From a virus: a stretch of 64,000 bases of DNA. Location of the stretch: positions 1 through 64,000 of IMG/VR virus record IMGVR_UViG_3300005613_000002. One strand, written 5' to 3'. How positions within the stretch are numbered: position 1 is the stretch's first letter; each line of letters opens with the position of its first letter. Made by a program: the position numbers and the translations under genes. The notes under the pieces are model-generated. The model was given only the letters and a program-made list of their open reading frames with translations, made no database searches and had not been told where the DNA came from. Below, piece by piece: positions 1 through 64,000 of the stretch.

Positions 1-342
1 CTCAACCGTTGTAGTTGGTTCAACTGTTGTAGTTGGTTCTAATGTAGTTGGTTCAACTGTTGTAGTTGGTTCTACCGTTGTAGTAGGTTCTAATGTAGTT
101 GGCTCAACCGTTGTAGTTGGTTCTACTGTAGTACTAGGTTCAACTGTAGTACTAGGTTCAACCGTAGTTGTTGGTTCAACTGTAGTACTAGGTTCAACCG
201 TAGTTGTTGGTTCTACTGTAGTACTAGGTTCAACTGTTGTAGTTGGTTCTAATGTAGTTGGTTCAACTGTAGTGGTTGGCTCTACTGTAGTACTAGGTTC
301 AACCGTAGTGGTTGGCTCTACTGTAGTCGTAGGTGCAGGACC
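1..342 (-). repeat. Tandem codon repeats encoding TTTVEP/TTLEP units
   Basis: Near-identical units of 15-18 bases (plus strand: gttggttcaactgt, gttctaatgtagt) are repeated about 20 times in frame within the coding sequence. Unit length is always a multiple of three and variants differ mostly at third positions. This is a coding microsatellite that can change length by slippage or recombination. It continues past the left edge. Confidence 0.9.
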
Positions 343-648
343 TATTTCACATTCTTCTGGGTCAAACTCAACACTACTATTTATCTCATAACTCTCAATT
401 GATTCATTTTCAATACTTTCAACATATAAAACAAAAACACTAAGTAATGCTTCATATTCAGAATCAGACATATATGACAACTCGTCTGGAGTTGGTATTG
501 GATATTGATTTCCATCATAAGTAAAATAACCATTTGCAGTATCTGCTGATGTTGGATACGTCTTAGGGTATCCAACATCAATTACACCACCACTGGTTTT
601 TGTTATTGTAATTGATAATGACCTTTTATATCCTGAATATTCTGACAT
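1..648 (-). CDS. Thr/Pro-rich repeat virion protein (3' end beyond window)
   Basis: The reading frame is open from an ATG at 648 through the left edge, so the C-terminus is missing. About 105 N-terminal residues form a small non-repetitive domain (starts MSEYSGYKRSLSITITK). After that the chain becomes tandem TTTVEP, TTLEP and STTVEP units to the edge. Similar linkers occur in the tailspike-like gene at 2629-4359. The setting among tail genes and a GTATTTATA motif 24 bases upstream suggest a late structural protein. I recognise no catalytic motif. A mucin-like spacer between a virion anchor and a distal binding domain is the likeliest role, which is inference. Confidence 0.75.
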   Translation of the reverse strand, partial: MSEYSGYKRSLSITITKTSGGVIDVGYPKTYPTSADTANGYFTYDGNQYPIPTPDELSYMSDSEYEALLSVFVLYVESIENESIESYEINSSVEFDPEECEIGPAPTTTVEPTTTVEPSTTVEPTTTVEPTTLEPTTTVEPSTTVEPTTTVEPSTTVEPTTTVEPSTTVEPSTTVEPTTTVEPTTLEPTTTVEPTTTVEPTTLEPTTTVEPTTTVE

Positions 649-671
649 ACTATATTTTTATTTTATTTTAA

Positions 672-680
672 TATAAATAC
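672..680 (-). promoter_or_regulatory. Late-promoter-like motif GTATTTATA
   Basis: Coding-strand GTATTTATA lies 24 bases upstream of the ATG at 648. It is one of 13 exact intergenic copies in the window. Confidence 0.5.
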
Positions 681-713
681 TACCTAATTTAAGTTGTGTG
701 TATATTAATAATT

Positions 714-2240
714 CTATTTCATTCCTGCTAGATTCTCAACAGTAAATACATCATTTGTATCAAGATATGTTATTTTATAATTATTATTACTAGCTTTTAA
801 AATTTCACAATTATAATCCTCATAAGCATGTGCCATTGAAGTGAAATTAATTCCCACAACATCATCTTTTATTGTATTATTATGAAAATCATCAATAGTT
901 AATGAACTTTTAAAACCATTTGCTATTGTATTATTAGTAAATCCAGTCCCAACTTCAACACTTTGAAAATCATTACCAATTGAGTTATTAGTAAAATTAT
1001 CACCAATCGCATCATTTCCAACAAATTTATTACCAATCATATTATCTTGGAAACTATCAGGAATTACATTATTTTTAAAATCATTTCCAATAACATTTTT
1101 CTGTGCATTAGTATAGATCATATTAGTTTGAAAATCATTACCAACTAAATTATTATTATTATTATAACCAAAAATATTACCGTTAGAATTTTTCCCTATT
1201 ATATTATCAGTAAAAGTATTACCAATCACATTACTATTGAAGCCATAACCAAAACTATTTCTCTGTACATCACCACCAATTGTATTATTATTAAATGAAC
1301 TATCAATCACATTTTCTTGAAAACTAAAATTAATTATATTACTATTAAACCAATTTCTAATTGTGTTTTCCATAAAATAACTACCATCAATAGTATTACA
1401 TTGAAAATATCCACCAACATTATTATTAAAAACTGTTGGTAGACCATCATCATGTAAAATAATAATGTTATTAGGTAATATTGAACCAGTTGAACTATTA
1501 TCATCATCATTTCTACCTACAAAAAATGAATTTTGAAAAACACAATCATCATAAGCACCATCAGTAGAAACAAATGTTAATGAATCATCATAATCATTAA
1601 TATCTTGTGCATCATCAGAATTTAAACACCAATATTCTGTTGTTGTATAATCAATAATTTTCGCCCAATATGTTGTAGCACTGACTGCATTATCAGTATT
1701 GGAGTCAGCTATTGAAACATAAGCACCATCACCAGATACTTGAACATTATCACCAAAACTATATGTTGTTGTACCAGTCCAAATTGGATAATCAGTTTGA
1801 TTTAACACCCATCTACGATTCATTACATTACGGAAATCATATCCGAAAATATTATTATTTTTCGTATCTTCCCTATAATTAATTACACCAGTAAATCCAG
1901 TCACAACTTCTTCATCGCCACCACTAAAACCTATATCAGACAACCAATTATCAGGATTCCAATCATAATGAATAATATCATTTGGGTAATTTTCACTATA
2001 AGCTATTGTTGATATCCCACTAACGCTTATTGCACTTACTAGTAATGGTTCAGTATCTCCACTATGAACTGCTGTATCACCTGTTCCACCTTCTAAAACT
2101 ACATCAGCGTTATTTCCATCAATTAAATAATGAATTGTTTTAAAATCAGTGATTAAATAATTTAATCCTTGATTTAAACCGTTTGTTTGAATTAGTGTAA
2201 CTAATTCTGAATATGTTACATCTGTTGTTATCTTTGCCAT
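714..2240 (-). CDS. Nonapeptide-repeat beta-solenoid tail protein
   Basis: 508 residues. Residues 1-270 are non-repetitive and start MAKITTDVTYSELVTLIQ. Residues about 278-463 are a regular nine-residue repeat of the form x-F-x-x-N-x-I-x-x (units such as SFQENVIDS, GFNSNVIGN, DFKNNVIPD, NFTNNSIGN), roughly 20 copies with rare ten-residue units. Such short-period Asn/Phe/Ile ladders are typical of left- or right-handed beta-solenoids. A short C-terminal domain of about 40 residues follows. It sits between other tail genes, so a fibre or tailspike is likely. No catalytic residues are evident. Family name not recognised. Confidence 0.7.
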   Translation of the reverse strand: MAKITTDVTYSELVTLIQTNGLNQGLNYLITDFKTIHYLIDGNNADVVLEGGTGDTAVHSGDTEPLLVSAISVSGISTIAYSENYPNDIIHYDWNPDNWLSDIGFSGGDEEVVTGFTGVINYREDTKNNNIFGYDFRNVMNRRWVLNQTDYPIWTGTTTYSFGDNVQVSGDGAYVSIADSNTDNAVSATTYWAKIIDYTTTEYWCLNSDDAQDINDYDDSLTFVSTDGAYDDCVFQNSFFVGRNDDDNSSTGSILPNNIIILHDDGLPTVFNNNVGGYFQCNTIDGSYFMENTIRNWFNSNIINFSFQENVIDSSFNNNTIGGDVQRNSFGYGFNSNVIGNTFTDNIIGKNSNGNIFGYNNNNNLVGNDFQTNMIYTNAQKNVIGNDFKNNVIPDSFQDNMIGNKFVGNDAIGDNFTNNSIGNDFQSVEVGTGFTNNTIANGFKSSLTIDDFHNNTIKDDVVGINFTSMAHAYEDYNCEILKASNNNYKITYLDTNDVFTVENLAGMK

Positions 2241-2249
2241 AATTGTTTC

Positions 2250-2510
2250 TTAAATTGTTATTAATTCATTAATCTCTTTAGCATAAAGAGGCTCATTTGT
2301 TTCACTTAATACAACACTTGCTTGTGATACTGTTACATTAGTTTCACATCCTTGATTATCTAAAAAATTTAAGGTATATGTATCTTCGTATATATCATCA
2401 AAAGTATCTTCTGATGGTATTGTATTATGCACATTACTTAATCCAGTACCAACTAAAGTTACTGTAATTGGAACAAATCCACTTGTTACTATATATCTAA
2501 TACTAATCAT
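2250..2510 (-). CDS. Small hypothetical tail-region protein
   Basis: 86 residues starting MISIRYIVTSGFVPITVTL. The composition and alternating hydrophobic/polar pattern suggest an all-beta fold. It contains a single Cys and no obvious membrane segment. It lies nine bases upstream of the solenoid gene, probably in the same transcript. A small fibre-associated or chaperone-like beta protein is possible, but I do not recognise the family. A GTATTTATT variant of the late motif ends 16 bases before the start. Confidence 0.6.
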   Translation of the reverse strand: MISIRYIVTSGFVPITVTLVGTGLSNVHNTIPSEDTFDDIYEDTYTLNFLDNQGCETNVTVSQASVVLSETNEPLYAKEINELITI

Positions 2511-2570
2511 ATCTTATTATTCATTTAATAAATACATCACAACTTTCATTTTGATAAAATTATATTTTAA

Positions 2571-2579
2571 TATAAATAC
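2571..2579 (-). promoter_or_regulatory. Late-promoter-like motif GTATTTATA
   Basis: An exact copy in the gap between the tailspike-like gene ending at 2629 and the 86-residue gene starting at 2510. A one-mismatch copy (GTATTTATT) lies at 2527-2535, closer to the start. Confidence 0.45.
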
Positions 2580-2628
2580 TATTAATTTATAAAATCAATA
2601 TTATTAAAATATTGAAACCATTTTAGAT

Positions 2629-4359
2629 TTATTGTTGATAATATATCCCACCAATATCAATAACAGTATTGTCTGGGTCAAGAGGATAATTCGGATTCCC
2701 ATTATCGATACATGGTGATAATGGATTAAGTGAAAAATCTTCATTTTCAGCATCAAGAAATAGTGGGTCAGTATTTAATGAATTTGAATCTAGTCCACTA
2801 TATGATAGATATTCATTAAACTCATTATATTCAAAATTATTATTAGAGGGTAAATTTGCTATTCTACCCGAAGATTGTTGATAACAATTATAGTTAACAG
2901 TTAATTCTGATAATGTCCCATTATCAATATATATGATAGAATTTTTTGCTTCACAAAAAATATTATTTTCAATAATCATATTAGTTACATTACTATTAAC
3001 CGCCCAAGCACAGACATGTCTTCCTGATGGGTCAGAACGTTGACTATTCCCCCAACCATATCCAGCATTATAACAAGTATTATTAATAAATTGAATATTA
3101 TCGACTTCTGACTCATTATTATGATAAAAATATTCAAATGAATATTCACAATTCCAAACAATATTGTTTTTATAAATAATATTTGTTTGATTTCCAGTTG
3201 TTGTTGCTGCTCCTTGATTTGTAAGTGCGGCATCATATATTTCCCATAATTTACAACCTTCAACAAGATTATCATGAGAAGCAGCCCAGAATTCAACACC
3301 ATTACCACATCTCACAGTACCATCACCATATCCTACAAGATATTTTCCACCAAGCCATGAAAAATCACAATCCCTTATTGTAATATGATGTGTATTACCA
3401 CCAGCAATTCCATATCCACCACAATAGTTTAACCATAGATTTTCATAAGTTATATAATTTTCATTTGATTCATTAAAAATATAATTCCCATGTAATAATC
3501 TAATGTCACTATAATAATTTGCTGGATTACCATTAGAATACATTCTCATTCTATCAATTGAAAAATCAAACATAAAATCACCCTGAATTGTAAGATCAGT
3601 AGTATTTGGATATTTAACACCACATGTAGTACTATCATTAAATATAACATTACCCACATCATGACTAAATTCAATATAACTAGCAGTTTCCCATATATTA
3701 GTATCAACTTCTATCCAATCATCAGTACTATTTGCTAAAGTTGAAATATGTAACATTGGTTTAGTTCCTGAACCATAAGCACCATATGTTACATCACCAG
3801 ATAAATCACCACTACTTGATGTAATGCTACCAAAGAAACTATCACCTCTTTTAAATAGAACACTATACCCTGCTTCAATTGAAACTGAGTTTACTTTATC
3901 AATTGTTCTCCAAGGAAATTCTGGTGAAGTGCCTAAATTCGAATCATTTCCAGTATTACTTACATAATATGCATTTGTTATAGGTTCAATTGTGGTCGTA
4001 GTTGTTGGTTCAATTGTAGTTGTACCACTTATAGGTTCTAATGTTGTTGTGGTAGTTGTTGGTTCTAGTGTTGTAGTTGGCTCAATAGTTGTTGTCGTAC
4101 CAGTTATGGGTTCTAGTGTTGTTGTGGTAGTTATTGTGGGTTCTAATGTAGTTGTAGTAGTAGTTGCAGTATTACCTGTAACTACCTCCATTGAATCATA
4201 TGCATCGAAAAAACCAATATCATCAACAGTTGATTCTAAACCAATTTTCATATGATAAATTGCTGTTAAATCAGGTATTATAATATATTTAATACCTTCA
4301 GTTGTTGCAGTAGTACCTGTTGTTAATGACTGTAATATTGTTTTTTTTATGAACTCCAT
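2629..4359 (-). CDS. Tailspike-like protein with Thr-rich linker and parallel beta-helix
   Basis: 576 residues. An N-terminal piece of about 65 residues (start MEFIKKTILQSLTTG) may attach to the virion. Residues about 66-130 are Thr-rich repeats (TTTTTTLEP, TTTIEP). The rest begins YYVSNTGNDSNLGTSPEFPWRTI, a start typical of right-handed parallel beta-helices of the pectate-lyase superfamily. Many Asn-rich turns follow (e.g. NQTNIIYKNNIVWN). Such proteins bind or degrade host surface polysaccharide, but the active site cannot be assigned by eye. The start overlaps the gp6-like gene by 13 bases, implying co-translation. Confidence 0.75.
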   Translation of the reverse strand: MEFIKKTILQSLTTGTTATTEGIKYIIIPDLTAIYHMKIGLESTVDDIGFFDAYDSMEVVTGNTATTTTTTLEPTITTTTTLEPITGTTTTIEPTTTLEPTTTTTTLEPISGTTTIEPTTTTTIEPITNAYYVSNTGNDSNLGTSPEFPWRTIDKVNSVSIEAGYSVLFKRGDSFFGSITSSSGDLSGDVTYGAYGSGTKPMLHISTLANSTDDWIEVDTNIWETASYIEFSHDVGNVIFNDSTTCGVKYPNTTDLTIQGDFMFDFSIDRMRMYSNGNPANYYSDIRLLHGNYIFNESNENYITYENLWLNYCGGYGIAGGNTHHITIRDCDFSWLGGKYLVGYGDGTVRCGNGVEFWAASHDNLVEGCKLWEIYDAALTNQGAATTTGNQTNIIYKNNIVWNCEYSFEYFYHNNESEVDNIQFINNTCYNAGYGWGNSQRSDPSGRHVCAWAVNSNVTNMIIENNIFCEAKNSIIYIDNGTLSELTVNYNCYQQSSGRIANLPSNNNFEYNEFNEYLSYSGLDSNSLNTDPLFLDAENEDFSLNPLSPCIDNGNPNYPLDPDNTVIDIGGIYYQQ

Positions 4360-6209
4360 TGTACAGCTTTCTTTCTCATTGTAACACTAATGTCTTTTTC
4401 TGGATATTTAATTTCAAACATAGAATCTTCTGTTGAGTATATAGTATTATTTATTATATTAATCTCACCAGTTGTTGTATCAAGAATTTCCTGAGAAATT
4501 ACATTACTAGAGTATAATCCACCTGTTTTATTATATGCTTTAAGTTCAATAATATTAATAACTCCATTAGCTTCAAGAATTTCTTTTTCAAGTTTACCCA
4601 AGAAAATATCTTGATTCATTTCATAATTATCAATATCCATATAATCTTTTACAATATTTATTACACTATTAGCAATCTGATTATCTGATAAATTCTCAAT
4701 ATAAATATCAATATCGAATGCTAAATTAAATATTTTCCCATCTGTAACTTCAATATAATCATTCATCATTCTAAACTGACTCAAATATTCAGTAATATTT
4801 TCTTTCAATAAACTATTACTTGAATTAGATAATTTACCATCTGAATCAATATCAAGAACTGGTATCACTACTTTATTATGTAATTTAAGAGCATTACCAC
4901 GGAATGGTGAACCGAACTTCCCGGGCATCTTATAAATTTGCAATAAATAATCAGTTAATGTTACATCTCTTTCTTGTGATGAAAAATTATATTTAATTAA
5001 TTGTCTTATTTGTTCAACACTTAAACCATCATTACCACCAATTGCTGGAATTGGATTTGAAACACTTAAACTCCTAACAACATTTTGTTTATAATCCTGA
5101 CGTGAACCATTTGAAACTAAACTATGCCCACCCATTTGAGTTAATACCTCAGAACCAATATTTGAATTTGAACCACCACCAATTCTATATTTAATAAATA
5201 ACGTATAATTTGCTTTAAGTTTTTCACCTAATGCTGTATTATTTAAAAAGTTTTCAAGAAAATATTTATTAGTTACACCTTCACTTAAAAAACCATCTTT
5301 AAATGCATCAACATCAGAATCACCTGACCCAAATGTTAATTTACAATAACCATTTTGTGTGAATTCTTTAATAAATTTCTTAGTAATATCCATCCAACGA
5401 CCAACTTTAGCACCATTTGCAATTAAACTAGATGATGAACTTTGAGTGTTTTCAACAAAAATTCTCTGTTGTGCTAAATAATTTACTTCATAATATCTAT
5501 CATCTGACGAATTAAATTCATCATTTGTTGGATTTGAATTATTTGTTCCTTCAACCAAGATTACACTATCAATTTCTATTACATCTGGGTCTGGTAATAT
5601 TACACTATAAAAAGGAATAACATCACTACTTGATATAATTTTCTTATAAATATTTGAACTACCATTTATAACTACCTCTCTTTTAGTAACAGTATAACTA
5701 ACAATAATTCCATTTGAATCTAAATTAGGGATTATTGAACGATTAGGGTCACCTAAATTACTCATAGTTGAACTCCAATCAATAACATTCTGAGTTTCAA
5801 AAATTTTACCACCACCAACTACTTGTGCTCCAGAATTTAAAACTGGATAATATGATGCATCAGGACTATCACCAAGTACAGGTATTAAAACTGAAAAATC
5901 AACAACAGTTACCGAAGGTCTTTTAGCTGGAATATTAAATCCCATATTCTTAGCAATATTCAGTATTGATGCCTTTTTTTGTGCATATTCAATTTGTGTT
6001 TCTTGAAAAGTTCTATCAGTATTTACACTTAAATTATTACCAACACCAGCATTTAAATCAATTAACATAGCACCAACACTACTATCAGTAAAATCACTTA
6101 AAACCTCTGGATAAGTTTGTTTAATTAACGAGACTAAATCGGTTCTCATTTCTCCGAAAGTTCTCGAACCATATCTAATTATATTGCTTGCTGTATCTGT
6201 TGTTGCCAT
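4347..6209 (-). CDS. 6: Baseplate wedge protein, T4 gp6-like
   Basis: 620 residues, close to T4 gp6 (660). The N-terminal block (RTFGEMRTDLVSLIKQTYPE, then DFTDSSVGAMLIDLNAGVG and the following helix with KASILNIAKNMGF) is the signature of gp6/J-type baseplate wedge proteins. In T4, gp6 forms the inner iris of the baseplate with gp53 and gp25, which fits the gp25 homologue directly upstream (10-base gap). No start motif other than ATG is needed; the leader lacks a Shine-Dalgarno sequence. Function in the hexagonal baseplate is strongly supported by family and neighbour. Confidence 0.88.
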   Translation of the reverse strand: MATTDTASNIIRYGSRTFGEMRTDLVSLIKQTYPEVLSDFTDSSVGAMLIDLNAGVGNNLSVNTDRTFQETQIEYAQKKASILNIAKNMGFNIPAKRPSVTVVDFSVLIPVLGDSPDASYYPVLNSGAQVVGGGKIFETQNVIDWSSTMSNLGDPNRSIIPNLDSNGIIVSYTVTKREVVINGSSNIYKKIISSSDVIPFYSVILPDPDVIEIDSVILVEGTNNSNPTNDEFNSSDDRYYEVNYLAQQRIFVENTQSSSSSLIANGAKVGRWMDITKKFIKEFTQNGYCKLTFGSGDSDVDAFKDGFLSEGVTNKYFLENFLNNTALGEKLKANYTLFIKYRIGGGSNSNIGSEVLTQMGGHSLVSNGSRQDYKQNVVRSLSVSNPIPAIGGNDGLSVEQIRQLIKYNFSSQERDVTLTDYLLQIYKMPGKFGSPFRGNALKLHNKVVIPVLDIDSDGKLSNSSNSLLKENITEYLSQFRMMNDYIEVTDGKIFNLAFDIDIYIENLSDNQIANSVINIVKDYMDIDNYEMNQDIFLGKLEKEILEANGVINIIELKAYNKTGGLYSSNVISQEILDTTTGEINIINNTIYSTEDSMFEIKYPEKDISVTMRKKAVQWSS

Positions 6210-6219
6210 ATTTTATATA

Positions 6220-6618
6220 TTAAAAATTCAAATCTAATTCACCACTTTCATTAAATACGTCTTCACTATAAGTAAATTTAATATTTACATTTAATTGTGT
6301 CTCAGGAATAGGAATTCCATCATCATCAAGATTCCAATTAAACGTAACTTTATCTATTGTAAGTGCTGGTATATATAATGAAACCGTTTTTTTGATTTCC
6401 TGTTCTACTTCTGATGATGTTAATCTATCATTTGGTTCAAAGATATATTTCAATAAATTAGTACCATAGTCTGGTTCATAATATCTTTCACCCTTCTGGG
6501 TTAATAATAATAACAACAAATCAGAACTAAGCGCATCTTTCGTAACACTAGTCATTTGAAACAACTTGTTTGTTGTTACGTCATCAACAATTGGAAATCT
6601 GATATTATATGAATTCAT
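6220..6618 (-). CDS. 25: Baseplate wedge protein, T4 gp25-like
   Basis: 132 residues, the usual length for gp25 (T4: 132). The segment DLLLLLLTQKGERYYEPDYG is the typical GPW/gp25 core, followed by a helix with SSEVEQEIKKTVSLYIPAL and a C-terminal beta strand. In T4 the protein links the baseplate to the tail sheath and tube start. The partner gp6-like gene follows 10 bases downstream. A late motif lies 16 bases before the start codon. Confidence 0.88.
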   Translation of the reverse strand: MNSYNIRFPIVDDVTTNKLFQMTSVTKDALSSDLLLLLLTQKGERYYEPDYGTNLLKYIFEPNDRLTSSEVEQEIKKTVSLYIPALTIDKVTFNWNLDDDGIPIPETQLNVNIKFTYSEDVFNESGELDLNF

Positions 6619-6633
6619 TTATTAAGTATTTCA

Positions 6634-6642
6634 TATAAATAC
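6634..6642 (-). promoter_or_regulatory. Late-promoter-like motif GTATTTATA
   Basis: An exact copy located 16 bases upstream of the gp25-like start and just below the terminator of the previous unit. Confidence 0.55.
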
Positions 6643-6649
6643 TTATAAA

Positions 6650-6680
6650 CAAAAAAATCCAGACTAACAGTCTGGATTTC
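6650..6680 (-). terminator. Intrinsic terminator
   Basis: On the minus strand an 11-bp hairpin (AAATCCAGACT / AGTCTGGATTT) with a 3-base loop runs into a T-tract. It ends the unit that includes the gene at 6705-7169. Confidence 0.88.
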
Positions 6681-6704
6681 CTATATTATTATATTTAATA
6701 TTGT

Positions 6705-7169
6705 TTATGCTTTAGGTTTACGCCCACGCTTACCCTTTGTTAATGCTTTTATTGCATCTTCTTCTTCTTTTTGCTTAATATATAAACTTTCGATTGATTC
6801 TTTAAGTACAGTAAGTTCATCATAACCATATTTTTTTATTACTCCACTATGTGCAAAAAAATCTGGTTTTGTTATTGAAAGCGTATCACTTTCACTAATT
6901 TCAACACCTGCCAAACATTTATCAATTTCCATTCTCTGTAAATTATCTGGCATTACATCAAAAATACTTTCATTAATCGTAATAACGAAATTAATTCCCT
7001 CTGTTAATAATTCAATCACTTCATTTGCTTTGCTTAATTTACAAACATCTTTTTTTTGTTTGTTATTACACAAAACTTTAAATTCTACCCATTGTGGAAT
7101 TGTTGTTCCATCACGGACTTCATCAAAAATTTTAACTACATCTTCTGATGCTACTTCAAGTTTTCTCAT
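6705..7169 (-). CDS. Hypothetical protein, conserved-phage type
   Basis: 154 residues. The middle carries a pattern I associate with phage proteins of unknown role (FVITINESIFDVMPDNLQR, then IDKCLAGVEIS and a PDFFAHSGVIKKYG block). The C-terminus is a helix ending in a basic KGKRGRKPKA tail that could bind nucleic acid. It resembles proteins sometimes labelled putative metallopeptidases, but no HExxH is present here, so I do not claim that activity. It is the last gene before a strong terminator, with 9 bases to the next gene upstream. Confidence 0.6.
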   Translation of the reverse strand: MRKLEVASEDVVKIFDEVRDGTTIPQWVEFKVLCNNKQKKDVCKLSKANEVIELLTEGINFVITINESIFDVMPDNLQRMEIDKCLAGVEISESDTLSITKPDFFAHSGVIKKYGYDELTVLKESIESLYIKQKEEEDAIKALTKGKRGRKPKA

Positions 7170-7178
7170 AAAATAAAA

Positions 7179-7613
7179 TTATTTGTTAATAAATGTATTA
7201 TATTTTGTCCTAATTTTTGTTATTTTTTCTTCTAAATCAACAAATATAGGATTTTTTTCTTCGAATTCTTTTTTGAATTTAGATAAATTTTCATCTGTAA
7301 ACTCAATCATATCACTTATGGTTAACTCAACCATTTCTTCAATTTCAATAAGAGTTGCCAATTGTTTATTCATTAAATCAGTCAATTCTATATCTTTAAT
7401 TTTTTTCTCATATTCTGAATTTAATTCAGCAGCTTCTTCTTTAGAAACTGTTTTCACATTTTCACCAATACGTTTATTAATCAATTCACTAGCATTTGTT
7501 TTTGAATTAGCTAATTCATTAATTTCATTTATTTTCTTTGCTGCCTCTGAATTAAATTCACCAGTATCTACAGCATTTTTTAAATTATTTAAAAAACTAT
7601 TTTCATTCTTCAT
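7179..7613 (-). CDS. Hypothetical coiled-coil protein
   Basis: 144 residues, almost entirely charged helix (start MKNENSFLNNLKNAVDTGEF; long Glu/Lys heptad-like stretches including SKEEAAELNSEYEKKIKDIE). No membrane segment or catalytic motif is visible. It lies between two virion-type hypotheticals with short gaps (9 and 11 bases), so it is probably translated in the same late transcript. A scaffold, spacer or virion assembly role is plausible but unproven. Confidence 0.6.
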   Translation of the reverse strand: MKNENSFLNNLKNAVDTGEFNSEAAKKINEINELANSKTNASELINKRIGENVKTVSKEEAAELNSEYEKKIKDIELTDLMNKQLATLIEIEEMVELTISDMIEFTDENLSKFKKEFEEKNPIFVDLEEKITKIRTKYNTFINK

Positions 7614-7624
7614 AATTTCAATTT

Positions 7625-8605
7625 TTAACCCACTGTTTCCATTTCAATTCCTTTAAATTTCCAGACTTCATGGGTATCGTTATATTTTATTCTTTTTACA
7701 TATTCATCAATTCTGTAACCAATCATTTCACCATATTCATCACTAACAAAAATACTATTAATATTTATAATTTCATTAAAAATTTCAGAATTTTCTTCAA
7801 TTTCACCTGTTTTAAATTTTATTGGAATGAAAAACTCAAACCGTCTATGTTCAAAACCAACAATTTTAACATGTAGAAATTCAGTTAATTGTTCAATTTT
7901 ATTTAAAACAGTAATATCATCACGAGACACTTTAATTGGGAATTCAAATTGTTTTGATAACTTAGAAATATCCTTTACTTCAAGTTTATCATAATCGACA
8001 TTAATATCTGTTTTAGTATCCCCACTTATAACAACCTCATGTTGATTTGTTTCTCCACTAAACACAATTTCATCATTATCGACATTCTGTAAATAATCTA
8101 ATGCTTTAACAAAACCAACTTCAACAGGTTTATTATTAAATATATGTTGAAGTTCAAAATCATCATCATTTGTTCTTCGTTCTTTAATATCTAATTCAAT
8201 AGATTCTGCAATTGTTTTACCTGCATGTTTGTGTTTATCATCAAAAAAACCATAATGTTCAAATCTTCTACCATATATGTCTTTCTTCCCATAACTACTA
8301 CCATGTTTATCAGCAGCAATTGCCATTTTACGTGGAGTTGCTGTTTTTATGAACTTATCTGCTTTTTTTAAAACATCATAATAATCTTTAACATATTTTT
8401 CATCAGTTTTACCAGCATAAAATTTTTCAAGTAATTGATTACGACTACGCATTCTTTGAGTGTGTTTATTACTTTCACCCAAATTGTTAGGGTCTGCTTT
8501 TAAAATTTCATGTTCAGTGTTAAATAAAGCAATACTAATTGCTGTCATTACCATATGAAATTTTAAATAGAACCAAAGGAGTATGTTTTTTAAAAACTTT
8601 GGCAT
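7625..8605 (-). CDS. Hypothetical virion-type protein
   Basis: 326 residues. A hydrophobic N-terminal segment (NILLWFYLKFHMVMTAISIA, residues about 7-26) is followed by a basic helical region and a beta-rich C-terminal half. It contains TIAES, matching the (I/L)xE-S pattern of T4-type prohead protease sites, at about residue 130. The start overlaps the stop of the glycosyltransferase gene by one base (TAATG), which implies translational coupling. The family is not recognised. Confidence 0.6.
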   Translation of the reverse strand: MPKFLKNILLWFYLKFHMVMTAISIALFNTEHEILKADPNNLGESNKHTQRMRSRNQLLEKFYAGKTDEKYVKDYYDVLKKADKFIKTATPRKMAIAADKHGSSYGKKDIYGRRFEHYGFFDDKHKHAGKTIAESIELDIKERRTNDDDFELQHIFNNKPVEVGFVKALDYLQNVDNDEIVFSGETNQHEVVISGDTKTDINVDYDKLEVKDISKLSKQFEFPIKVSRDDITVLNKIEQLTEFLHVKIVGFEHRRFEFFIPIKFKTGEIEENSEIFNEIININSIFVSDEYGEMIGYRIDEYVKRIKYNDTHEVWKFKGIEMETVG

Positions 8606-10005
8606 TATTCAGATACTGTTTCTAATGATTTTTCTTTATTAGTTTTAACTGCATTTTTATAAAACTCTGCACGTTTTTTTGTTACATTAGCTAAATGATA
8701 ATCTTCTTTAAAATCTTCATGTAATTGTCCACCAATTCGTTTTCTTAAATCAGCATCAAGTATTAAACTTTTTAAACCTTTTTTCCAATATTTTTGTGGA
8801 CGTTTTACTGATGGAATTAGAATACAATTCTCCATATGTTTACCATGTACATTATATGGTGGAATATCTGAACAAACAATAGGTAATTTTCTTGTCCAAC
8901 ATTCAACTTGTTTTAGATTGGATTTCATCCTATTAAATGAATTATCAGCTAGTGGTGCGATAACTATATCTGTTTCATCTAATACGTTTGCATACATATT
9001 AGCTTTTTTTGTCCAACGTCTTCCAAAATTACCTTCATCTTCATAAGATACATTTCTTTCGAAATTCATTAACCATTCTAAATAATCAGTATTAGTAATA
9101 ATTTTATGATTATCAGTTAATATTTTCTCATATACTAAATATATACTTTCTTCAGATGTGATACTTCTTTTGTTTGTGTTAAATATTTTCCCTCTATATT
9201 TTTCTCTTATTTCATCATTAATATTTGGTATTGAATCAATATCTCCTTTTGACTTATTTATTGCTTTAATTACTTCATTCGTCCACAATCCTAAATCTTT
9301 TAATTCATCAGCAAATTCTTGATTAAATGTAATATCTGTAGTACTTCCCTCAGTATCCCAACCAGCAATAATTATTTTAAATTTACCTTTAGTTGCTATA
9401 TCAGTATCCAACATATTTACAACATTTTTTAATTGTGCAATATCAATCATGTGTGATGAACCTGCCATATATGTTATTCTAACTTTACCATCTGGGTCTG
9501 GTTTCCAATTATTTCTAAATTGTTTCATCCATGATTCATCAACTGAATTATATAACACTTCAATATTATCTTTACCTGTTACTTTTTTTATTTCTTCAGC
9601 AAAAATATCTGTAGTTGTAGTTACGTAATCGCAAAGTTGTAAGTTTTGTATGATTGGAACATACATCTTTTTCTGTAAATTCATTTCATAAAATGGGTGG
9701 TCTTTATGTAAAACCCAATAGTCATCAACATCAACCATTAATAATGTTCCAGATGATTTCAATTCTTCAGCCAACTTATACATCTCTCTAATTTCAGGAA
9801 CAAGCTGACGATGATAATGTATAATATCGAATGTTTTTAAATATTCAATAACTTCAGGGTCTTTAAAATCTAATGAAGGGTTAATTTCAACGTGGAATTC
9901 ATCTGAATGATTTCTTTCAAGTTCCATTGCTGGTGTTTGTGTTCTAAAATAATTTACACCTGCACCATCTAAATTGTAAAATAATATTCTAATTTTATCG
10001 TTCAT
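8605..10005 (-). CDS. GT-B fold glycosyltransferase
   Basis: 466 residues. The N-terminus (IRILFYNLDGAGVNYFRTQT) and the middle Rossmann-like part (YNSVDESWMKQF, then VRITYMAGSSHMIDIAQLK) fit family-4-like glycosyltransferases. The C-terminal donor-site region reads IVIAPLADNSFNRMKSNLK followed by ECWTRKLPIVCSD, the usual E-x7-E-like segment. It probably transfers a sugar to a virion protein, phage DNA or a host glycan; the acceptor is unknown. Several Thr-rich virion proteins are encoded nearby and are candidate acceptors (inference). A late motif precedes it. Confidence 0.75.
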   Translation of the reverse strand: MNDKIRILFYNLDGAGVNYFRTQTPAMELERNHSDEFHVEINPSLDFKDPEVIEYLKTFDIIHYHRQLVPEIREMYKLAEELKSSGTLLMVDVDDYWVLHKDHPFYEMNLQKKMYVPIIQNLQLCDYVTTTTDIFAEEIKKVTGKDNIEVLYNSVDESWMKQFRNNWKPDPDGKVRITYMAGSSHMIDIAQLKNVVNMLDTDIATKGKFKIIIAGWDTEGSTTDITFNQEFADELKDLGLWTNEVIKAINKSKGDIDSIPNINDEIREKYRGKIFNTNKRSITSEESIYLVYEKILTDNHKIITNTDYLEWLMNFERNVSYEDEGNFGRRWTKKANMYANVLDETDIVIAPLADNSFNRMKSNLKQVECWTRKLPIVCSDIPPYNVHGKHMENCILIPSVKRPQKYWKKGLKSLILDADLRKRIGGQLHEDFKEDYHLANVTKKRAEFYKNAVKTNKEKSLETVSE

Positions 10006-10041
10006 GTTTCTTATAAAATTTTATAAATTTATGTAATTTAT

Positions 10042-10050
10042 TATAAATAC
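10042..10050 (-). promoter_or_regulatory. Late-promoter-like motif GTATTTATA
   Basis: An exact copy 37 bases upstream of the glycosyltransferase start, just downstream of the terminator at 10090-10116. Confidence 0.5.
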
Positions 10051-10089
10051 TAAAAATAATACAAAATAACCACATTTGAAAGAATAAGT

Positions 10090-10116
10090 AAAAAAAAGCC
10101 AACATATTGTTGGCTT
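10090..10116 (-). terminator. Intrinsic terminator
   Basis: Minus-strand hairpin AAGCCAACA / TGTTGGCTT with a 3-base loop, followed by eight T residues. It closes the unit ending with the gene at 10151-10480. Confidence 0.92.
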
Positions 10117-10150
10117 AATTAAATCAATTGGTATTATTGTGTTATTAGGA

Positions 10151-10480
10151 TTATTCTTTATCTATCTTTTTCTTTATTTTTGTAGATTTAGTTGTTACTT
10201 TAGGTGGAGTTTTTTTTCTTACCTTAGATTTAGGTTCGTTATTCATCAGATTGGCAAATTCAGCATCACTAACTTCTACTACGGTGATTAAATTTTCAAC
10301 TCTTAATTTACGTACTGACATCGGTAATGATTTTACTGTTAAATAAATTGATTTACCTGCCTTAATTGTAATTTTTTTTAATGTTAGATTATCAACATAA
10401 CTAATTTCCAATGGTGAATTATGTTTAAAATCACGTTTAGCACTAAGATTTGTTATATTTGTTATTTTATATATATTCAT
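10151..10480 (-). CDS. Small hypothetical protein with basic C-terminus
   Basis: 109 residues. Residues 1-80 look like a compact beta domain (MNIYKITNITNLSAKRDF ... KKITIKAGKSIYL). The last 30 residues are Lys/Thr-rich (KSKVRKKTPPKVTTKSTK) and probably disordered. The composition would suit a head or tail decoration or completion protein, but there is no family match I can name. It is 7 bases from the upstream ParB-like gene and directly before a terminator. Confidence 0.6.
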   Translation of the reverse strand: MNIYKITNITNLSAKRDFKHNSPLEISYVDNLTLKKITIKAGKSIYLTVKSLPMSVRKLRVENLITVVEVSDAEFANLMNNEPKSKVRKKTPPKVTTKSTKIKKKIDKE

Positions 10481-10487
10481 AATATTA

Positions 10488-11318
10488 TTATTTTAGACCT
10501 TGTATTAATGTATCGCCATATTTAATCCCATCAAATCCCATTTTCATTGCTTTTTCAGCTATTGCTTTATTTTTTAGATTTACTGATGGCATATTATATT
10601 GTTGACTTAATTGTTCGAAATTAACATTAGGAAACCATATTTTACTTAATATTTCAACTGGTTCTTGACTATCTTTATATGTTAAACCTAATGAGTTTGT
10701 ATCAAGAAGATTATTAAAATCAATTTGATATTTAGTAAAACCTTTAGCTGGATTTAATGTAAAAAAATTACCAACAACAGAATTTTCTTTAATTGGTTCT
10801 TTTCTATAAGCAATTATTGATTGTTGATTAATGCTTGGTTTTTCTATTTGAACATTAGCATTATCTTCTTCTAATGTATTCAAAAATTGGTTTTCATCAC
10901 CACCATAATTATTAATAGTGTCTTGAACTACTACTTCTTCTAATTCTCTCGATTTTTCATAATCAAAAATATCTTGAATTTTATTTAAAACTCTACAAGC
11001 ATCAGTAACTTCCAAATTAATATGAATTGCTTTTATTGGTTTTTTTACAAACATTGATTTGAAATATCTGTGATGTCCATCACAAATTCCCATTCCATCT
11101 TCTTTATTAGCAAGCCATATTGGGTCTTTATCATCAATTTCACAATTTCCAACTTCATCAGAATAAACAAAATTCTGTAATGGTTTAATATTATCGTCTT
11201 CTGTTGGTGTTATTTCAATTAATTTATAATTAATACCTTCATCATGCAATCCTTCCAATATTACACTGTAAGGTGCTCTTAATTGTGGTAAATGATATGG
11301 TCTTCCGTTCTTTAACAT
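10488..11318 (-). CDS. ParB/sulfiredoxin-fold-like protein
   Basis: 276 residues. The N-terminal part contains DGMGICDGHHRYFKSMFV, which matches the DGHHRxxA loop of ParB/Srx-fold domains (ATP- or CTP-binding nucleases and related phage proteins), preceded by DPIWLANKEDG. The C-terminal half (residues about 140-276) is unassigned, ends with MGFDGIKYGDTLIQGL, and recalls toxin- or ADP-ribosyl-type tails only weakly. A role in DNA or nucleotide handling is possible. The late motif at 11332 is 14 bases upstream. Confidence 0.6.
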   Translation of the reverse strand: MLKNGRPYHLPQLRAPYSVILEGLHDEGINYKLIEITPTEDDNIKPLQNFVYSDEVGNCEIDDKDPIWLANKEDGMGICDGHHRYFKSMFVKKPIKAIHINLEVTDACRVLNKIQDIFDYEKSRELEEVVVQDTINNYGGDENQFLNTLEEDNANVQIEKPSINQQSIIAYRKEPIKENSVVGNFFTLNPAKGFTKYQIDFNNLLDTNSLGLTYKDSQEPVEILSKIWFPNVNFEQLSQQYNMPSVNLKNKAIAEKAMKMGFDGIKYGDTLIQGLK

Positions 11319-11331
11319 TAAATTATTTTTA

Positions 11332-11340
11332 TATAAATAC
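11332..11340 (-). promoter_or_regulatory. Late-promoter-like motif GTATTTATA
   Basis: An exact copy that touches the stop codon of the HAD gene and lies 14 bases before the ParB-like start. Confidence 0.5.
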
Positions 11341-11912
11341 TACACTATGAATTTTTCAATTTCTTCATTAATAATATTATTTAATTTCTTTGATGATTCC
11401 ATTAAGGAAATTTTATCATTATCAACTAAATATAAATTATACGATATTTCATCAGGTAGCATTGTTTTAATTTTTGTATATTCTGCAATCTTCTCAGGAT
11501 TTTTATCCATATAATCATCATAAACATTAATTTCTTCTAATTCTTGATTATATTGTTCAATCTTTAATATCACATCACCCTTACCTTCATTTCCTCTTTT
11601 TAAAATAATATCATCAACAACAATTCCATGCATATTAAGAATATTTGTAACTTGTGGACGTAATTTTTCCCTTCTCGATGTTAATATTATAACATGAGTA
11701 TCTGGAGTGTTTTTCTCCTTATTTAATTGTGCAAGCACAGTTGGAAATGGGTTAATTTCAAAAATGTCTGTGTTAAGACTTTCCTTACGACCCCACCATC
11801 CAATATGTGGGTATTTTTGTCCAGTTTTTTCACTCCAAATTCTAATTCCTTCTTCTTTAAGTGGACTATCAATTAAACATCCATCAAAATCGAATACTGC
11901 TAATCTTTTCAT
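11340..11912 (-). CDS. HAD-family protein, Swiss-army-knife RNA-repair type
   Basis: 190 residues. It starts MKRLAVFDFDGCLIDSPL, with the DxD of HAD phosphatases (D8, D10), then VIILTSRREKLRPQV (motif II Thr/Ser) and later ELEEINVYDDYMDK (acidic motif IV). The VFDFDGCLxDxP start followed by a Trp-rich stretch is typical of the HAD_SAK domain, named for its fusion to RNA-repair enzymes. It follows the 1810-residue protein and the nuclease-like gene with one-base overlaps, which supports an RNA end-processing role such as removal of a terminal phosphate. The substrate is inferred, not shown. Confidence 0.72.
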   Translation of the reverse strand: MKRLAVFDFDGCLIDSPLKEEGIRIWSEKTGQKYPHIGWWGRKESLNTDIFEINPFPTVLAQLNKEKNTPDTHVIILTSRREKLRPQVTNILNMHGIVVDDIILKRGNEGKGDVILKIEQYNQELEEINVYDDYMDKNPEKIAEYTKIKTMLPDEISYNLYLVDNDKISLMESSKKLNNIINEEIEKFIV

Positions 11913-12430
11913 TATTTATAAATTCTTTTATATATTAATTTTTTAAAATCTTCAATAGGAACTTTCACTATAAGGTCTTTACGTCCCACTCTACTATATC
12001 TTCTATAATATTTCAAATTAATTTTACTACAAAATGTAATTGCTTCACCATCTTCTTCATCAGCTTTTTTTATTCCATTTTCAACTAATTCTAATAAATC
12101 AATTCGTTTAACAAATTCAAAACAATCTACATTTTCAAAAGCAATTGTATCCATATATTCAGAACGAATCCACCCTGTTCTACCTATAACGTTAACTAAT
12201 TCAATCCATGCATAACCTAAATTAGTTCCTTCCTTCAAACTTTTAACATCAAAACGTTCATACTTGTTATCCTTAACACACACAACATCCCAATGTTCTA
12301 TCATATTTTGATTTTTTGTTGATAAGAAAGACTTATAATTGTTATTCCCCATCAATTTACAAAATAAAAGTTCACTTTCAGTTCCCTTTCTAGTATCATT
12401 AACTATTTTATTACTTAACCAATTATTCAC
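11912..12430 (-). CDS. Putative PD-(D/E)XK-type nuclease
   Basis: 172 residues. HWDVVCVKDNKYERFDVKS (about 46-64) has an Asp, a spacer strand and a DVK triad, the layout of PD-(D/E)XK nucleases, with a candidate helix Glu at 18-20. The start is GTG (12428-12430) and overlaps the TAG of the 1810-residue gene by one base. Its own TAA overlaps the ATG of the HAD gene by one base. This tight coupling argues for one functional module. It could instead be an inactive relative; a substrate (DNA or RNA) cannot be read from the sequence. Confidence 0.55.
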   Translation of the reverse strand: MNNWLSNKIVNDTRKGTESELLFCKLMGNNNYKSFLSTKNQNMIEHWDVVCVKDNKYERFDVKSLKEGTNLGYAWIELVNVIGRTGWIRSEYMDTIAFENVDCFEFVKRIDLLELVENGIKKADEEDGEAITFCSKINLKYYRRYSRVGRKDLIVKVPIEDFKKLIYKRIYK

Positions 12431-15400
12431 TATCCAGTACTTTCAATAAATTCAATTGCTTTTACTGGTATATCTTCAGGAGAAGCATATCTTTTACATG
12501 CTGCTCTATGTGTATAACAATAAAAACCCTTTTTATCTGCACCTAATGATACACCAGCAGATTTTGATGTTTTTTCTGTGAAACCTTTTGGTTTACTTAA
12601 ACCATGAACTCTACCACCTTCATGATAACTTGAACCACCAGTAAGATATTTAGAAATTTTTTCCTTCATATCTTTACTAATGTTTTTTGATCTCATTAAG
12701 GACTCTTTAGTGTTTTTATATTTTGTTTTTTTCTTTGATTCTTGTAATGGTTGTGATTTCATTATTTCAGTCACAACACCTTTTAATTTAAATGAAAACT
12801 GAATCTTTCTCCAATCAGTTAATTTATTAGACATAAATGGTTTCCCACCATTTTTTGTGTTAACAGCTAATGTTACATGAGGTATTTTATTATTTGTTGG
12901 GTAACCTGAAACTCCAACTGCCATAACTTTATCATCTAATCCATAATTAATAACATTAAGTTCAACTTCCTTACCTAAATCTTGTTCATATTTTGGGTCA
13001 ATTCTACCCATATTTAATGTCATATGATGTGCATACTCTTTCCAACCTTCAGGAATCATTTTACCAAACACACTTAACAATTGTTTATGTGATGTTTCAT
13101 CAAGTAATACACAACTATATAAAACATCACCATCCCAATCAGATGATTCTAACATTGTTTCTTGTTTTGATTCATCAAGTTTTAAAATTGTTGCATTTTC
13201 TTCTTTTGTTGAAAAAATTAATTCATTACCAACCATTTCATATTTTTTTGTAAAATCTTTAACATATTTTTTACCTTTACCTTTTTTCACATAAGCAATA
13301 GTTATATGTGGATGATAATTTGGAAATGTTGAAACATTTGGCAATTTTTTCATCACACTATTGATTTTATTTAAAAGTTCAGATTCTACATCAAATTTAA
13401 CAACATCAAAATCTTCATTCTCAAAAATTGATATTTTATTAACTTTAATCTTAATTTCCTTTAAGTCAAAATTTTCCTTATATAAATTGAAAACATCATC
13501 ATTAGTTACATTATCTTTAAATCCATATAATGCAGTAACATGTGGTTCATTTTCAATACCAAATTCACCATTAACCTCATAAATATCATCCTTATCAATT
13601 TTTGATGTCAAGTTACTCCATTTAGGAATATCAAGTGACAACATTAATACACCATATTCAACCTTTTCAGTTTTTGATTCATTTAATGTGACACTAGTAG
13701 ATTCATTTTTATTGACTAAACTTAATAATTCTTCTTTATTATTCAAGACTTTATCATTGTAAACTTTCAATAATAAAGATTTTTGCATATCACCAATTTC
13801 TTTTCCTTTTAAACCAGCATTCATTAAATCATTACCGTTAACGGCTAATTCAGCAGTAGTTTTAGGGTATTTACCCTGTAATAATTCATTTGCTGCATTT
13901 TGTAATTCAGTTGGAATTATTTTACTTTGTAATGATTTTGGTGAAATGACGAACATATTATGAGCTATAGACCTTGCACTAACTTTATTAGTTACATCAT
14001 GACTAAGACCTAAATCTAATGCTCTAATTTCTTTATATGTATCAATATCACCCTTCAAATTATTTTTATAAAATTCAGCAGGATTTTCTAATAATCTAGT
14101 TAATAAATAAATAAACTCACCCATTGTTTTCACTAAATCAAATGGACTTCTATCTATTGTAGATTGTTTAATGTCAAAACCAAATATATTATTAAATAAT
14201 CCAGTATCTTTTAATAATTGTGCACCACTTCTAATATTTCCTTTAGTTACAATTTTATCAAATTCAGTAATAACTCTTTCTGGTGGAATTTCTTTAATTC
14301 TTTCAGAATTTTTTTGAATCATACCCATTGTATTTGGTTCAATCGTAAAATTGAAACGAGATGAAAATTGTACAGCACGTAACATTCTTAATGGGTCATC
14401 AGCAAATGCTTCAGGATTAACAACACGAATTATTTTATTTTTTAAATCTTCTTGACCACCATATGGGTCAATAATATCACCATTAACATCTTTAGCTATC
14501 GCATTAATGGTGAAATCTCTACGTTCTAAATCTTTCTCAATCGGTAATTCATGATCTGAACTAACTTCAAAACCTTTATGACCACCAACACCTGTTGCCT
14601 TTTCTGTTCTTGGAATGGCGATGTCTATATCTTCTGTCGAACCTTTAGGTTTAAATTTTAACACCCCAAACGATTTTCCAACAGCATCAACTCTACCATA
14701 TTTTGATAATAGTTGTTCTAATTTATCAAAAGCAACACCAGTTATTAAGATATCTAAATCTTTAGATTCTTTACCTAAAAAACCATCACGTACAGCACCA
14801 CCAACTGAAAATATTTTCCCACCAAGTTCTTCAACTTCACCCTTAAATGGTAAATCTTCTAATGACATTAAATCTGCTTCATCAATCGTTTTCATTTCAT
14901 TATTTTTTGCAAAGTTATCATTTTCTAAATAACTATCATTATCTTTTGATATTTTTTCATCAAATCTTGCTTCAAAACCTTCATTAATTAAAACATTTCT
15001 GAAATCATATTTAGGGTTTTTTTGTTTTGCTCTCCTTAAAAATTCCTCAAACACTGGCTTACCTTCTTCAATTTTTGGCACATCTTTCCAATATGGGTCT
15101 TCATCAAATCTATCTTCTGGGTCTTTCATCATTACATTAGATTCACCAAGAAAAAAAGCAGTAGAACTACCTAATCTTTGAACTGTGATAAATTCAGTAG
15201 GTAATTTTTTATCCCAACGTTCTACGAAATTTATTAATCCAAGTTTATCTAATTTATCTAATATTACATTATGAACAACATTTGCTGATTCTTCAATATA
15301 TAAATTCCCTTCTTTATCAATTACACCTCTCACATATTGACCAATATTATCCAATGTATTAGGATTTTTTATGATTGTAACATTTTCATCCTTATATACA

Positions 15401-17862
15401 ATCTTTTCACCATCTTCACGGTTTTTTTGTGATTTAAAATCTTTTTCAAAATCATCAAACTCTGGCTTCATTCCATGTCTTCTTTCAAGATATTTATCAC
15501 CAACACCTTCAATATTTAATTCAGGTTCAAGATTATATCGTTTATTAACATATTTTTGTATTGATTCTTCACTATAATCCAATAGTCTACCAATTTCGAT
15601 AGTTATCTCAGGTGATTCATTTTTAAAATAACCACCATAACTTTTTAAAATTTCAACTAATCTTTTAGCCTTTCTTTCTGCTTCTGGTGTATCACGATAA
15701 ATAATTCTTCTATCATCATTATGGTTTGTTTGTTCAATTGGTATATCTTTAAATTGATTATTTATTATCGCATATTTTAAATAAGTACTATTAATTCCCT
15801 TTAAATTAAAGAAACCAACATCTTTTTTACCATTAACCATTGCAGCCATTGCATCTTTAGCATGATATGCTTCCGAAGCATCTATTGTTTCTTTCAGTGG
15901 TTTAATATTAAGGTTACTAATATCTCCTTGATTACAAGCAACACTTGTATTACCAAGACCACCTAACTTACATTTATCTTTTACTTCAACACTACTACTA
16001 CCTTTCATTGAAGAAGTAATACGTTCACTCATAATAAAACTATCAGAAGTAGCATCATCAACATGGTTATATTCTAAATCTTCAGCATACATTGCAGAAT
16101 TTGCTTTTAAATCATTTTCAATTGAAGGTGATGTGTCAGTTATATCATATGATGGAAAACCATCATTACCAATATTACCATCTGTAGAATATAAAGCAGT
16201 CCCATCTTCATCAACATTTAATTGTTCTGGTTGTTTATCTGATGTATTATAATAATTTCCAAATCCAACATCAAAAAAACCAATACTACCATCTTTTTTA
16301 TAACCTAAATTTTTTGGACTATAAAAATCAGTACTTTCAGAACCATATTTTTGTAATTCCTCAAATATTTTCAACAAACTAAAAAAGAATGTACCATCTT
16401 CGGTATTCTTATTAAAATAATTATCAATATCACTTTTATTAACTTTACCAACATATTTAGTGTTATGAAAATATTCTTCAAGAGCAATTCTATAATTAAT
16501 ATTAAATATATTATCAAACACATAATTCAATCTGTTTAACATTTTTTCAAAATATGGTACGTCTGTTTTTAGCTTTTCTAAAATAATCACATAATAATCT
16601 TTATCACCTTCTGTTTTTATTGAATAAACTTTATATGGTTCTGCAATATATTTTAATTCTTTGCCAATCAATGATAAATTCTCATAAGCTTCACTTCTAT
16701 CTGATGTTACTTTTAAAACTAAATTATTTCCAATATCATATGCTGAACCAAATGAACCTGAATCCATATATTCAAGAGTTACACCATATTTTTCAGCAAC
16801 TACATTAGCTATTTTATCAGCTAAATTCCTTTCAATACCTTCATTAATTGATTTTTTCTTTTCAATTATTTCAATTTTATTTAATGGTTCTCTATTATAA
16901 AATCCTAATTTAATTAAATGATCTTGTAGTGTAATTAAATTATTATAAAACTTTTTCTTATCTTTCGCAACATTAAGATTTTCTTTAATATTATTTACAA
17001 CAGCATGTAAATTTTCAACCATATATGGGACAGCACCCAATGGTTGTGTAGTTAAATTATCATTGTTTGATACAAAATGTACAAAATCTTCATTAATCAC
17101 ACTATCATTATCACCATCATCAACACTATATGGTACTTGCGCCCACATTCCATGACGAACTTCCCAAGTATTCCCTATGTCTGAAAGTATATCATCATTA
17201 CCATCAGCAAAATTATATAATTCATACATTTGATTTTTTTTATTTCTTAATGGATTATAATGTGTATTATATACTTCATCATTTAAACCATAATCAGTTA
17301 ATACTATTGTTGGTTGACCATATCTTAATACTTCACCATATGTACTTGGTCTACCCATATCACCAACCTCTTGGCTATAGTTATTAACGAATTCTATAAG
17401 TTCCATAACAAACTCATTCTCATGCATTTCTTCTTCAACACCAGCATCAAGAGTAAATAAATCCTTATCTCTCCAATTTTTTTGGTCATTTCTTTTTAAA
17501 TAATAAAGTAACGAGTTTAAATCTGGAATACCTGTTAATTCTTTAATTCTACTTTGAGTAACTTTTTTTGCTTTTTCTGAAAGAATCCAAGTATATTGAT
17601 TTTCATCAAAATCAAATACTTTTGTAACTATATCTTGAGTATCTTGATATGTACCAGCACCAGATTCGGCTTCATTTTGTGCTTGACCTTTAGGGTTTTT
17701 TGCTAATTTTAACACTACCTTATCATCAATATCATAAACTGCTCTACCAGTACCACTACCAATTTTAGTTAATTTTGCATTAGCATGTTTTATCTTACCG
17801 TTAAACGATCTAATATTTTGGATTTCGTTGATAAAATTATCAACATATTCATTATATATCAT
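12430..17862 (-). CDS. Giant multidomain RNA-repair-type polyprotein
   Basis: 1810 residues. Visible parts: kinase-like domain 1 (about 28-195; GSGTGR loop at 35, VVLKLAK); kinase-like domain 2 (about 355-540; GSFGSAYD at 369, VLKV, DVGFG at 531 in place of DFG); an unassigned region 630-990; a class II CCA-adding/poly(A)-polymerase-type head (about 1000-1230; GGAVRDG at 1021, DLDIL at 1035, RRDFTINAIA at 1114, RMLRAVQFSSRF at 1159); 2H phosphoesterase-like domain 1 (HVTALYG at 1441, HPHITIAY at 1517); a second 2H-like domain (HHMTLNMG at 1612, HVTLAV at 1662); and a Cys/His C-terminal domain (YCYTHRAAC at 1781). Motifs of (I/L)xE then G/S stand at 341, 961, 1395, 1564 and 1708, at or near domain borders. 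tRNA 3'-end repair and cyclic-phosphate opening are the predicted activities. Confidence 0.82.
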   Translation of the reverse strand: MIYNEYVDNFINEIQNIRSFNGKIKHANAKLTKIGSGTGRAVYDIDDKVVLKLAKNPKGQAQNEAESGAGTYQDTQDIVTKVFDFDENQYTWILSEKAKKVTQSRIKELTGIPDLNSLLYYLKRNDQKNWRDKDLFTLDAGVEEEMHENEFVMELIEFVNNYSQEVGDMGRPSTYGEVLRYGQPTIVLTDYGLNDEVYNTHYNPLRNKKNQMYELYNFADGNDDILSDIGNTWEVRHGMWAQVPYSVDDGDNDSVINEDFVHFVSNNDNLTTQPLGAVPYMVENLHAVVNNIKENLNVAKDKKKFYNNLITLQDHLIKLGFYNREPLNKIEIIEKKKSINEGIERNLADKIANVVAEKYGVTLEYMDSGSFGSAYDIGNNLVLKVTSDRSEAYENLSLIGKELKYIAEPYKVYSIKTEGDKDYYVIILEKLKTDVPYFEKMLNRLNYVFDNIFNINYRIALEEYFHNTKYVGKVNKSDIDNYFNKNTEDGTFFFSLLKIFEELQKYGSESTDFYSPKNLGYKKDGSIGFFDVGFGNYYNTSDKQPEQLNVDEDGTALYSTDGNIGNDGFPSYDITDTSPSIENDLKANSAMYAEDLEYNHVDDATSDSFIMSERITSSMKGSSSVEVKDKCKLGGLGNTSVACNQGDISNLNIKPLKETIDASEAYHAKDAMAAMVNGKKDVGFFNLKGINSTYLKYAIINNQFKDIPIEQTNHNDDRRIIYRDTPEAERKAKRLVEILKSYGGYFKNESPEITIEIGRLLDYSEESIQKYVNKRYNLEPELNIEGVGDKYLERRHGMKPEFDDFEKDFKSQKNREDGEKIVYKDENVTIIKNPNTLDNIGQYVRGVIDKEGNLYIEESANVVHNVILDKLDKLGLINFVERWDKKLPTEFITVQRLGSSTAFFLGESNVMMKDPEDRFDEDPYWKDVPKIEEGKPVFEEFLRRAKQKNPKYDFRNVLINEGFEARFDEKISKDNDSYLENDNFAKNNEMKTIDEADLMSLEDLPFKGEVEELGGKIFSVGGAVRDGFLGKESKDLDILITGVAFDKLEQLLSKYGRVDAVGKSFGVLKFKPKGSTEDIDIAIPRTEKATGVGGHKGFEVSSDHELPIEKDLERRDFTINAIAKDVNGDIIDPYGGQEDLKNKIIRVVNPEAFADDPLRMLRAVQFSSRFNFTIEPNTMGMIQKNSERIKEIPPERVITEFDKIVTKGNIRSGAQLLKDTGLFNNIFGFDIKQSTIDRSPFDLVKTMGEFIYLLTRLLENPAEFYKNNLKGDIDTYKEIRALDLGLSHDVTNKVSARSIAHNMFVISPKSLQSKIIPTELQNAANELLQGKYPKTTAELAVNGNDLMNAGLKGKEIGDMQKSLLLKVYNDKVLNNKEELLSLVNKNESTSVTLNESKTEKVEYGVLMLSLDIPKWSNLTSKIDKDDIYEVNGEFGIENEPHVTALYGFKDNVTNDDVFNLYKENFDLKEIKIKVNKISIFENEDFDVVKFDVESELLNKINSVMKKLPNVSTFPNYHPHITIAYVKKGKGKKYVKDFTKKYEMVGNELIFSTKEENATILKLDESKQETMLESSDWDGDVLYSCVLLDETSHKQLLSVFGKMIPEGWKEYAHHMTLNMGRIDPKYEQDLGKEVELNVINYGLDDKVMAVGVSGYPTNNKIPHVTLAVNTKNGGKPFMSNKLTDWRKIQFSFKLKGVVTEIMKSQPLQESKKKTKYKNTKESLMRSKNISKDMKEKISKYLTGGSSYHEGGRVHGLSKPKGFTEKTSKSAGVSLGADKKGFYCYTHRAACKRYASPEDIPVKAIEFIESTG

Positions 17863-17913
17863 ATTAAATGTATTATACAGATAAATACATTATTATAGAT
17901 AAAAAGAGAAATT

Positions 17914-17943
17914 AAAAAAGCCAGATAATTATCTGGCTTTTTT
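17914..17943 (-). terminator. Intrinsic terminator (symmetrical)
   Basis: Perfect hairpin AAAAAAGCCAGATAA / TTATCTGGCTTTTTT. It ends the unit of the 227-residue gene on the minus strand, and its A/T-rich flanks would allow it to work in both directions. Confidence 0.92.
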
Positions 17944-17950
17944 AATTTTT

Positions 17951-18634
17951 TTATTTCTTTTTGTTTTTTGCTTGTATTTCTCGAATTGTTTCCATAACGA
18001 CTGATTTTATTAAGTCTTTATTTTCTTCTAACACTTCTTTAATCCTTTCAACTGCATACATTTCAAGTATGGTACTTTTTATTGCTTCCTCTACAACAGG
18101 ACCGAAATTTTCGATTAAATAATTATTCACAATACCTTTAACTACCGCCTCATTCATATTTGTTGGTTGTACCTGTTGTTGTGGTTGATTTGGATATTGT
18201 AAATTATTAGGTTGTTGTAAATTATTGGGTTGTTTATGGTTAAAACCATCAATACTTTCAGCTATTGTTTTTTTCCTACCTTTTTCAAATTCAGCAAATA
18301 ATAATTCATCTCTTTCTTGTGATGCACCAATATTATTATTAAATGGTGGAACTACTGTTGTTTTTTCAGGTATATTATTTGCCACTTTTTCATTTATTGG
18401 TAATTTTGTGTCTTCACCATTTTTTTCAGCAACTTTATTTTCAACACTTTTAACTAAAACACTAGATGCGGTATCTTTTCCAGTATTTAACGATTCTACT
18501 AATCCATGTAAAAAACTATCACGAGGTGCTGTATTAGTCACAGTTTCCCCTAATTTAGTCGATACAATATTTTTCCCCATTTTACGGGTATCTATTTCTT
18601 CCCTAAGTTTATTCAGATTGATTTTTTCAGTCAT
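17951..18634 (-). CDS. Hypothetical virion-type protein with Q/N-rich linker
   Basis: 227 residues. A charged N-terminal half is followed by a low-complexity Gln/Asn/Pro segment (about 130-158, PNNLQQPNNLQYPNQPQQQ) and a helical C-terminal domain ending ETIREIQAKNKKK. KKTIAES at about residue 121 matches the (I/L)xE-S prohead-protease pattern. The gene stands alone between a late motif and a strong terminator. A head scaffold or internal protein is conceivable, but the family is unknown. Confidence 0.6.
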   Translation of the reverse strand: MTEKINLNKLREEIDTRKMGKNIVSTKLGETVTNTAPRDSFLHGLVESLNTGKDTASSVLVKSVENKVAEKNGEDTKLPINEKVANNIPEKTTVVPPFNNNIGASQERDELLFAEFEKGRKKTIAESIDGFNHKQPNNLQQPNNLQYPNQPQQQVQPTNMNEAVVKGIVNNYLIENFGPVVEEAIKSTILEMYAVERIKEVLEENKDLIKSVVMETIREIQAKNKKK

Positions 18635-18656
18635 TTTATAATTTTTTACTATTTTT

Positions 18657-18665
18657 TATAAATAC
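18657..18665 (-). promoter_or_regulatory. Late-promoter-like motif GTATTTATA
   Basis: An exact copy 23 bases upstream of the start at 18634, directly after the stop of the WYL-like gene. Confidence 0.5.
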
Positions 18666-18669
18666 TTTA

Positions 18670-19572
18670 TTATTTGAAAAAAGTCTTTTTTTCATAAGGT
18701 ATTGTTGGTGATTCGTTTTCTTTTAGTTTATTTAATTCTTCTTGTCTTTGTTTTTTTGCTATTTCAGAACTATTTTTAAAGAAAGAATCCTCTTTAGGTG
18801 ATTTTTGTTTAACTAATGTATCAAATAAGTTCGTTAATGTACCCACAATTGCATTTTGAGGTACTTTAGTCTTATCTTTGATGTTTATAATATCGAAATC
18901 ATTTCTATTGTTAATAACAACTAAAAAGCTTCCTCTACTTTTCTTATAAACTCTACTTGCTATATCTCTAAGTTTTAATACATCATCAGCAGTTATTTTC
19001 CTATTATTTTTATTTCCACGGGTAAAATCATCCCATTTAGTTTTTCTAATTCCAGCTTGAGTTGGTTCTGTTGGGGCAGTTGGTTCTAAAACGGGTTCAT
19101 TTTTAGATGAAACATATGCAATAATACTTGACATACCTTTATCTGAACCTTCTTTATATTTTGGTGGAATCATTACTGAACCATCATTATTATGAAATCT
19201 TTTACCTGTTGGGTAAACTTTTTCAATTTTATCGATATTAAACATTCGCCACCCGGGTTTTGTCCCACCTTCATCAGTCCAATAATCATGACCATAACTA
19301 TCACTACGTGTTGGTCTTGTATCAAATGTGTGACTGTTTTTTTTATTGTCTTGCCATGCTCTGATTACTCTATTGCCAGACGTTGACACACCAAGGACAT
19401 ACGGTCTAATTGTTCTATACCCTTTTTTATTTTCACCATCACCTGAATAATAAATATACAAATACTCGTGGTTTTCAATATATTTAATAATATCGGCATC
19501 ACTAACACTCTCAGTTAGTAATTTACGAAAATTTTTAATGTTGTCAAATAGTATTTTTACCTCTGTTAACAT
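18670..19572 (-). CDS. WYL-domain-like protein
   Basis: 300 residues. Residues about 30-125 have the order of a WYL domain: YLYIYYSGDGENKKGYRTIR, then PYVLGVSTSGNRVIRAW, then PGWRMFNIDKIEKVYP. WYL domains bind ligands or nucleic acid and often regulate anti-phage or phage-derived functions. The first 21 residues end LLTE before S, which would fit a capsid-targeting peptide cut by a prohead protease. The C-terminal 150 residues are charged and unassigned. Overlap of one base with the 79-residue gene upstream. Confidence 0.55.
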   Translation of the reverse strand: MLTEVKILFDNIKNFRKLLTESVSDADIIKYIENHEYLYIYYSGDGENKKGYRTIRPYVLGVSTSGNRVIRAWQDNKKNSHTFDTRPTRSDSYGHDYWTDEGGTKPGWRMFNIDKIEKVYPTGKRFHNNDGSVMIPPKYKEGSDKGMSSIIAYVSSKNEPVLEPTAPTEPTQAGIRKTKWDDFTRGNKNNRKITADDVLKLRDIASRVYKKSRGSFLVVINNRNDFDIINIKDKTKVPQNAIVGTLTNLFDTLVKQKSPKEDSFFKNSSEIAKKQRQEELNKLKENESPTIPYEKKTFFK

Positions 19573-19811
19573 TATGCAGTACCTGCGTTATATTCTCTAT
19601 TTTTATTATATTTATTTTTCGTTATTGATGATTGTCTGGTTTTAATGTCAGTTGCACCACCTACTTGCCCATTAACTTCACCCTTTCCTGCTTCATCACC
19701 AGTAGATAAAGCATCATCATGACCTGACACATAAACATCTTCTTTATCATAATCATTTCTAGCTACTTCTCTTTCTCTGTATTGTGTACTAATTTCTTCT
19801 AAATTGCTCAT
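19572..19811 (-). CDS. Small hypothetical polar protein
   Basis: 79 residues, strongly polar and Gly/Asp/Lys-rich (start MSNLEEISTQYREREVARND; later GDEAGKGEVNGQVGGATDI). Probably disordered. The GGATDIKTRQSS stretch resembles GGTTDKNAKIGQQ in the 208-residue protein at 20637-21263, hinting at a shared short motif. The stop overlaps the start of the WYL-like gene by one base. Confidence 0.55.
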   Translation of the reverse strand: MSNLEEISTQYREREVARNDYDKEDVYVSGHDDALSTGDEAGKGEVNGQVGGATDIKTRQSSITKNKYNKNREYNAGTA

Positions 19812-19842
19812 GTTTTATTGTTTTAGTTTAATATTATCTAAT

Positions 19843-19851
19843 TATAAATAC
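19843..19851 (-). promoter_or_regulatory. Late-promoter-like motif GTATTTATA
   Basis: An exact copy between the Nudix stop (19856) and the 79-residue gene start (19811). Confidence 0.5.
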
Positions 19852-19855
19852 AAAA

Positions 19856-20644
19856 CTATTCATATTTTACAAAAACCAGCGTGATATATTCTATTAAATG
19901 TGGTACTGTATCTAAATAATCAATTTCACTAATGTCATACCAACCATAATTGGTGTTCTCTTTATCTAAATTTATATCAGAATCATCACCATCAAATCTA
20001 CAAGCAAAAATATGTTCAATACTATCAGAATTTCGTTGTATAGTGAAAGATTTAACAAATTTATTTATTTCTAAATCAGTTTCTTCTTTAATTTCTCTAG
20101 CACATGCTTTTTCTGGTCTTTCACCTTTATCAATCCCACCTCCAACTAATGACCATTTTTTCGGCATCCAACTTTTAGGATAATCTGACCTTTTTAAAAG
20201 AAGAATTTTATTATCCTTATTCATTATAACTGCAACCACATTTTTTGTTGGTTCTTTTTTCTTTTTCTTCTTTGTTGTTTCAGTTAATCTTGGTGTTTGA
20301 TGTGGTTTTAAATCAGTATTCGGATTTCTAGTTATCTGTCTTTTAGTATCTTTAGACCTATCCACAGCATCTCTATCAGCATTTAATGTTCTATCAATAA
20401 ATGATTTCATTAATTCACCACCAGCTAAATTATATTGAGCATTATTATCATTATCTGAATTATAATAATCAAAAAAGTTTTTCAATCTTTTCATTGATTG
20501 ATAAGTAATTTCACCATTTTTTAACATAAATTTAGCACGTTTAACGCCCTCACCATTTGGATTTGATACTAATGTGGTTTGAATTAAATTCAATATTTCA
20601 GGTGGAATCTTATATGTGTTATTATATAGTTCTTTATTAGCCAT
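19856..20644 (-). CDS. Nudix hydrolase with N-terminal extension
   Basis: 262 residues. The Nudix box is GGIDKGERPEKACAREIKEE (about 169-188), matching G-x5-E-x7-REUxEE. The preceding strand KNVVAVIMNKDNKILLLKRS is the usual domain start. About 130 extra N-terminal residues form a helical, Lys-rich region unlike housekeeping Nudix enzymes. Nudix proteins hydrolyse nucleoside diphosphate derivatives; in phages they may act on dNTPs, NAD-type compounds or RNA caps. The exact substrate is not readable. Overlaps the upstream gene by 8 bases. Confidence 0.85.
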   Translation of the reverse strand: MANKELYNNTYKIPPEILNLIQTTLVSNPNGEGVKRAKFMLKNGEITYQSMKRLKNFFDYYNSDNDNNAQYNLAGGELMKSFIDRTLNADRDAVDRSKDTKRQITRNPNTDLKPHQTPRLTETTKKKKKKEPTKNVVAVIMNKDNKILLLKRSDYPKSWMPKKWSLVGGGIDKGERPEKACAREIKEETDLEINKFVKSFTIQRNSDSIEHIFACRFDGDDSDINLDKENTNYGWYDISEIDYLDTVPHLIEYITLVFVKYE

Positions 20645-21263
20645 TACTATTATTTTCTAATAAGTTAATTATTTTATCTGCATCTTTTTTATCCAACTTT
20701 TTAATCCAACCAGCAATTTTTTCCAATTTTTTATCACGAACATCATTAGATTTACTTTTTTTTGTGATTTCGTTTTCTTTCTTTTTATCAACTAAACTAT
20801 CTTCACTAACAACAGTTTCATCTATTTGCTTTGGTGCTTTAAATGCTTTCTCAAAATGACTTTCAACAATTTTTATTATTTTTTTAGCATACGTAACATT
20901 CATTTCTTTACGTGGGTCAATACCGTCAGCAGATATTTTTCGATAATCTGATTTTAATTTCTTTGGGTTTTTATAGTAGAATTTAAGAATCTCAAGATAT
21001 CTATCATACATTAATTCACCTAAATCATTAAGTAAATTAGTTTGTTCTTCATTTTCTTTACCTTCCATAAAAGGCATTAAACTAAATCCAAATCGACCCA
21101 ACATATCATACCTAAATGGTTGTTGTCCAATTTTTGCATTCTTATCTGTTGTCCCACCTGCTTGACTTTCCAAATCTGAACCATTTTTAGGTATAGCATC
21201 ATTACCAATTAATTCACCATTACCATCTATTATTTCTTTTATCTTTTTCTTTTTTATTTCCAT
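20637..21263 (-). CDS. Hypothetical virion-type protein
   Basis: 208 residues: a basic N-terminus (MEIKKKKIKEIIDGNGELIG), a central helical region (LLNDLGELMYDRYLEILKFYY) and a long Lys/Asp-rich tail. I recognise no family. It heads the unit with the Nudix gene (8-base overlap) and has a late motif 14 bases upstream, so a late or virion-associated product is likely. Confidence 0.55.
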   Translation of the reverse strand: MEIKKKKIKEIIDGNGELIGNDAIPKNGSDLESQAGGTTDKNAKIGQQPFRYDMLGRFGFSLMPFMEGKENEEQTNLLNDLGELMYDRYLEILKFYYKNPKKLKSDYRKISADGIDPRKEMNVTYAKKIIKIVESHFEKAFKAPKQIDETVVSEDSLVDKKKENEITKKSKSNDVRDKKLEKIAGWIKKLDKKDADKIINLLENNSNG

Positions 21264-21276
21264 TTCGAAATTTTAT

Positions 21277-21285
21277 TATAAATAC
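21277..21285 (-). promoter_or_regulatory. Late-promoter-like motif GTATTTATA
   Basis: An exact copy 14 bases upstream of the 21263 start and two bases after the DNA polymerase stop. Confidence 0.55.
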
Positions 21286-21287
21286 TA

Positions 21288-24200
21288 TTAAATTCCGTAA
21301 TCAACTTCAAAATCAGAATTATCTGGTTCATTTGCTTTTTCAACTTTATCAATATACATTTCAATCGTTTTAATTACTTCATCACCCATTGCTACTTTTA
21401 ATTTATCAAAAGTGTCATATTCTTTTGGTATATTAAATGCTTCAACAAATTCATTATAGAATTTATCATAATCATAGACATAGGGTTTCTCTACCTCAAC
21501 ATCTGGAAGCACATTATCAATTTCAACTGTTTTTATTTCTTTTAATTCTTCAATATTTTCATCATTCTTAATATATTTCTTATCTAATTCAATCTCAATA
21601 TCGCTTTTAGGTATTTCTATATCTGACCTAACTATTTCCATAAATATCCCATTATACGCACCAACATGATAAGCACTACCTTTTTTAATTAAAACTAAAT
21701 CACCCTTAGTGTAATCATCATTTATTGATTTAATACTAGGCTTCTTCAATTTTATCATCTTTTCATTAAGAAATTTTAACGCATTATCATAAACTTCATA
21801 ATGAACTTTATAATCATCATACATTTTAAAACCATCCCACACTTTTCTTGGGTCATAACCACTTTTATTCCAAAAATCAACTTCAACATGTTCTAAATGT
21901 AATGATTCATCAACACTATCTAAATCATAATTTTTCAATTGTAATTGATCTGAAGTAAATAATTCTTTAATTAAATCACCTTTATTTTTACCCTTTTTTT
22001 CAGTTCTAATTAATATTTTTTCAGCAATTTCAGGGTCAAATCCTGAAATCAACGAACCAATTTTCTTCGAAGTATAACCAACTCTACTATTAAATGCATC
22101 AAGATATTTCTCATAATTATAAGTGCCAGTCATATTTGGGTTTTCCAGTAAATCTTCAGCACTAATTAAAGCTGATGCAAATCTCATTTCGCCAGTTTCT
22201 TTGTCTTTAATCATTTTCGAATCACCATGTGATTTAACATAGCCTGTATTAATATAGTAAACAGTAGAATCTAATTCTGGTTCAGGTGGCATATAATTAA
22301 TGATTAATTTCATTTTATCATCAGGACTTAGTTCACTATCATCAGCATTGAATCCAATATCACCTTTATGTTTTTCAAATAATTCAACCGCTTGTTTTTC
22401 ACGTTGTTGGATTAATAGTTCCATATGAGCTTGCATCCCTTTTTCTCTACCATTTTTATCTTTTCCCCTATGCTTATATGCTGTTAATGTTTGTTTTACT
22501 TTACTCTTACTTGCGATTTTTTTCAATGGAATTTGCATGTATCTTATATCCTCAACATACTTATGATAATAATCAACAAATTCCTTTCCTTTACCATGTA
22601 AAATTAAATCAAAACCATTATCAAGAAATTCTTCAATATATTCCGACATAGTTTTAGATTTAATGGTATTACCAGTTAATTTGATTTTCTCCTTCATTTC
22701 ACCAGTTTTTTTATCCTTATATTCTGAAAGTAAGGCATAATTAATTCTAGCAAGATTCAAACAACTAATAAATTCACCATCATCATCAACTGCCATATAT
22801 GGTTTAGGCATTTCTTCCTCGTTAAATTTTTCAATAAGTGCTTGAATACCTGTTTCACCTTTATATTGCCACATTTCATCAATAGGTCTTTCATTTTCTT
22901 CTATTACTGTTTTATCATCTCTAACTCTAATATTTGATAATTCAGGAATTTGGAAATTTACACCATCAGTTACCGCCAATAATGGAATACAACCATAATC
23001 ATTAAACCATTTAATTGCATGTCTCAATTGAATTCGTGCAACACAAGTAATTCTACCAGCACAAATATTATCAGACCAGTTAAAACTTATGTGAGAACCT
23101 AACGCACCAAATAATGAGTTATTCAAAATTTTAATCGGTAATTGTTTAACTTTAAATTTTGCTCTATCTTCTGGAGTAAGCGTACCTTCTTTAAATTTAA
23201 TATATGCTTCATGGTCAATCTCTGCCAATAATTTTATTTCTTCCTCATTAAGTTCAAGATATGCTGCTAATTTCTTATAAATATTACGAGTTGTTGTCAT
23301 ATATAACAACATTTTTTCCATAACAGCAGTAATATCAAACATTGGGAATACCCTATCGGTTAATTGAATCATTGGATACAATGATGCATAATCAATCTTG
23401 ATAATTCTTTCTGAATAACCCTTTTTAAATGTTCTAGCTAAACCACCACTAAAATGTTCATAAGTATCAGGTATTGGTACAGCTAAATCATTCTCATAAC
23501 TCCATGCAGTCAACAATAAATTCCAAATAGATGCAGTACCCATCGTACATACACGATGAAAATTGGTAGGAACTATTTTAGCCAACATAAATGATGATTG
23601 ATTATATAATTCATCAACCTGTTCAGTTTCCCATAAATCATCAAGTAGGTATTGTCTAAGTAATATTTTACCACTAATAAACGTAATTTTTTTATTTGGT
23701 AGTGCTTCTTTTCTAAACCACTCAACAAATTCTTTATCAGCAGAAAGATATTTCTTTTTAAATTCTAAATGCTTTTCATCACTTAAAATCTTTTTATTAG
23801 CTTGAAGCTTATACATTTTCCTGCCTGTTTCTTGGAATTCATCAGGAATTTGTATGTACTCATTATTACTTTCATTAACCAAAAAAACTTTATTTTCAGA
23901 ATAAAACTTACCAATTGAATTATCTTCTCCTTTTATGTAAGTCCTATTTGGTTTAGCAATTTTTTCATATTTTGCGATATTTTTTAAGCCAACTGATTTA
24001 ATTTCAGTATTCATAGCAGCAGTTTTTTTTGCTGCGTGCATAATATCAATAATTGAATAACCCCACATTTCTGTAGCAGTATATTTATCAGCATTATTTC
24101 CGTACTTAACAGAAGTATTTCCTTTTCTACGTAATTTTGCTTTTGGGTTTAATCCAACAGGTAATGCGTTAATATCCATTCCTAGAATTTCTGCTCTACC

Positions 24201-24983
24201 CAAAATATAATCAAAATCAAAATTTTCTGAGTTATATCCTGCAATAATTGCAGGTCTTTTCAATTCGATTAAATTAAAAAAATCTTGAATTAATCTGATT
24301 TCTGATTCATCATCATCAATTTTATCGACCTCTAACACAATATTCAAATCTCGATTATCTTTAACACCAATAGCAAACATTCTCGAAATTTGATATCTTA
24401 AACCAGTTGTTTCAATATCAAAAGTAATTCTATGTACATCTTTATATTCCTCTAAACCTTTAAATAATCTTGATTTAGTTGAAATAAAAAATTGGTCAGT
24501 TGTTTTTAGTGTATGAAATAAATCACGATTTGGATAAACGAAATCACCATTATTCTTTTTCAGAAATTTACCACGTTCATCTTTAGCTTTTTCATATGGA
24601 TTTATCCCACCATTTTTAATGAAATCAAGAATATGTTTATATGATTTATTTGATGTTAATTTATAACAATATCCATCAGTTAATCTTTGCTGATTACCTG
24701 TTTTTAATTTAGTGATAGTAACACCAAACAAATTCTGCATACTCTTAAAACGTTCATCAGAATATCCATCATAGAATTTATGACCAGTTTTGGATAAATC
24801 TTTCATATACATGAAAGGTTCATATCTAACATCTATAATTTTCTTTTCTTTATTAGGTTCATGAATGACGCATTTTGCAACATTAGTCCTAGAATCAGTT
24901 TCTACATTAACTAAATATTTTAAGTCATCATTATAACCTTCAAGAAAACCTTTTATTTCACCTAATACATTTAATTTATCCAT
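21288..24983 (-). CDS. 43: Family-B DNA polymerase, T4 gp43-like
   Basis: 1231 residues, longer than T4 gp43 (898). The 3'-5' exonuclease motif I is RITFDIETTG (D189/E191) and motif II is GYNSENFDFDYI (250-260). Polymerase motif A is KIDYASLYPMIQ (D531), motif B ILNNSLFGALG (619-629), and motif C reads LLAVTDGVNF (D673). Motif C thus keeps the second Asp but has Val where YxDTDS enzymes have the first. About 560 residues follow motif C, far more than in T4, and the extreme C-terminus is acidic. It is the genome replicase, co-transcribed behind the SNF2 helicase and QueC-like genes. Confidence 0.93.
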   Translation of the reverse strand: MDKLNVLGEIKGFLEGYNDDLKYLVNVETDSRTNVAKCVIHEPNKEKKIIDVRYEPFMYMKDLSKTGHKFYDGYSDERFKSMQNLFGVTITKLKTGNQQRLTDGYCYKLTSNKSYKHILDFIKNGGINPYEKAKDERGKFLKKNNGDFVYPNRDLFHTLKTTDQFFISTKSRLFKGLEEYKDVHRITFDIETTGLRYQISRMFAIGVKDNRDLNIVLEVDKIDDDESEIRLIQDFFNLIELKRPAIIAGYNSENFDFDYILGRAEILGMDINALPVGLNPKAKLRRKGNTSVKYGNNADKYTATEMWGYSIIDIMHAAKKTAAMNTEIKSVGLKNIAKYEKIAKPNRTYIKGEDNSIGKFYSENKVFLVNESNNEYIQIPDEFQETGRKMYKLQANKKILSDEKHLEFKKKYLSADKEFVEWFRKEALPNKKITFISGKILLRQYLLDDLWETEQVDELYNQSSFMLAKIVPTNFHRVCTMGTASIWNLLLTAWSYENDLAVPIPDTYEHFSGGLARTFKKGYSERIIKIDYASLYPMIQLTDRVFPMFDITAVMEKMLLYMTTTRNIYKKLAAYLELNEEEIKLLAEIDHEAYIKFKEGTLTPEDRAKFKVKQLPIKILNNSLFGALGSHISFNWSDNICAGRITCVARIQLRHAIKWFNDYGCIPLLAVTDGVNFQIPELSNIRVRDDKTVIEENERPIDEMWQYKGETGIQALIEKFNEEEMPKPYMAVDDDGEFISCLNLARINYALLSEYKDKKTGEMKEKIKLTGNTIKSKTMSEYIEEFLDNGFDLILHGKGKEFVDYYHKYVEDIRYMQIPLKKIASKSKVKQTLTAYKHRGKDKNGREKGMQAHMELLIQQREKQAVELFEKHKGDIGFNADDSELSPDDKMKLIINYMPPEPELDSTVYYINTGYVKSHGDSKMIKDKETGEMRFASALISAEDLLENPNMTGTYNYEKYLDAFNSRVGYTSKKIGSLISGFDPEIAEKILIRTEKKGKNKGDLIKELFTSDQLQLKNYDLDSVDESLHLEHVEVDFWNKSGYDPRKVWDGFKMYDDYKVHYEVYDNALKFLNEKMIKLKKPSIKSINDDYTKGDLVLIKKGSAYHVGAYNGIFMEIVRSDIEIPKSDIEIELDKKYIKNDENIEELKEIKTVEIDNVLPDVEVEKPYVYDYDKFYNEFVEAFNIPKEYDTFDKLKVAMGDEVIKTIEMYIDKVEKANEPDNSDFEVDYGI

Positions 24984-24988
24984 TTATT

Positions 24989-25912
24989 TTATATATAATT
25001 TTCACTACCAATTAGACATTCTGAATTACTTAATGAAATTGAAATCTTATCCGACTTTATTTCAACACTAGCATCACCATCATTTGATGGCATTGGGTCT
25101 GAATTATATTTTGATGATTCTTTATTCAACATTTCTTCTTCAGCCATTATTTGTTCTCTTTTTTTCATATAGTCCTCACCATTTTCATCGACAACCCTAT
25201 AACCATGTCTATGTATTTCATTAACTTTGTCATGTAACATTTGTTCCTTGTAATTTTCAGGATAATTATTAGACTCATAATAATTAGTGGAAATTATTGT
25301 TTTACATGGAATACAACAACAACACGGTTTATATTCAATAAATTCATTATCTTTTGTTGATTCAATAATACGTGGATTTTCACAAGTATATATTAAATCC
25401 ATATATTTTTTCGGTAAATCTTTAGCCATTTGCCATTTTTTCATTTTTGATAATGGAAACACCAAAGGTATCATTTTATCACAAATAGATTGATATGATT
25501 TATAAATTTTTTTTATATCATTTAAATATGGAATTGCGTCATCATTGGAAACGTATCCAATTTGTATTTCATCCACCTTTAAACTTTGTAAAAAAACAAC
25601 ACCAAACATCCAAATTGGTATCTGTTTAAAATATAAACTATCTTCACAAATATTAACATTCACACTTGCAGCATATTCAACATCATGTAGCAACTTTTCA
25701 TCACATTTATATGTATCATCATTAGAATTGAATTCATCTTGAAATTCTTTCATTAATAAACCAACACGATTCTTTTCCATCATGACTTTATTATAATTGT
25801 TTTGAATTTCAATATAAATCGGAATTACAGTATTTCCATCCTTTAAATTTTTCCATACCAAATAGGTAGAATCTAACCCACTTGAAAATAAAATAGCAAC
25901 TCTTTTACTCAT
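24989..25912 (-). CDS. QueC-like PP-loop ATPase
   Basis: 307 residues. The PP-loop SSGLDSTY (about 10-17) at the N-terminus and a C-terminal Cys cluster (YTCENP, then KPCCCCIPCKTI) match QueC-type 7-cyano-7-deazaguanine synthases and their relatives, where the cysteines bind zinc. Known phages use this pathway to build 7-deazaguanine in DNA against restriction. Other pathway genes (queD, queE, folE, transglycosylase) are not in this window. It lies 5 bases before polB and 12 after the SNF2 gene, in a replication operon, consistent with DNA modification. Another PP-loop amidotransferase role remains possible. Confidence 0.72.
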   Translation of the reverse strand: MSKRVAILFSSGLDSTYLVWKNLKDGNTVIPIYIEIQNNYNKVMMEKNRVGLLMKEFQDEFNSNDDTYKCDEKLLHDVEYAASVNVNICEDSLYFKQIPIWMFGVVFLQSLKVDEIQIGYVSNDDAIPYLNDIKKIYKSYQSICDKMIPLVFPLSKMKKWQMAKDLPKKYMDLIYTCENPRIIESTKDNEFIEYKPCCCCIPCKTIISTNYYESNNYPENYKEQMLHDKVNEIHRHGYRVVDENGEDYMKKREQIMAEEEMLNKESSKYNSDPMPSNDGDASVEIKSDKISISLSNSECLIGSENYI

Positions 25913-25924
25913 TTATTTAAATAT

Positions 25925-28750
25925 TTATTTATTATTGTGTTTTTCTTTAATTATTTTGATTACATCACTGAGTACTGATTCATTCACATTAGATTCATAA
26001 TCTTCATTGTCCATTACTTTAACTATTTCTTTTCTTTTACCTTCTATTGATGAATAAACATAATCATCAATAGTATCTGGAAAAATTGGGACATATATAT
26101 TAACAGCATTCTTTTGACCAATTCTATGTAAACGATCACTAACTTGGTCATATTCACCAACTGAATATGGTAATGTTGTTACAAATAATTTACTTGCTGC
26201 TGTAAGGGTTAATCCATAATTACAAGTCTGAATACTACCAAAAAATGCTTTAATTACACTATATAAATCTTGAAATTGTTCTACGAGAATTGCACGTTCT
26301 TCAACAGTTTGGTCACCAGTATGTAATGCTGACATTTCACCAAATTTTTCAGCTAATTGATGTAAACTATCTTTAAAATAATCTACCACAACAACCTTTT
26401 CCCCTGTTTCAATAATATTTTCAATTAAATCAATTAAATGTTTAACCTTTATGGATGCCAAATATTGTCTTAATCTAATCATTATTGTTAGTGGATTCCT
26501 TGTAGGGTGTTCAACAAATTCATTAGCTATTCCAGATTCAATTTCATCATATATTCTTTGTTCATTATCAGTCATTTCTAAAATTACTCGCTGATATGTT
26601 TTATCTGGTAAATCAGTTAATACCTCAGATTTTCTTACTCTATGTGTAAATGGTGCAATTTTATGGAATAATTCTTCAAATCTTGTCTCTAACTCATTAG
26701 TAACATAACCCCAACCACCTTCAATATCATATGTCATACCACAATAATACTCATTGAAGTATTTCTTTGTTGCAAAATCTGTTGGTGATATTTGATTTAA
26801 AACAGTATATAACTCATGTGCTCTATTTGGTGCAGGAGTTCCACTTAAAAATATTTTACTTATTTCATTATTTTTAAATATTGTTTTTTTAAACGTTCTA
26901 TTGAAATTCTTAAATGTGTTAGTTTTACCATTTTTTAATTTTTGTGATTCATCACAAATAACAGCATCAATTTTACCAATATTTAATTCTTTCCATTTTT
27001 TATCAAATTTATCTTTATCTTTAGGATTAAAATAATCGTAATTTAATATAATATATTTAGCATCATCAATACTACATTTATTTTTTCTCCATTTTACAAT
27101 ATGTGAATTACTTTTTGTGAATTTAATTACTTCACCATAAAAATTAAATTTTAATGAATTTGGTGTAATTACTACTACTTTCCTAAAATTATTCATTTCA
27201 GCATAAAGTATTGCGCTAAGAGTATTATGAGTTAAAACACAATTATCCATCACATATAAATGGTCGTCAGAGTCAATTGAAATACATTGTGCTTCTTTTT
27301 TACCGACATATTTAACATCAACAATTGCTCGATTTGGTAAATATTTTGTTGGTGCTACAAATGTTTCGATTTTTCTTTTTAATTTAAATGGGATAAATTG
27401 TTGTGGTAACTTTATTGTGATTCTCCAATAAAGTTTTCGTTCATTATTATAATTAACATATTTAGGTTTAATTCTACCAATACCACCCAATGATTGTACT
27501 ATAAATTGTACATCATTAATCAATTGTTTTGATGCTAAAGTTAATTCAATAATTGAATCTTTTCTTGAATGTCCATCAGTATCTAATATCCCTTGTAGTA
27601 TTTCAAGTCTTTGTTCTATTGATGAAAACTTATAATCATCAGGAATAAATTTTGTGTATGAATTACAACCTTTTAAATTATATTTTTTTAATGCTTGATT
27701 AATATAGTTATTTTTACCATCAGCAGTTAAATAATAATCCTTCACTGATTCACCACTTAAAACCAAATTATGTTTTTCTGGAAGTCTTAATTTTATTTCA
27801 TTAATTATTCCTTCATCAATTGATGAAAAACCAATACCATTTTTCACACAAATACAACCATCACCTAACAAACAACCTAAAACATATGGATTTATCTTTA
27901 AAACACGTTCTTCTAACTCAATTGGTTTAACAATTGGTATATACCATTTATTATTGCCATTTTTAAATTGTAACCCACCATCAATTATATCACGTAGCGT
28001 TTTAGTTAAATATGGATTTTTTCTCCAATTACGAATATATGTATTAACATTCCACAAATGTTCATCACATGATTGTGCAGTAGTTCCATCATTAAATGTA
28101 AGTTCATAAATATCTTTTAAACCTTGCGGATAAACACCATTTACTTTTTTTACTTTCCCATCACTACCAATAACTAAATCACCAACATTAACATCACCCA
28201 TTCTAATCCATCCTTTTGGTGACAGTATTTTAGAATCAATCGGATTTGCTTTACCCAATCCCATTTCGTGAGAAATAAGTGTGCTACGAGTGATATTCAT
28301 AAACATTGCAGCAACAATTTGATGTGGATATAGAACAATACCTTCGTTCACAAACGAATGCATTTTTTCAGTATATTTTAGATAATTTGTTTCTAATTCT
28401 AATTTATACTTTACCCAATTTTCTTTTTTTATGTTTAATTCAGCAATAAATTTACGCTTTTCATCTTCATCTTTTTCAATCTTTTTAATTTGATTGATGA
28501 AAATCTTTCGACTATCTTCATTACCAAAATCAAAATGAATTTTGGTTGAATTCTTATATTTTCTAATTAAAAGATATAGCGATGAAGTACTAACTTCCCA
28601 TGCCATATTTATGGGACTCCATTTACGGGTATCCTCTGGTAGGTCTTTTATTCTATTTATTAATTGGTCGTTTATTTGAAATCGTAGAAAATAGTATTTT
28701 CTTCTTCTTATTCTTTCACAATGAACAACAAAAATAGGTGTTTGTTTCAT
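25925..28750 (-). CDS. SNF2-type helicase interrupted by an intein
   Basis: 941 residues including a 342-residue intein. Without it the extein is 599 residues. Walker A GLGK (164-167) is split from the following T510. Later motifs are ICDESQKLKNG (DESQ box II), FLSGTPAPNRAHEL (III) and VSDRLHRIGQKNAVN (VI), an SNF2/SMARCAL1-like set. T4 carries UvsW and Dda helicases in similar roles of fork reversal and recombination-dependent replication. The N-terminal 150 residues include a HARP-like strand pattern. A host-type promoter lies just upstream, and QueC-like and polB genes follow. Confidence 0.88.
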   Translation of the reverse strand: MKQTPIFVVHCERIRRRKYYFLRFQINDQLINRIKDLPEDTRKWSPINMAWEVSTSSLYLLIRKYKNSTKIHFDFGNEDSRKIFINQIKKIEKDEDEKRKFIAELNIKKENWVKYKLELETNYLKYTEKMHSFVNEGIVLYPHQIVAAMFMNITRSTLISHEMGLGKANPIDSKILSPKGWIRMGDVNVGDLVIGSDGKVKKVNGVYPQGLKDIYELTFNDGTTAQSCDEHLWNVNTYIRNWRKNPYLTKTLRDIIDGGLQFKNGNNKWYIPIVKPIELEERVLKINPYVLGCLLGDGCICVKNGIGFSSIDEGIINEIKLRLPEKHNLVLSGESVKDYYLTADGKNNYINQALKKYNLKGCNSYTKFIPDDYKFSSIEQRLEILQGILDTDGHSRKDSIIELTLASKQLINDVQFIVQSLGGIGRIKPKYVNYNNERKLYWRITIKLPQQFIPFKLKRKIETFVAPTKYLPNRAIVDVKYVGKKEAQCISIDSDDHLYVMDNCVLTHNTLSAILYAEMNNFRKVVVITPNSLKFNFYGEVIKFTKSNSHIVKWRKNKCSIDDAKYIILNYDYFNPKDKDKFDKKWKELNIGKIDAVICDESQKLKNGKTNTFKNFNRTFKKTIFKNNEISKIFLSGTPAPNRAHELYTVLNQISPTDFATKKYFNEYYCGMTYDIEGGWGYVTNELETRFEELFHKIAPFTHRVRKSEVLTDLPDKTYQRVILEMTDNEQRIYDEIESGIANEFVEHPTRNPLTIMIRLRQYLASIKVKHLIDLIENIIETGEKVVVVDYFKDSLHQLAEKFGEMSALHTGDQTVEERAILVEQFQDLYSVIKAFFGSIQTCNYGLTLTAASKLFVTTLPYSVGEYDQVSDRLHRIGQKNAVNIYVPIFPDTIDDYVYSSIEGKRKEIVKVMDNEDYESNVNESVLSDVIKIIKEKHNNK
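27224..28249 (-). mobile_element. LAGLIDADG-type intein inserted in Walker A
   Basis: Residues 168-509 of the helicase. The intein starts at Ala (ANPIDSKILSPKG, block A) and ends VMDNCVLTHN (blocks F/G), with Thr as the +1 extein residue. Block B is TTAQSCDEHLW. Two dodecapeptide motifs, YVLGCLLGDG (289-298) and LQGILDTDGH (385-394), mark a homing endonuclease domain. Inteins commonly sit in conserved ATP-binding loops. The Ala+1 start places it with the less common Ala1 inteins. Confidence 0.92.
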
Positions 28751-28772
28751 CTTAATTACTCATATTAAGTAA

Positions 28773-28803
28773 CAAAGATAATAAATTCTAATTAAATGTC
28801 AAT
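28773..28803 (-). promoter_or_regulatory. Bacteroidota-type promoter for SNF2-queC-like-polB operon
   Basis: Minus strand ATTG (28803-28800), exactly 19 bases, then TATCTTTG (28780-28773), matching TTTG-N19-TAnnTTTG of Bacteroidota primary sigma promoters. It lies 23 bases before the helicase ATG. Confidence 0.7.
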
Positions 28804-29219
28804 CAAATTACAGTAGTTTTGGTAATACTATCTGAAATAATAATATCAACATATCCGTTTATTGGTAGTTTTATTTTACCACACCCCTGTTCACCTAAAA
28901 AATCGATAACGAATTCACCATTAAAAATTCCTGATTTTTTTGTATCTTTAAGTTTAAATTTATATGTTAACGTATATAATTCTTCATTAGGAAATTTTGC
29001 TCTATCATCATTCAATACAAGATTAGCAGGAATATTTGCAATACGATACAAACCAGTATCGCTATCAAACATTGAAAATGTTACCGCAACATTTTCAAGC
29101 ATATCATCAGTAATCTCATATTCCTCTCTTATTTTTTGAATAAGTGGATATTTTAATATTGGATATGTACTATCTTTTTTTATAAAGAATTTTTTTATAT
29201 TAAATGTTGAATAATTCAT
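28803..29219 (-). CDS. Hypothetical beta-rich protein
   Basis: 138 residues, beta-strand pattern throughout (VAVTFSMFDSDTGLYRIANI; GEFVIDFLGEQGCGKIKLPI). It resembles tail or fibre accessory beta domains, but I cannot name a family. Its leader is unusual for this genome because it has a full Shine-Dalgarno sequence, GGAGGA, about 9 bases before the ATG. A variant late motif, CTATTTATA, lies at 29247-29255. Confidence 0.6.
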   Translation of the reverse strand: MNYSTFNIKKFFIKKDSTYPILKYPLIQKIREEYEITDDMLENVAVTFSMFDSDTGLYRIANIPANLVLNDDRAKFPNEELYTLTYKFKLKDTKKSGIFNGEFVIDFLGEQGCGKIKLPINGYVDIIISDSITKTTVI

Positions 29220-29268
29220 TAGTTACTTTCCTCCATATTATTTAAATATAAATAGTAATTTATTGTTT

Positions 29269-29826
29269 TTATAAAAATGATTTAAGTTGACTAATATAAT
29301 TAACAATACCTTCTCCACGTACTACATAATTATTTGCTTCTTCTATAGTAGTAAAACTATCAATTTCTAAATATGCTTGAGTCCTCATTAAATTAAGTGA
29401 ATTAACTAATATAATAAAATCAGATGGAAAAGAAACTTCACCAGTACGTAATGGGTCATATATATTTTTTACTGCGCTTACTATAATTGATACTTCTTGT
29501 ATTATTTCCGAAACCTCTAATTTATAATTTGCTTGTATTTCTTCTAATGTTGGAAATATTATATCAACAATTCTGTATGAAAATATTTTATTTATTTCAT
29601 CCCAATACAAACTACCTAAATATTGTGTGTCAGCACTATATGATGGAATTATTAAATCATAGTAACCATATAATTCCCATAATTCAGGTAGTTGATTTAA
29701 ACCATGAATTATCTTACCATATGTTACCCCATTATATGTGAACTGTTTAAATTCTTTTATTATTTTAGGTGTTCTAGGTATTATTTCAAATGTATTTATA
29801 ATACCGTTCTCTAATCTTGCTTTCAT
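29269..29826 (-). CDS. Tail-fibre-associated hypothetical protein
   Basis: 185 residues. Residues about 25-85 contain TYNGVTYGKIIHGLNQLPEL and SLYWDEINKIFSYRIVD, then a helical C-terminal half. The position next to fibre and adhesin genes and the helical tail recall fibre-assembly chaperones, but this is only contextual. Four bases separate it from the adhesin gene upstream. Confidence 0.55.
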   Translation of the reverse strand: MKARLENGIINTFEIIPRTPKIIKEFKQFTYNGVTYGKIIHGLNQLPELWELYGYYDLIIPSYSADTQYLGSLYWDEINKIFSYRIVDIIFPTLEEIQANYKLEVSEIIQEVSIIVSAVKNIYDPLRTGEVSFPSDFIILVNSLNLMRTQAYLEIDSFTTIEEANNYVVRGEGIVNYISQLKSFL

Positions 29827-29830
29827 AATA

Positions 29831-30520
29831 TTATGGTTTTAAATTTAATACAATTGCTGTTCCTCTATACCAATTAGCATAATATATATCATCAGTAGGT
29901 ACTGTACCAGCAGTAATTTTTAAATTATCAGCACAAACGAAATTAGCTTTACCAACTGGAATAATATTAGAATTAACTGAATATTCATCAATACCAGTAA
30001 CTGCATTACTATTATTTGGAAAAGCGTTGATAAATAATGTTACTAAATTATTTGATAAGGTAGTGGTTGTTGCTGGTACAGTAAAAAAACTATTAAAATT
30101 GCTTGATATAGTTGTCGTATTACTTATATCAAAAGGTACTCCAGAAGTCGCACACCCTGAAAATCTATACATAATACCTGCTGTGGCAGATTTTGCTGAA
30201 GGTGTATTAAATGACACCAAACCTGATTCATTTCCAGTAGCTCGTTTCCAAAATAATCCTCTACCCCATAATGAATCATATGTATTATATATGTGATTCC
30301 AACCTGTTGGTGGAGTAGATGATATTGCACCACTATATTGACCAACTAATGCTATTAGTATTTCATCCTTATATAATTCAGTTGGATAAGTCGCACTCAT
30401 ATTATAAAATAAATTAGTATATACACCACTCCCTCTATAAACTGGATATGCTGTTGGTATATAGGGAGGTTGTTTCTCACTTATCACCATTAACATTTGA
30501 CCTATACTTGGAATACTCAT
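29831..30520 (-). CDS. Receptor-binding adhesin-like tail protein
   Basis: 229 residues. The pattern KDEILIALVGQYSG, then STPPTGWNHIYN, then GLFWKRATGNESG is typical of the beta-sandwich tip domain found in many phage tail fibres and adhesins. The rest is Ser/Thr/Asn-rich beta structure. It probably forms or caps the receptor-binding tip; the fibre shaft genes lie immediately upstream. No enzyme motif seen. Confidence 0.68.
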   Translation of the reverse strand: MSIPSIGQMLMVISEKQPPYIPTAYPVYRGSGVYTNLFYNMSATYPTELYKDEILIALVGQYSGAISSTPPTGWNHIYNTYDSLWGRGLFWKRATGNESGLVSFNTPSAKSATAGIMYRFSGCATSGVPFDISNTTTISSNFNSFFTVPATTTTLSNNLVTLFINAFPNNSNAVTGIDEYSVNSNIIPVGKANFVCADNLKITAGTVPTDDIYYANWYRGTAIVLNLKP

Positions 30521-30546
30521 ATTGTTTAGTTTTTTCTCTGAAAATT

Positions 30547-31830
30547 TTATATCTTTTCTGATGCAGTTAAAAACACGTCTTCTGTCCCAGAACTAGCATT
30601 CCATATATCAAAATATAAATAATATAATCCTGCTGCTGAATAATCAACAATATTACTTGATTCATGAACAAAACTACTTGAAACACCAATTGTATAACCA
30701 CTTAGGTTAACAAGAAATACTTTCTGTGTTTTATTTTGTTTTAAATTTGTAACCACAAAATTTATTGGTCCTGTTGGTGTACATGAAATAATCCCCGAAG
30801 TTGAACAATCAATTGTTCCCGTATTATCTATTGTTATTTCTGTTAAATCAGTTCCAATTTTATTGTATGTTACTGAACTATCAATTGGTGTAGCTGTTGT
30901 TGCAGTATCAGCACTTAATGCATGAGTTGCAGTATTAGCACTAGATGCCGTACCAGTTAAATCACCAATAAATGTCGGTGCTGTAACATCACCAGTAAAT
31001 GTATCCCCAGATAAATTAGCTTTTGAAGATAAATCATTAGTTAAATCAGTTACTTGATTTTGTGTTATTGTTATAGCAGACTGAGCATAATGAATATCTG
31101 TATTACCAGTATGACCATCAATTGATTCGGTGTTACCTGTTATTCCATTATTTAATATTCCTAAATCATTACTTAAATCAGTTACTTGATTTTGTGTTAT
31201 TGTTATAGCTGATTGTACATAATGAATATCAGTATCACCAGTGTGATTACTAACCGTTTCTGTTAAACCAGTAACATCACTAGTTTTAGTAAATCCAGTA
31301 ATGTCTGACATTTCAAAGTGAATGTTTGTATTACCAGTATGAGTTTCAATAGTTTGAGTTAATCCAGTAACATCAGAACCTAAATCATATGTAATAAATT
31401 TAGATGTTGCAGCATCCCAATAAGCATAACCACCATCTAATGGTGTATCTTCTCTACCAGCTATAGCAACTAATGTATCACCACTCCAACCAACTCTCAA
31501 CATCCCATCATATGTTGCACCAAAAACTGCTGTTTTACCAGAACCATCAACATTAAGCACAGCTAGTCCTGAAACCTCACCAATTGCAATTGGTAGTGTA
31601 TTTCCACTACGCATAAAAATAAAATCATTTTCAGAATAAATAAACTCACTATTCACAACATTTATCATTCCATCAACATTTAAGTTGCCTGATAAGTCCA
31701 TTGATGTACCATTAATTTGACCAGTAAATGTTGCACCAGATAAATCAGCTTTACCTGATACATCAGCACTAAAATCACCTGTAAGTAAATATTGTTTTCC
31801 CGTAATTAAATCAGTTGTAAGTATTGACAT
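30547..31830 (-). CDS. Tail fibre protein with HTGDTDIHY modules
   Basis: 427 residues. The N-terminal region carries collagen-like/beta-helix shaft sequence (KADLSGATFTGQINGTSMDL). Residues about 150-270 hold repeated modules of the type GLTETVSNHTGDTDIHYVQS followed by AITITQNQVTDL. FTGDVTAPTFIGDLTGTASS is the familiar triple-stranded shaft repeat. The C-terminal 90 residues form a separate beta domain. The same modules recur in the 1065-residue fibre at 34153-37350. Likely a trimeric long or side fibre component. Confidence 0.75.
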   Translation of the reverse strand: MSILTTDLITGKQYLLTGDFSADVSGKADLSGATFTGQINGTSMDLSGNLNVDGMINVVNSEFIYSENDFIFMRSGNTLPIAIGEVSGLAVLNVDGSGKTAVFGATYDGMLRVGWSGDTLVAIAGREDTPLDGGYAYWDAATSKFITYDLGSDVTGLTQTIETHTGNTNIHFEMSDITGFTKTSDVTGLTETVSNHTGDTDIHYVQSAITITQNQVTDLSNDLGILNNGITGNTESIDGHTGNTDIHYAQSAITITQNQVTDLTNDLSSKANLSGDTFTGDVTAPTFIGDLTGTASSANTATHALSADTATTATPIDSSVTYNKIGTDLTEITIDNTGTIDCSTSGIISCTPTGPINFVVTNLKQNKTQKVFLVNLSGYTIGVSSSFVHESSNIVDYSAAGLYYLYFDIWNASSGTEDVFLTASEKI

Positions 31831-31839
31831 AATTTTATT

Positions 31840-32094
31840 TTAAATATAAGTATATATTGCTCTATTATTCCAAACAAATGTTGATGTTTGAAGTCCATTT
31901 GGAAATAATGTAATATTCCAAACATTACCAGTTTTTTTTATTTTTTTTATACTCCAAACTGGTCTACTCTGGGAATTACCATTATTAGAAACACCAATAT
32001 AATATTCTGTTGATGATACTTCATCTATTAATGTTATTGGGTCATAAGTTTGAATTACTGAACCTGAATCTGATATATCTGTCATGTCTGCCAT
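31840..32094 (-). CDS. Small tail-region hypothetical protein
   Basis: 84 residues starting MADMTDISDSGSVIQTYDPI. A beta-rich C-terminus (VWSIKKIKKTGNVWNITLF) suggests a small structural domain. It lies 9 bases upstream of the fibre gene and 20 after the membrane protein gene. Family unknown. Confidence 0.55.
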   Translation of the reverse strand: MADMTDISDSGSVIQTYDPITLIDEVSSTEYYIGVSNNGNSQSRPVWSIKKIKKTGNVWNITLFPNGLQTSTFVWNNRAIYTYI

Positions 32095-32114
32095 TTTGAA
32101 TATTTTTTTATTTG

Positions 32115-32591
32115 TTAACCTCTTTCATCCATATGATAATTTTCATCATAACATTCATCATGAGTTTCCTCATAACATTCATCATTATAATTATCGTAAT
32201 TTTCAGACATATATTCATGTCTATGTTGATTATTTCCTAACCCTTTTACTCTTTTTTTAAGAGTGGCACTTATTCCATCACCAAGTAATCCTAAAGTTAC
32301 TGCATCAAAATTACCAAAAGGATGACCACTTATTTCAGTGTAAAATCTAAATAATATGTATGTACATAATACCGTAGTTAAATATCTACGCCAATTATCC
32401 CTAAACCAAAATCTCCAACTCCATTTTTTTGGTGTTTTTCTGCTTTCTTTATCTCTACCACTTGTTTCAGTTAATCCATAAATGAAATAACCTATAATAA
32501 AAAACCACATATAACCAAACATTACAATCATTGTAACACCTTCACCAAACATTATTTGAAATAATTCATTTATTTCATCGTTATTAAACAT
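32115..32591 (-). CDS. Holin-like membrane protein
   Basis: 158 residues. Two hydrophobic segments are clear: VTMIVMFGYMWFFIIGYFIY (about 19-38) and YLTTVLCTYILFRFY (about 70-84). A basic, Trp-rich loop (KKWSWRFWFRDNWRR) lies between, and the C-terminal tail is very acidic and Tyr/His-rich. The segment GNFDAVTLGLLGDGISATLKK resembles the C-terminal part of phage holin-like proteins. Position after the fibre genes is also common for holins. No endolysin gene is adjacent, so the call is tentative. Confidence 0.55.
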   Translation of the reverse strand: MFNNDEINELFQIMFGEGVTMIVMFGYMWFFIIGYFIYGLTETSGRDKESRKTPKKWSWRFWFRDNWRRYLTTVLCTYILFRFYTEISGHPFGNFDAVTLGLLGDGISATLKKRVKGLGNNQHRHEYMSENYDNYNDECYEETHDECYDENYHMDERG

Positions 32592-32607
32592 TTTATTTAA
32601 ATTTAAT

Positions 32608-32616
32608 TATAAATAC
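32608..32616 (-). promoter_or_regulatory. Late-promoter-like motif GTATTTATA
   Basis: An exact copy 17 bases upstream of the holin-like start. Confidence 0.5.
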
Positions 32617-32628
32617 TAATTTATATTA

Positions 32629-33075
32629 TTATTTTGATTTATTTTCCAAATAAATCACACCATTCGAACTATCTATTAATGCTTGATGTTCAGATTCAAC
32701 ATAATTACAATAAATAAACATATTATCACCAAACTGTTCAATTTGAAGTTTAAGTGTAACTGTTAAATCGAATAATAATTGTGGATATGAATTAATTAAT
32801 GAAATTGGTGCAACAATTCTCATTTCACATTCATCATTATGCCACTTACATACATCAAATTCACCATTTTCTAAAGCACTTTGAGCATCTTCTTCATTAT
32901 CAAACCAATACCACCCATCTATAGGAAAATCATATGTATCTTTTAATTCTTTACTTAATTCATAATCTCGTGCTATAATAAAATTAGCACCATAAATTAA
33001 ATTAATTCCATCTTCTGTTTTATAAAATCCATCTGTCATAATATTCAATTTAAATGTTATCCAGCTATTGTCCAA
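32629..33075 (-). CDS. Hypothetical protein
   Basis: 148 residues. Starts MDNSWITFKLNIMTDGFYKT. A mixed alpha/beta pattern is seen with a DFPIDGWYWFDNEEDAQSAL block. No family recognised. The start overlaps the end of the LRR-like gene by 19 bases, so the two are probably co-translated. Confidence 0.55.
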   Translation of the reverse strand: MDNSWITFKLNIMTDGFYKTEDGINLIYGANFIIARDYELSKELKDTYDFPIDGWYWFDNEEDAQSALENGEFDVCKWHNDECEMRIVAPISLINSYPQLLFDLTVTLKLQIEQFGDNMFIYCNYVESEHQALIDSSNGVIYLENKSK

Positions 33076-34151
33076 CCCTTATCTGTTGCAATTTGTCTTT
33101 CAGCAGCAGTTAATAATGCTGCCCCATAATTTCCAGTTATTGTAATTGTTTGTGATGTTACACCTGATGCTAACCCATTAAATATATCCACCAATGCTTC
33201 TTGACCTAATAAACAATTATTATAACTTATACTGATTGATGTCCCACTTAACACACCAGCAGATAATGAGAAATTATAATAAAACATATTTGTAAAACTA
33301 GTACCTCCTGATGTATTTAACATTGGTATTGTTTGTAATGAAGTACAATATTGAAACATCGAATAAAATGTTGTTGCCCCTGATGTATTTAAATATGGTA
33401 TGGTTCTTAATGTTTGGCAATATGTAAACATATTACCAAAATATTGAACATTTGATGTATCTAATAATGGTATTGTTTCTAATGAATTACAATACATAAA
33501 CATATATGTTAAATCAGTACCTTTTGATGTATCTAATGATACTAACTTTTGTAATTTATAACAATAATAAAACATATATTCAAAATCTGAAATATTATTA
33601 GTACCAATAAATTCGAATTGTTCTAATAGACCAGTTTTAGTATCATCATCAGATATTAAAATTTGAGTAAAACCAGTACCTGCCATTCTAATATCTAACC
33701 AACCATTACAATAATCAACAGTATCTTGTTTAACATTTAAATAACAATTTGTTAAAGTTTCACCAGATTGTGGTGTTACAACAACAATTGCCTGTCTATA
33801 TCCTTTTGAGCTTTCAGTAGTTACATCATAATCACCATAATTTAAATAGTCATCATATTGTACACCACTAGCAACATCAGTATCTGACACTAAGGAAGAT
33901 TTATTATAAACTTTTACATTATATGCACCACTAAAATCTAATGTTAAAAAAGTACCATTTTCATAAACAGCATGTAATCCAACAAATATTTCATTTCCTT
34001 CAACTATCGTATAACCAGTTGTAATATCTAACCAATCAGTTGGTCTAGTATATGAATTATCATATATGTCTTGCCAATATTGCTCAGTCCATTCTGGTGT
34101 TGTATCTCCACCACTTCCTATCATTGGTAATTTAAAAGTTCCTATTGCCAT
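33057..34151 (-). CDS. BspA-type leucine-rich-repeat tail protein
   Basis: 364 residues. Residues about 190-320 hold at least four repeats of about 24 residues of the form YMFxxCxxLxxIPxLDTSxxT (e.g. NMFTYCQTLRTIPYLNTSGA, SMFQYCTSLQTIPMLNTSGG). This matches the BspA-like/DUF285 repeat used by bacterial surface proteins and some phage fibres to bind partners. The N-terminal 170 residues are a beta-rich domain. It lies among fibre genes, so a receptor-binding accessory is likely. Confidence 0.72.
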   Translation of the reverse strand: MAIGTFKLPMIGSGGDTTPEWTEQYWQDIYDNSYTRPTDWLDITTGYTIVEGNEIFVGLHAVYENGTFLTLDFSGAYNVKVYNKSSLVSDTDVASGVQYDDYLNYGDYDVTTESSKGYRQAIVVVTPQSGETLTNCYLNVKQDTVDYCNGWLDIRMAGTGFTQILISDDDTKTGLLEQFEFIGTNNISDFEYMFYYCYKLQKLVSLDTSKGTDLTYMFMYCNSLETIPLLDTSNVQYFGNMFTYCQTLRTIPYLNTSGATTFYSMFQYCTSLQTIPMLNTSGGTSFTNMFYYNFSLSAGVLSGTSISISYNNCLLGQEALVDIFNGLASGVTSQTITITGNYGAALLTAAERQIATDKGWTIAG

Positions 34152-34152
34152 T

Positions 34153-37100
34153 TTATTTAAATATATTTATTGTTACTGAAATATCATCTGTTGGTTCATT
34201 CATTGCATAAAGTTTAACACTACCACTACTTGAAACTGTTTTAGGTAACACATTAGCTGTTTGAATAATTGTAACACTATCATTATCAGGAATTACATCA
34301 ACAATACTACTTGATGTAATATTTCCATTAGATAAATCATATTCCCAATATCCTGAAACTAAACTCCAAGATGTTGATGTTAATGTTAATCCTGTAACTT
34401 GGGTTGTAGTAGTAAAACCTGTAATTTGATTCATTTCAAAGTGAATAGATGTATCACCAGAATGTGAATTAAAATTAGTTTCATTACTAGTTATAGCATT
34501 CGCATATTCAACACTTTGTGCTTGTAAATCTGTTGAAGTATATGGCACTGTTGGTACAACCGAAACATTACCAGCAGTTGTTGCTGCTCCTACTGCCCCA
34601 ATTATCTGACTGAAACGTGTTCCAGAAATTATTTTAACTGCATTAATTCGATATTTCCCTGTAGTACCATACGATGCTGAAGTACGAATTGTAATTCTTT
34701 CAACAATTACCATTTCAGCAAATAATGATGTTATATCACCAAAATATAATGACTGTGGTTCTTCAGCTAATGCTGCTGTTGCTGTTGCATATGAAAATTG
34801 TGGACTAACAACAATAGCTCGATAATTTTGACTACCAACATCACTAGATACTGGCACTCTAATCACATAATAATTTGCATATCTATTGTTTAACATTTCT
34901 GTTTCAGTAAAACCACTACCATCCCAAGTATAATAATTAGGATAAGTACCTGTAACTATAGCATAATTTGATTGTGTTGTTTGGAAATTAGTTTCACCAC
35001 TTCCTGTAAAATATAATGTAGTATAACTATCTTGTATCCAAGCATCAATATTAGATTTTAAGTCTTCATCAGCAATAATTCCTGCTTCTAATCCAAATGT
35101 ATTATTAGCGTTAGTTGGACTTGATGGTTGAATTTCATATGTGCCATCAGTAAATCCAAATCCTGAAACTTTATATGTACCAGTAGTTCGATGACTTTCC
35201 TCATGCGAATTCCAATCCATTGTACCATGTATCTCTCTAGTACCAATTGTAGTGTTTTTGGGACGTATACTTACCATTAAATCAGTGAAATTCCAAACAG
35301 TATTACTCCATACAAAATTTAATCCATCAGTACTATAAAGATACCAATCTAATGTATTTGCTGTGTGTCCTGATGAAGTCCAACTTGTACCTAAAGAATA
35401 TCTAACTCCTTTCCAATAATAAACGATTTCAGTTCCATGAGTTAAAGTTATTGTTCTATTTGTACTATTATAACTAACATCAATATTTTGATTATCAATA
35501 AAACCTGTCAACAAATTAGCTTCATCATTAGCTGTTTCTGTTGCACCAGTAATTGTGTTTATTAATTCAGTATTCCCTGTTATACCATCATTTAAATTTG
35601 ATAAATCAGATTCTAAACCAGTCACTTGTGATTGAGTTATTGTTATAGCTGATTGCACATAATGAATATCAGTATCACCTGTGTGATTACTAACTGTTTC
35701 AGTTAAACCACTTAAATCATTATTTAATGAATTAATACTTTCAGTATTTCCAGTTGTTTGTCCAGATAATGTGTAAATTAATTCAGTATTTCCAGTAGTT
35801 CCAGTATGTGTATGACCCAATGCAAACTCTTGTGCTGTATCACCAGTAATCCACGCAGGTTTATTAGTTAACTCATTCCAATCATGGATTGTCGTTCCAC
35901 CACCTTTTGGCATTGAGCCGAACTTATCAACTTCAATAAATTGTGCTTCAAGAGTATTACTTAAATCAGTAATTCCACCTTTAACAATTATAAATGCCCT
36001 AAATAAACCATTGCTAGACATATTATTTTCCCATTGGAAGTTCTCACTATACATTCCATCAATTGCGTCACTCATAGTACCATACTCACCCTGTCCATAT
36101 TGGATTCTTATGAGATTAGATGAAAACAATACTGCTCTTTGCACATAAAAACTATTTGTTTTTGTAACAATACGACTCCCTAAAGGATTTTCCCAATAAT
36201 TAGTGTCAATTGAATTAGTATCACCATATTCAGTACCATCACTAAGTCTATATCTTAAATTTGATGGTGCTGTTAATGATGACATCATTTTCTGGTGAGG
36301 ATTAAAACCATCATCAAGATAGAAATTAACACCACGCTGAAAAAGTATTCCAGCATTTTTATCAATTTGTAAATTACTACCATTTGAATTAATAATATTT
36401 CCATCAACATTAAAACTCTTTAAACCATCCAATAAATCATTAAATTGCGATTGTCCATCTGTAATAACATCAGGAAGATTATTCACTGCATTAACATATG
36501 TTAAATCTGAATGTATTACTGCACCAATTATAATATGAGTTCGTCTTTGTATTGGAGTAAATTGTGTTGTTTGTTGAGCAATTGTACCACCCGTTGTTAA
36601 TCCAATATATGTGATAATGCTTGAAGCAATATAAGTTAAAGTAATCCCAGTTTCACCACTATAATTAATAATATTTTGAGTTGGGTTATTTGGGTCAGTA
36701 TGATTATCGACAAGCAATCCTTTACCTTCACTAAGATTAAAAGTAGTTCCACTTGCCCCATTCATTGATAAGGTAAATCCAGATATTACACCATTTGCAC
36801 CAAATAATTTAATTTTGTTTATTTCTGATGTATTATCAATAGTAACACCACTTACTATATTTAAGTCTGATTGTAATTGTGCTGTAGTACCTGTATCAGT
36901 CTTTCCAGCTAAATCATTAGTTAAATCAGTTACTTGTGATTGAGTTAATGTTATAGCAGACTGAGCATAATGAATATCAGTATCACCAGTATGCGTTTCA
37001 ACTGTTTCAGTTAAACCAGTTAAATCTAATAAATCTGCTTTACTCGCTAATGCAGATTCTAAACCAGTCACTTGTGATTGAGTTATTGTGATAGCTGATT

Positions 37101-37350
37101 GTGCATAATGAATATCAGTATCGCCTGTGTGATTAGTTACAGTCTCAACTAAATTAGCCGAAGTACTACCTGTAAATTGTTCTAAATTTAATGTTTCTCC
37201 AGATAATTTATAATCAGCAAATGAATCAATAGTTCCCTCTTGTTCAATTATTAAATCACCAGATATTCGAGTTGTTCCCGATAAATTTAATGTATCGCCT
37301 GTAGTTTGTTCAAACTTACTATTATCTAAATTTCTTTTAGTATCAATCAT
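34153..37350 (-). CDS. Large tail fibre protein
   Basis: 1065 residues, the largest fibre in the window. Starts MIDTKRNLDNSKFEQTTGDT, whose NLDNSKFEQTT segment resembles RPNLENLQFKQTTD at the start of the 379-residue fibre protein, perhaps a shared attachment motif. Modules of the form HTGDTDIHYAQSAITITQ plus QVTGLESAL occur near residues 70-150, at about 570 and again near the C-terminus. The centre has mixed beta domains (e.g. KGLLVDNHTDPNNPTQNI). It is probably a trimeric shaft with distal domains. Confidence 0.75.
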   Translation of the reverse strand: MIDTKRNLDNSKFEQTTGDTLNLSGTTRISGDLIIEQEGTIDSFADYKLSGETLNLEQFTGSTSANLVETVTNHTGDTDIHYAQSAITITQSQVTGLESALASKADLLDLTGLTETVETHTGDTDIHYAQSAITLTQSQVTDLTNDLAGKTDTGTTAQLQSDLNIVSGVTIDNTSEINKIKLFGANGVISGFTLSMNGASGTTFNLSEGKGLLVDNHTDPNNPTQNIINYSGETGITLTYIASSIITYIGLTTGGTIAQQTTQFTPIQRRTHIIIGAVIHSDLTYVNAVNNLPDVITDGQSQFNDLLDGLKSFNVDGNIINSNGSNLQIDKNAGILFQRGVNFYLDDGFNPHQKMMSSLTAPSNLRYRLSDGTEYGDTNSIDTNYWENPLGSRIVTKTNSFYVQRAVLFSSNLIRIQYGQGEYGTMSDAIDGMYSENFQWENNMSSNGLFRAFIIVKGGITDLSNTLEAQFIEVDKFGSMPKGGGTTIHDWNELTNKPAWITGDTAQEFALGHTHTGTTGNTELIYTLSGQTTGNTESINSLNNDLSGLTETVSNHTGDTDIHYVQSAITITQSQVTGLESDLSNLNDGITGNTELINTITGATETANDEANLLTGFIDNQNIDVSYNSTNRTITLTHGTEIVYYWKGVRYSLGTSWTSSGHTANTLDWYLYSTDGLNFVWSNTVWNFTDLMVSIRPKNTTIGTREIHGTMDWNSHEESHRTTGTYKVSGFGFTDGTYEIQPSSPTNANNTFGLEAGIIADEDLKSNIDAWIQDSYTTLYFTGSGETNFQTTQSNYAIVTGTYPNYYTWDGSGFTETEMLNNRYANYYVIRVPVSSDVGSQNYRAIVVSPQFSYATATAALAEEPQSLYFGDITSLFAEMVIVERITIRTSASYGTTGKYRINAVKIISGTRFSQIIGAVGAATTAGNVSVVPTVPYTSTDLQAQSVEYANAITSNETNFNSHSGDTSIHFEMNQITGFTTTTQVTGLTLTSTSWSLVSGYWEYDLSNGNITSSSIVDVIPDNDSVTIIQTANVLPKTVSSSGSVKLYAMNEPTDDISVTINIFK

Positions 37351-37385
37351 TTTATCAAAATATTATATAAATAAATACTTAACAA

Positions 37386-38669
37386 TTATAGTGGGTTTAC
37401 GATATTCCAAAAATAATTATTATATATAAATGTAAATGAACCATAATCAGTATTAATTACCCCAGATGTTTCATTATTAATCAAATTACCATTACCATGA
37501 ACAGTTATTGGGTATGTTCCAGCATTACCGCTTATATCTGCCACCACTACTCTTTTCTGACCAGATTCTGGTGTATCATAGAGATACACATTAGTAGAAC
37601 CAGTAGTACCAGAAACACCACTAATTCCTACATATTCATCATATTGTGCCACATAAAATGTTGACCCAGATGTAACACCAGTAACATTTTTCACTGTTAG
37701 ACTTGTTGCACCAGAAGCAGCACTAGTATGAACAACCACATTATCACCAACAACACATACATTTGTATCACCACTTCCAATAATTTTTCTATATTGAAAT
37801 GTGTTTCCATCCATACCACTATACACACCAACACCTAAAGACCCAATATTTTCACCTTGATATGTTGAAGCTGATAGGTAAATAAATGCTTCATCTTCTC
37901 TAAAATTAACTAAATTAGGTGTTTCACTTTTAAATGATCTAAATTTCAATAAATTATCTTCAGTAAAGGAATATGGTCTTACACCTATTGTAATTGTATC
38001 ACCTGTAGTTATTGAACCTTCAACAGCATTAACTACTGCATTTGTCCCATTATTATATACTGTACTATCAGTCCAACTCGTATTTGCATAAGGTAATGAT
38101 GTACCACCAGTATAATAACGAGGTAAATCAGTAGTTTGAAAAGTACCTATCAATTCAGATACATCACCATCAATAAATGTCCAACCAAGTAAATCAGACC
38201 CTGAAACATATTCACTCCAAATCCAAGATTTACTAGTGCCAGTACTATAATATGCACGTTTATTTATACCATCAGAAGGTGTACCAACATGAATAATCCC
38301 ATCACTACCCCTATAATAATTATTATATAAACAAACATAATCCCCATCAAAACTATCATCAGCCAATTGGTCAATAGGTAATGATTGTAAACCATTAAAA
38401 CCACTAAAATATCCAAGATTAGTAGCACCACTAATATAATCACAAATAATACCAAATTTCACAACAAGATCAACATCATCAACACCATCTTTATACCAAT
38501 ACTCGATATTATTAACTAAAACAGTTAACCCAACATATCTTTCACTTATTGGTAATTCAGCATTTGCTGCACTTGCTGATAAATATGAGGTATTACCACT
38601 ACTTAAATACTTAGAATCAATTGGTTTACCTGCTTTTATTTTTATATTGTCATTTAAAATTATTCCCAT
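37386..38669 (-). CDS. Tail fibre / structural protein
   Basis: 427 residues starting MGIILNDNIKIKAGKPIDSK. N-terminal YVGLTVLVNNIEYWYKDGVD is a common fibre-base sequence in phages of Bacteroidota. The rest is Gly/Ser/Thr-rich beta structure, with a SGATSLTVKNVTGVTSG segment resembling phage structural beta domains. Five bases separate it from the fibre gene upstream. Exact role unknown. Confidence 0.68.
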   Translation of the reverse strand: MGIILNDNIKIKAGKPIDSKYLSSGNTSYLSASAANAELPISERYVGLTVLVNNIEYWYKDGVDDVDLVVKFGIICDYISGATNLGYFSGFNGLQSLPIDQLADDSFDGDYVCLYNNYYRGSDGIIHVGTPSDGINKRAYYSTGTSKSWIWSEYVSGSDLLGWTFIDGDVSELIGTFQTTDLPRYYTGGTSLPYANTSWTDSTVYNNGTNAVVNAVEGSITTGDTITIGVRPYSFTEDNLLKFRSFKSETPNLVNFREDEAFIYLSASTYQGENIGSLGVGVYSGMDGNTFQYRKIIGSGDTNVCVVGDNVVVHTSAASGATSLTVKNVTGVTSGSTFYVAQYDEYVGISGVSGTTGSTNVYLYDTPESGQKRVVVADISGNAGTYPITVHGNGNLINNETSGVINTDYGSFTFIYNNYFWNIVNPL

Positions 38670-38674
38670 TTTGT

Positions 38675-39814
38675 TTAAGTATTTCTAAATTCAATTATTT
38701 CGGTTAATTCAGTTTGATAATTACTAATGTATAATTGATATGTTTGACCACTCCAATATGTGGTAGACACACCAGTAACAGAATCTAAATCAGGAAATAA
38801 ATTACCACCAGAAGACACCGAACCACCAATATTACCATTATTTATTGTATCAACATACCATTTAGTTTTAAACGTACTAGCAGTTGGAATTGCAAACCAT
38901 ATATAATCATCATTAGTACTATTATAATCAATACTAATTGTTCCATCGCTTGTTTCAAGAACACTTGTTCCACCAGTAATTAATGCTGCTGTAGATGATG
39001 GTCGATTAAGACCTGCACCAACACCACCACTTGCTACCTTACCATAAAAATATGGATAAATACCAGTAATTGTCAGTGTTGACCCTGTTGTAACACCAGA
39101 TGGTAATGCAGTACTATATGTACCACCAGTACTATTCAATGGTTGTTCACCTTGACTATAATAAACATTATTTAAAATAGTATTACTACCACCAGTAATA
39201 CTAAATGAAATATCATATACTGAATTTCCAGTATATGTAATACCTTGTATTATGTATTCATAAGTAATCGCCTCACCACTCGTAAAACCACTTGTTCCAT
39301 ATGGTGGTGTTATTGAACCTCTATCAAATACCGAAGTACCCGTTATATTTATAATATCACCAACCTGATAAATTAATGTTGTTGGGTCAATACTAAATGT
39401 GCTTGATGGTTGTGTTATTGTTGGATATAATGTAGGAACTAACATATCATGAAGAATATCAACAATTTGTTGATTATATAAATAATAACCAGTTCCAGTA
39501 ACACCACTTACATTACCAGTAATACCACCAACATCAACACTAGCATGTTCATCATAAGGATAAAATCCACTACCACCAGCAGTTGCTCCAGAAGCTAAAA
39601 CAATTTTTTGTAGATCATGTCTGTAAGTTAAAACATACATATTGGTTGATGAACTTGCACCACTTGCCGTAACAATAATATTACCACCAGCATCATTTGA
39701 TAATGTAAACCCACTAGTTGACAGTATTTGAGTCTGACCAGATAATCCTAATAATACATCTGTTGTTTGTTTAAACTGTAAGTTCTCCAAATTTGGACGA
39801 CTAAAAAAACTCAT
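38675..39814 (-). CDS. Tail fibre protein, proximal type
   Basis: 379 residues. Begins MSFFSRPNLENLQFKQTTDV, sharing an NLxNxxFxQTTxxxLxLSG start with the 1065-residue fibre. It continues as Gly/Ser/Thr-rich beta sequence with VDILHDMLVPTLYPTITQPS, a segment often seen in fibre proteins. First gene of the fibre operon, with a 220-base structured leader. Probably a proximal fibre segment. Confidence 0.68.
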   Translation of the reverse strand: MSFFSRPNLENLQFKQTTDVLLGLSGQTQILSTSGFTLSNDAGGNIIVTASGASSSTNMYVLTYRHDLQKIVLASGATAGGSGFYPYDEHASVDVGGITGNVSGVTGTGYYLYNQQIVDILHDMLVPTLYPTITQPSSTFSIDPTTLIYQVGDIINITGTSVFDRGSITPPYGTSGFTSGEAITYEYIIQGITYTGNSVYDISFSITGGSNTILNNVYYSQGEQPLNSTGGTYSTALPSGVTTGSTLTITGIYPYFYGKVASGGVGAGLNRPSSTAALITGGTSVLETSDGTISIDYNSTNDDYIWFAIPTASTFKTKWYVDTINNGNIGGSVSSGGNLFPDLDSVTGVSTTYWSGQTYQLYISNYQTELTEIIEFRNT

Positions 39815-39952
39815 ATATTTATTATTTTTTGTTAAATTTATTTAAATTTCCTTGTAACTAACTGACCGTACCCCTAGTTACCAAATTCAAACTTTTTAGT
39901 TTGAATTCATTTATAATAAATACAAAAGTTTTAAATTAAAATCATCATTAAC
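39815..39952 (-). promoter_or_regulatory. Structured leader of the fibre operon
   Basis: Between a variant late motif (GTATTTATT, 39923-39915) and the fibre ATG, the minus strand can form two hairpins: TTCAAACT / AGTTTGAA and GTAACTA / TAGTTAC. No start codon or Shine-Dalgarno sequence is obvious except AAGGA after the second stem. It may stabilise the mRNA or control translation (inference). Confidence 0.4.
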
Positions 39953-39986
39953 AAAAAAAACCCGTAAGAAATTTCCTACGGGTTTT
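39953..39986 (-). terminator. Intrinsic terminator
   Basis: Minus-strand hairpin AAAACCCGTAGGAAA / TTTCTTACGGGTTTT followed by a T-run. It ends the TROVE-like/ARPP-1-like operon. Confidence 0.92.
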
Positions 39987-40036
39987 CATAAAACAAAATA
40001 TGTTTTACTAATTCATTATAATATGTGAAATTTAAT

Positions 40037-41131
40037 TTACATACTAAATTTATCTTGTTTCCTAGCTTTACGTCTTAATTCATTTACTTCTCTAAAAGCA
40101 TTTGGATTAAACGTTTCTTTTTTTACAATCGATACCAAATGATTAAATTCGTTTTCAGTAATAACCTGACCAACATAACCATCATTCTTTAACACATAAC
40201 TTTTTGCTCTTGAAGTACTACTATTCCCCTCAGAATCTAATGTAGCATCAAATGTAAATTCAAGAAGTTCTTGAACTTTTTCATGTACACTTAAAGTAAT
40301 ATTTTCTTTAGTTTTCTTTAATGCTTTTTCCATTAAATCAAGAAAATGTTCACGATTACTTTTTTTCAAGTTATTATATGTATCAGTAAATTCTTGTTTC
40401 GATGTTTTATCTTTCACTTCAGATATAATTGCAAGCGAACCATAACAATCACGAATCATCATATCCCATACTTGTTCGGCATAACTAAACGATGGGAATT
40501 TATCAATAGCAACAATTTCTTCATCAATTAATACTATAATACCAATCAAATTTTTTGGTCTTTCAAAATGAGCAATAAATTGTTCAAGTTTTTCATCATA
40601 CTTTTCGAAATATTTATTCAAATAATTACCAGTACTAGAAACAGTGTCTTTACCCAATTTTTCAATAGCTGGATAAATTCTTGAATAATCACCATTTTCA
40701 CCAATATTATCGAACAACATTTCACGCATACTAACTGGTATCATACGAAATTCTTGAGAATTTCTAAAATGACCTGTTTCAGAACCTTGAACACATCCAG
40801 CATCATGATAAGTAACAGTTTTATTCTTATCAATATAACCACCTTTAATCATTGCATGATTTTGCGCTTTTTGTTTTGTGATAACTGCCATTTGTGTTGG
40901 AACTATCACTTCCTTATTTTCTTTATTAGTCAAATCCATTTGACCATAAGAACTATTACTTGATACCAACGCAGTCAATGGATTAGCAAAACGAGTATCC
41001 AATGAATATTCAGCGTCTGTTGTTAAACAAACAATCTGCATGTTCATAATTGATTGAACAATTATATTTCCATCCACATCCTTAACTGGACGACAACCTT
41101 TTAATAGTTCTGTAAAATCTCTTGTATTCAT
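40037..41131 (-). CDS. ARPP-1-like (DUF6569-like) protein
   Basis: 364 residues. The first half has NKEVIVPTQMAVITKQKAQN and a Cys/Gln segment (YHDAGCVQGSETGHFRN), then IPVSMREML. The later strand pair LIGIIVLIDEEIVAIDKFPS with SYAEQVWDMMIRD matches the conserved core of ARPP-1 domains as I know it (G-x-hydrophobic, DxF, then a helix with W and L). ARPP-1 proteins are linked by gene context to NAD/ADP-ribose and RNA-repair systems. It follows the TROVE-like gene by 12 bases and shares its terminator. Biochemical activity is unknown. Confidence 0.55.
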   Translation of the reverse strand: MNTRDFTELLKGCRPVKDVDGNIIVQSIMNMQIVCLTTDAEYSLDTRFANPLTALVSSNSSYGQMDLTNKENKEVIVPTQMAVITKQKAQNHAMIKGGYIDKNKTVTYHDAGCVQGSETGHFRNSQEFRMIPVSMREMLFDNIGENGDYSRIYPAIEKLGKDTVSSTGNYLNKYFEKYDEKLEQFIAHFERPKNLIGIIVLIDEEIVAIDKFPSFSYAEQVWDMMIRDCYGSLAIISEVKDKTSKQEFTDTYNNLKKSNREHFLDLMEKALKKTKENITLSVHEKVQELLEFTFDATLDSEGNSSTSRAKSYVLKNDGYVGQVITENEFNHLVSIVKKETFNPNAFREVNELRRKARKQDKFSM

Positions 41132-41143
41132 ATCGCTAAATTT

Positions 41144-42772
41144 TTATGCGTTTACACTTATTTTATTATTTCTCTTAACTGATGATGTTGAAATACTCAA
41201 CACTTGATTTTCCAACCAACGTTTTGTATCAATTTCAAGTAGTCTTGCTTGAATTTGTGGTTGTATTGCTACTGGATTATTAACTGCCATTGTAACAACA
41301 TCTGAACCTAATTTCCTAACATCAGCACCCATTTCAGCACTAGTTATTGGTGAAATTTGATATATTGGGATATTGCTTCCAGATTCATTTCTCCAAATAG
41401 AAATTACCTCATTAGTTAAACCATCATATGAATTTTCATATCCATCAGTTAAGATAAAAATTGCATCATATGGTTTTGTTGCATCTTCTTTCTTCAACAA
41501 CCAAATAAATGTGCTTGCCAAATCAGTAGTCTCACCCTCAGTTTCACAAAAATTAATATTCTTTGTTGACTTAGTTAATACCCTTGCAGTAAAATCTGCA
41601 ATTGCTCTTGGTGTATTTTTTGATTCTACCTTGTTCCCATTCATTGAATTACTTCTATCTACAATAACACCAATATTTTTATAATAGAAATCTTTAATTT
41701 TTTTCTTTTCAGCAAGATTATCAATAGCTATTTTTAATTCTTCTGTCCAACCATTTTCATAACCTGTTTTATATAATGCAAGAAAATCAGTAGCTTTTTC
41801 AACATTTACATGTTTTTCAACACCCAATTTTGCTGTTGATTTAGTTTGACGAACTTGTTGATTAATTGATGTCACTTCAACATTTTTTCTGATTAAAGCC
41901 TTTGTTGCTTCTCTCTGAATTTTTGTTGACCACATTGAATGATATTGTGGGTGTTTCGTGCTTGAAACCAAACCTATCAATATTTCTTCAGGAACTGTTT
42001 TAATTCCATTAATATCGGTTTTTGCTTTTTGATAATCACTTAATAATGGAAAATCAGCCACATTATAATTTAAATTATTATCCATTTTAAATAAAAACAT
42101 CAATAATTTAAATGCACGAAGTGAATCGCCATTAAAATATTTCAAAATTAAATTATTTGCAATAGACATTTCTTTAGCATCACTAAACAAACCATTATTA
42201 ACTGCTTGTTTACTAGCAATTGAAATTAAAATGCTTGTCTTTTTTTGACCATAGACATGTTTTAATATTTCAGCAATTTTATTACGATATTTCAATGAAT
42301 AAAATTCAATATTTGATTGACCCCAAATATATCCAAGTATAATTTTCCTTGTTCTTTCGTTGTTAACTTTTAATTTTTTCAAATCCATAAACAAACGAAG
42401 CACATATGGAATACCATTTTCACCAAGATTATTCAATGCAGTTAGAACTGCTTTATCACAAACCCCATTATCATACCAATCAATTGGATTAACAATATTA
42501 CATGCACCACCTTTTAACGTGTTTTTAAACTCATTTAACAACACTTCAGATATATAACGACCAGTTGCACCCTTTTGAGTTGCAATAATCAATGGTAGCT
42601 CCTTTGAGAGATTATATTGACTATTAATCTGTGCACGTATAGCATTCAATTGTTCATCTCTACTGTGATAGTAAGTGGCACTACTCTTAGCACCAGAAGC
42701 AATTGTTAAGCCGTCTATCAAAGACTGTTTGATAGAACTAAGCATTCTCTGTGTTAATACCAAATTTTCCAT
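41144..42772 (-). CDS. TROVE/Ro60-like protein with vWA domain
   Basis: 542 residues. Residues about 1-340 are helical and HEAT-like (VLRLFMDLKKLKVNNERTRK, then SLKYRNKIAEILKHVYGQKK), the arrangement of TROVE or related DUF2828-type proteins. Residues about 365-510 are a vWA domain: MIDAS VDRSNSM (D372, S374, S376), TEGETTDLAS and LTDGYEN (D443). Ro60 proteins bind misfolded RNAs and Y RNAs through this ring-plus-vWA fold; bacterial Ro works with tRNA-like Y RNAs. The gene is placed directly downstream of a tRNA-like RNA array and upstream of an ARPP-1-like gene. Ring closure and RNA binding are inferred. Confidence 0.68.
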   Translation of the reverse strand: MENLVLTQRMLSSIKQSLIDGLTIASGAKSSATYYHSRDEQLNAIRAQINSQYNLSKELPLIIATQKGATGRYISEVLLNEFKNTLKGGACNIVNPIDWYDNGVCDKAVLTALNNLGENGIPYVLRLFMDLKKLKVNNERTRKIILGYIWGQSNIEFYSLKYRNKIAEILKHVYGQKKTSILISIASKQAVNNGLFSDAKEMSIANNLILKYFNGDSLRAFKLLMFLFKMDNNLNYNVADFPLLSDYQKAKTDINGIKTVPEEILIGLVSSTKHPQYHSMWSTKIQREATKALIRKNVEVTSINQQVRQTKSTAKLGVEKHVNVEKATDFLALYKTGYENGWTEELKIAIDNLAEKKKIKDFYYKNIGVIVDRSNSMNGNKVESKNTPRAIADFTARVLTKSTKNINFCETEGETTDLASTFIWLLKKEDATKPYDAIFILTDGYENSYDGLTNEVISIWRNESGSNIPIYQISPITSAEMGADVRKLGSDVVTMAVNNPVAIQPQIQARLLEIDTKRWLENQVLSISTSSVKRNNKISVNA

Positions 42773-42859
42773 AGTTACATTTTAAACTTTAATTATTAAT
42801 AAAAATAACATTTACGAACAGTATTATACGTATTCGATTAAATAATGTTACAAAAATTC

Positions 42860-42920
42860 AAAAAAAAAAATGAGCAAAAATTTCAACGTAATTAAACATC
42901 AAATTTCCCGCCCATTGCTC
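42860..42920 (-). terminator. Terminator / small structured RNA end of the tRNA array
   Basis: Minus strand GAGCAA pairs with TTGCTC across about 36 bases, with an inner GAAATTT / AAATTTT pairing, and is followed by an 11-base T-run. It is the likely 3' end of the array transcript. Confidence 0.65.
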
Positions 42921-42990
42921 TTTGTTTAAAAAAAACATTACTTCCTTACAAATAAAGGAAAGAAGTGTGATTGTATTTTTTGTACGTTTG

Positions 42991-43012
42991 TGTCGCCACT
43001 ATCTGGGCGACA
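42991..43012 (-). ncRNA. Stable hairpin in tRNA-like array
   Basis: TGTCGCC / GGCGACA with an 8-base loop, the most GC-rich stem in the region, with partial TTTG/CAAA extension. It lies immediately downstream of repeat copy A and upstream of a second hairpin (CTTCCTTAC / GAAAGGAAG type). It is not followed by a T-run, so it is more likely part of an RNA than a terminator. Confidence 0.5.
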
Positions 43013-43021
43013 AATTTCAAT

Positions 43022-43047
43022 TTACTGTAAACACAATAAGTTCTTCC
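43022..43047 (-). repeat. Array repeat element, copy A
   Basis: Minus strand GGAAGAACTTATTGTGTTTACAG then TAA. The consensus of the four copies is GRRAACTWWNNGTGTTTACAGTAA. This copy precedes the GC-rich hairpin. Confidence 0.75.
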
Positions 43048-43207
43048 ATAAAACAAATTTTTTGAAAAAAATCAATATTTTACTATTGATAAAAACCATT
43101 TTTAACCTACACATCATTTTACTGATGATTCAAATGTTAGGTGGGGTGATGTTTTTATAAACATCCAAAAAACTTTGGGAATATTTTTAAAGTATTTGTT
43201 GCTTTTT

Positions 43208-43301
43208 GTGTGCAAGTTTTAACGACTTGTGACTTTACCGTTTGTCTATATCCCCAATTTTATTTTTTATTGGTGGGGATAGAAGGATTCGAACCTTCAA
43301 T
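43208..43301 (-). tRNA. Circularly permuted tRNA-like gene
   Basis: Reading the minus strand: a T-arm GAAGG-TTCGAAT-CCTTC, then acceptor 3' strand TATCCCC, discriminator A and encoded CCA (43281-43271). A 15-base A/T spacer follows, then GGGGATA-TA (43255-43247), a D-arm GAC-AAACGGTAAA-GTC and an anticodon-like stem CAAGT / ACTTG with loop CGTTAAA. GGGGATA pairs 7 of 7 with TATCCCC, so the halves are in reversed order. No T-arm exists further downstream that could serve the 5' half. The loop has G, not U, at position 33, so decoding is doubtful; a tRNA-like or Y-RNA-like role may be better. Confidence 0.6.
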
Positions 43302-43303
43302 AA

Positions 43304-43330
43304 TTACTGTAAACACTTATAGTTTTCCCT
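43304..43330 (-). repeat. Array repeat element, copy B
   Basis: Minus strand GGGAAAACTATAAGTGTTTACAG then TAA. It abuts the T-arm of the permuted tRNA-like gene and is preceded by AGGTTAAAG, a D-loop-like string. Confidence 0.75.
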
Positions 43331-43467
43331 TAATATCTTTAACCTATTGAACTGTGTGTTTATGTGAGGCACTACTTGGAATGTAATTTATCAGTTTTAC
43401 TAGCCTTTTCATGTTCATTCAATTTAGGAATCCGTTTCCATTTTGTTTGGATTCTTAGGTCAAATTG

Positions 43468-43602
43468 TGGGGAGAATCGGATTCGAACCGATAATCTATT
43501 GATTTCAACTCAATTGCTTTAACCTATTACTGTAAACACTAATAGTTCTCTTTTAAAGAGTAATGAGATAGTATTATTTGTTTTTGTTTTTGCTATCTCC
43601 CC
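43468..43602 (-). tRNA. tRNA-like gene split by an insertion in the D-arm
   Basis: The 5' acceptor strand GGGGAGA (43602-43596), then TA-GC, pairs 7 of 7 with TCTCCCC (43475-43469), which follows a good T-arm ATCGG-TTCGAAT-CCGAT. Between GC and the D-loop string AGGTTAAAGC lie about 65 extra bases that include an alternative hairpin (GAGATAG / CTATCTC), a CTCTT-TAA-AAGAG hairpin and repeat copy C. The anticodon stem ATTGA / TCAAT has loop GTTGAAA, giving UGA if read normally, but the variable loop is short for tRNA-Ser. No CCA is encoded. Intron, degenerate tRNA or tRNA-like ncRNA are all possible. Confidence 0.55.
43527..43551 (-). repeat. Array repeat element, copy C
   Basis: Minus strand AGAGAACTATTAGTGTTTACAG then TAA. 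It lies inside the split tRNA-like gene. CTATTA before and TAATAG after can form a hairpin with loop GTGTTTACAG. Confidence 0.75.
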
Positions 43603-43835
43603 ATTTATTAAATCCTGTAATTTTAATTAATACTTTATGTTTCTCTCTTTTCAGTAGCGTACATATCTCGTTAATCCTAAATTACAGAATTATTTTTTTA
43701 AATCTAAGCACCATGCCATTTCATAGGTATTAAAACCGCCAAAATTGGGGGTCTGCTTAAATTTATTTCATTATTTTAAAGAACTTTAAGCCAGTTACGT
43801 TTACATAAAGTAAAGAGGCTTTACTGACTATCATG

Positions 43836-43923
43836 TAGCGGGAGAGGGATTCGAACCCCCGTTAAACCTTATTCAGGACTCCGTGCTTATGAGACAGGTG
43901 AGATACCGCTTCTCCATCCCGCA
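43836..43923 (-). tRNA. tRNA-Met(CAU)-like, initiator-type acceptor, long variable region
   Basis: Acceptor pairing uses TGCGGGA with TCCCGCT. Positions 2-7 pair and 1-72 do not, as in initiator tRNAs. D-arm GAGA-AGCGGTA-TCTC. Anticodon loop CTCATAA gives CAU. T-arm GGGGG-TTCGAAT-CCCTC. The anticodon stem has one C-C mismatch and the variable region is about 20 bases, longer than normal. No CCA encoded. Sequence start GCGGGATGGAG recalls bacterial initiator tRNA. Confidence 0.65.
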
Positions 43924-43966
43924 ATATATTTTTTATAAAAGGATAGTTTATTTGTTATATGTTGTT

Positions 43967-44040
43967 TTTACAAAGTTGGATTTGAACCAACGGCATACTG
44001 CTTATAAGGCAATCACTCTAACCGACTGAGTTATTTGTTA
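43967..44040 (-). tRNA. tRNA-Ile(UAU)
   Basis: Complete cloverleaf: acceptor TAACAAA with TTTGTAA (one A-A mismatch), D-arm ACTC-AGTCGGTTA-GAGT, anticodon stem ATTGC / GCAGT with loop CTTATAA (UAU), T-arm GTTGG-TTCAAAT-CCAAC. It would read AUA, a frequent codon in this AT-rich genome. No CCA encoded. Repeat copy D overlaps its first bases. Confidence 0.85.
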
Positions 44041-44062
44041 CTGTAATAACAATTAGTTTCCT
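44038..44062 (-). repeat. Array repeat element, copy D
   Basis: Minus strand GGAAACTAATTGTTATTACAG then TAA. It forms a perfect TTGTTA / TAACAA hairpin with loop TTACAG, and the right arm is also the 5' acceptor strand of the tRNA-Ile. Confidence 0.72.
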
Positions 44063-44108
44063 TTAATATTTTCATCATTTTATATGAACGTTTTGTCCTA
44101 AGACGATA

Positions 44109-44139
44109 CAAATGTAAACATTATTTTTTAATATACAAC
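44109..44139 (-). promoter_or_regulatory. Bacteroidota-type promoter of the tRNA array
   Basis: Minus strand GTTG (44139-44136), 19 bases, TACATTTG (44116-44109), the TTTG-N19-TAnnTTTG pattern. It lies about 70 bases before the tRNA-Ile. Confidence 0.68.
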
Positions 44140-44176
44140 ACTTTTTATAAAAAAATTTAAATTATACGTCTGGGAT

Positions 44177-44185
44177 TATAAATAC
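44177..44185 (-). promoter_or_regulatory. Late-promoter-like motif GTATTTATA
   Basis: An exact copy between the helicase stop (44225) and the tRNA array, giving the array a possible late start in addition to the host-type promoter. Confidence 0.45.
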
Positions 44186-44224
44186 ATAAATAATTTCAAA
44201 AAGTTTATAAATTTTAATAAATTT

Positions 44225-46018
44225 TTATTCTTTTTTTGTAACCACTTGATTCTTACGTTCTTCGATTAGTCTATCTCTAATACTAATCTGTTTTGAATAT
44301 ATATCATCAGGGTCAATAAAATCATCTTCGGAAACCTCAACAATTGGTTCAGTATTGTTTTTTAGTTCTACTTTCTCATTTTCAATATTAATTGACTCAA
44401 CATCTGACTTAACAGTTTCATCCTTAATAAGATTAGCACCTTCTTTAATTGGTTCATTTTCTTTTTTTATCTTATTATATTGCTCCAACATATCATTTAG
44501 AGGCTCATTTACTGGTTCATTTACAGTATCATTATTTGCTTTACCAATAATTTCACCTTCAGTAATTTGACTTGCAGCAACATGTACTTTACTCATATTA
44601 CTTTCTAATTTATCAATATCTGTAGAATCATGATGTTTTTTACCTTGATTTAATTTATCGTATTTATATCTATCATCTTCAATTCTAATTTCCATTGTAT
44701 CATTATTGAATATACAATTTTCAAAAGTCTGTCCATCAGCAGCAAACCTAGCTTTAATAATTCTAATATTAGCTAATTGTGATACTTTTTGGTCTGGAGT
44801 TTTTGCAACACTCATAAAAAAGTGAGCTTTTTGTATTCTTTTAATACTACCACCACTTTGATGTGCTTCAACATATTCAGCATCAAAACCTGAACGATTA
44901 GATTGTATTGCAGTCCATGCTGGAATATCGAAATCAGAAGATAATGTCTCAAAACCTTTAATAATGGCAAGTTCAGCTTCATTCCTGTCTGCGGTTTTTT
45001 TATGTGATTCAAGACAATCAAGATAATCTAACACCAACATATCGAATTTATAACCAAATTTTTTCTCATGCGATAACATCCAATTACGTACATCAGTAAT
45101 TGTTGTATTTTCTTGACTAAATTTCTTGATTATTAATTTACCTCTGTTTGTTTCTTTAGCAACACCATGTATGATTTCTTTAATTTTAGCATTTTCAATA
45201 TCATCATCCATTTTACTTAATGCGACTTTTGACCATATTGTATAATGCTTACGTTTTACCTGATCTTTAGTATCTTCAAATATGATTTGTGCAACATTAT
45301 ATTCACCAAGATATGCTGTATTTGCAATTTTCGTTAAAATTGTTGTTTTACCAACACCACTAGGTGTAAGTATTACACCAATTTCACCTTTACCTAATCC
45401 ACCACCAGTTAATGAATCTATAACTTCAATACCTGTTGGTATTGTTTTCCTAAATTCTTTTCTCAATGTTCTATCAATATTATCGAAAATTTCCTCACAA
45501 TCATCACCAACTTCACCAATTAATGATACTTTTTGAAATTTTTCTTCAATTGTAGTTACTGTATGTTTATTTTTTATTTCACCAGATTTGGTTTTATCGA
45601 TAATAAATTCACCTAATTTTCTATATTCTTGTTGTTTAATGAAATTATTGGTAGCTTTTTGTACTACATCACCATCATTTAATGTTTTTCTATTAATAAC
45701 ATTTTCATTCCATAATTCAACCTGTTTTAAAACACCAAACAATACTTCACTTTCAATTTCATTATTTGGTGCTTTATATCTATTTATTGCTTGGCGTATA
45801 CTCTTATTTTGATAATTTGGGACTTTTTCAAATTCTCTATAAAATTCAATAATTATAATAAAAAATCTTTTAATGTTTGGGTCATCGAAATATTCAATTG
45901 CTAATGATGGTAATACTCTTTCAGCGAATTCTGGTTCAACCAATAATTGCCAAATAAGTTTCAATTGAAATTCATGCCCTAAATATGAAGTAATTGTATT
46001 TTCTGATGTTTTACTCAT
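44225..46018 (-). CDS. 41: Replicative DNA helicase, T4 gp41/DnaB-like
   Basis: 597 residues. An N-terminal helical domain is followed by a RecA-type core: TGIEVIDSLTGGGLGKGEIG, Walker A TPSGVGKTT (218-226), Walker B FDMLVLDYLDCLE (D331) and AIQSNRSGFD. The C-terminal 130 residues are an acidic, Glu/Lys-rich tail absent from core DnaB and possibly a protein-interaction region. In T4, gp41 unwinds DNA ahead of the fork with primase gp61. Primase is not recognised in this window. Confidence 0.9.
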   Translation of the reverse strand: MSKTSENTITSYLGHEFQLKLIWQLLVEPEFAERVLPSLAIEYFDDPNIKRFFIIIIEFYREFEKVPNYQNKSIRQAINRYKAPNNEIESEVLFGVLKQVELWNENVINRKTLNDGDVVQKATNNFIKQQEYRKLGEFIIDKTKSGEIKNKHTVTTIEEKFQKVSLIGEVGDDCEEIFDNIDRTLRKEFRKTIPTGIEVIDSLTGGGLGKGEIGVILTPSGVGKTTILTKIANTAYLGEYNVAQIIFEDTKDQVKRKHYTIWSKVALSKMDDDIENAKIKEIIHGVAKETNRGKLIIKKFSQENTTITDVRNWMLSHEKKFGYKFDMLVLDYLDCLESHKKTADRNEAELAIIKGFETLSSDFDIPAWTAIQSNRSGFDAEYVEAHQSGGSIKRIQKAHFFMSVAKTPDQKVSQLANIRIIKARFAADGQTFENCIFNNDTMEIRIEDDRYKYDKLNQGKKHHDSTDIDKLESNMSKVHVAASQITEGEIIGKANNDTVNEPVNEPLNDMLEQYNKIKKENEPIKEGANLIKDETVKSDVESINIENEKVELKNNTEPIVEVSEDDFIDPDDIYSKQISIRDRLIEERKNQVVTKKE

Positions 46019-46092
46019 GTTATTAATAAATTATGTATGAAAGTGACTGCTGATATAATTAAAATATCAACAGTTACAACTGAATCTTAAAA

Positions 46093-46707
46093 CTAGTACG
46101 TTTTAAGATTTTTCAAAACATTTTGTCGTCTTGAAAATTGGAATTCTCTAATTTCACCAATTGAAAAACCACCATAATTTATCAAATCGTAATCATCCCA
46201 AATGTTTTTTAAATCGCTTGTTTTAATTTTAATAAAAATTTCATCAACAATATCATCAACCACATCAAGAACATCTAATGAATATCTTGCAACAGGATTA
46301 AAACCATCAACATAAAAAATTCTCTCAACTATTGGTTTTTGATTAATATATAAACCAATTTTACATTCAACACCCCTAATCACCTTATTATTACCATTTG
46401 AATCTAAAACCTTATATGTGATAGATTGTGGATTGTATCTCATACTACGTCTTTGTTCGTATGGATACAATTTAATCATATTTTGATTATATTGATAGAA
46501 ATCCAATTCATCAGAAAATACTGTCTCATAACTATTTTTTGATAATATTTTTTGTAATCGAGTTATTGCGCTTGGTAAAATGTCCCTAATATCAATCGAA
46601 TATCTAGTAAGTGGGTTAAAGTTATCAGCATTAAAAGCACACTCACATAATAACACACCCTTTTGATGAAGGGTAAACCTAAATTTATTGTTATCTCTCT
46701 CTGTCAT
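46093..46707 (-). CDS. Hypothetical protein with internally duplicated domain
   Basis: 204 residues made of two similar halves. CECAFNADNFNPLTRYSIDI with RDILPSAI (about 20-47) corresponds to RIFYVDGFNPVARYSLDV with LDVVDDIV (about 123-149). The family is unknown to me. It lies in the replication region between helicase and RNase H genes with its own promoter, so a replication accessory or a small DNA-binding factor is possible. No catalytic motif seen. Confidence 0.6.
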   Translation of the reverse strand: MTERDNNKFRFTLHQKGVLLCECAFNADNFNPLTRYSIDIRDILPSAITRLQKILSKNSYETVFSDELDFYQYNQNMIKLYPYEQRRSMRYNPQSITYKVLDSNGNNKVIRGVECKIGLYINQKPIVERIFYVDGFNPVARYSLDVLDVVDDIVDEIFIKIKTSDLKNIWDDYDLINYGGFSIGEIREFQFSRRQNVLKNLKTY

Positions 46708-46736
46708 TATTAAAAATTGATTATTAATATCTATTA

Positions 46737-46744
46737 CAAATATA
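46737..46744 (-). promoter_or_regulatory. Bacteroidota-type -7 element
   Basis: TATATTTG on the minus strand, matching TAnnTTTG, about 30 bases before the start at 46707. A -33 TTTG at the right distance is only approximate (TTTC). Confidence 0.45.
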
Positions 46745-46774
46745 CCTTAGAATTTTATTAAAAGAAAGTCTTTT

Positions 46775-47827
46775 TTATAAAGTAACTTTATTATTTTTCA
46801 GATATTCCATAAGTAATTGTTTCTCATGTGATATGACTGTATAGAATGGTTCAACATATTGTACAAAAGTACTACCATACACACTTAAAAAGTCATCTTC
46901 CATCATCATTTTATATAAATTCTTACTTCCCCTATCTTCAGGAGATAATGGTAATTCTAATGATAGTAATGCTTCATCAGCATTTTCATCAAGTAATGGC
47001 TCACGTAAATTAACTAATTTAAAATTAGTTTTTAATTGTGGTACACCATTTATTAAATTTTCAAAAACTTTTAATGGTTTCTTTTTATTTAAAACTCTTT
47101 CTTTATTCAAAGAATCTGCCTTTTGACAAATTTCTCTAACAGTCATAGTTTTAAACTTTAACTCTGGGAAATGTTTTAAAAGTGTATTTTCACCCATTCC
47201 TTTTATTCCATGCACATTATCAGCGGTATCACCACAAAGAATTTTCATAATTAATGCATTAGTATAATGGTGATTAAAATGCATAATATAATTTATTTTA
47301 GTCACAGGTTGACTAATATTTGGAAATATGATTGTAATATTTAAATCAAGTAATTGTGCAAAATCTCTATCATTTGAAAATAAAAATATTTCCTCAATAT
47401 TATTATATTTTAAACAATATGCAGCAATTAAATCATCACCTTCAATATTATCAACTTCAATTTGTCTTAAAAATAATTCTTCAACATATGCTTGAACTCT
47501 TAATCTTTGTTTTAATATTGATTCTTCCTTCTCTTTTTCCTTGCGTATTTCAGCAGCAGTTAATTCAATTTTCTTATGCCAATCCTTATTTTTTCGATTT
47601 GCTTTATAATCTCTATCAATACGATATCTATAAACACCACCACCTTCACCATCCCAAGCAACAACGACTTTATTAATCATATGTTCCTTAATTAACTTAC
47701 GTGTTGTGGTTATGAATTGATATAACCCACCAATATGTCCAAATTTCTCAGTGTGTATATCTTTAGCACCATGATATGAACGTTTAAGTAAATAAGAACC
47801 ATCAATTAATAAAGTACGTATTTTCAT
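46775..47827 (-). CDS. rnh: 5'-3' exonuclease / RNase H, FEN family (T4 Rnh-like)
   Basis: 350 residues. Acidic motifs of the FEN/PIN fold are visible: LLIDGSYLLKRSYH, VVAWDGEGGGVYRYRIDRDY, NIEGDDLIAAYC, FSNDRDFAQLL, and the helix-hairpin GDTADNVHGIKGMGENTLL. In T4, Rnh removes RNA primers of Okazaki fragments. It follows the UvsX-like gene by three bases. Confidence 0.9.
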   Translation of the reverse strand: MKIRTLLIDGSYLLKRSYHGAKDIHTEKFGHIGGLYQFITTTRKLIKEHMINKVVVAWDGEGGGVYRYRIDRDYKANRKNKDWHKKIELTAAEIRKEKEKEESILKQRLRVQAYVEELFLRQIEVDNIEGDDLIAAYCLKYNNIEEIFLFSNDRDFAQLLDLNITIIFPNISQPVTKINYIMHFNHHYTNALIMKILCGDTADNVHGIKGMGENTLLKHFPELKFKTMTVREICQKADSLNKERVLNKKKPLKVFENLINGVPQLKTNFKLVNLREPLLDENADEALLSLELPLSPEDRGSKNLYKMMMEDDFLSVYGSTFVQYVEPFYTVISHEKQLLMEYLKNNKVTL

Positions 47828-47830
47828 TGT

Positions 47831-48982
47831 TTATTCTTCAGATTTATCTGTTGGTTCTCTATCAATAAGACTTTCACTAAATGTTTCCTCTATAACATTA
47901 CCATCTTCATCCATTGGCTTTGACTTAAATTCAATATCATCAATAGTTAATGAATCATTATTAAATTTCTTACGGAAAAAAAGTATATGTTCTTTCTTAT
48001 AAGCATTTTCATTATCCTTATCACCATAAATAAAACCATGTGGTGTTGAAATAATTTTACCTTCTAAAGAAATACCACCCCAATCACCATCAACATGGTT
48101 CTTAGCAATATTAACTTTATTTTCAAAACCATAATTTAATTCACGTTTTAATGATGTTGCTGTTACTCTACGAGTTCCATGAGTTAAAATACCACCAAAA
48201 TGATAACTAAGTCTTGAACCAAAATAAGATACTTCACCACCTTTATGTTTAACAACCTTATTCATTGAATCATACCATATCTTCTGAACTGCTGCAAGTG
48301 TTGCTGTATATTCAGAATCAACTTTTCTAGTGCTTGGAATTGCGTGATTAAGTAATGACATAAATGTTTTCTCAAATGCTCCAGCATTCCACATATTATT
48401 ATCTGAGGTATCTTTTTCTAATGCATCAATTGTTTTTATACAATTTAATGTTCCGAATGAATCAATTGCGATAAATATGTTTCGAGGTAATTCCCCACTT
48501 TTTTGCATATCAAGAAAATCATAAATCGCTTTAGATAAATCTTCTATACTTGCCTCTTTTCTATCTTTATTTTGTTTAATTCCGTAATTATCAAGCAAAT
48601 ATTTATTATTAACTAAAAGATATTCACCATCCCAATCAAAACCCATTAATGTTAATCTTTTGTTACCTTCATCAATATTGTTTTCAGTATCAATTATGAT
48701 TGGGAAATCACCCATTTTCTGTGCATTTACAATTGATTTCATTAATGCTGTTGACTTACCAGTATTGGAATATCCACGAAAAAGTGTTACATATCCTCTT
48801 GGAACTCCGGGCATTCCAGTTGCCTCACGTAATCCATCATCAATCGGAATCCAAACTAATGGTTTAGATGGAACTTTATCAGCACCAATTTTTTTCTTAA
48901 AATTATCTAATGAGAATTTTTTTTTGGGTGTTGGTTTGCGCACCTTATCATTTGTAGGCACAGTAATTGTTTTTTTTGCCAT
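47831..48982 (-). CDS. uvsX: UvsX/RecA-like recombinase
   Basis: 383 residues (T4 UvsX: 391). Walker A RGYSNTGKST (69-78), FPIIIDTENN, Walker B IFIAIDSFGTLN (D174), and the loop region VSYFGSRLSYHFGGILTHG. The C-terminus is acidic. It promotes strand exchange for recombination-dependent replication, working with gp32 encoded just upstream. The N-terminus is basic and Lys/Thr-rich. Confidence 0.9.
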   Translation of the reverse strand: MAKKTITVPTNDKVRKPTPKKKFSLDNFKKKIGADKVPSKPLVWIPIDDGLREATGMPGVPRGYVTLFRGYSNTGKSTALMKSIVNAQKMGDFPIIIDTENNIDEGNKRLTLMGFDWDGEYLLVNNKYLLDNYGIKQNKDRKEASIEDLSKAIYDFLDMQKSGELPRNIFIAIDSFGTLNCIKTIDALEKDTSDNNMWNAGAFEKTFMSLLNHAIPSTRKVDSEYTATLAAVQKIWYDSMNKVVKHKGGEVSYFGSRLSYHFGGILTHGTRRVTATSLKRELNYGFENKVNIAKNHVDGDWGGISLEGKIISTPHGFIYGDKDNENAYKKEHILFFRKKFNNDSLTIDDIEFKSKPMDEDGNVIEETFSESLIDREPTDKSEE

Positions 48983-49002
48983 ATAATTCTTTTTATATTA
49001 TT

Positions 49003-49030
49003 AAAAAAGGGAAAATAAATCCCCTTTTTT
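49003..49030 (-). terminator. Intrinsic terminator after gp32-like gene
   Basis: Minus strand AAAAAAGGG / CCCTTTTTT with a 10-base loop, 15 bases after the stop at 49046. Leaky termination would set the ratio of gp32 to UvsX. Confidence 0.8.
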
Positions 49031-49045
49031 AATTATCATTATTTT

Positions 49046-50326
49046 TTAAAATGGTAAGTCATCATAATTATCTGAATCGTTATCAGATGTATCATCAGCA
49101 GGTACAGTATCTATAGGTGTAGTAGCAACTGGCTCAGTTTCCGCTAATACTTGCGCTTTAGGTTTAGTTTCCGCTAAAGCTTGTGCTCCAACATCCATTG
49201 CATCATCCTTATATTCAGTCACTTTAGATTCAGTAATTGTACCAATAGTAACATTATTATTAGTATGTGTTGCAGTAAGATCAGATGCTTGCTCAAAATT
49301 CTTATCAGTATCAGCATCAAGATTACGACTACGATTATTTGCTAATTCTTCCAAATCTGGACGACCCGGGAATACCCAACGTTTATTATTTTGGTCAGAA
49401 TCATCCCAATATGGACTTGTACCACTAACAAGCATCTCTAAATACTCATGAGGTGTAACATTAGGTGCTTTTTTTGGTAAAAACACATCTCTCCAACTAA
49501 TATCATCATCCAACCATTCTCTTGCGATTATTGGGTCTGTATGTAGCTTAGATTTACCTCGATATGTGATAGCTGAAATGGTTTTATATACATGACCATT
49601 AAATTCACTGTCAGCCATCATAATAGTTAAATCAGTTCCATTTTCAGGGTCAGAAAAATCTGCCTTTTGAGTAGAATAATATTCTTCTAAAATTGGAAGT
49701 AACTTATCTAATGAACCTTGATTTCTATAATTGTGTTTAAATCTCCAGAATTTAACACCATCTTTTTCTAATCCTTTATCAATTCCACGAACAATATAAA
49801 ATTTCTTAGCATCCCATTTAATTGCTTCTTTATAAATTTCATCATTTTTCGCTTTAACTTTAAGTTGTGCATCATTCATATTTTCTTTCTTAATTCCCTT
49901 CAATGATGGGTCTTGTTTTGAAAGAAGTTCTTTATGTTTTGCACATGCTGGACATGGTGCTGGCACTAATACTTGATTACCATTCATATCCAAAATAGGT
50001 TTACCTTCACCATCAAGTTTTGGTACTTTTGGGTCATTATGTGCTGGACAATAAACTATTGTCCCATGTTTTTTCTTTCCACCTGATGCATTAGATGTTA
50101 CCACATGGAAAAATGCTTCTTCAATGTGTCGTTTACCTGCTTTAGGTGGTAAAATTCTAAAAATTTCTTTTGGTTTTCGAGGAACAAAATATTTAGCTAA
50201 TAAGTCCTCTCGTGATTTTCTTCCACCGCCTTGAGTTTGTTTTTTTTGAAATTCGGTGAACATTTTTTTCAATTGAGATAAATCACCACCTTGGGTGTTC
50301 ATCTGGTTTCCATTTTGATTTTCCAT
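49046..50326 (-). CDS. 32: Single-stranded DNA-binding protein, T4 gp32-like
   Basis: 426 residues, longer than T4 gp32 (301). Zinc ligands are C93 and H96 (VYCPAHND) and C125 and C128 (PCPACAKH). The basic N-terminal part contains KSREDLLAKYFVPRKPKEIF. The C-terminus is acidic and ends DNYDDLPF, the interaction tip typical of SSBs. It coats single-stranded DNA and recruits polymerase, helicase and recombinase. Own host-type promoter and a following terminator fit its high expression. Confidence 0.9.
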   Translation of the reverse strand: MENQNGNQMNTQGGDLSQLKKMFTEFQKKQTQGGGRKSREDLLAKYFVPRKPKEIFRILPPKAGKRHIEEAFFHVVTSNASGGKKKHGTIVYCPAHNDPKVPKLDGEGKPILDMNGNQVLVPAPCPACAKHKELLSKQDPSLKGIKKENMNDAQLKVKAKNDEIYKEAIKWDAKKFYIVRGIDKGLEKDGVKFWRFKHNYRNQGSLDKLLPILEEYYSTQKADFSDPENGTDLTIMMADSEFNGHVYKTISAITYRGKSKLHTDPIIAREWLDDDISWRDVFLPKKAPNVTPHEYLEMLVSGTSPYWDDSDQNNKRWVFPGRPDLEELANNRSRNLDADTDKNFEQASDLTATHTNNNVTIGTITESKVTEYKDDAMDVGAQALAETKPKAQVLAETEPVATTPIDTVPADDTSDNDSDNYDDLPF

Positions 50327-50372
50327 AATTAATATATTTCAGTATTATTATTTCAGTAATTAAACATTGCTA

Positions 50373-50404
50373 CAAATATAGCCTTCATTTTATATAAATA
50401 CAAG
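50373..50404 (-). promoter_or_regulatory. Bacteroidota-type promoter of gp32-like gene
   Basis: CTTG (50404-50401), 20 bases, TATATTTG (50380-50373) on the minus strand. The late-type motif overlaps its upstream part. Confidence 0.68.
50393..50401 (-). promoter_or_regulatory. Late-promoter-like motif GTATTTATA
   Basis: An exact copy overlapping the upstream part of the gp32 promoter, 67 bases before the start. Confidence 0.4.
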
Positions 50405-50441
50405 TGTTTTTAAAAAAATACTTTGTTTTTTTTATTCGGTT

Positions 50442-51857
50442 TTAAACATTTAAAATCCCATCGTTAACGACTGTAAATGAGAGGGTTTCTTTATTTTCAT
50501 AATAGTCACCATTTTTTAATCTAATCTGTAATTTATAGTCTTGTGGTATTAACCACGAAGTATCAAGATTAAAATAATAACCACTATTTGTTCTGTTAAC
50601 TTGTGTAAATGGAATGATATCTACCTCATATTTACTACCAACTGTCATAAACAATCGATATTCAATATCTAAAGGTAAAAAAATATTTTGATTTGGATAT
50701 AATTCTTTAATAGTTAATTTTATCTTTCTTATTCCACCATTTCTAATTTTTTCTCTTTCTCCAATCCCCCAAAAATAAAAATAATAATTATCCATTACAA
50801 TTTGATTAGATTGGTCGAATGTTAAATATTTATCTTGTGAAATTAAATAAAATTCACCATCATGTGTTGTTTCTCTATTATTGTTAGTAATTGACCATTC
50901 ATCTCTAAATATTACTGCATCTGGATATGAATCAGAATCAACATTAATAGTAACTTTATAAACACCTTTTTGAACATTAACAATTGAATCACCAGTTATT
51001 GTTGTTAACAAATTATCTTCATTATCATAAATCTTCACACTATTAACTGTAACATTTTGTTTAATACCACCAGAATTAACATATAAATATAAATCATTAT
51101 CTTTATCTAAATAAAAATAATTTCTATCATCAACAATTGTATCATCAATTGTTGTTTCCAAATATGGTTCATATGCAGTATTAGTTTCTTTCGCATGGAA
51201 TCCAACAGCTTGTCTAAATTCAGTTTCTATTTCTTCATAAGCATCAGGAAATTTAATTCCAACACCATATGAAGTTCCAGTAAATATTGTTGTTCCAGTA
51301 TATCCAGTACCAAATAATCTTTGATTAACATAATCAGTTATATCAATATCAATATTCTCATTTCCCTTTTCAAATCTTTCAGTCCCTAAAATTTTAGTAA
51401 CTCCTGAACTATATAAACCATCAACATCCCAAGAAACACCAGTTTTTCCTGAATACCAGTTCGGTACTTGTTCTTCTAATCCAGTTGTTAAATAATCATC
51501 ATAAACAAAATCATAACCACTACCTTCATCCCAATCTTGATTGACATTAAATAACTCTAAATCAAAACTTGATGCCCTTTCAATAGTATCTGAATATGAT
51601 TTTTGACCAATATATTGAGAAGCATAGCTAATTGTATTTGTTAAGTGTAAAACATGTTTTTCAATATTATTTGGATTAATTAATCCTTGTATAATTCTTT
51701 CCCTAAGATTATCGAAATCAATATCTAAGATAAATCTACTAACCTGCTCATTTAGTGTACCGTATGATATCTCAGTAACTGGATTCTGAGAATTGTTCGT
51801 GATATTATTTTCTATCAGCGTAGCATTTTTTGAAAAATATGACCTAAATATTGACAT
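50442..51857 (-). CDS. Virion structural protein
   Basis: 471 residues. The N-terminus (MSIFRSYFSKNATLIENNIT, then SYGTLNEQVSRFILDIDFD) and the middle (NIDIDITDYVNQRLFG, then EPYLETTIDDTI) suit neck, tail or fibre-attachment proteins of large phages of Bacteroidota. The C-terminal 250 residues are repeated beta-sandwich-like segments. No enzyme motif. It has a late motif 13 bases upstream and is the only gene between two promoter/terminator borders. Exact location in the particle unknown. Confidence 0.65.
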   Translation of the reverse strand: MSIFRSYFSKNATLIENNITNNSQNPVTEISYGTLNEQVSRFILDIDFDNLRERIIQGLINPNNIEKHVLHLTNTISYASQYIGQKSYSDTIERASSFDLELFNVNQDWDEGSGYDFVYDDYLTTGLEEQVPNWYSGKTGVSWDVDGLYSSGVTKILGTERFEKGNENIDIDITDYVNQRLFGTGYTGTTIFTGTSYGVGIKFPDAYEEIETEFRQAVGFHAKETNTAYEPYLETTIDDTIVDDRNYFYLDKDNDLYLYVNSGGIKQNVTVNSVKIYDNEDNLLTTITGDSIVNVQKGVYKVTINVDSDSYPDAVIFRDEWSITNNNRETTHDGEFYLISQDKYLTFDQSNQIVMDNYYFYFWGIGEREKIRNGGIRKIKLTIKELYPNQNIFLPLDIEYRLFMTVGSKYEVDIIPFTQVNRTNSGYYFNLDTSWLIPQDYKLQIRLKNGDYYENKETLSFTVVNDGILNV

Positions 51858-51869
51858 CTTCTTTTTTCA

Positions 51870-51878
51870 TATAAATAC
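51870..51878 (-). promoter_or_regulatory. Late-promoter-like motif GTATTTATA
   Basis: An exact copy 13 bases before the 51857 start and just downstream of a terminator. Confidence 0.55.
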
Positions 51879-51884
51879 GATAAA

Positions 51885-51915
51885 ACAAAAAAGACTACAC
51901 TTGGTAGTCTTTTTA
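51885..51915 (-). terminator. Intrinsic terminator
   Basis: Minus strand AAAGACTAC / GTAGTCTTT hairpin followed by six T residues, 22 bases after the stop at 51934. Confidence 0.9.
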
Positions 51916-51933
51916 ATATGATATTTTTAGATT

Positions 51934-53892
51934 TTATTTAATATTATTTTTAATTAAAATTTGAACTGCTTCTTTTTTTGACATACCATCATTAAAACCT
52001 CTATTATTTAATACCTGTCTTGCAGTCTTTATTTCTTCTTCATTAATTAATGGTTTATCATCATTTTTTTCTTCGGTTAATTTTCTCATAAAACCTAAAC
52101 TTCTAGTATCAGTTTCTTTTGTACCTCCTTGACCCCTAAGAGTGACACCACCTTTTACTTTCCCATCAACAGAAAATTCATTTCCGTTAGCATCTTCATA
52201 TCTATCACCAACATTACCTTGATATTCCTCATAATTATCATCTTCATCTATTGCTTTATTAACACCCTTTTCATCAGTATTTAATTTAGATAAATCATCT
52301 TCAGTTCCATCATTATCTAATATATCACTCAATGGATGGTCATCACCTACGTTTTTTGGTGAATATCCAAGTAAAACATCTTCCATTTCTTCTTGTGATT
52401 TATCTGAATCATTACTAATTTCATTTTTATCAGGTTCATCACATTGACCACTTTCCATTTTATCTAACTTAGTATAATAATCTGGAATTTCAGTTAAATG
52501 GTCAATTGCTATCTCCATTGCAATCAATGGGTCATCAGTATGTTCTAATTCTACAGCTAGACCCCTAATTATTTGTCCTGTATCAAATTCTTTAGCAGAT
52601 TTATTATCACCCAAACCACCACTTAATTCATCACCAGTTTCTTCTTTCTCTTTTTCAATTTGATTAACTTCTGGCTCACTAATTTGAACTTCTAGCTCAT
52701 TTTCAGTATCTTTTTGAGCTACATCATCATCTTCACTGATATTAACACTAGTTTGTGTTTTTTTCTTTAGTGTTGGATATTTTGTTTTTGATTTAAATTT
52801 TTGTCCGATTGGGTCAGGGTAATCACTTTTTTGTCCAGTTTCATTTAATCCTGTACCACCCTCATTTCCTGTCGCTAAAAAATTCTCGTATATTTTAATT
52901 GATTCTTCTTTAATTTTTTTTAGAAATTCTTCATGAGTAAAATTTTTACTAGTCATACCATATTTACTCAATTCATCATTAATATTATGAATTGCTGTTT
53001 TTATCACATATTGTTTTTGTTCTTTAGTTAAATTACTCATATGTTTTCTAGCACTATAACCAATAATATTATTATCATCTTGAGTAGCTACATTATCTAA
53101 ATTTTCATTAGTTGACGATATTCTTTTAATTTCATCATTTATTTCAGAAGTTGTTAAAGAACCATGTGGTCTACCTTTTTTTCTGGTTAAATTATCAATT
53201 GCATTATTTATAATTGCTCTCTTATTCTCAGGTAAACTATCAACTGGTGAATTATTGTTTTCATCAACATATTTATTTAATTCAGGTGCTTGTACTCTAA
53301 CATCAGGATTTGTTGGTTTTTCATCAGCATATGCTTTACCAGTTTGTAATCTATCTGAACCACCACCAAATGGATATGAATCAATCTTTTTTACAGCATT
53401 CACATATTCTTCATCAATTTCTGGTTCTTTTTCATCATAATCAATATAATCATCAATTATATCAAATAACTGACTACCATATTTAGCATTAAAATCTTTC
53501 AAATCATTTTCTTCCATATCAACAGATTCACCACTAGCAATATCATCAAAACTAAAACTAGTTAATATTACATCATTAACATTATATACACCATCTTGAT
53601 CTCCCTCTGTAGCATTTGATTTAAATGTAAATGTTATATTATTACCATTATTATCTAAACATAATAATTCTACAAATGTATCATCATCATTTGTTTGTGT
53701 ATTACTTTGTTTAACCTTTATTTTTTTTGATAACAATCCATTAAATGCAAAATCTAAAACGCTTTTAGAATTTAAATTATTAGTAGTGTTACCCATGAAT
53801 TCATTAACACTTATTTTATTAACTCTTTCCATCATTTCGAAAAGACGTTCTTTACCATTATTATTTTTTTTATGTGTTTTCATTTTATTCAA
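51934..53892 (-). CDS. Acidic virion-type protein with KERLFxMMxRVNK tag
   Basis: 652 residues, very acidic and Asn-rich. Residues about 14-27, KERLFEMMERVNKI, are nearly identical to the N-terminus of the metallopeptidase-like gene just upstream. This looks like a shared targeting or pro-peptide. Later segments include RKKGRPHGSLTTSEI (about 235-249, AT-hook-like), a long Glu/Asp linker and a C-terminal SAP-like helix pair (ARQVLNNRGFNDGMSKKEAV). A packaged internal head protein is a reasonable guess. Confidence 0.6.
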   Translation of the reverse strand: MNKMKTHKKNNNGKERLFEMMERVNKISVNEFMGNTTNNLNSKSVLDFAFNGLLSKKIKVKQSNTQTNDDDTFVELLCLDNNGNNITFTFKSNATEGDQDGVYNVNDVILTSFSFDDIASGESVDMEENDLKDFNAKYGSQLFDIIDDYIDYDEKEPEIDEEYVNAVKKIDSYPFGGGSDRLQTGKAYADEKPTNPDVRVQAPELNKYVDENNNSPVDSLPENKRAIINNAIDNLTRKKGRPHGSLTTSEINDEIKRISSTNENLDNVATQDDNNIIGYSARKHMSNLTKEQKQYVIKTAIHNINDELSKYGMTSKNFTHEEFLKKIKEESIKIYENFLATGNEGGTGLNETGQKSDYPDPIGQKFKSKTKYPTLKKKTQTSVNISEDDDVAQKDTENELEVQISEPEVNQIEKEKEETGDELSGGLGDNKSAKEFDTGQIIRGLAVELEHTDDPLIAMEIAIDHLTEIPDYYTKLDKMESGQCDEPDKNEISNDSDKSQEEMEDVLLGYSPKNVGDDHPLSDILDNDGTEDDLSKLNTDEKGVNKAIDEDDNYEEYQGNVGDRYEDANGNEFSVDGKVKGGVTLRGQGGTKETDTRSLGFMRKLTEEKNDDKPLINEEEIKTARQVLNNRGFNDGMSKKEAVQILIKNNIK

Positions 53893-54331
53893 ATATTATA
53901 GGATTATTTTTACCAAAATCTCTCATTAATACTCCTGCAAGAGCATTTGCTTCATTTTCTTCATCACTACCCGTTTCTCCTGAATTCGGATTTAATTTAC
54001 CTTCTTTATCTTGTTTATTGTGAATGAATTCATGTGCAATTGTTCTTAAAATATCAGCTAAGTTTCTATTTATTGCAATAACAATAATTTTATTATCTTC
54101 AACCTGATATTGCCCAAACGATTTCATTTCTTGAGCTAATTTTTTATCATAGGAAAGTTCAACGCTTGGAAAATCACCATTTAATTCGAGTCTATCATTA
54201 AGAAATTTAACAAATTCAGTAACAATTTCATCTCTTTTTTCAGTTGATAATACTTCTTCGTTTAATTTATTAACTCTTTTCATCATTTGAAAGAGTCTTT
54301 CCTTAGAACCATGTGAATGATTGATTTTCAT
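53885..54331 (-). CDS. Zinc metallopeptidase-like protein with N-terminal tag
   Basis: 148 residues. HEFIH (in LRTIAHEFIHNKQDKEG) is an HExxH zinc motif, and the later DEENEANALAG supplies the third-ligand region as in IrrE/ImmA-type peptidases. Residues 10-24 read KERLFQMMKRVNKLN, the tag shared with the 652-residue protein. Overlaps that gene's start by 8 bases. It may be delivered with the DNA to cut a host repressor, or act in head maturation; both are inferences. Confidence 0.68.
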   Translation of the reverse strand: MKINHSHGSKERLFQMMKRVNKLNEEVLSTEKRDEIVTEFVKFLNDRLELNGDFPSVELSYDKKLAQEMKSFGQYQVEDNKIIVIAINRNLADILRTIAHEFIHNKQDKEGKLNPNSGETGSDEENEANALAGVLMRDFGKNNPIIFE

Positions 54332-54333
54332 TA

Positions 54334-55041
54334 TTAAACATCATTAAAACTATTCTGTACATCACCTTTTGATTTTAATGGTAATTCATCAAAATCAGCA
54401 ATATATGTACCATCAGGTAATTCTCTAATTCCTTTACTTGCTTCTTTTTCACGTTGTTCATTAAACCAATTCCCAGACCAAAAATCATTCAAATTATAAT
54501 AATATGGATGTGAAACATTTTTCTTATCTACAAGTTTTTCAGTGTTTGTTGGTTCACGAACTTCTTCCACTTCAGCACTTAAATTAGTTAATTTACTATC
54601 TAATGCTGTTGTCATACTATTAAGACTTTCTAATTGGTCACTAATGCCCTTCATTGCCTCAATATTATGTTTAATTATTTCGTTTTGAATATCATCAACT
54701 TCTTCTGCTGGTTCAGCGTCTGGTATTGCTTCAACTGGTGGTTCTTCACCTGTTGATTGTTCTTCACTACCTTGGTCAAATTCAGGAACAGGAGGTTCAG
54801 CACCAATTGGTTTATCAGTACCTATAGGTTGGTCATTAGATGGTTCAGGGGGTTGTTTTCCACCATCTGGTTTAGGTGCATCTTCTTGGTCACCAACTTC
54901 AGTTAATGGTACATCATCAAATTCATCACCATCTTCAACTAATGGTTGATATTTAGGTGATTCATTAATTTTATAATCATAATTATATTTAATCTTTCTA
55001 AGATGTTCTTCGAAAAGATTTGATTTTTTTTCAGCTTCCAT
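54334..55041 (-). CDS. Acidic Pro/Glu-rich virion-type protein
   Basis: 235 residues. A short helical N-terminus (MEAEKKSNLFEEHLRKIKYN) ends at KINE before S (about 27), a prohead-protease-like site. Residues 35-115 are Pro/Glu/Asp-rich and disordered. A coiled coil follows (about 118-160), then a C-terminal domain with HPYYYNLNDFWSGNWFNEQR. Probably a head-associated or scaffold-like protein. Gap of two bases to the metallopeptidase-like gene. Confidence 0.6.
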   Translation of the reverse strand: MEAEKKSNLFEEHLRKIKYNYDYKINESPKYQPLVEDGDEFDDVPLTEVGDQEDAPKPDGGKQPPEPSNDQPIGTDKPIGAEPPVPEFDQGSEEQSTGEEPPVEAIPDAEPAEEVDDIQNEIIKHNIEAMKGISDQLESLNSMTTALDSKLTNLSAEVEEVREPTNTEKLVDKKNVSHPYYYNLNDFWSGNWFNEQREKEASKGIRELPDGTYIADFDELPLKSKGDVQNSFNDV

Positions 55042-55051
55042 TTAGTGAATA

Positions 55052-55228
55052 TTAATAATGTTCTCTTAATAATTGTTTACCGTTTTTTGTAACGTAAATT
55101 TTATCAACACGCTCAATTAATCCTTCTCTTTCGTCAAGAATTACTTTTTTTGGATTAACTGTTTCTGTTTTTTTACCTTCAGGAACACCAATAAAATCAC
55201 TAAGTGCTTTATCTACATTTTTTTCCAT
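55052..55228 (-). CDS. Small hypothetical protein, 58 residues
   Basis: ATG at 55228 to TAA at 55052. The product runs from MEKNVDKALSDFIGVPEGK to VTKNGKQLLREHY, charged and compact with no Cys and no membrane segment. It lies 10 bases upstream of the 235-residue gene and has a late motif 18 bases before its start, good evidence that it is a real gene heading the 51.9-55.2 kb unit. The C-terminal YVTKNGKQLLRE resembles a small winged-helix tail. Confidence 0.65.
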   Translation of the reverse strand: MEKNVDKALSDFIGVPEGKKTETVNPKKVILDEREGLIERVDKIYVTKNGKQLLREHY

Positions 55229-55245
55229 AGTACTTATTATTTTAA

Positions 55246-55254
55246 TATAAATAC
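55246..55254 (-). promoter_or_regulatory. Late-promoter-like motif GTATTTATA
   Basis: An exact copy 18 bases before the 58-residue gene. It is the rightmost copy; none was seen in the glycan cluster to the right. Confidence 0.55.
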
Positions 55255-55264
55255 TATGTTATAA

Positions 55265-55945
55265 TCATTTTGTCAAAAATGTGATTATATATCTTTTAAG
55301 TTGTTGGAATTTTGGAAGTTTTTTGTAGTAATTTTGATATGTTTCACCTTCCAAATCATCATATATATCTGTGGTTCTTTCACCGATTCTAGTTAATATT
55401 TCATCAATATTAAACTTAAAAAATTCATACATTTTAAGATTAATACCAGATATTTGATTCCCCTCTTTAAGGTCAATACTAGATGTTTGACCACCTTTTT
55501 CATGTTTTGATAAAATATAAAGCATTTCATTTTTATAATTATATATTGTATCAATTTTTTTAGGGAGAACATCCATAAGGTCTTCAATATATCCTAACTG
55601 AAAAAAAACTGGGTCTAAATTAACGTATGTATATTTTGGAGTAAAATAAAATTGAGGTATGAATTTAGTAAAATTATCTATCCCTTTAACATGTGATGAT
55701 CTATTTTCATCATAACTAAACTCCCAATATAACTCATTACCTACAATTTTGTTGTGTAATATGTTTGCATTTTGAATAATATCATTATCAGGATTACATT
55801 TTTTCATAAACAACCATCCAACATACAAAGTTGGTAGTGTTTTATCGATTTTATCATATTCAATTGGCTCATTATAGTAATTAATATAATCAACTTTAGT
55901 ATGATTAACTAAATCCTTTTCGTAAATAATATTAGCTATTTTCAT
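55265..55945 (-). CDS. Hypothetical protein
   Basis: 226 residues, starting MKIANIIYEKDLVNHTKVDY and ending in TGA, a stop rarely used in this window. Contains TLPTLYVGWLFMKKCNP and a Tyr/Phe-rich centre (FIPQFYFTPKYTYVNLDPVF). No membrane segment or known motif. It stands between the virion genes and the glycan cluster. Similar proteins of unknown function occur in large phages as far as I recall, but I cannot name the family. Confidence 0.55.
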   Translation of the reverse strand: MKIANIIYEKDLVNHTKVDYINYYNEPIEYDKIDKTLPTLYVGWLFMKKCNPDNDIIQNANILHNKIVGNELYWEFSYDENRSSHVKGIDNFTKFIPQFYFTPKYTYVNLDPVFFQLGYIEDLMDVLPKKIDTIYNYKNEMLYILSKHEKGGQTSSIDLKEGNQISGINLKMYEFFKFNIDEILTRIGERTTDIYDDLEGETYQNYYKKLPKFQQLKRYIITFLTK

Positions 55946-56001
55946 ATTTTTCGATATATGGGTGACAAGATAATTATTTTTTAGTTAAAATACAAGGTTT
56001 A

Positions 56002-56604
56002 TTATTTTGTTTCAAACTTATAACCATATTTATCAATTATTAGTTTATCTCTTTCCATAATAATTTCAATTGTTTTATCGTTATGATATTCACTATAATG
56101 TGAATGTTGTGAAGTATTTATCTTTTTAGTGTTATATAAAATTTCCTTTTGTTCTTCATTTAATGGAAAATTATTTTCATCAAAACATTTAATTAAATCT
56201 TCTTCTAAATTTTCAAATCTACATATAAAATCAGGATATATATTAAAGACTTTATTATGTCGAAAAGTATAGACACCAATATTGTCTCTATTACAAATAT
56301 TCATATTTATATCATGTAACATTCCCTTTTGTTCATACAATAATTCCATAAATTCTGGGAATGTTTTATTTTTTGAAAATTTACCATGAACATTAACACC
56401 AAATATATACCATGAAACATACCAATCAAACGGATTTCTTATTGTTCCGAAAATAAATTTATTTTTCGGTCTAACATTTAATCCTAAATGCTTTTGATGT
56501 GGATTCCACTTTGTTTTTGAAATATTATCATCTAAATATGTGCTAACAAACGTACCAGCACATTTTTGTAAATGAACATATATGAATTTTGGATGTCTAA
56601 CCAT
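56002..56604 (-). CDS. Sulfotransferase family protein
   Basis: 200 residues. The 5'-phosphosulfate loop is FIYVHLQKCAGTFVSTYL (about 8-25) and the 3'-phosphate binding segment is FGTIRNPFDWYVSWYI (about 52-67). This matches the sulfotransferase_2 type, which transfers sulfate from PAPS to carbohydrates. It is the last gene of the glycan cluster, next to the UDP-GlcNAc 2-epimerase. The acceptor could be a phage-encoded glycan on virion or cell surface. Confidence 0.8.
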   Translation of the reverse strand: MVRHPKFIYVHLQKCAGTFVSTYLDDNISKTKWNPHQKHLGLNVRPKNKFIFGTIRNPFDWYVSWYIFGVNVHGKFSKNKTFPEFMELLYEQKGMLHDINMNICNRDNIGVYTFRHNKVFNIYPDFICRFENLEEDLIKCFDENNFPLNEEQKEILYNTKKINTSQHSHYSEYHNDKTIEIIMERDKLIIDKYGYKFETK

Positions 56605-56607
56605 AAT

Positions 56608-57606
56608 TTATTTTTCTCTTAATATTTTACAAATTCTTTCAGCACTATGTCCATCACCAAATGGACTGTTATAATTAATCTCATAATCATTAATATGAGT
56701 TTGAAAAGTATCAAACAAATCTTCAGGTTTATCTATCATAAATGTACTTTGTCCTATCGCTTCTGGTCTTTCAGTTACTTTTCGACATGTTAAACATTTT
56801 TTATTAAAAAATGAACATTCTTCTTGAATCCCACCACTATCTGTAATAACTAATCTTGTTTTAACTAATAGTTTTAATAATTTATCATGTGACATTGGTT
56901 CAACCACTTTCACATATTTAAACATTTCTTTATATTTTTGTACATTAGGATTTGGATGTAATGGTAGGATGAATTCATAAGCAATATAATGTTCAGCTAT
57001 TTTTTCTAATTCCTTAAACCATTTTTCCATTTCAACATGATTTTCACGTCTATGCATTGTGATTAATATTTTATTCTTATATTCACAATCTTTTTTATAT
57101 GGTAATAAATTATCAAGAACTGTGTTACCAACATCATATTTTAATCCACCAATTCTTTCGTTATTTAAAACTTTTACTGCATTAAATGTTGGACATAGAT
57201 GAATATCAGTGATTTGTGATACTAATCTACGATTTTGTTCCTCTGGATATGGATTTGAGTTATCATATGTTCTTAAACCTGCTTCAAGATGAATTACTTT
57301 TATTCTATGATGAAATGCTGATAATGCGACAGCTAGTACTGATGTTGTATCACCCTGAACTAAAACATAATCAATGTCTTCTAAAATATTAGAAAATATT
57401 GACATTATAGATTTTACTATATTATCTAACCTATTATTATTATCATCAATAATATCGATATGATAATCTGCTTTCTTTTCTTTTAATAAATCTTTATGTT
57501 GTCCAGTAAATAGTGTAATATATTTAATATTATTTGAATCAAACTCATGCATTATTGATTTCAGTTTAATATATTCTGGTCTTGTTCCGTATGCTATTAA
57601 TATCAT
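56608..57606 (-). CDS. wecB: UDP-N-acetylglucosamine 2-epimerase, WecB-like
   Basis: 332 residues. The non-hydrolysing epimerase signature is clear: AYGTRPEYIKLKSIM, TLFTGQH, VLVQGDTTSVLAVALSAFH, VIHLEAGLRTYDNSNPYPEE, then ITDSGGIQEECSFF. It converts UDP-GlcNAc to UDP-ManNAc in the cytoplasm. No UDP-ManNAc dehydrogenase is seen nearby, so the product probably feeds a transferase of this cluster. Slightly shorter than typical (370). Confidence 0.9.
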   Translation of the reverse strand: MILIAYGTRPEYIKLKSIMHEFDSNNIKYITLFTGQHKDLLKEKKADYHIDIIDDNNNRLDNIVKSIMSIFSNILEDIDYVLVQGDTTSVLAVALSAFHHRIKVIHLEAGLRTYDNSNPYPEEQNRRLVSQITDIHLCPTFNAVKVLNNERIGGLKYDVGNTVLDNLLPYKKDCEYKNKILITMHRRENHVEMEKWFKELEKIAEHYIAYEFILPLHPNPNVQKYKEMFKYVKVVEPMSHDKLLKLLVKTRLVITDSGGIQEECSFFNKKCLTCRKVTERPEAIGQSTFMIDKPEDLFDTFQTHINDYEINYNSPFGDGHSAERICKILREK

Positions 57607-58178
57607 AATTTGATTTTTAATTCTTTTATTTGATTATATAAATCACCCAAGTCAATTTCTGATTTATTATTTAAATTATATTTTTTATCTGTTGTTCCAC
57701 AACCACCACTTCTATTCATTATCAAGTCAGTTGTTATAATTTCATTAGATAATTTATCAATATTAAATTTTTTGGAAACCAAATCGATAAACTTTTCTTC
57801 ATTACCTAATATGTCTTCATGAAAAACAATTATTACTTTTGATTCAAATTTATTAAAAAATTTAATATAATCAGCAATACCTCTTAAATAAATATCTATT
57901 ATTTCATTTTCTGAAAATCTTCTCCATTTTTTAAATGATGAAATAAAATTTCCACTTTCTTTTAAAACAATAATAAAATTTTCACCTAATTCTATATTTG
58001 GTTTACAATGTTTAGTTGCAATGAAACTGGTTTTAATGTATGAATCTTCAACATTTTTTGGTTTTTGAACTTTAGAATGCATTGATTTATAATTATTATC
58101 TAAATTATTTTTAATTAAAAACTCAACATAATTTGTTCCAGTTCTAGGTAACCCATATATTTGTATCTTATTCATCAT
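57603..58178 (-). CDS. Sulfotransferase-like P-loop protein
   Basis: 191 residues. The N-terminal loop IQIYGLPRTGTNYVEFLI (about 5-22) is the phosphosulfate-binding pattern of sulfotransferases. A basic segment (KKWRRFSENEIIDIYL) and a C-terminal GGCGTTDKKY follow. The 3'-phosphate motif is less clear than in the neighbouring sulfotransferase. Overlaps the epimerase start by four bases and the methyltransferase end by 11. Confidence 0.68.
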   Translation of the reverse strand: MMNKIQIYGLPRTGTNYVEFLIKNNLDNNYKSMHSKVQKPKNVEDSYIKTSFIATKHCKPNIELGENFIIVLKESGNFISSFKKWRRFSENEIIDIYLRGIADYIKFFNKFESKVIIVFHEDILGNEEKFIDLVSKKFNIDKLSNEIITTDLIMNRSGGCGTTDKKYNLNNKSEIDLGDLYNQIKELKIKL

Positions 58179-58761
58179 TCAATTTCTTTAATATTAAATA
58201 AACAATATTTAAACCACTATATGTTTCATTCACTGCAACAGAATTACTTCCATTCAATATACTCTCAACACGAACACATTTTTCATTCACTAATTCTTCT
58301 ATTTCAGGAAGATTTACCCTTGGATAATCAAAAGTAAGAATTAAATAGCCATTAGTTTTTACCTGTTTAAATAAATTATTAATTGCTTTTTTTCTTTCTT
58401 CTTCTTTTGGTATATGTTCTATTGTTGACACATTTAAAACAAAATCAAAAGTGTTTTCAAATTCTTTATTTTCTGTTGTAATATCATAATAGAAAGTATC
58501 TCTAACCTTTGATTCAGAAATATCAGAATGAACACATTCACCAATTTCAGTTAACATATCTCTAAATATAACATGCACTCCTTCAAAACCCCAAGAACTA
58601 TTATGTATTTTTGGTTTTATCCCATTTTTATTTTCATTAATGAAATCATTCACATATCTATATTCATATGGTCTTGACCACATTTTAGGTCTCACAAACT
58701 TTTCATCATAGACATCATTATTTGATGCAAATCTAAAATCTATTACTTTAAAATTATTCAT
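58168..58761 (-). CDS. Class I SAM-dependent methyltransferase
   Basis: 197 residues from the chosen ATG (MNNFKVIDFRFASNN). A longer start at 58791 would add 10 residues and overlap the upstream gene by 19 bases, so I prefer 58761, which leaves an 11-base gap. The motifs are weak at motif I but FDFVLNVSTIEHIPKEEERK is the classical post-motif-II block, followed by NGYLILTFDYPR. Likely methylates a sugar or glycan in this cluster. Confidence 0.72.
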   Translation of the reverse strand: MNNFKVIDFRFASNNDVYDEKFVRPKMWSRPYEYRYVNDFINENKNGIKPKIHNSSWGFEGVHVIFRDMLTEIGECVHSDISESKVRDTFYYDITTENKEFENTFDFVLNVSTIEHIPKEEERKKAINNLFKQVKTNGYLILTFDYPRVNLPEIEELVNEKCVRVESILNGSNSVAVNETYSGLNIVYLILKKLNDE

Positions 58762-58772
58762 CTTTTTATATT

Positions 58773-59534
58773 TTATAATCCAATATGCCACAAAAATTTT
58801 TTATTTGTGTCAAATTTTATTTTTTCTTGCCAAACTCTTTGAGGTGGAAATGCTTCCCAATTATCAGCTATTGGTATTACTTCATCATTTAATGGAATTC
58901 TAACCTCATAACCCAAACCTAAATAACAATTAGTAAAAAGTGTTTCAGATTGACCAACTCCTGCATAATTTATTAAATTATTTCTTTCATCATATGGTAA
59001 TTTACCAAATTTCTTTTTCACTTTTTTCAATATTTCTTTAGTTGAAACACCAACACCACCTGAAACATGTTTTCTATTTAAATTATTCTCGAAATTTATA
59101 GATGTCAATGCTAAAAACCCTAATTTTTCATCAGAAAACTCATTAATTGCAATTTCGTAATATCTTGGGTATATTGTAATTAAATCATCTTCACAAAAAA
59201 ACCAAAAATCATAATCATTTTCAAAAAGATCAAAAGCATAGCTATATGCACCTAATGAACCACCTTTATTTTCTCTATTAAATACCATTATTTTTCCGCT
59301 TGGTATTTTTTTATTGTTAAGGGATTTAAGATATTCTTCACATTCATTAGTAATTTCATTTGATTGATTATTAATAATTATAACATCCATATTCTCAACA
59401 CCAGAATTCATTATTATATCATTATTAATATTTAACTTTAAAACAGAAAGTGTTTCATCAGCATTTGCTGGACTAGCTGAAGCAATCCCCCTTCTCGTCC
59501 CAAAATAAGTACAATAAATTTTACATGTTTTCAT
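58773..59534 (-). CDS. GT-A fold glycosyltransferase
   Basis: 253 residues. MDVIIINNQSNEITNECEEY, NRENKGGSLGAYSYAFDLF and DFWFFCEDDLITIYPRYYE are the nucleotide-sugar-binding and DxD-type segments of family-2-like transferases. The N-terminus starts MKTCKIYCTYFGTRRG. It probably adds a residue to the glycan built by neighbouring enzymes. Overlaps the acetyltransferase gene by 14 bases. Confidence 0.8.
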   Translation of the reverse strand: MKTCKIYCTYFGTRRGIASASPANADETLSVLKLNINNDIIMNSGVENMDVIIINNQSNEITNECEEYLKSLNNKKIPSGKIMVFNRENKGGSLGAYSYAFDLFENDYDFWFFCEDDLITIYPRYYEIAINEFSDEKLGFLALTSINFENNLNRKHVSGGVGVSTKEILKKVKKKFGKLPYDERNNLINYAGVGQSETLFTNCYLGLGYEVRIPLNDEVIPIADNWEAFPPQRVWQEKIKFDTNKKFLWHIGL

Positions 59535-60012
59535 AATCGCTCACTAATATTGACATTATTTTTGAATTAATCCACTCACCATTCTTTAATACTTCATCCC
59601 TTTTAATACCTTCATCAACAAATCCAAATTTTTTATATAATCTAATTGCTCTTTTATTTGTTTCCAGAACCTCTAGTGATATTTTATGTAGATTACATTC
59701 ATTAATAATTATAGGAATAAATTGACGATATGCTTCACTAGCATATCCTTTTCCTCTATAATCTTTATGGATATCAGCACCAATATAAATATTTTTATTT
59801 TCTTTAGACCAATTGCTTGTTCTGAAATAACCAATTGATTCACCATTTAACATTATAATAAAAAATAATGGCTTTGTATTAAAAAACCAATCGTAAGTTT
59901 CTTCTAATGAAAATTGACAAGAATTGTGTAAATATTCTTCACAACATTCGTTTCTAACCTCATTAAAAAATGGTATATCTTTATATGTTAATCTTCTAAT
60001 TCCTATTTTCAT
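59521..60012 (-). CDS. GNAT family N-acetyltransferase
   Basis: 163 residues. YIGADIHKDYRGKGYASEAY contains the acetyl-CoA loop (R/Q-x-x-G-x-G/A), and LEVLETNKRAIRLYKKFGFV is the standard GNAT C-terminal block of RimJ/RimL-type enzymes. In this setting it is more likely to acetylate an amino-sugar, as in PseH or WecD-type pathways, than a ribosomal protein. The aminotransferase two genes upstream would supply the amine. Confidence 0.85.
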   Translation of the reverse strand: MKIGIRRLTYKDIPFFNEVRNECCEEYLHNSCQFSLEETYDWFFNTKPLFFIIMLNGESIGYFRTSNWSKENKNIYIGADIHKDYRGKGYASEAYRQFIPIIINECNLHKISLEVLETNKRAIRLYKKFGFVDEGIKRDEVLKNGEWINSKIMSILVSDYENM

Positions 60013-60680
60013 TTTACTATATTTTGAATCGGTGTTATTAATTCATAATTATTTTCACTATCACAACTATAATCAATAATATTTCCTAAACTAAAAAAAG
60101 TTACACGATATTCATCTTTATAATCTTTAAGTCCAATATTATTATCTAATAAATATTTTGAAAAATTTAATTGATAATTACTATCAAACCAATCATTAAA
60201 ATCAACAGTTTTAATGATTTTTTTTATTGTCTTACTTGAAATAATTCCATTGGATATCCTACAATGGAATGGTAAATTAAAAGATTTATCATCACCAGCT
60301 AATGAACATAAATATGTACCTTCTTCATATAAATCAATCAATTTTTCATCAAAATTATCACAAGCTGGAACATAATCATCTTCAATTAAAATATGATAAT
60401 CAAAATCATCAACATAACGCTTTAATGCTGTTAACCATTGTCCATATGAAAAATATTTATTTTCACAATCAACAATTTGTATTCTATTATCTTCAGGAAT
60501 ATCATAATAAGAATTATTTACTTTTGATAATGGTTTCATTATAGTTATTTGTGAAATATTATTTCTCACATTATTTATCTGTTTAATATGATTATTCAAT
60601 ACTTTTTTATAATAAATCATATCAACAGCAGGTTTCACCCTTCTACCATTCCAAGTTGCAATAATATAATTAATTCTCAT
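60009..60680 (-). CDS. Putative glycosyltransferase
   Basis: 223 residues. DFDYHILIEDDYVPACDNFD (about 92-111) carries an EDD acidic motif in the position of the DxD of GT-A enzymes, followed by LAGDDKSFNLPFHCRISNG. It starts MRINYIIATWNGRRVKPAVD. Similar to neighbours in layout but with no clear family number. Overlaps the GNAT gene by four bases. Confidence 0.65.
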   Translation of the reverse strand: MRINYIIATWNGRRVKPAVDMIYYKKVLNNHIKQINNVRNNISQITIMKPLSKVNNSYYDIPEDNRIQIVDCENKYFSYGQWLTALKRYVDDFDYHILIEDDYVPACDNFDEKLIDLYEEGTYLCSLAGDDKSFNLPFHCRISNGIISSKTIKKIIKTVDFNDWFDSNYQLNFSKYLLDNNIGLKDYKDEYRVTFFSLGNIIDYSCDSENNYELITPIQNIVK

Positions 60681-60689
60681 ATGTATTAT

Positions 60690-61874
60690 TTACCACCCCT
60701 TTTTTATACAATCAACAATATATTCTCTTTCTTCTTTAGTTACCCACCAACCAACAGGAATACTTATTAATCTTGGAGTAATTTTATCGAGATTAGGAAG
60801 GATTGTCTTATAATCCCTAACACATGTATGAATATCATTTCTTTCATGAACCTGACTAACCATGATGTTACATTCTTTCATCCAATCCATGAATTCTTGT
60901 TTTCTATCAACATACATGGAGTAAATCCAAAATGCTGAATCCATTCTTGTGTCTCTTTCAAGTAATTCAACACCATTCACACCTTTCAATGCATCATCAT
61001 AATATTTAGCGTTTTCTTTATGTTTATTAATAACATTAATATCTACTTCTTTCAAATTCTCCATACCAATTGCAGCATTCACATCATTCATATGAAATTT
61101 ATAACCCCATTCTTCTATGTCTGCTTCACATCTAAAGTCTTTTTTATTATTATCCCTATCAATACCATACCAACGTAATAATTTTGCCCTTTTATATAGA
61201 TTATTATGTGGCAGTACTAATGCTCCACCATCTACGCTTGTAAAGTGTTTAATGGCTTGAAAACTGAAAGTACAGATGTTTCCATGACTACCAATTGGTT
61301 GTCCCTTAAATTGACTTCCAAATGCATGTGCGCAATCCTCTATAACACTTGGTTTAAACCCAAAATTAAATTCTGACCAATTTTGTATCTCTTTAATTCT
61401 ATCAAGATCAACAGGGTAACCACCCCAATGAACAAGCATAATTGCTTTAGTTTTAGATGTTATTTTTCTTGCAAGATCATCTAAATCCATATTTAATGTT
61501 TTAGGGTCAACATCTACCCATTTAATATTTAAATTATTTGCAAGAATTGGAAAATTACTAGCAGTGCATGTTAATGGTGTCGCAAGTACTTCATCACCAT
61601 CATTAATACCATCCCAATTATGATTAGTTTGATAATTATCATGTACCTGCATTCCTTTAAATGGTTTTTTTAATAAATGTAATGCTAGATGTTCAGCAGA
61701 TGTTGCTGAATTAGTTGTTACAACATAATCATTTTTAAATCTATCTTTTAGTTTTTCTTCAAATTCATCTACTTTCGGTCCTTGACCTATGTAACCTGAA
61801 TCTAAAACTGCCCCTGCAACATCTTTTGCAGTATTTGACATATAAACCTTAAACAATGGAATTATCTTTTTCAT
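60690..61874 (-). CDS. DegT/DnrJ/EryC1/StrS sugar aminotransferase
   Basis: 394 residues. PLP-binding features: NSATSAEHLALHLL, VIEDCAHAFGSQFKGQ (D180) and FSFQAIKHFTSVDGGALVL (Schiff-base Lys K209). N-terminal LDSGYIGQGPKVDEFEEKL is typical. It transaminates a nucleotide-activated keto-sugar, likely providing the amine that the adjacent GNAT acetylates. No dehydratase for the keto-sugar is in this window, so the substrate may come from beyond the right edge or from the host. Confidence 0.92.
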   Translation of the reverse strand: MKKIIPLFKVYMSNTAKDVAGAVLDSGYIGQGPKVDEFEEKLKDRFKNDYVVTTNSATSAEHLALHLLKKPFKGMQVHDNYQTNHNWDGINDGDEVLATPLTCTASNFPILANNLNIKWVDVDPKTLNMDLDDLARKITSKTKAIMLVHWGGYPVDLDRIKEIQNWSEFNFGFKPSVIEDCAHAFGSQFKGQPIGSHGNICTFSFQAIKHFTSVDGGALVLPHNNLYKRAKLLRWYGIDRDNNKKDFRCEADIEEWGYKFHMNDVNAAIGMENLKEVDINVINKHKENAKYYDDALKGVNGVELLERDTRMDSAFWIYSMYVDRKQEFMDWMKECNIMVSQVHERNDIHTCVRDYKTILPNLDKITPRLISIPVGWWVTKEEREYIVDCIKKGW

Positions 61875-61885
61875 CTTATTTTATT

Positions 61886-62605
61886 TTACCAAACACATAT
61901 TTTATTTAATGTTTTTGCACCTACATGATATCCTCTTGTTGGTTTCATTCCCATTTGAGTATCTAATGTAGAACCGATATCAATATAAGTATTATTTTTA
62001 TTCATAAAAACCCATAACTCATAAGTTAAGATATTAGCAAGAGGTCCTGCTGCAAAAAGAAATATTTTATCTTTAGAATTTTCATAATCTTTCATTATTT
62101 CACTAAACACATTATAATCCTTTAACCATGCATCAGTACCAACATGATATGTTTTTTCAACATTAAATGGTAATAATGAAGTATCTGCCTTATCATTTAC
62201 AACCATTACAATATCATGATTATTCATTTCTGGAACAAATTCAGATAAAAAACGTTTATAATTTGAATTAACATAAATATTTGCCCAAGTCAAATGTTCT
62301 TCATCTTGACATGACTTAGTTTTCATATATTTATATTTTTCCTGACCAACACAACAAGGACATGCAATACCAATATAATATCCATCATCAGTTGTCGTAT
62401 ATGAATATTCTAGTTTATTTCTAACACCAACATATTCATTCATATTTGGGTCATATCTAAATTCACCATTTTTTTGATTCCGTAAATCAATAAATTTATT
62501 TTCTAATATCATTAATTCACCATCACCCCATCGTGACAATGAAAAATGTTCATTAGACTTAATTTTATTTAAAAACTTATCAAAATCACCACCAAATGTT
62601 TTCAT
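61886..62605 (-). CDS. GT-D (DUF1792-like) glycosyltransferase
   Basis: 239 residues. FSLSRWGDGELMI (about 21-33) is the RxGDGE signature of GT-D transferases, and IFLFAAGPLANILTYELW with YIDIGSTLD near the C-terminus completes the family pattern. GT-D enzymes were first described in streptococcal serine-rich-repeat glycoprotein glycosylation. In this phage, Thr-rich tail proteins are conceivable acceptors. Confidence 0.78.
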   Translation of the reverse strand: MKTFGGDFDKFLNKIKSNEHFSLSRWGDGELMILENKFIDLRNQKNGEFRYDPNMNEYVGVRNKLEYSYTTTDDGYYIGIACPCCVGQEKYKYMKTKSCQDEEHLTWANIYVNSNYKRFLSEFVPEMNNHDIVMVVNDKADTSLLPFNVEKTYHVGTDAWLKDYNVFSEIMKDYENSKDKIFLFAAGPLANILTYELWVFMNKNNTYIDIGSTLDTQMGMKPTRGYHVGAKTLNKICVW

Positions 62606-62606
62606 C

Positions 62607-63341
62607 TTATTTAATTTTATTTACAGTATCCCAACCACAATCAATACAATGAAAACAAACCTTATCTCTAACACCATAATGTGCGTTTTTTGTCCAAGAA
62701 GCATTTTCATCATTACCAAATTTCATCCCAACTTTAAAATCTGAACTCCACAAATTTTTATTACTAATTGGATGTGGTGGGACAAATGTATTAATACCTC
62801 CATACTTTTGTGCTAAATATGAAAACATAATATCTTCACCATTATCCCAAGTAAAAGGTTCTTCATACCATAAATATTTTGCCCATTCTTGTCTAAAAAA
62901 CCAAGCATGACCAACTAAATCTACACGTTTTGTTTTATTTAATTGTTCACCATTCCATCCAATTTTATCGAAAGGTAAATATGATTTCCCTTTAATAATA
63001 ACACCACTACCACCAAGAATACCATTTGTTTCAGGATTTTCAATTGTTTCAAGACAATTCTTTAACCAATCTTTTTGTGGTATTGTATCATCATCAAACA
63101 TCGCAACATATGGAGTTTTCAATAATAATGGAACTGTAAATCTTCCAAAAAATTTAGTATTCCAATTACACGTATATGTTTTTATTTCTTTATCTTTTGG
63201 AAGATATTGTCCAACATCACTTTTATTATACCAAACATGAATATTTTCACTCTTTACTTCAATTGATTGATCTTTAATTGCTTGAATCTGTTGTTCAAGT
63301 GTGTGTGGTCTTTTATAAACATTTAATATTACACTTACCAT
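62607..63341 (-). CDS. Family-2-like glycosyltransferase
   Basis: 244 residues. It starts MVSVILNVYKRPHTLEQQIQ, with YVAMFDDDTIPQKDWL carrying the DxD acidic cluster and NGILGGSGVIIKG after it. DLVGHAWFFRQEW is the acceptor-side block. Cytoplasmic, no membrane segment. Overlaps the following gene by 7 bases, so it belongs to a tightly packed operon. Confidence 0.85.
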   Translation of the reverse strand: MVSVILNVYKRPHTLEQQIQAIKDQSIEVKSENIHVWYNKSDVGQYLPKDKEIKTYTCNWNTKFFGRFTVPLLLKTPYVAMFDDDTIPQKDWLKNCLETIENPETNGILGGSGVIIKGKSYLPFDKIGWNGEQLNKTKRVDLVGHAWFFRQEWAKYLWYEEPFTWDNGEDIMFSYLAQKYGGINTFVPPHPISNKNLWSSDFKVGMKFGNDENASWTKNAHYGVRDKVCFHCIDCGWDTVNKIK

Positions 63342-64000
63342 AATTTACCTATATATTTTTGAGTATATACACCACCTTGCCCATCAATTCTAACATCACC
63401 ATGTAATTTTGAATCACCATTACCATCATGATAAACTAACGAATTTTCAGTTCTATATATCTCGTTATTTAAATAACCAATTGCGTCACCAATTTGAGTC
63501 CAAGCACGAACAGGGACTCCAGCTTTACAAACTTCATCAGCATTAACCTCAAGCATTTTATATTCCATAAACTCAATTACATCAATATCAATTAATGCAA
63601 TTCCATCAACAAAATGCTTATTTGACCACCAACTTTCGAATTCAGATGTTTCATTAAATGACCATAAATGTGGTGCTATCGCCATTATATTGCTGTTTTT
63701 TTCTTTTTTATTAAAAAATAAATCTGTTAATACATTTAAGAAATCTTTTGATAATATAAAATCATCATCCATCTGTAATACAGCATGACATTTTACTTCT
63801 TTTAAAATTTCCCACATCTGATTATAACAATACCAATGCAATACTTTTCCATTTGGTTTTTCATTTTTTATATAATGAATATTAGGATAAATATTAAGTA
63901 AATTATCATATCTTTCATCATCAGAACCATCATTTAATAATACTAATTTAAATGTATATTTTGTTGGTTCATTATATAATTGTGAAATAATTCTTTCTAC
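63335..64000 (-). CDS. Family-2 glycosyltransferase (5' end beyond window)
   Basis: The frame stays open to the right edge, so the N-terminus is missing. The visible part begins VERIISQLYNEPTKYTFKLV, then LLNDGSDDERYDN (DGSxD of GT2) and HAVLQMDDDFILSKDF (DxD). C-terminal HDGNGDSKLHGDVRIDG may be the end of the catalytic domain. The apparent start at 63841 is an internal TTG codon (Leu in KVLHW), not the real start. Confidence 0.85.
   Translation of the reverse strand, partial: VERIISQLYNEPTKYTFKLVLLNDGSDDERYDNLLNIYPNIHYIKNEKPNGKVLHWYCYNQMWEILKEVKCHAVLQMDDDFILSKDFLNVLTDLFFNKKEKNSNIMAIAPHLWSFNETSEFESWWSNKHFVDGIALIDIDVIEFMEYKMLEVNADEVCKAGVPVRAWTQIGDAIGYLNNEIYRTENSLVYHDGNGDSKLHGDVRIDGQGGVYTQKYIGKLW

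Follow-up and report, generated by a model that had tools for sequence, protein, structure and literature searches.

What is a single 1810-aa viral chain for, when it carries two protein-kinase-like domains, a CCA-adding enzyme and two 2H phosphoesterases? The ORF, at 12430-17862 on the minus strand of the 64,000-nt stretch analysed here (the window), starts with ATG, has no internal stops and comes from a 321-kb jumbo-phage record (giant bacterial virus). The original prediction had described this very fusion, without giving its strand, and its composition was borne out by Pfam and PDB matches and, for the kinase-like domains, by predicted structure. Further segments, which that prediction did not mention, occupy residues 207-258, 546-658, 659-782 and 800-960, the C-terminal segment belongs to phrog_3666, and [LI]xE motifs, likewise unmentioned, mark the junctions. 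About 60 viral contigs contain full or partial syntenic homologues, so the architecture is not a product of chance; no isolated phage with the same polyprotein was found in INPHARED. The features discussed below are listed in Table 1.

Table 1. Features of the polyprotein locus and of the tRNA genes, with positions in the window
Feature	Positions	Strand	Remarks
HAD phosphatase (HAD_SAK_1; phrog_415 polynucleotide kinase)	11340..11912	-	two genes downstream, synteny conserved
Next gene, overlapping the ORF, 172 aa	11912..12430	-	no family match; kept in some relatives (L003, L006)
Modular polyprotein ORF, 1810 aa (proposed)	12430..17862	-	ORF call and syntenic homologues
C-terminal segment, residues 1709-1810, phrog_3666	12433..12738	-	no assigned function
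Junction LQE1706-1708	12739..12747	-	[LI]xE motif
2H-2, residues 1576-1702	12757..13137	-	HMT1613-1615, HVT1662-1664; fungal tRNA-ligase CPD-like
Junction LDE1562-1564	13171..13179	-	followed by stretch about 1565-1577, pLDDT < 50
2H-1, residues 1396-1561	13180..13677	-	HVT1441-1443, HIT1519-1521; Acb1/2_5_RNA_ligase2/ThpR-like
Junction LNE1393-1395	13678..13686	-	[LI]xE motif
CCA-adding enzyme module, residues 996-1392	13687..14877	-	GG1021-1022, RD1025-1026, DLD1035-1037, RRD1114-1116
Junction IDE993-995	14878..14886	-	[LI]xE motif
Junction INE959-961	14980..14988	-	[LI]xE motif
D4, residues 800-960	14983..15465	-	no assigned function
D3, residues 659-782, conserved segment	15517..15888	-	no assigned function
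Junction LKE656-658	15889..15897	-	[LIV]xE directly after GG segment in 44/47 homologues
Junction MSE611-613	16024..16032	-	[LIMV]xE|R in relatives; accessory cassettes, e.g. GNAT, inserted here
D2 kinase-like module, residues 342-545	16228..16839	-	K384, D512, N518, D531
Junction INE339-341	16840..16848	-	in linker 333-341, pLDDT < 50
Junction INE256-258	17089..17097	-	[LIV]NE in 32/38 relatives; preceding 206-253 pLDDT < 50
D1 kinase-like module, residues 1-206	17245..17862	-	GSGTGRxVY loop, K52, E66, D168, D190 (DYG)
tRNA-Met (CAT)	43835..43923	-	no encoded CCA
tRNA-Ile (TAT)	43967..44040	-	no encoded CCA

The CCA module matches PF01743 (2.9e-22), PF12627 (3.1e-15) and CCA enzymes in the PDB (to 4e-29), and it combines a Pol-beta head bearing GG, DxD and RRD with an RNA-binding neck and body. 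By these domains and motifs it is a class II CCA-adding enzyme, predicted to add CCA rather than poly(A) or to have another activity. No second PF01743 match occurs in the genome, and the motifs are intact in 48 of 48 full copies; in relative L006 the catalytic head is deleted, and the activity is thus dispensable there. Among the 2H-2 homologues, 52 of 56 match Pfam tRNA_lig_CPD (PF08302), with no other family recurring, both HxT motifs are kept in 64/65, and simpler relatives have a CPD of this type fused to a P-loop kinase (KIN-CPD). Loss of catalytic residues from the CCA or 2H modules would have spoken against the original prediction, and they are all in place (R1025/D1026, D1035/D1037, H1441/T1443, H1519/T1521, H1613/T1615 and H1662/T1664, besides the GG and RRD motifs).

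The two 2H domains differ in affinity, and the expectation that both open 2',3'-cyclic phosphates remains a supported prediction for CPD-like 2H-2 but loses ground for 2H-1. Family matches place 2H-1 at residues 1399-1553 (2_5_RNA_ligase2/Acb1) and 2H-2 at 1579-1700 (tRNA_lig_CPD). 2H-1 matches Acb1 in 18/18 homologues, its Pfam scores being 27.8 bits for Acb1 (cut-off 27) versus 26.6 for 2_5_RNA_ligase2, and in the PDB profile search ThpR was a better match than Acb1. 2H-1 resembles RNA-end enzymes no more closely than it does Acb1 (anti-CBASS) and ThpR. Acb1 itself (T4 57B) is an anti-CBASS 2H nuclease (PMC9117128), which 2H-1 resembles in its HxT/HxT pair, its Pfam match at the cut-off and its top Foldseek matches, and from which it differs in matching 2'-5' RNA ligase/ThpR equally or better and in being embedded in a polyprotein. 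Both 2H domains might serve to remove immune signals made of cyclic or 2'-5' oligonucleotides (CBASS etc.), the link to repair being incidental; the recurrent Acb1 matches, the high Foldseek rank of Acb1 and of a viral 2'-5' oligoadenylate enzyme in the search with the 2H pair, and the signal degradation or RNase activity proposed by Iyer et al. for polyvalent-protein 2H domains (PMC5512222) agree with this. However, 2H-2 matches the tRNA-ligase CPD family only, has the CCA enzyme as its neighbour and occurs in relatives as a fusion with a P-loop kinase, and 2'-5' RNA ligase families are just as good a match for 2H-1, which makes this explanation quite improbable.

The kinase-like modules fit a repair enzyme less well. 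The PHROGs and Pfam scan assigned no family to D1 or D2, and PDB profile searches with them returned only weak or chance matches, so their fold assignment rests on AlphaFold models and Foldseek, by which they match protein-kinase-like folds (JNK2, APH, ULK1, CDK2). Both keep the catalytic K/D/D residues, of which the original prediction had asked for the Asp to be checked, and neither extends more than about 15 residues past the DxG motif. The Walker A motif GxxxxGK[ST] (P-loop) is absent from D1 and D2 and from the whole chain. A protein-kinase/APH fold lacking a P-loop argues against D1 and D2 as polynucleotide 5'-kinases, and on these modelled structures the phosphorylation of RNA ends that had been proposed for them is unlikely. 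D1 homologues of 210-230 aa stand alone in simpler phages, and D2 is often tandem in relatives. As for the unassigned segments, a D4 homologue forms a separate 187-aa gene (G000:171420-171983), and the phrog_3666 segment moves between genes in relatives.

The surrounding genome provides much of an RNA-repair setting. Besides the HAD phosphatase close to the ORF, the phage encodes a P-loop kinase, an Rnl1-like RNA ligase within the tRNA array (135768-136856) and an Rnl2-like RNA ligase (270272-271294); RtcB ligase was not found in the genome. The earlier remark that no ligase domain is evident stays true of the chain, with two ligases supplied elsewhere in the same genome. Encoded CCA is lacking from nearly all of the genome's 46 tRNAs, and is present in 3 of the 45 tRNA/tmRNA genes checked. 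Three CCA-less tRNA-type genes had been reported for the window; ARAGORN calls two there, both indeed without CCA, and there is also a sub-threshold tRNA-like fragment. Because 2H-2 matches the CPD family alone, has relatives fused to a P-loop kinase, and shares its genome with a nearby HAD phosphatase, two ligases and CCA-less tRNAs, a predicted role in tRNA repair is supported for 2H-2 and for the CCA module. The baseplate wedge genes at 4347-6618 keep their synteny with the ORF, placing it in a late/virion gene neighbourhood, and a DNA polymerase lies on its other side.

These tRNAs also bring to mind ordinary maturation, in which the CCA module would simply complete the phage's CCA-less tRNAs after a chance fusion to unrelated neighbours. 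Such a task would suit the sole CCA enzyme of a genome so poor in encoded CCA, and many relatives encode CCA on its own, in a gene without a leader. Nevertheless, most bacterial hosts supply their own CCA enzyme, and neither the near-constant 2H-2 partner nor the protease motif at the junctions would be explained, so we regard maturation alone as unlikely.

Across the roughly 60 syntenic loci the number of cassettes varies, and they may be joined or separated, in certain cases by homing endonucleases; the order is constant, individual cassettes are gained, lost, duplicated or split, and the splits and fusions fall at the same joints. A homing endonuclease or intein as the cause of the split genes was considered and rejected: endonucleases occur in L004, L005 and L175, but the downstream ORF starts are natural. 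A GNAT cassette is inserted in L118 (Pfam-confirmed) and a weak one in L006; ParB-like and ADP-ribosyltransferase-like cassettes seen by eye in L006 lacked Pfam confirmation and are not claimed. The CCA module and 2H-2 lie side by side in nearly all relatives, and in L004 they form a compact two-domain protein of 529 aa. This adjacency, the intact catalytic motifs and the repair genes of the genome would all suit a single uncut enzyme whose modules act jointly on cleaved tRNAs, as originally envisaged, but the independent gain, loss, duplication and splitting of modules, the absence of an RNA-kinase fold and the protease-type motif at the joints leave that reading with a low probability.

That motif follows the head-maturation system of the phage. 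The genome encodes a prohead protease of the T4 gp21 family (Peptidase_S77, PF03420, 6e-18; G000:103107-103811) and a gp23-type capsid protein (Gp23, PF07068, 3.5e-74). The cleavage motif of the gp21 protease is L/I-X-E (PMC9026906). The capsid N-terminus, '...ENQLSHMINE|SSDSS', carries INE|S where maturation cleavage is expected, as conserved in nine relatives, and nearly every module boundary of the chain bears the same expected cut signal. The density of [LI]NE is 6.61 per 1000 aa outside domains and 1.31 inside, against 1.0-1.4x for control motifs. A shift test gave 176 versus 92.5 +/- 7.2, with 0/1000 shifts as high, although acidic linkers inflate the motif counts somewhat and E[NDT][LI], a control, shows mild enrichment too. 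Taken per junction, 44/47, 25/26, 18/19 and 34/43 carry the motif, as against 21% of in-domain 16-aa windows, the counted junctions being related rather than independent sequences; some [LI]xE lie inside domains. The GNAT cassette of L118 is flanked by [LI]xE on both sides. A T4-like N-terminal capsid-targeting peptide (residues 1-13) is no more than a tentative candidate in the fused form, where just 22/38 relatives retain [LI]xE at residue 13. Stand-alone D1, KIN-CPD and CCA proteins share common leaders (e.g. MKxxIKxILRE, a pattern picked post hoc). In many relatives 2H-2, and sometimes CCA as well, is a separate leaderless gene starting directly at the domain, and is thus not obviously packaged, at least in those relatives.

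Because of the [L/I]-x-E junctions, the gp21-family protease, the INE|S site of the capsid protein and the fivefold excess of [LI]NE outside domains, we favour a polyprotein over one multi-activity enzyme, and consider it reasonably probable that the ORF encodes a modular precursor cut during head maturation, whose CCA and 2H-2 modules would heal tRNA. The repair setting that had been predicted is retained, whereas the modules probably do not work together in one chain. We infer that separately folded cassettes are joined by linkers whose [L/I]-x-E sites suit the phage's own protease family; the precursor would enter the prohead, its junctions would be cut while the capsid protein matures, and the released modules would accompany the DNA into the cell, as T4 Alt and the IP proteins do. 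In the host, 2H-2 would open 2',3'-cyclic phosphates on damaged or immature tRNA 3' ends and the CCA module would rebuild the tail, alongside the phage HAD phosphatase, P-loop kinase and two RNA ligases. D1 and D2 probably phosphorylate host proteins, and the breakdown of a nucleotide immune signal is the probable task of 2H-1.

The nearest known kind is the polyvalent protein of phages and conjugative elements, so that the earlier statement of an undescribed architecture does not hold for the general type (Iyer et al. 2017, PMC5512222). In that account, these proteins likewise carry many unrelated enzymatic domains per chain, show extreme mosaicism, include 2H and GNAT cassettes, have virion genes nearby and are proposed to act early after injection; their kinases keep active-site residues with a reduced or lost C-lobe, a description that may also apply to D1 and D2. 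Processing by zincin-like metallopeptidases is proposed there. The sections used here report no association of 2H versions with RNA ligases, and do not mention a CCA-adding enzyme together with a tRNA-ligase-type CPD; relative to this account, the CCA and CPD combination and the prohead-protease-type joints set the present case apart (PMC5512222). T4 Alt and the internal proteins IPI-III, which the phage packages into its head and ejects as a countermeasure to the host, share the gp21-family protease, the L/I-X-E sites and the gp23-type head, but they are single proteins with terminal propeptides, whereas the present chain is a string of many modules, with no clear conservation of an N-terminal targeting peptide (PMC9026906). 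Like T4 with Pnkp/Rnl1 against PrrC, this phage has a HAD phosphatase, a P-loop kinase and an Rnl1-like ligase, the last encoded among its tRNA genes, but its end-healing is spread over several genes, including the CCA and CPD modules of the polyprotein. The fungal tRNA ligase Trl1 has the order ligase-kinase-CPD; 2H-2 belongs to its CPD family and relatives show the P-loop kinase-CPD fusion, whereas this chain lacks both P-loop kinase and ligase, joins the CPD to a CCA enzyme and leaves the ligases as separate genes. The multifunctional CCA protein of E. coli couples its CCA enzyme to an HD domain, a 2',3'-cyclic phosphodiesterase; the coupling predicted here is alike, but with a 2H domain of unrelated fold, within a polyprotein.

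Polyvalent proteins, in which unrelated enzymes are joined in one chain, have been puzzling so far. More tentatively, and with a confidence that stops short of belief, we suggest that the head-maturation protease yields virion-packaged tRNA-healing enzymes, kinases and signal-degrading enzymes for delivery at the first moment of infection, and that new cassettes bring their own [L/I]-x-E tag, making the capsid protease a general means of releasing interchangeable counter-defence modules. If so, capsid-protease sites at every joint would account for the conversion of polyvalent chains into separate working enzymes, and further proteins of this sort could be flagged by a simple computational search for such sites. 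Some phages would then bring ready-made tRNA repair enzymes, ahead of anticodon-nuclease defences, and would not depend on translating them once tRNA destruction is under way.

The original prediction of one chain carrying two kinase-like domains, a CCA-adding enzyme and two 2H phosphoesterases was upheld. The source record is a jumbo phage genome of 321,624 bp, and the window is its positions 1-64000. In the ORF, P0001, sequence searches recovered both 2H domains and the CCA module at residues ~996-1392 (PF01743, 2.9e-22; PF12627, 3.1e-15), which matched CCA enzymes in the PDB (best 4e-29). The kinase-like domains D1 and D2 had no Pfam family match; the region was modelled with AlphaFold2 from 24 sequences (mean pLDDT 80), and matches to JNK2 (2.7e-4), APH(2'')-Ia (4.2e-4) and ULK1 (4.7e-4) in the PDB suggest a fold like that of protein kinases and aminoglycoside phosphotransferases. 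All five enzymatic modules, kinase-like, CCA and 2H alike, keep the expected catalytic residues. D1 and D2 are unlikely to phosphorylate RNA ends: the entire chain lacks a P-loop, so neither domain is a T4 Pnkp-type polynucleotide kinase.

Locations of P0001, its relatives and other features (G000, whole virus record in genome coordinates; L, loci)
Feature	Location	Strand	Description
P0001 ORF	window 12430-17862	minus	1810 aa, ATG start, 0 internal stops
2H-1 domain	P0001 1399-1553		from sequence searches
2H-2 domain	P0001 1579-1700		from sequence searches
Motifs at P0001 module borders	INE258, INE341, MSE613, LKE658, INE961, IDE995, LNE1395, LDE1564, LQE1708		same type as capsid motif
Additional P-loop kinase	G000 94869-95354		AAA_33, 1.8e-20
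Relative L003			1293-aa form, D2 missing
Relative L004			split: 1097-aa D1-D2-D3 protein, LAGLIDADG endonuclease, 529-aa CCA + 2H-2 protein
Relative L005			more finely split; GIY-YIG endonuclease separates CCA from stand-alone 131-aa 2H-2
Relative L006	7842-12638		1598-aa form; in-frame deletion removes CCA catalytic head (SVGGAV joined to LLDKTGLF); CCA body and 2H-2 retained
Endonuclease genes	L004:11345-12169; L005:10535-11470, 13301-13951; L175:3336-3986		exactly between cassettes
D4 homologue	G000:171420-171983		187 aa
[LI]NE-rich protein	G000:283083-286091	minus	1002 aa
Pol-beta-type nucleotidyltransferase	G000:117523-118287		254 aa, PF01909 1.8e-4
tRNA array (L010, L011)	G000:122564-159617		44 tRNA genes, tmRNA
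TTACAGTAA	window 43020-44047 (44047, 43538, 43315, 43033)	minus	four spots
TTACAGTAA, longer form	G000 155364, 160068		near tRNA array
QueC-like protein	window 24989-25912	minus	

The tRNA-repair setting claimed for P0001 is supported for the CCA module and 2H-2, and the remark that no ligase was evident is supplemented by ligases elsewhere in the genome. Among 56 homologues of 2H-2, 52 matched the CPD family of fungal tRNA ligase and no other family recurred. In simpler phages, a ~310-aa protein joins an N-terminal P-loop kinase (AAA_33, 1.7e-12 to 1.3e-10) to a C-terminal 2H-2, each making up one half; this is the KIN-CPD end-healing pair. Two genes downstream of P0001, a HAD phosphatase resembles HAD_SAK_1 at 5.7e-5, slightly under the cut-off of this 'Swiss Army Knife RNA repair' family, and matches phrog_415 polynucleotide kinase (4.1e-7). 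The genome also encodes an Rnl1-like ligase inside the tRNA array (1.6e-19) and an Rnl2-like ligase (6.4e-12); RtcB was not found in it. The genome yielded no second CCA enzyme. Because just 3 of the 45 tRNA/tmRNA genes outside the window (44 tRNAs, one tmRNA; two more tRNAs lie inside) encode CCA, the CCA module can act in maturing tRNAs as well as in repairing them, roles inseparable by sequence. For 2H-1, all 18 homologues matched both 2_5_RNA_ligase2 and Acb1, the PDB profile search placed archaeal 2'-5' RNA ligase-like proteins (1.2e-4) ahead of Acb1 (0.0019), and Foldseek of the predicted 2H pair gave phage phosphodiesterases and Acb1 as top matches. We favour, with low confidence, degradation of a nucleotide signal.

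The tRNA array covers most amino acids and includes a called tRNA-Pyl (CUA anticodon), a possible amber suppressor. TTACAGTAA, lying beside intact or fragmentary tRNA sequences and rare elsewhere in its longer form, might act as a promoter or as a signal for processing or recombination. The QueC-like queuosine biosynthesis gene adjoins DNA polymerase and helicase genes and suggests modified bases.

An initial scan gave four syntenic loci; profile scans added 80 with 2H-2 and 56 with D1, and per-segment HMMs yielded 99 non-redundant loci. Across these the order D1-D2(-D2)-linker-GG segment-[D3/D4/others]-CCA-[2H-1]-2H-2 is constant, and cassettes vary by gain, loss, duplication, fusion and splitting. 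Nearly every locus that holds both CCA and 2H-2 has them fused or side by side. Their catalytic motifs are under selection, since GGxxRD, DxD and RRD are intact in 48/48 full CCA modules and both HxT motifs in 64/65 2H-2 modules. The intercassette endonucleases are of LAGLIDADG, GIY-YIG and possibly one other type, and a D4 homologue stands alone away from the locus. A syntenic copy on a Bacteroidota MAG contig hints weakly at the host.

The capsid protein of the phage is of the gp23 type (PF07068, 3.5e-74), and its prohead protease belongs to the gp21 family (PF03420, 6e-18). At the site corresponding to the cut in T4 gp23, the capsid protein reads ...ENQLSHMINE/SSDSS, and INE/S is kept in nine relatives. 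T4 gp21 cleaves after L/I-X-E and processes both termini of Alt (PMC9026906). In 70 non-redundant multi-domain homologues of P0001, [LI]NE density was 6.61 per 1000 aa outside domains vs 1.31 inside, and five control motifs had outside/inside ratios of 1.0-1.4; with motif positions shifted within each ORF, the observed 176 compared with 92.5 +/- 7.2 and was reached in 0/1000 shifts. The reversed control E[NDT][LI] was mildly enriched too, as expected because linkers are acidic. Within 16-residue windows, [LIV]xE occurred after the GG segment (44/47) and before D3 (25/26), 2H-1 (18/19) and 2H-2 (34/43); the rate in random in-domain windows was 21%. Linkers 333-341 and ~1565-1577 of P0001 have pLDDT <50 in predicted models. 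At the MSE613 position, the relative L118 carries a GNAT domain (PF00583, 1.2e-5) flanked by ...VDE/ and ...VNE/, suggesting that accessory cassettes bring their own tag.

P0001 is most likely a polyprotein of the 'polyvalent protein' kind with T4-internal-protein-like release: the prohead protease would cleave it, and the products would be packaged and injected. Packaging is favoured by stand-alone D1 proteins of simpler phages, in which a conserved YP motif is preceded by a leader of 12-35 aa that ends in [LIMV]xE, and by leaders such as MKxxIKxILRE common to D1, KIN-CPD and CCA proteins; this pattern, picked post hoc from the data, marks 42/1248 gene starts vs 29/7425 internal methionines. 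Two observations speak against packaging: just 22/38 relatives retain the N-terminal motif at residue 13, and stand-alone 2H-2 and CCA genes in close relatives start right at the domain. Elsewhere in the genome, the 1002-aa protein has ten [LI]NE, the densest among the large proteins, and DUF3008 as sole recognised domain; it is a candidate for the same processing. The nucleotidyltransferase adjoins acidic [LI]NE-containing proteins.

The closest known kinds are polyvalent proteins, as generally described (PMC5512222), which P0001 resembles in kind, and T4 internal proteins, which it resembles in its proposed release by the prohead protease. P0001 differs from both in uniting the two kinds and in carrying tRNA 3'-end enzymes. 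The module fusion is of greater interest than originally claimed, and for another reason: the joints count for more than the domain total.

Follow-up and report, generated by a model that had tools for sequence, protein, structure and literature searches.

We identified, on the minus strand of a 64,000-nt window of huge-phage DNA, a circularly permuted tRNA-like RNA that is most likely a YrlA-like Y RNA, i.e., a mimic of tRNA and not a tRNA that decodes. The window (the whole stretch that we analyzed) covers positions 1 to 64,000 of the 321.6-kb virus record IMGVR_UViG_3300005613_000002, in which ~50 tRNA matches were found. The basal stem that the element shares with its neighbors, an adjacent gene for a protein with a predicted Ro60 fold, and an order of parts like that of YrlA led us to favor a YrlA-like Y RNA, a very divergent one that retains a full and variable anticodon arm. 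Such an RNA would represent a phage tRNA mimic built by circular permutation in which even the tertiary pairs and the anticodon arm are preserved, and it would extend the known Y RNA family by the addition of that arm.

Architecture of the permuted element

Read along the minus strand, the entire RNA spans 43177-43329, as delimited by a covariance model and by covariation, including a Y RNA-like basal stem. It starts with the 5′ strand of P1 (GGGAA, 43325-43329), whose partner TTCCC forms the far end of the element (43177-43181; 99.5% paired, 2 compensated pairs), and continues with the 5′ strand of P2 (ATAAGTGTTT, 43311-43320; 95% paired, double changes in 4 of 10 pairs), directly followed by a conserved ACAGTA (43305-43310). 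In the tRNA-like part, the base that corresponds to tRNA position 48 (43299) precedes a T-arm with the stem GAAGG/CCTTC and the loop TTCGAAT (43282-43298), after which come the 3′ acceptor strand TATCCCC (43275-43281), A73 and an encoded CCA (43271-43274), an AT-rich 15-nt linker that closes the acceptor (43256-43270), the 5′ acceptor strand GGGGATA (43249-43255), the dinucleotide TA, a D-arm GAC-AAACGGTAAA-GTC with G18G19 (43231-43246), and an anticodon-like arm CAAGT-CGTTAAA-ACTTG with a G at position 33 (43213-43229). The A-rich GCAAC then leads into the 3′ strand of P2 (AAATACTTTA, 43188-43197) and, finally, that of P1. The T- and D-arms were identified by parsing as well as by covariation. 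As a consensus, the basal stem reads GGGAA/TTCCC for P1 and nnAAGTGTTT/AAATACTTnn for P2, together with the conserved AAAC and (A/T)CAGTA.

This swapped order, from the T-arm to the anticodon-like arm, is exactly what a first-pass annotation of the window had described, and its further remarks that the acceptor strands pair at seven of seven positions and that no T-arm follows the 5′ half on the minus strand agree with our reading of the window copy. The interval that it gave (43208-43301) holds the core of the RNA, yet the element is larger (43329-43177), because the conserved P1/P2 stem encloses that core. That annotation mentioned neither this shared stem and the siblings that carry it nor the downstream gene with its Ro60 fold and the YrlA precedent.

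When the window segment was folded alone with RNAfold, the T, acceptor, D, and anticodon stems were obtained along with the enclosing P2 stem. Standard tRNA scans found two tRNAs in the array and missed the permuted element, and the covariance model R1 scored the window copy at 138.5 bits over all 142 positions, with the window copy itself being among the 44 training sequences. The 5′ and 3′ ends of the RNA form a basal stem that consists of P1, an internal loop, P2, and a 3×3 internal loop, and atop this stem sits a complete L-shaped tRNA made of the T-arm, the closed acceptor stem, the D-arm, and the anticodon arm. Since the chain enters and leaves this tRNA at its variable loop, the tRNA halves must be swapped in the gene.

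Conservation, covariation, and a relative in normal order

By way of the downstream gene (41144-42772), we reached 62 related loci in viral contigs, and the permuted element was found upstream of that gene in most of them. A separate scan with a DNA pattern yielded more copies, with the same arrangement in all those complete enough to read; in these related phages, the permuted order is kept. We parsed first 38 and then 46 distinct copies, all from one huge-phage clade, and aligned 44 of them. The covariance model of the element gave one match of at least 134 bits in each of eight records (G000-G004 and G006-G008), some of whose copies belong to the model's training set, and the weaker R1 matches (19 to 46 bits) that we read out were sibling stem RNAs or neighboring tRNAs in tandem. 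A DNA search of INPHARED returned zero matches, and the DNA-pattern scan of genome contigs returned four, all in unrelated coding-like sequence.

The acceptor stem offered a direct view of conserved pairing: 22 distinct acceptor pairs occurred among the first 38 copies, nearly all of them paired at 7 of 7 positions, and double changes were seen in all seven pairs across relatives, so that the GGGGATA/TATCCCC pairing put forward at first covaries throughout. A scan with the halves swapped had been suggested as well. In this test, ARAGORN called none of the 38 copies in native order, all 38 with swapped halves, and none of 760 dinucleotide shuffles; because the join in the swapped sequences was chosen by us, the test addresses the arms and not a real junction. 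In the 44 aligned copies, 97.8% of the cells paired, compared to 41 to 54% for slid controls, and double changes occurred in 23 of the 37 pairs, a level reached by 0 of 500 shuffles. RNAalifold recovered identical helices without guidance. Covariation was present in every arm and every stem, including double changes in five of five pairs of the anticodon-like arm, the loop of which is hypervariable.

The covariation extended to tertiary contacts. Of the 46 copies, 39 have G-C and 7 have A-U at the pair 15-48, without exceptions. On the gene tree, positions 15 and 48 underwent five changes each, in the same rows; the branches are well supported for only three of these paired changes, too few for significance in a sign test. 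Positions 26 and 44 covaried too, in a count that ignores the kinship of the copies. Together, the covariation of stems and tertiary pairs indicates the fold of an L-shaped tRNA, with the opening of the chain located at the variable loop.

Other features varied between copies. The linker differs in length, and several relatives have a 3-nt loop in its place; on the tree, four separate changes turned the acceptor into a closed hairpin, which is the least number of such events. CCA is encoded after the discriminator in 32 of the 46 copies and is absent from those with a closed acceptor, and a U at position −1 is found in most copies. U33 is present in 29 copies and lost in 17, among them the window copy with its G33, in line with the initial suggestion that the loop lacks U33 and that the RNA may be a tRNA mimic. 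Between phages, the anticodon of the permuted copies varies almost at random, UUA included.

A distant relative (L060) was found to carry the corresponding RNA in normal order, with the stem present as a giant, hairpin-closed variable arm; in its record, the covariance model of the element gave no match of 134 bits or more. Given this normal-order counterpart in L060, the element is a true circular permutation: The permuted form is the normal-order molecule opened at the tip of the stem and closed at the acceptor. The original proposal that this phage gene is tRNA-like and circularly permuted thus stands, with 46 conserved copies and one relative in normal order. Among further distant relatives, L149 and L198 have two permuted copies, L145 and L197 have one, and L142, L144, L147, and L150 have zero, with extra acceptor-linked copies instead. 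The normal-order relative and the separate closures of the acceptor form a natural series that may reveal which features a tRNA mimic must keep.

The downstream gene and the sibling RNAs

On the same strand downstream of the element lies a gene (41144-42772) for a 542-aa protein, which AlphaFold and Foldseek predict to have a Ro60 fold, with a helical-repeat N-terminal part and a C-terminal vWA domain (DxSxS). For the AlphaFold model (mean pLDDT 76.8), Foldseek ranks 1 to 11 were all Ro60/Rsr/TROVE proteins (E = 5e-5 to 1e-3), among them Rsr from Deinococcus and the Ro60 of a Thermus phage. The same family filled VIA ranks 1 to 10, with Z values of 12.9 to 15.2 over ~404 residues and both domains, followed by an unrelated, vWA-only match at 9.0, values to be read knowing that helical repeats alone can yield a moderate Z. 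A single family fills the entire head of the list and both domains are covered, which favors a Ro60 assignment, based on a predicted model of moderate confidence. In its predicted helical ring plus vWA domain and its length of ~540 aa, the protein resembles Ro60/Rsr (TROVE) proteins, which provide its best PDB matches (e.g., Ro60 of the Thermus phage phiLo, PDB 9L5Y), but the identity is ~12% and the TROVE profile PF05731 does not see it (0 of 9 records). A Pfam search of the window protein gave zero matches. We had at first counted the below-cutoff profile searches for TROVE and RtcB against a Y RNA, a judgment that the fold search reversed. An unannotated huge-phage gene that standard profiles miss may in this way be tied to the Ro60/Y RNA system.

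The gene and the RNA occur together. Among 51 loci that were found by the DNA pattern of the RNA alone, independently of the gene, 37 contain a Ro-fold gene on the same strand at 293 to 1606 nt downstream (measured from the RNA to the ATG). It was not seen in the other 14 loci, 13 of which span less than 1 kb downstream, while L126 has ~1.7 kb without the gene. In the INPHARED entry LR756500.1, we found a Ro-like homolog of 26% identity and, by reading, acceptor-linked and D-loop-linked siblings nearby.

At least three sibling RNAs in the array, all on the minus strand, share the basal stem of the permuted RNA. A Ser-type tRNA (43468-43602) has the stem inserted in its D-loop as a closed hairpin, and a normal-order tRNA-like RNA (43938-44064; tRNA-Ile according to ARAGORN) has it at the acceptor end; both are also present in L060 and LR756500.1. 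On a third sibling (42957-43047), the stem carries a GC hairpin (covariance-model match of 42.4 bits, with P2 compensation in relatives). CCA directly after the discriminator is found in few D-loop siblings. The short-hairpin siblings of relatives include an isolated anticodon-like loop on the shared stem, and their P2 strands change in concert: GTGAAT occurs with TTACA in 9 of 9 cases, GTGTAT with ATACA in 7 of 7, GGTGGT with ACCAAC in 10 of 11, and GATAGT with ACTAAC in 10 of 10. We dropped a reading of the shared GTGTTTACAGTA motif as a promoter, since the strands covary as RNA pairs (the first two of these combinations).

Several further observations concern the array. The stretch that separates the permuted RNA from the last sibling holds another conserved block, CCTAACATTTGA...GGTTAAAAATGG (43060-43142, minus strand), which is probably one more structured RNA; it is also present in L009, L018, L030, L049, L052, and L145. 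Two hairpin-like blocks, CAGTAAAGCCTC..GTAACTG (43788-43830, minus strand) and CCTAAGAATCC..GGATTCC..TTGAATGAACATG (43405-43462, minus strand), recur among relatives. In the D-loop sibling, the 5′ acceptor/D region can form an alternative hairpin with the inserted stem (GAGAUAG/CUAUCUC), which is compensated in L019, L069, and L060 and is possibly a folding switch. The anticodon of the acceptor-linked tRNA-like RNA (43967-44040, minus strand) is near-random between phages, with ARAGORN calls of Ile, Asp, Leu, Glu, Arg, Lys, Asn, a SeC-like TCA, and TTA; the tRNA-Met (CAT) beside it is nearly constant.

Comparison with YrlA and competing explanations

In YrlA, the basal stem tethers the Ro60 ortholog Rsr, while the tRNA-like domain binds PNPase (PMC8394870), and TROVE proteins with a tRNA-like partner are known from some jumbo phages (PMC7824862). 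YrlA-type Y RNAs have been reported from phages (PMC7765460), which calls for a slight correction of the earlier statement that no standard phage case of a permuted tRNA gene is known. The Rfam consensus of YrlA (RF02553) runs from a stem with two internal loops through the T-arm, acceptor, UA, and D-arm to the returning stem strands. The phage element likewise has a basal stem formed from the two ends of the RNA with two internal loops, a tRNA-like module that proceeds from the T-arm through the acceptor hairpin and UA to the D-arm, and an adjoining Ro60-type gene, and both RNAs occur in phages. Unlike known YrlA, which has stem in its place, the phage element contains a full, variable, and covarying 5-bp anticodon arm, and it further differs in its tRNA tertiary pairs, the CCA encoded in most copies, an AU-rich stem with conserved AAAC/GTGTTT/CAGTA, and its membership in a sibling set with several tRNA topologies. 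The RF02553 covariance model gave no match to the element at E ≤ 10, and a 27.6-bit match spans two neighboring genes and lies under the gathering score of 69. Since it has an additional anticodon arm and receives no score from the Rfam model, we do not file the element as a member of RF02553.

The ring protein encoded downstream would probably bind the basal stem, and the tRNA module, most likely as a mimic, would lead the Ro60 particle to a partner that binds tRNA (for bacteria, PNPase is the known case); alternatively, it may occupy enzymes that attack or modify tRNAs. We favor tRNA mimicry within a Ro60 particle, where the RNA would act as a tether of a tRNA-binding enzyme or as a decoy. 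A more speculative extension, to which we give limited credence, is a phage Ro60 particle whose several Y RNAs would display entire tRNAs (permuted, acceptor-linked, and D-loop-linked) with fast-changing anticodon loops, as decoys or tethers against host tRNA-targeting defenses.

The same loops can be taken further, in a tentative scenario where the stem RNAs offer a set of varied anticodon loops that absorb or inhibit host anticodon nucleases, with the Ro60-like protein only stabilizing them or being unrelated. Hypervariable anticodon loops in permuted copies and siblings and isolated anticodon-like hairpins on the same stem argue for it, and the published proposal that YrlA is a competitive inhibitor of an anticodon nuclease (PMC7790460) is a relevant lead. 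However, some loops resemble no particular tRNA. Being compatible with a Y RNA, this scenario is largely a sub-hypothesis about its function, and the variable anticodon loops make a decoy function testable.

A working, decoding tRNA is unlikely, because U33 is lost in 17 of 46 copies, the anticodons are nearly free to vary, and acceptors were closed by 3 nt in four changes. The main facts against a pure mimic, which it leaves unexplained, are the encoded CCA (32 of 46) and the frequent U at −1. CCA and U at −1 would fit RNase P recognition, as in an account, improbable in our estimate, where the element is a genuine permuted tRNA gene: The acceptor would be cut by RNase P and trimmed at the 3′ side to CCA, and the ends of the variable arm would be ligated through a circle, or P1/P2 would hold a two-piece tRNA together, to give a decoding tRNA. 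The placement of CCA right after the discriminator, as compared to few D-loop siblings, the intact tRNA tertiary pairs, and the RNA ligases of the PF09414 family that these phages encode are in its favor; the missing U33, the near-random anticodons, the 3-nt acceptor closures, and the non-tRNA hairpins on the same stem are not.

The enzymes and the flanks bear on the same point. The first-pass annotation had drawn a parallel with the permuted tRNA genes of algae and archaea, which also have the 3′ half upstream of the 5′ half, a linker between the acceptor strands, and an intact tRNA fold. A shared route through an RNA circle finds no support: In place of a bulge-helix-bulge, the phage element has a long conserved stem (10-bp P2), its U33 is often lost, and its acceptor is often closed by a 3-nt loop. 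The splicing endonuclease PF01974 was absent from the 7 records searched, besides which a host enzyme may exist, and the RtcB profile search gave nothing above cutoff. Permuted two-piece tmRNA is a bacterial case of a circularly permuted tRNA-like domain, with the CCA inside the intervening segment; the phage element shares such a domain, but it has a full anticodon arm and no tag reading frame, and it gave no tmRNA family match.

Least probable is a self-splicing or circularizing RNA in which P1/P2 and its conserved GTGTTTACAGTA would cut themselves out and seal the flanking ends, a candidate suggested by a stem that both encloses inserts (permuted, acceptor) and sits internally (D-loop, variable loop), which we dropped since P1/P2 is a covarying stem in every RNA topology and the Ro60-fold neighbor explains it more simply, the RNA is not long enough to be a group I or II intron and has zero matches to known ribozyme families, and the linkers at the presumed joints are conserved in neither length nor sequence.

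Two observations lie outside the array. In the main tRNA cluster, a tRNA-Ile-like gene has a long insert in its variable region (L137 146-274; G000:C1:148146-148268, plus strand), and other tRNAs of the same cluster have unusually long variable regions too. Within the window, a SNF2-type helicase ORF (25925-28750, minus strand) contains a LAGLIDADG domain, which suggests that it holds an intein.
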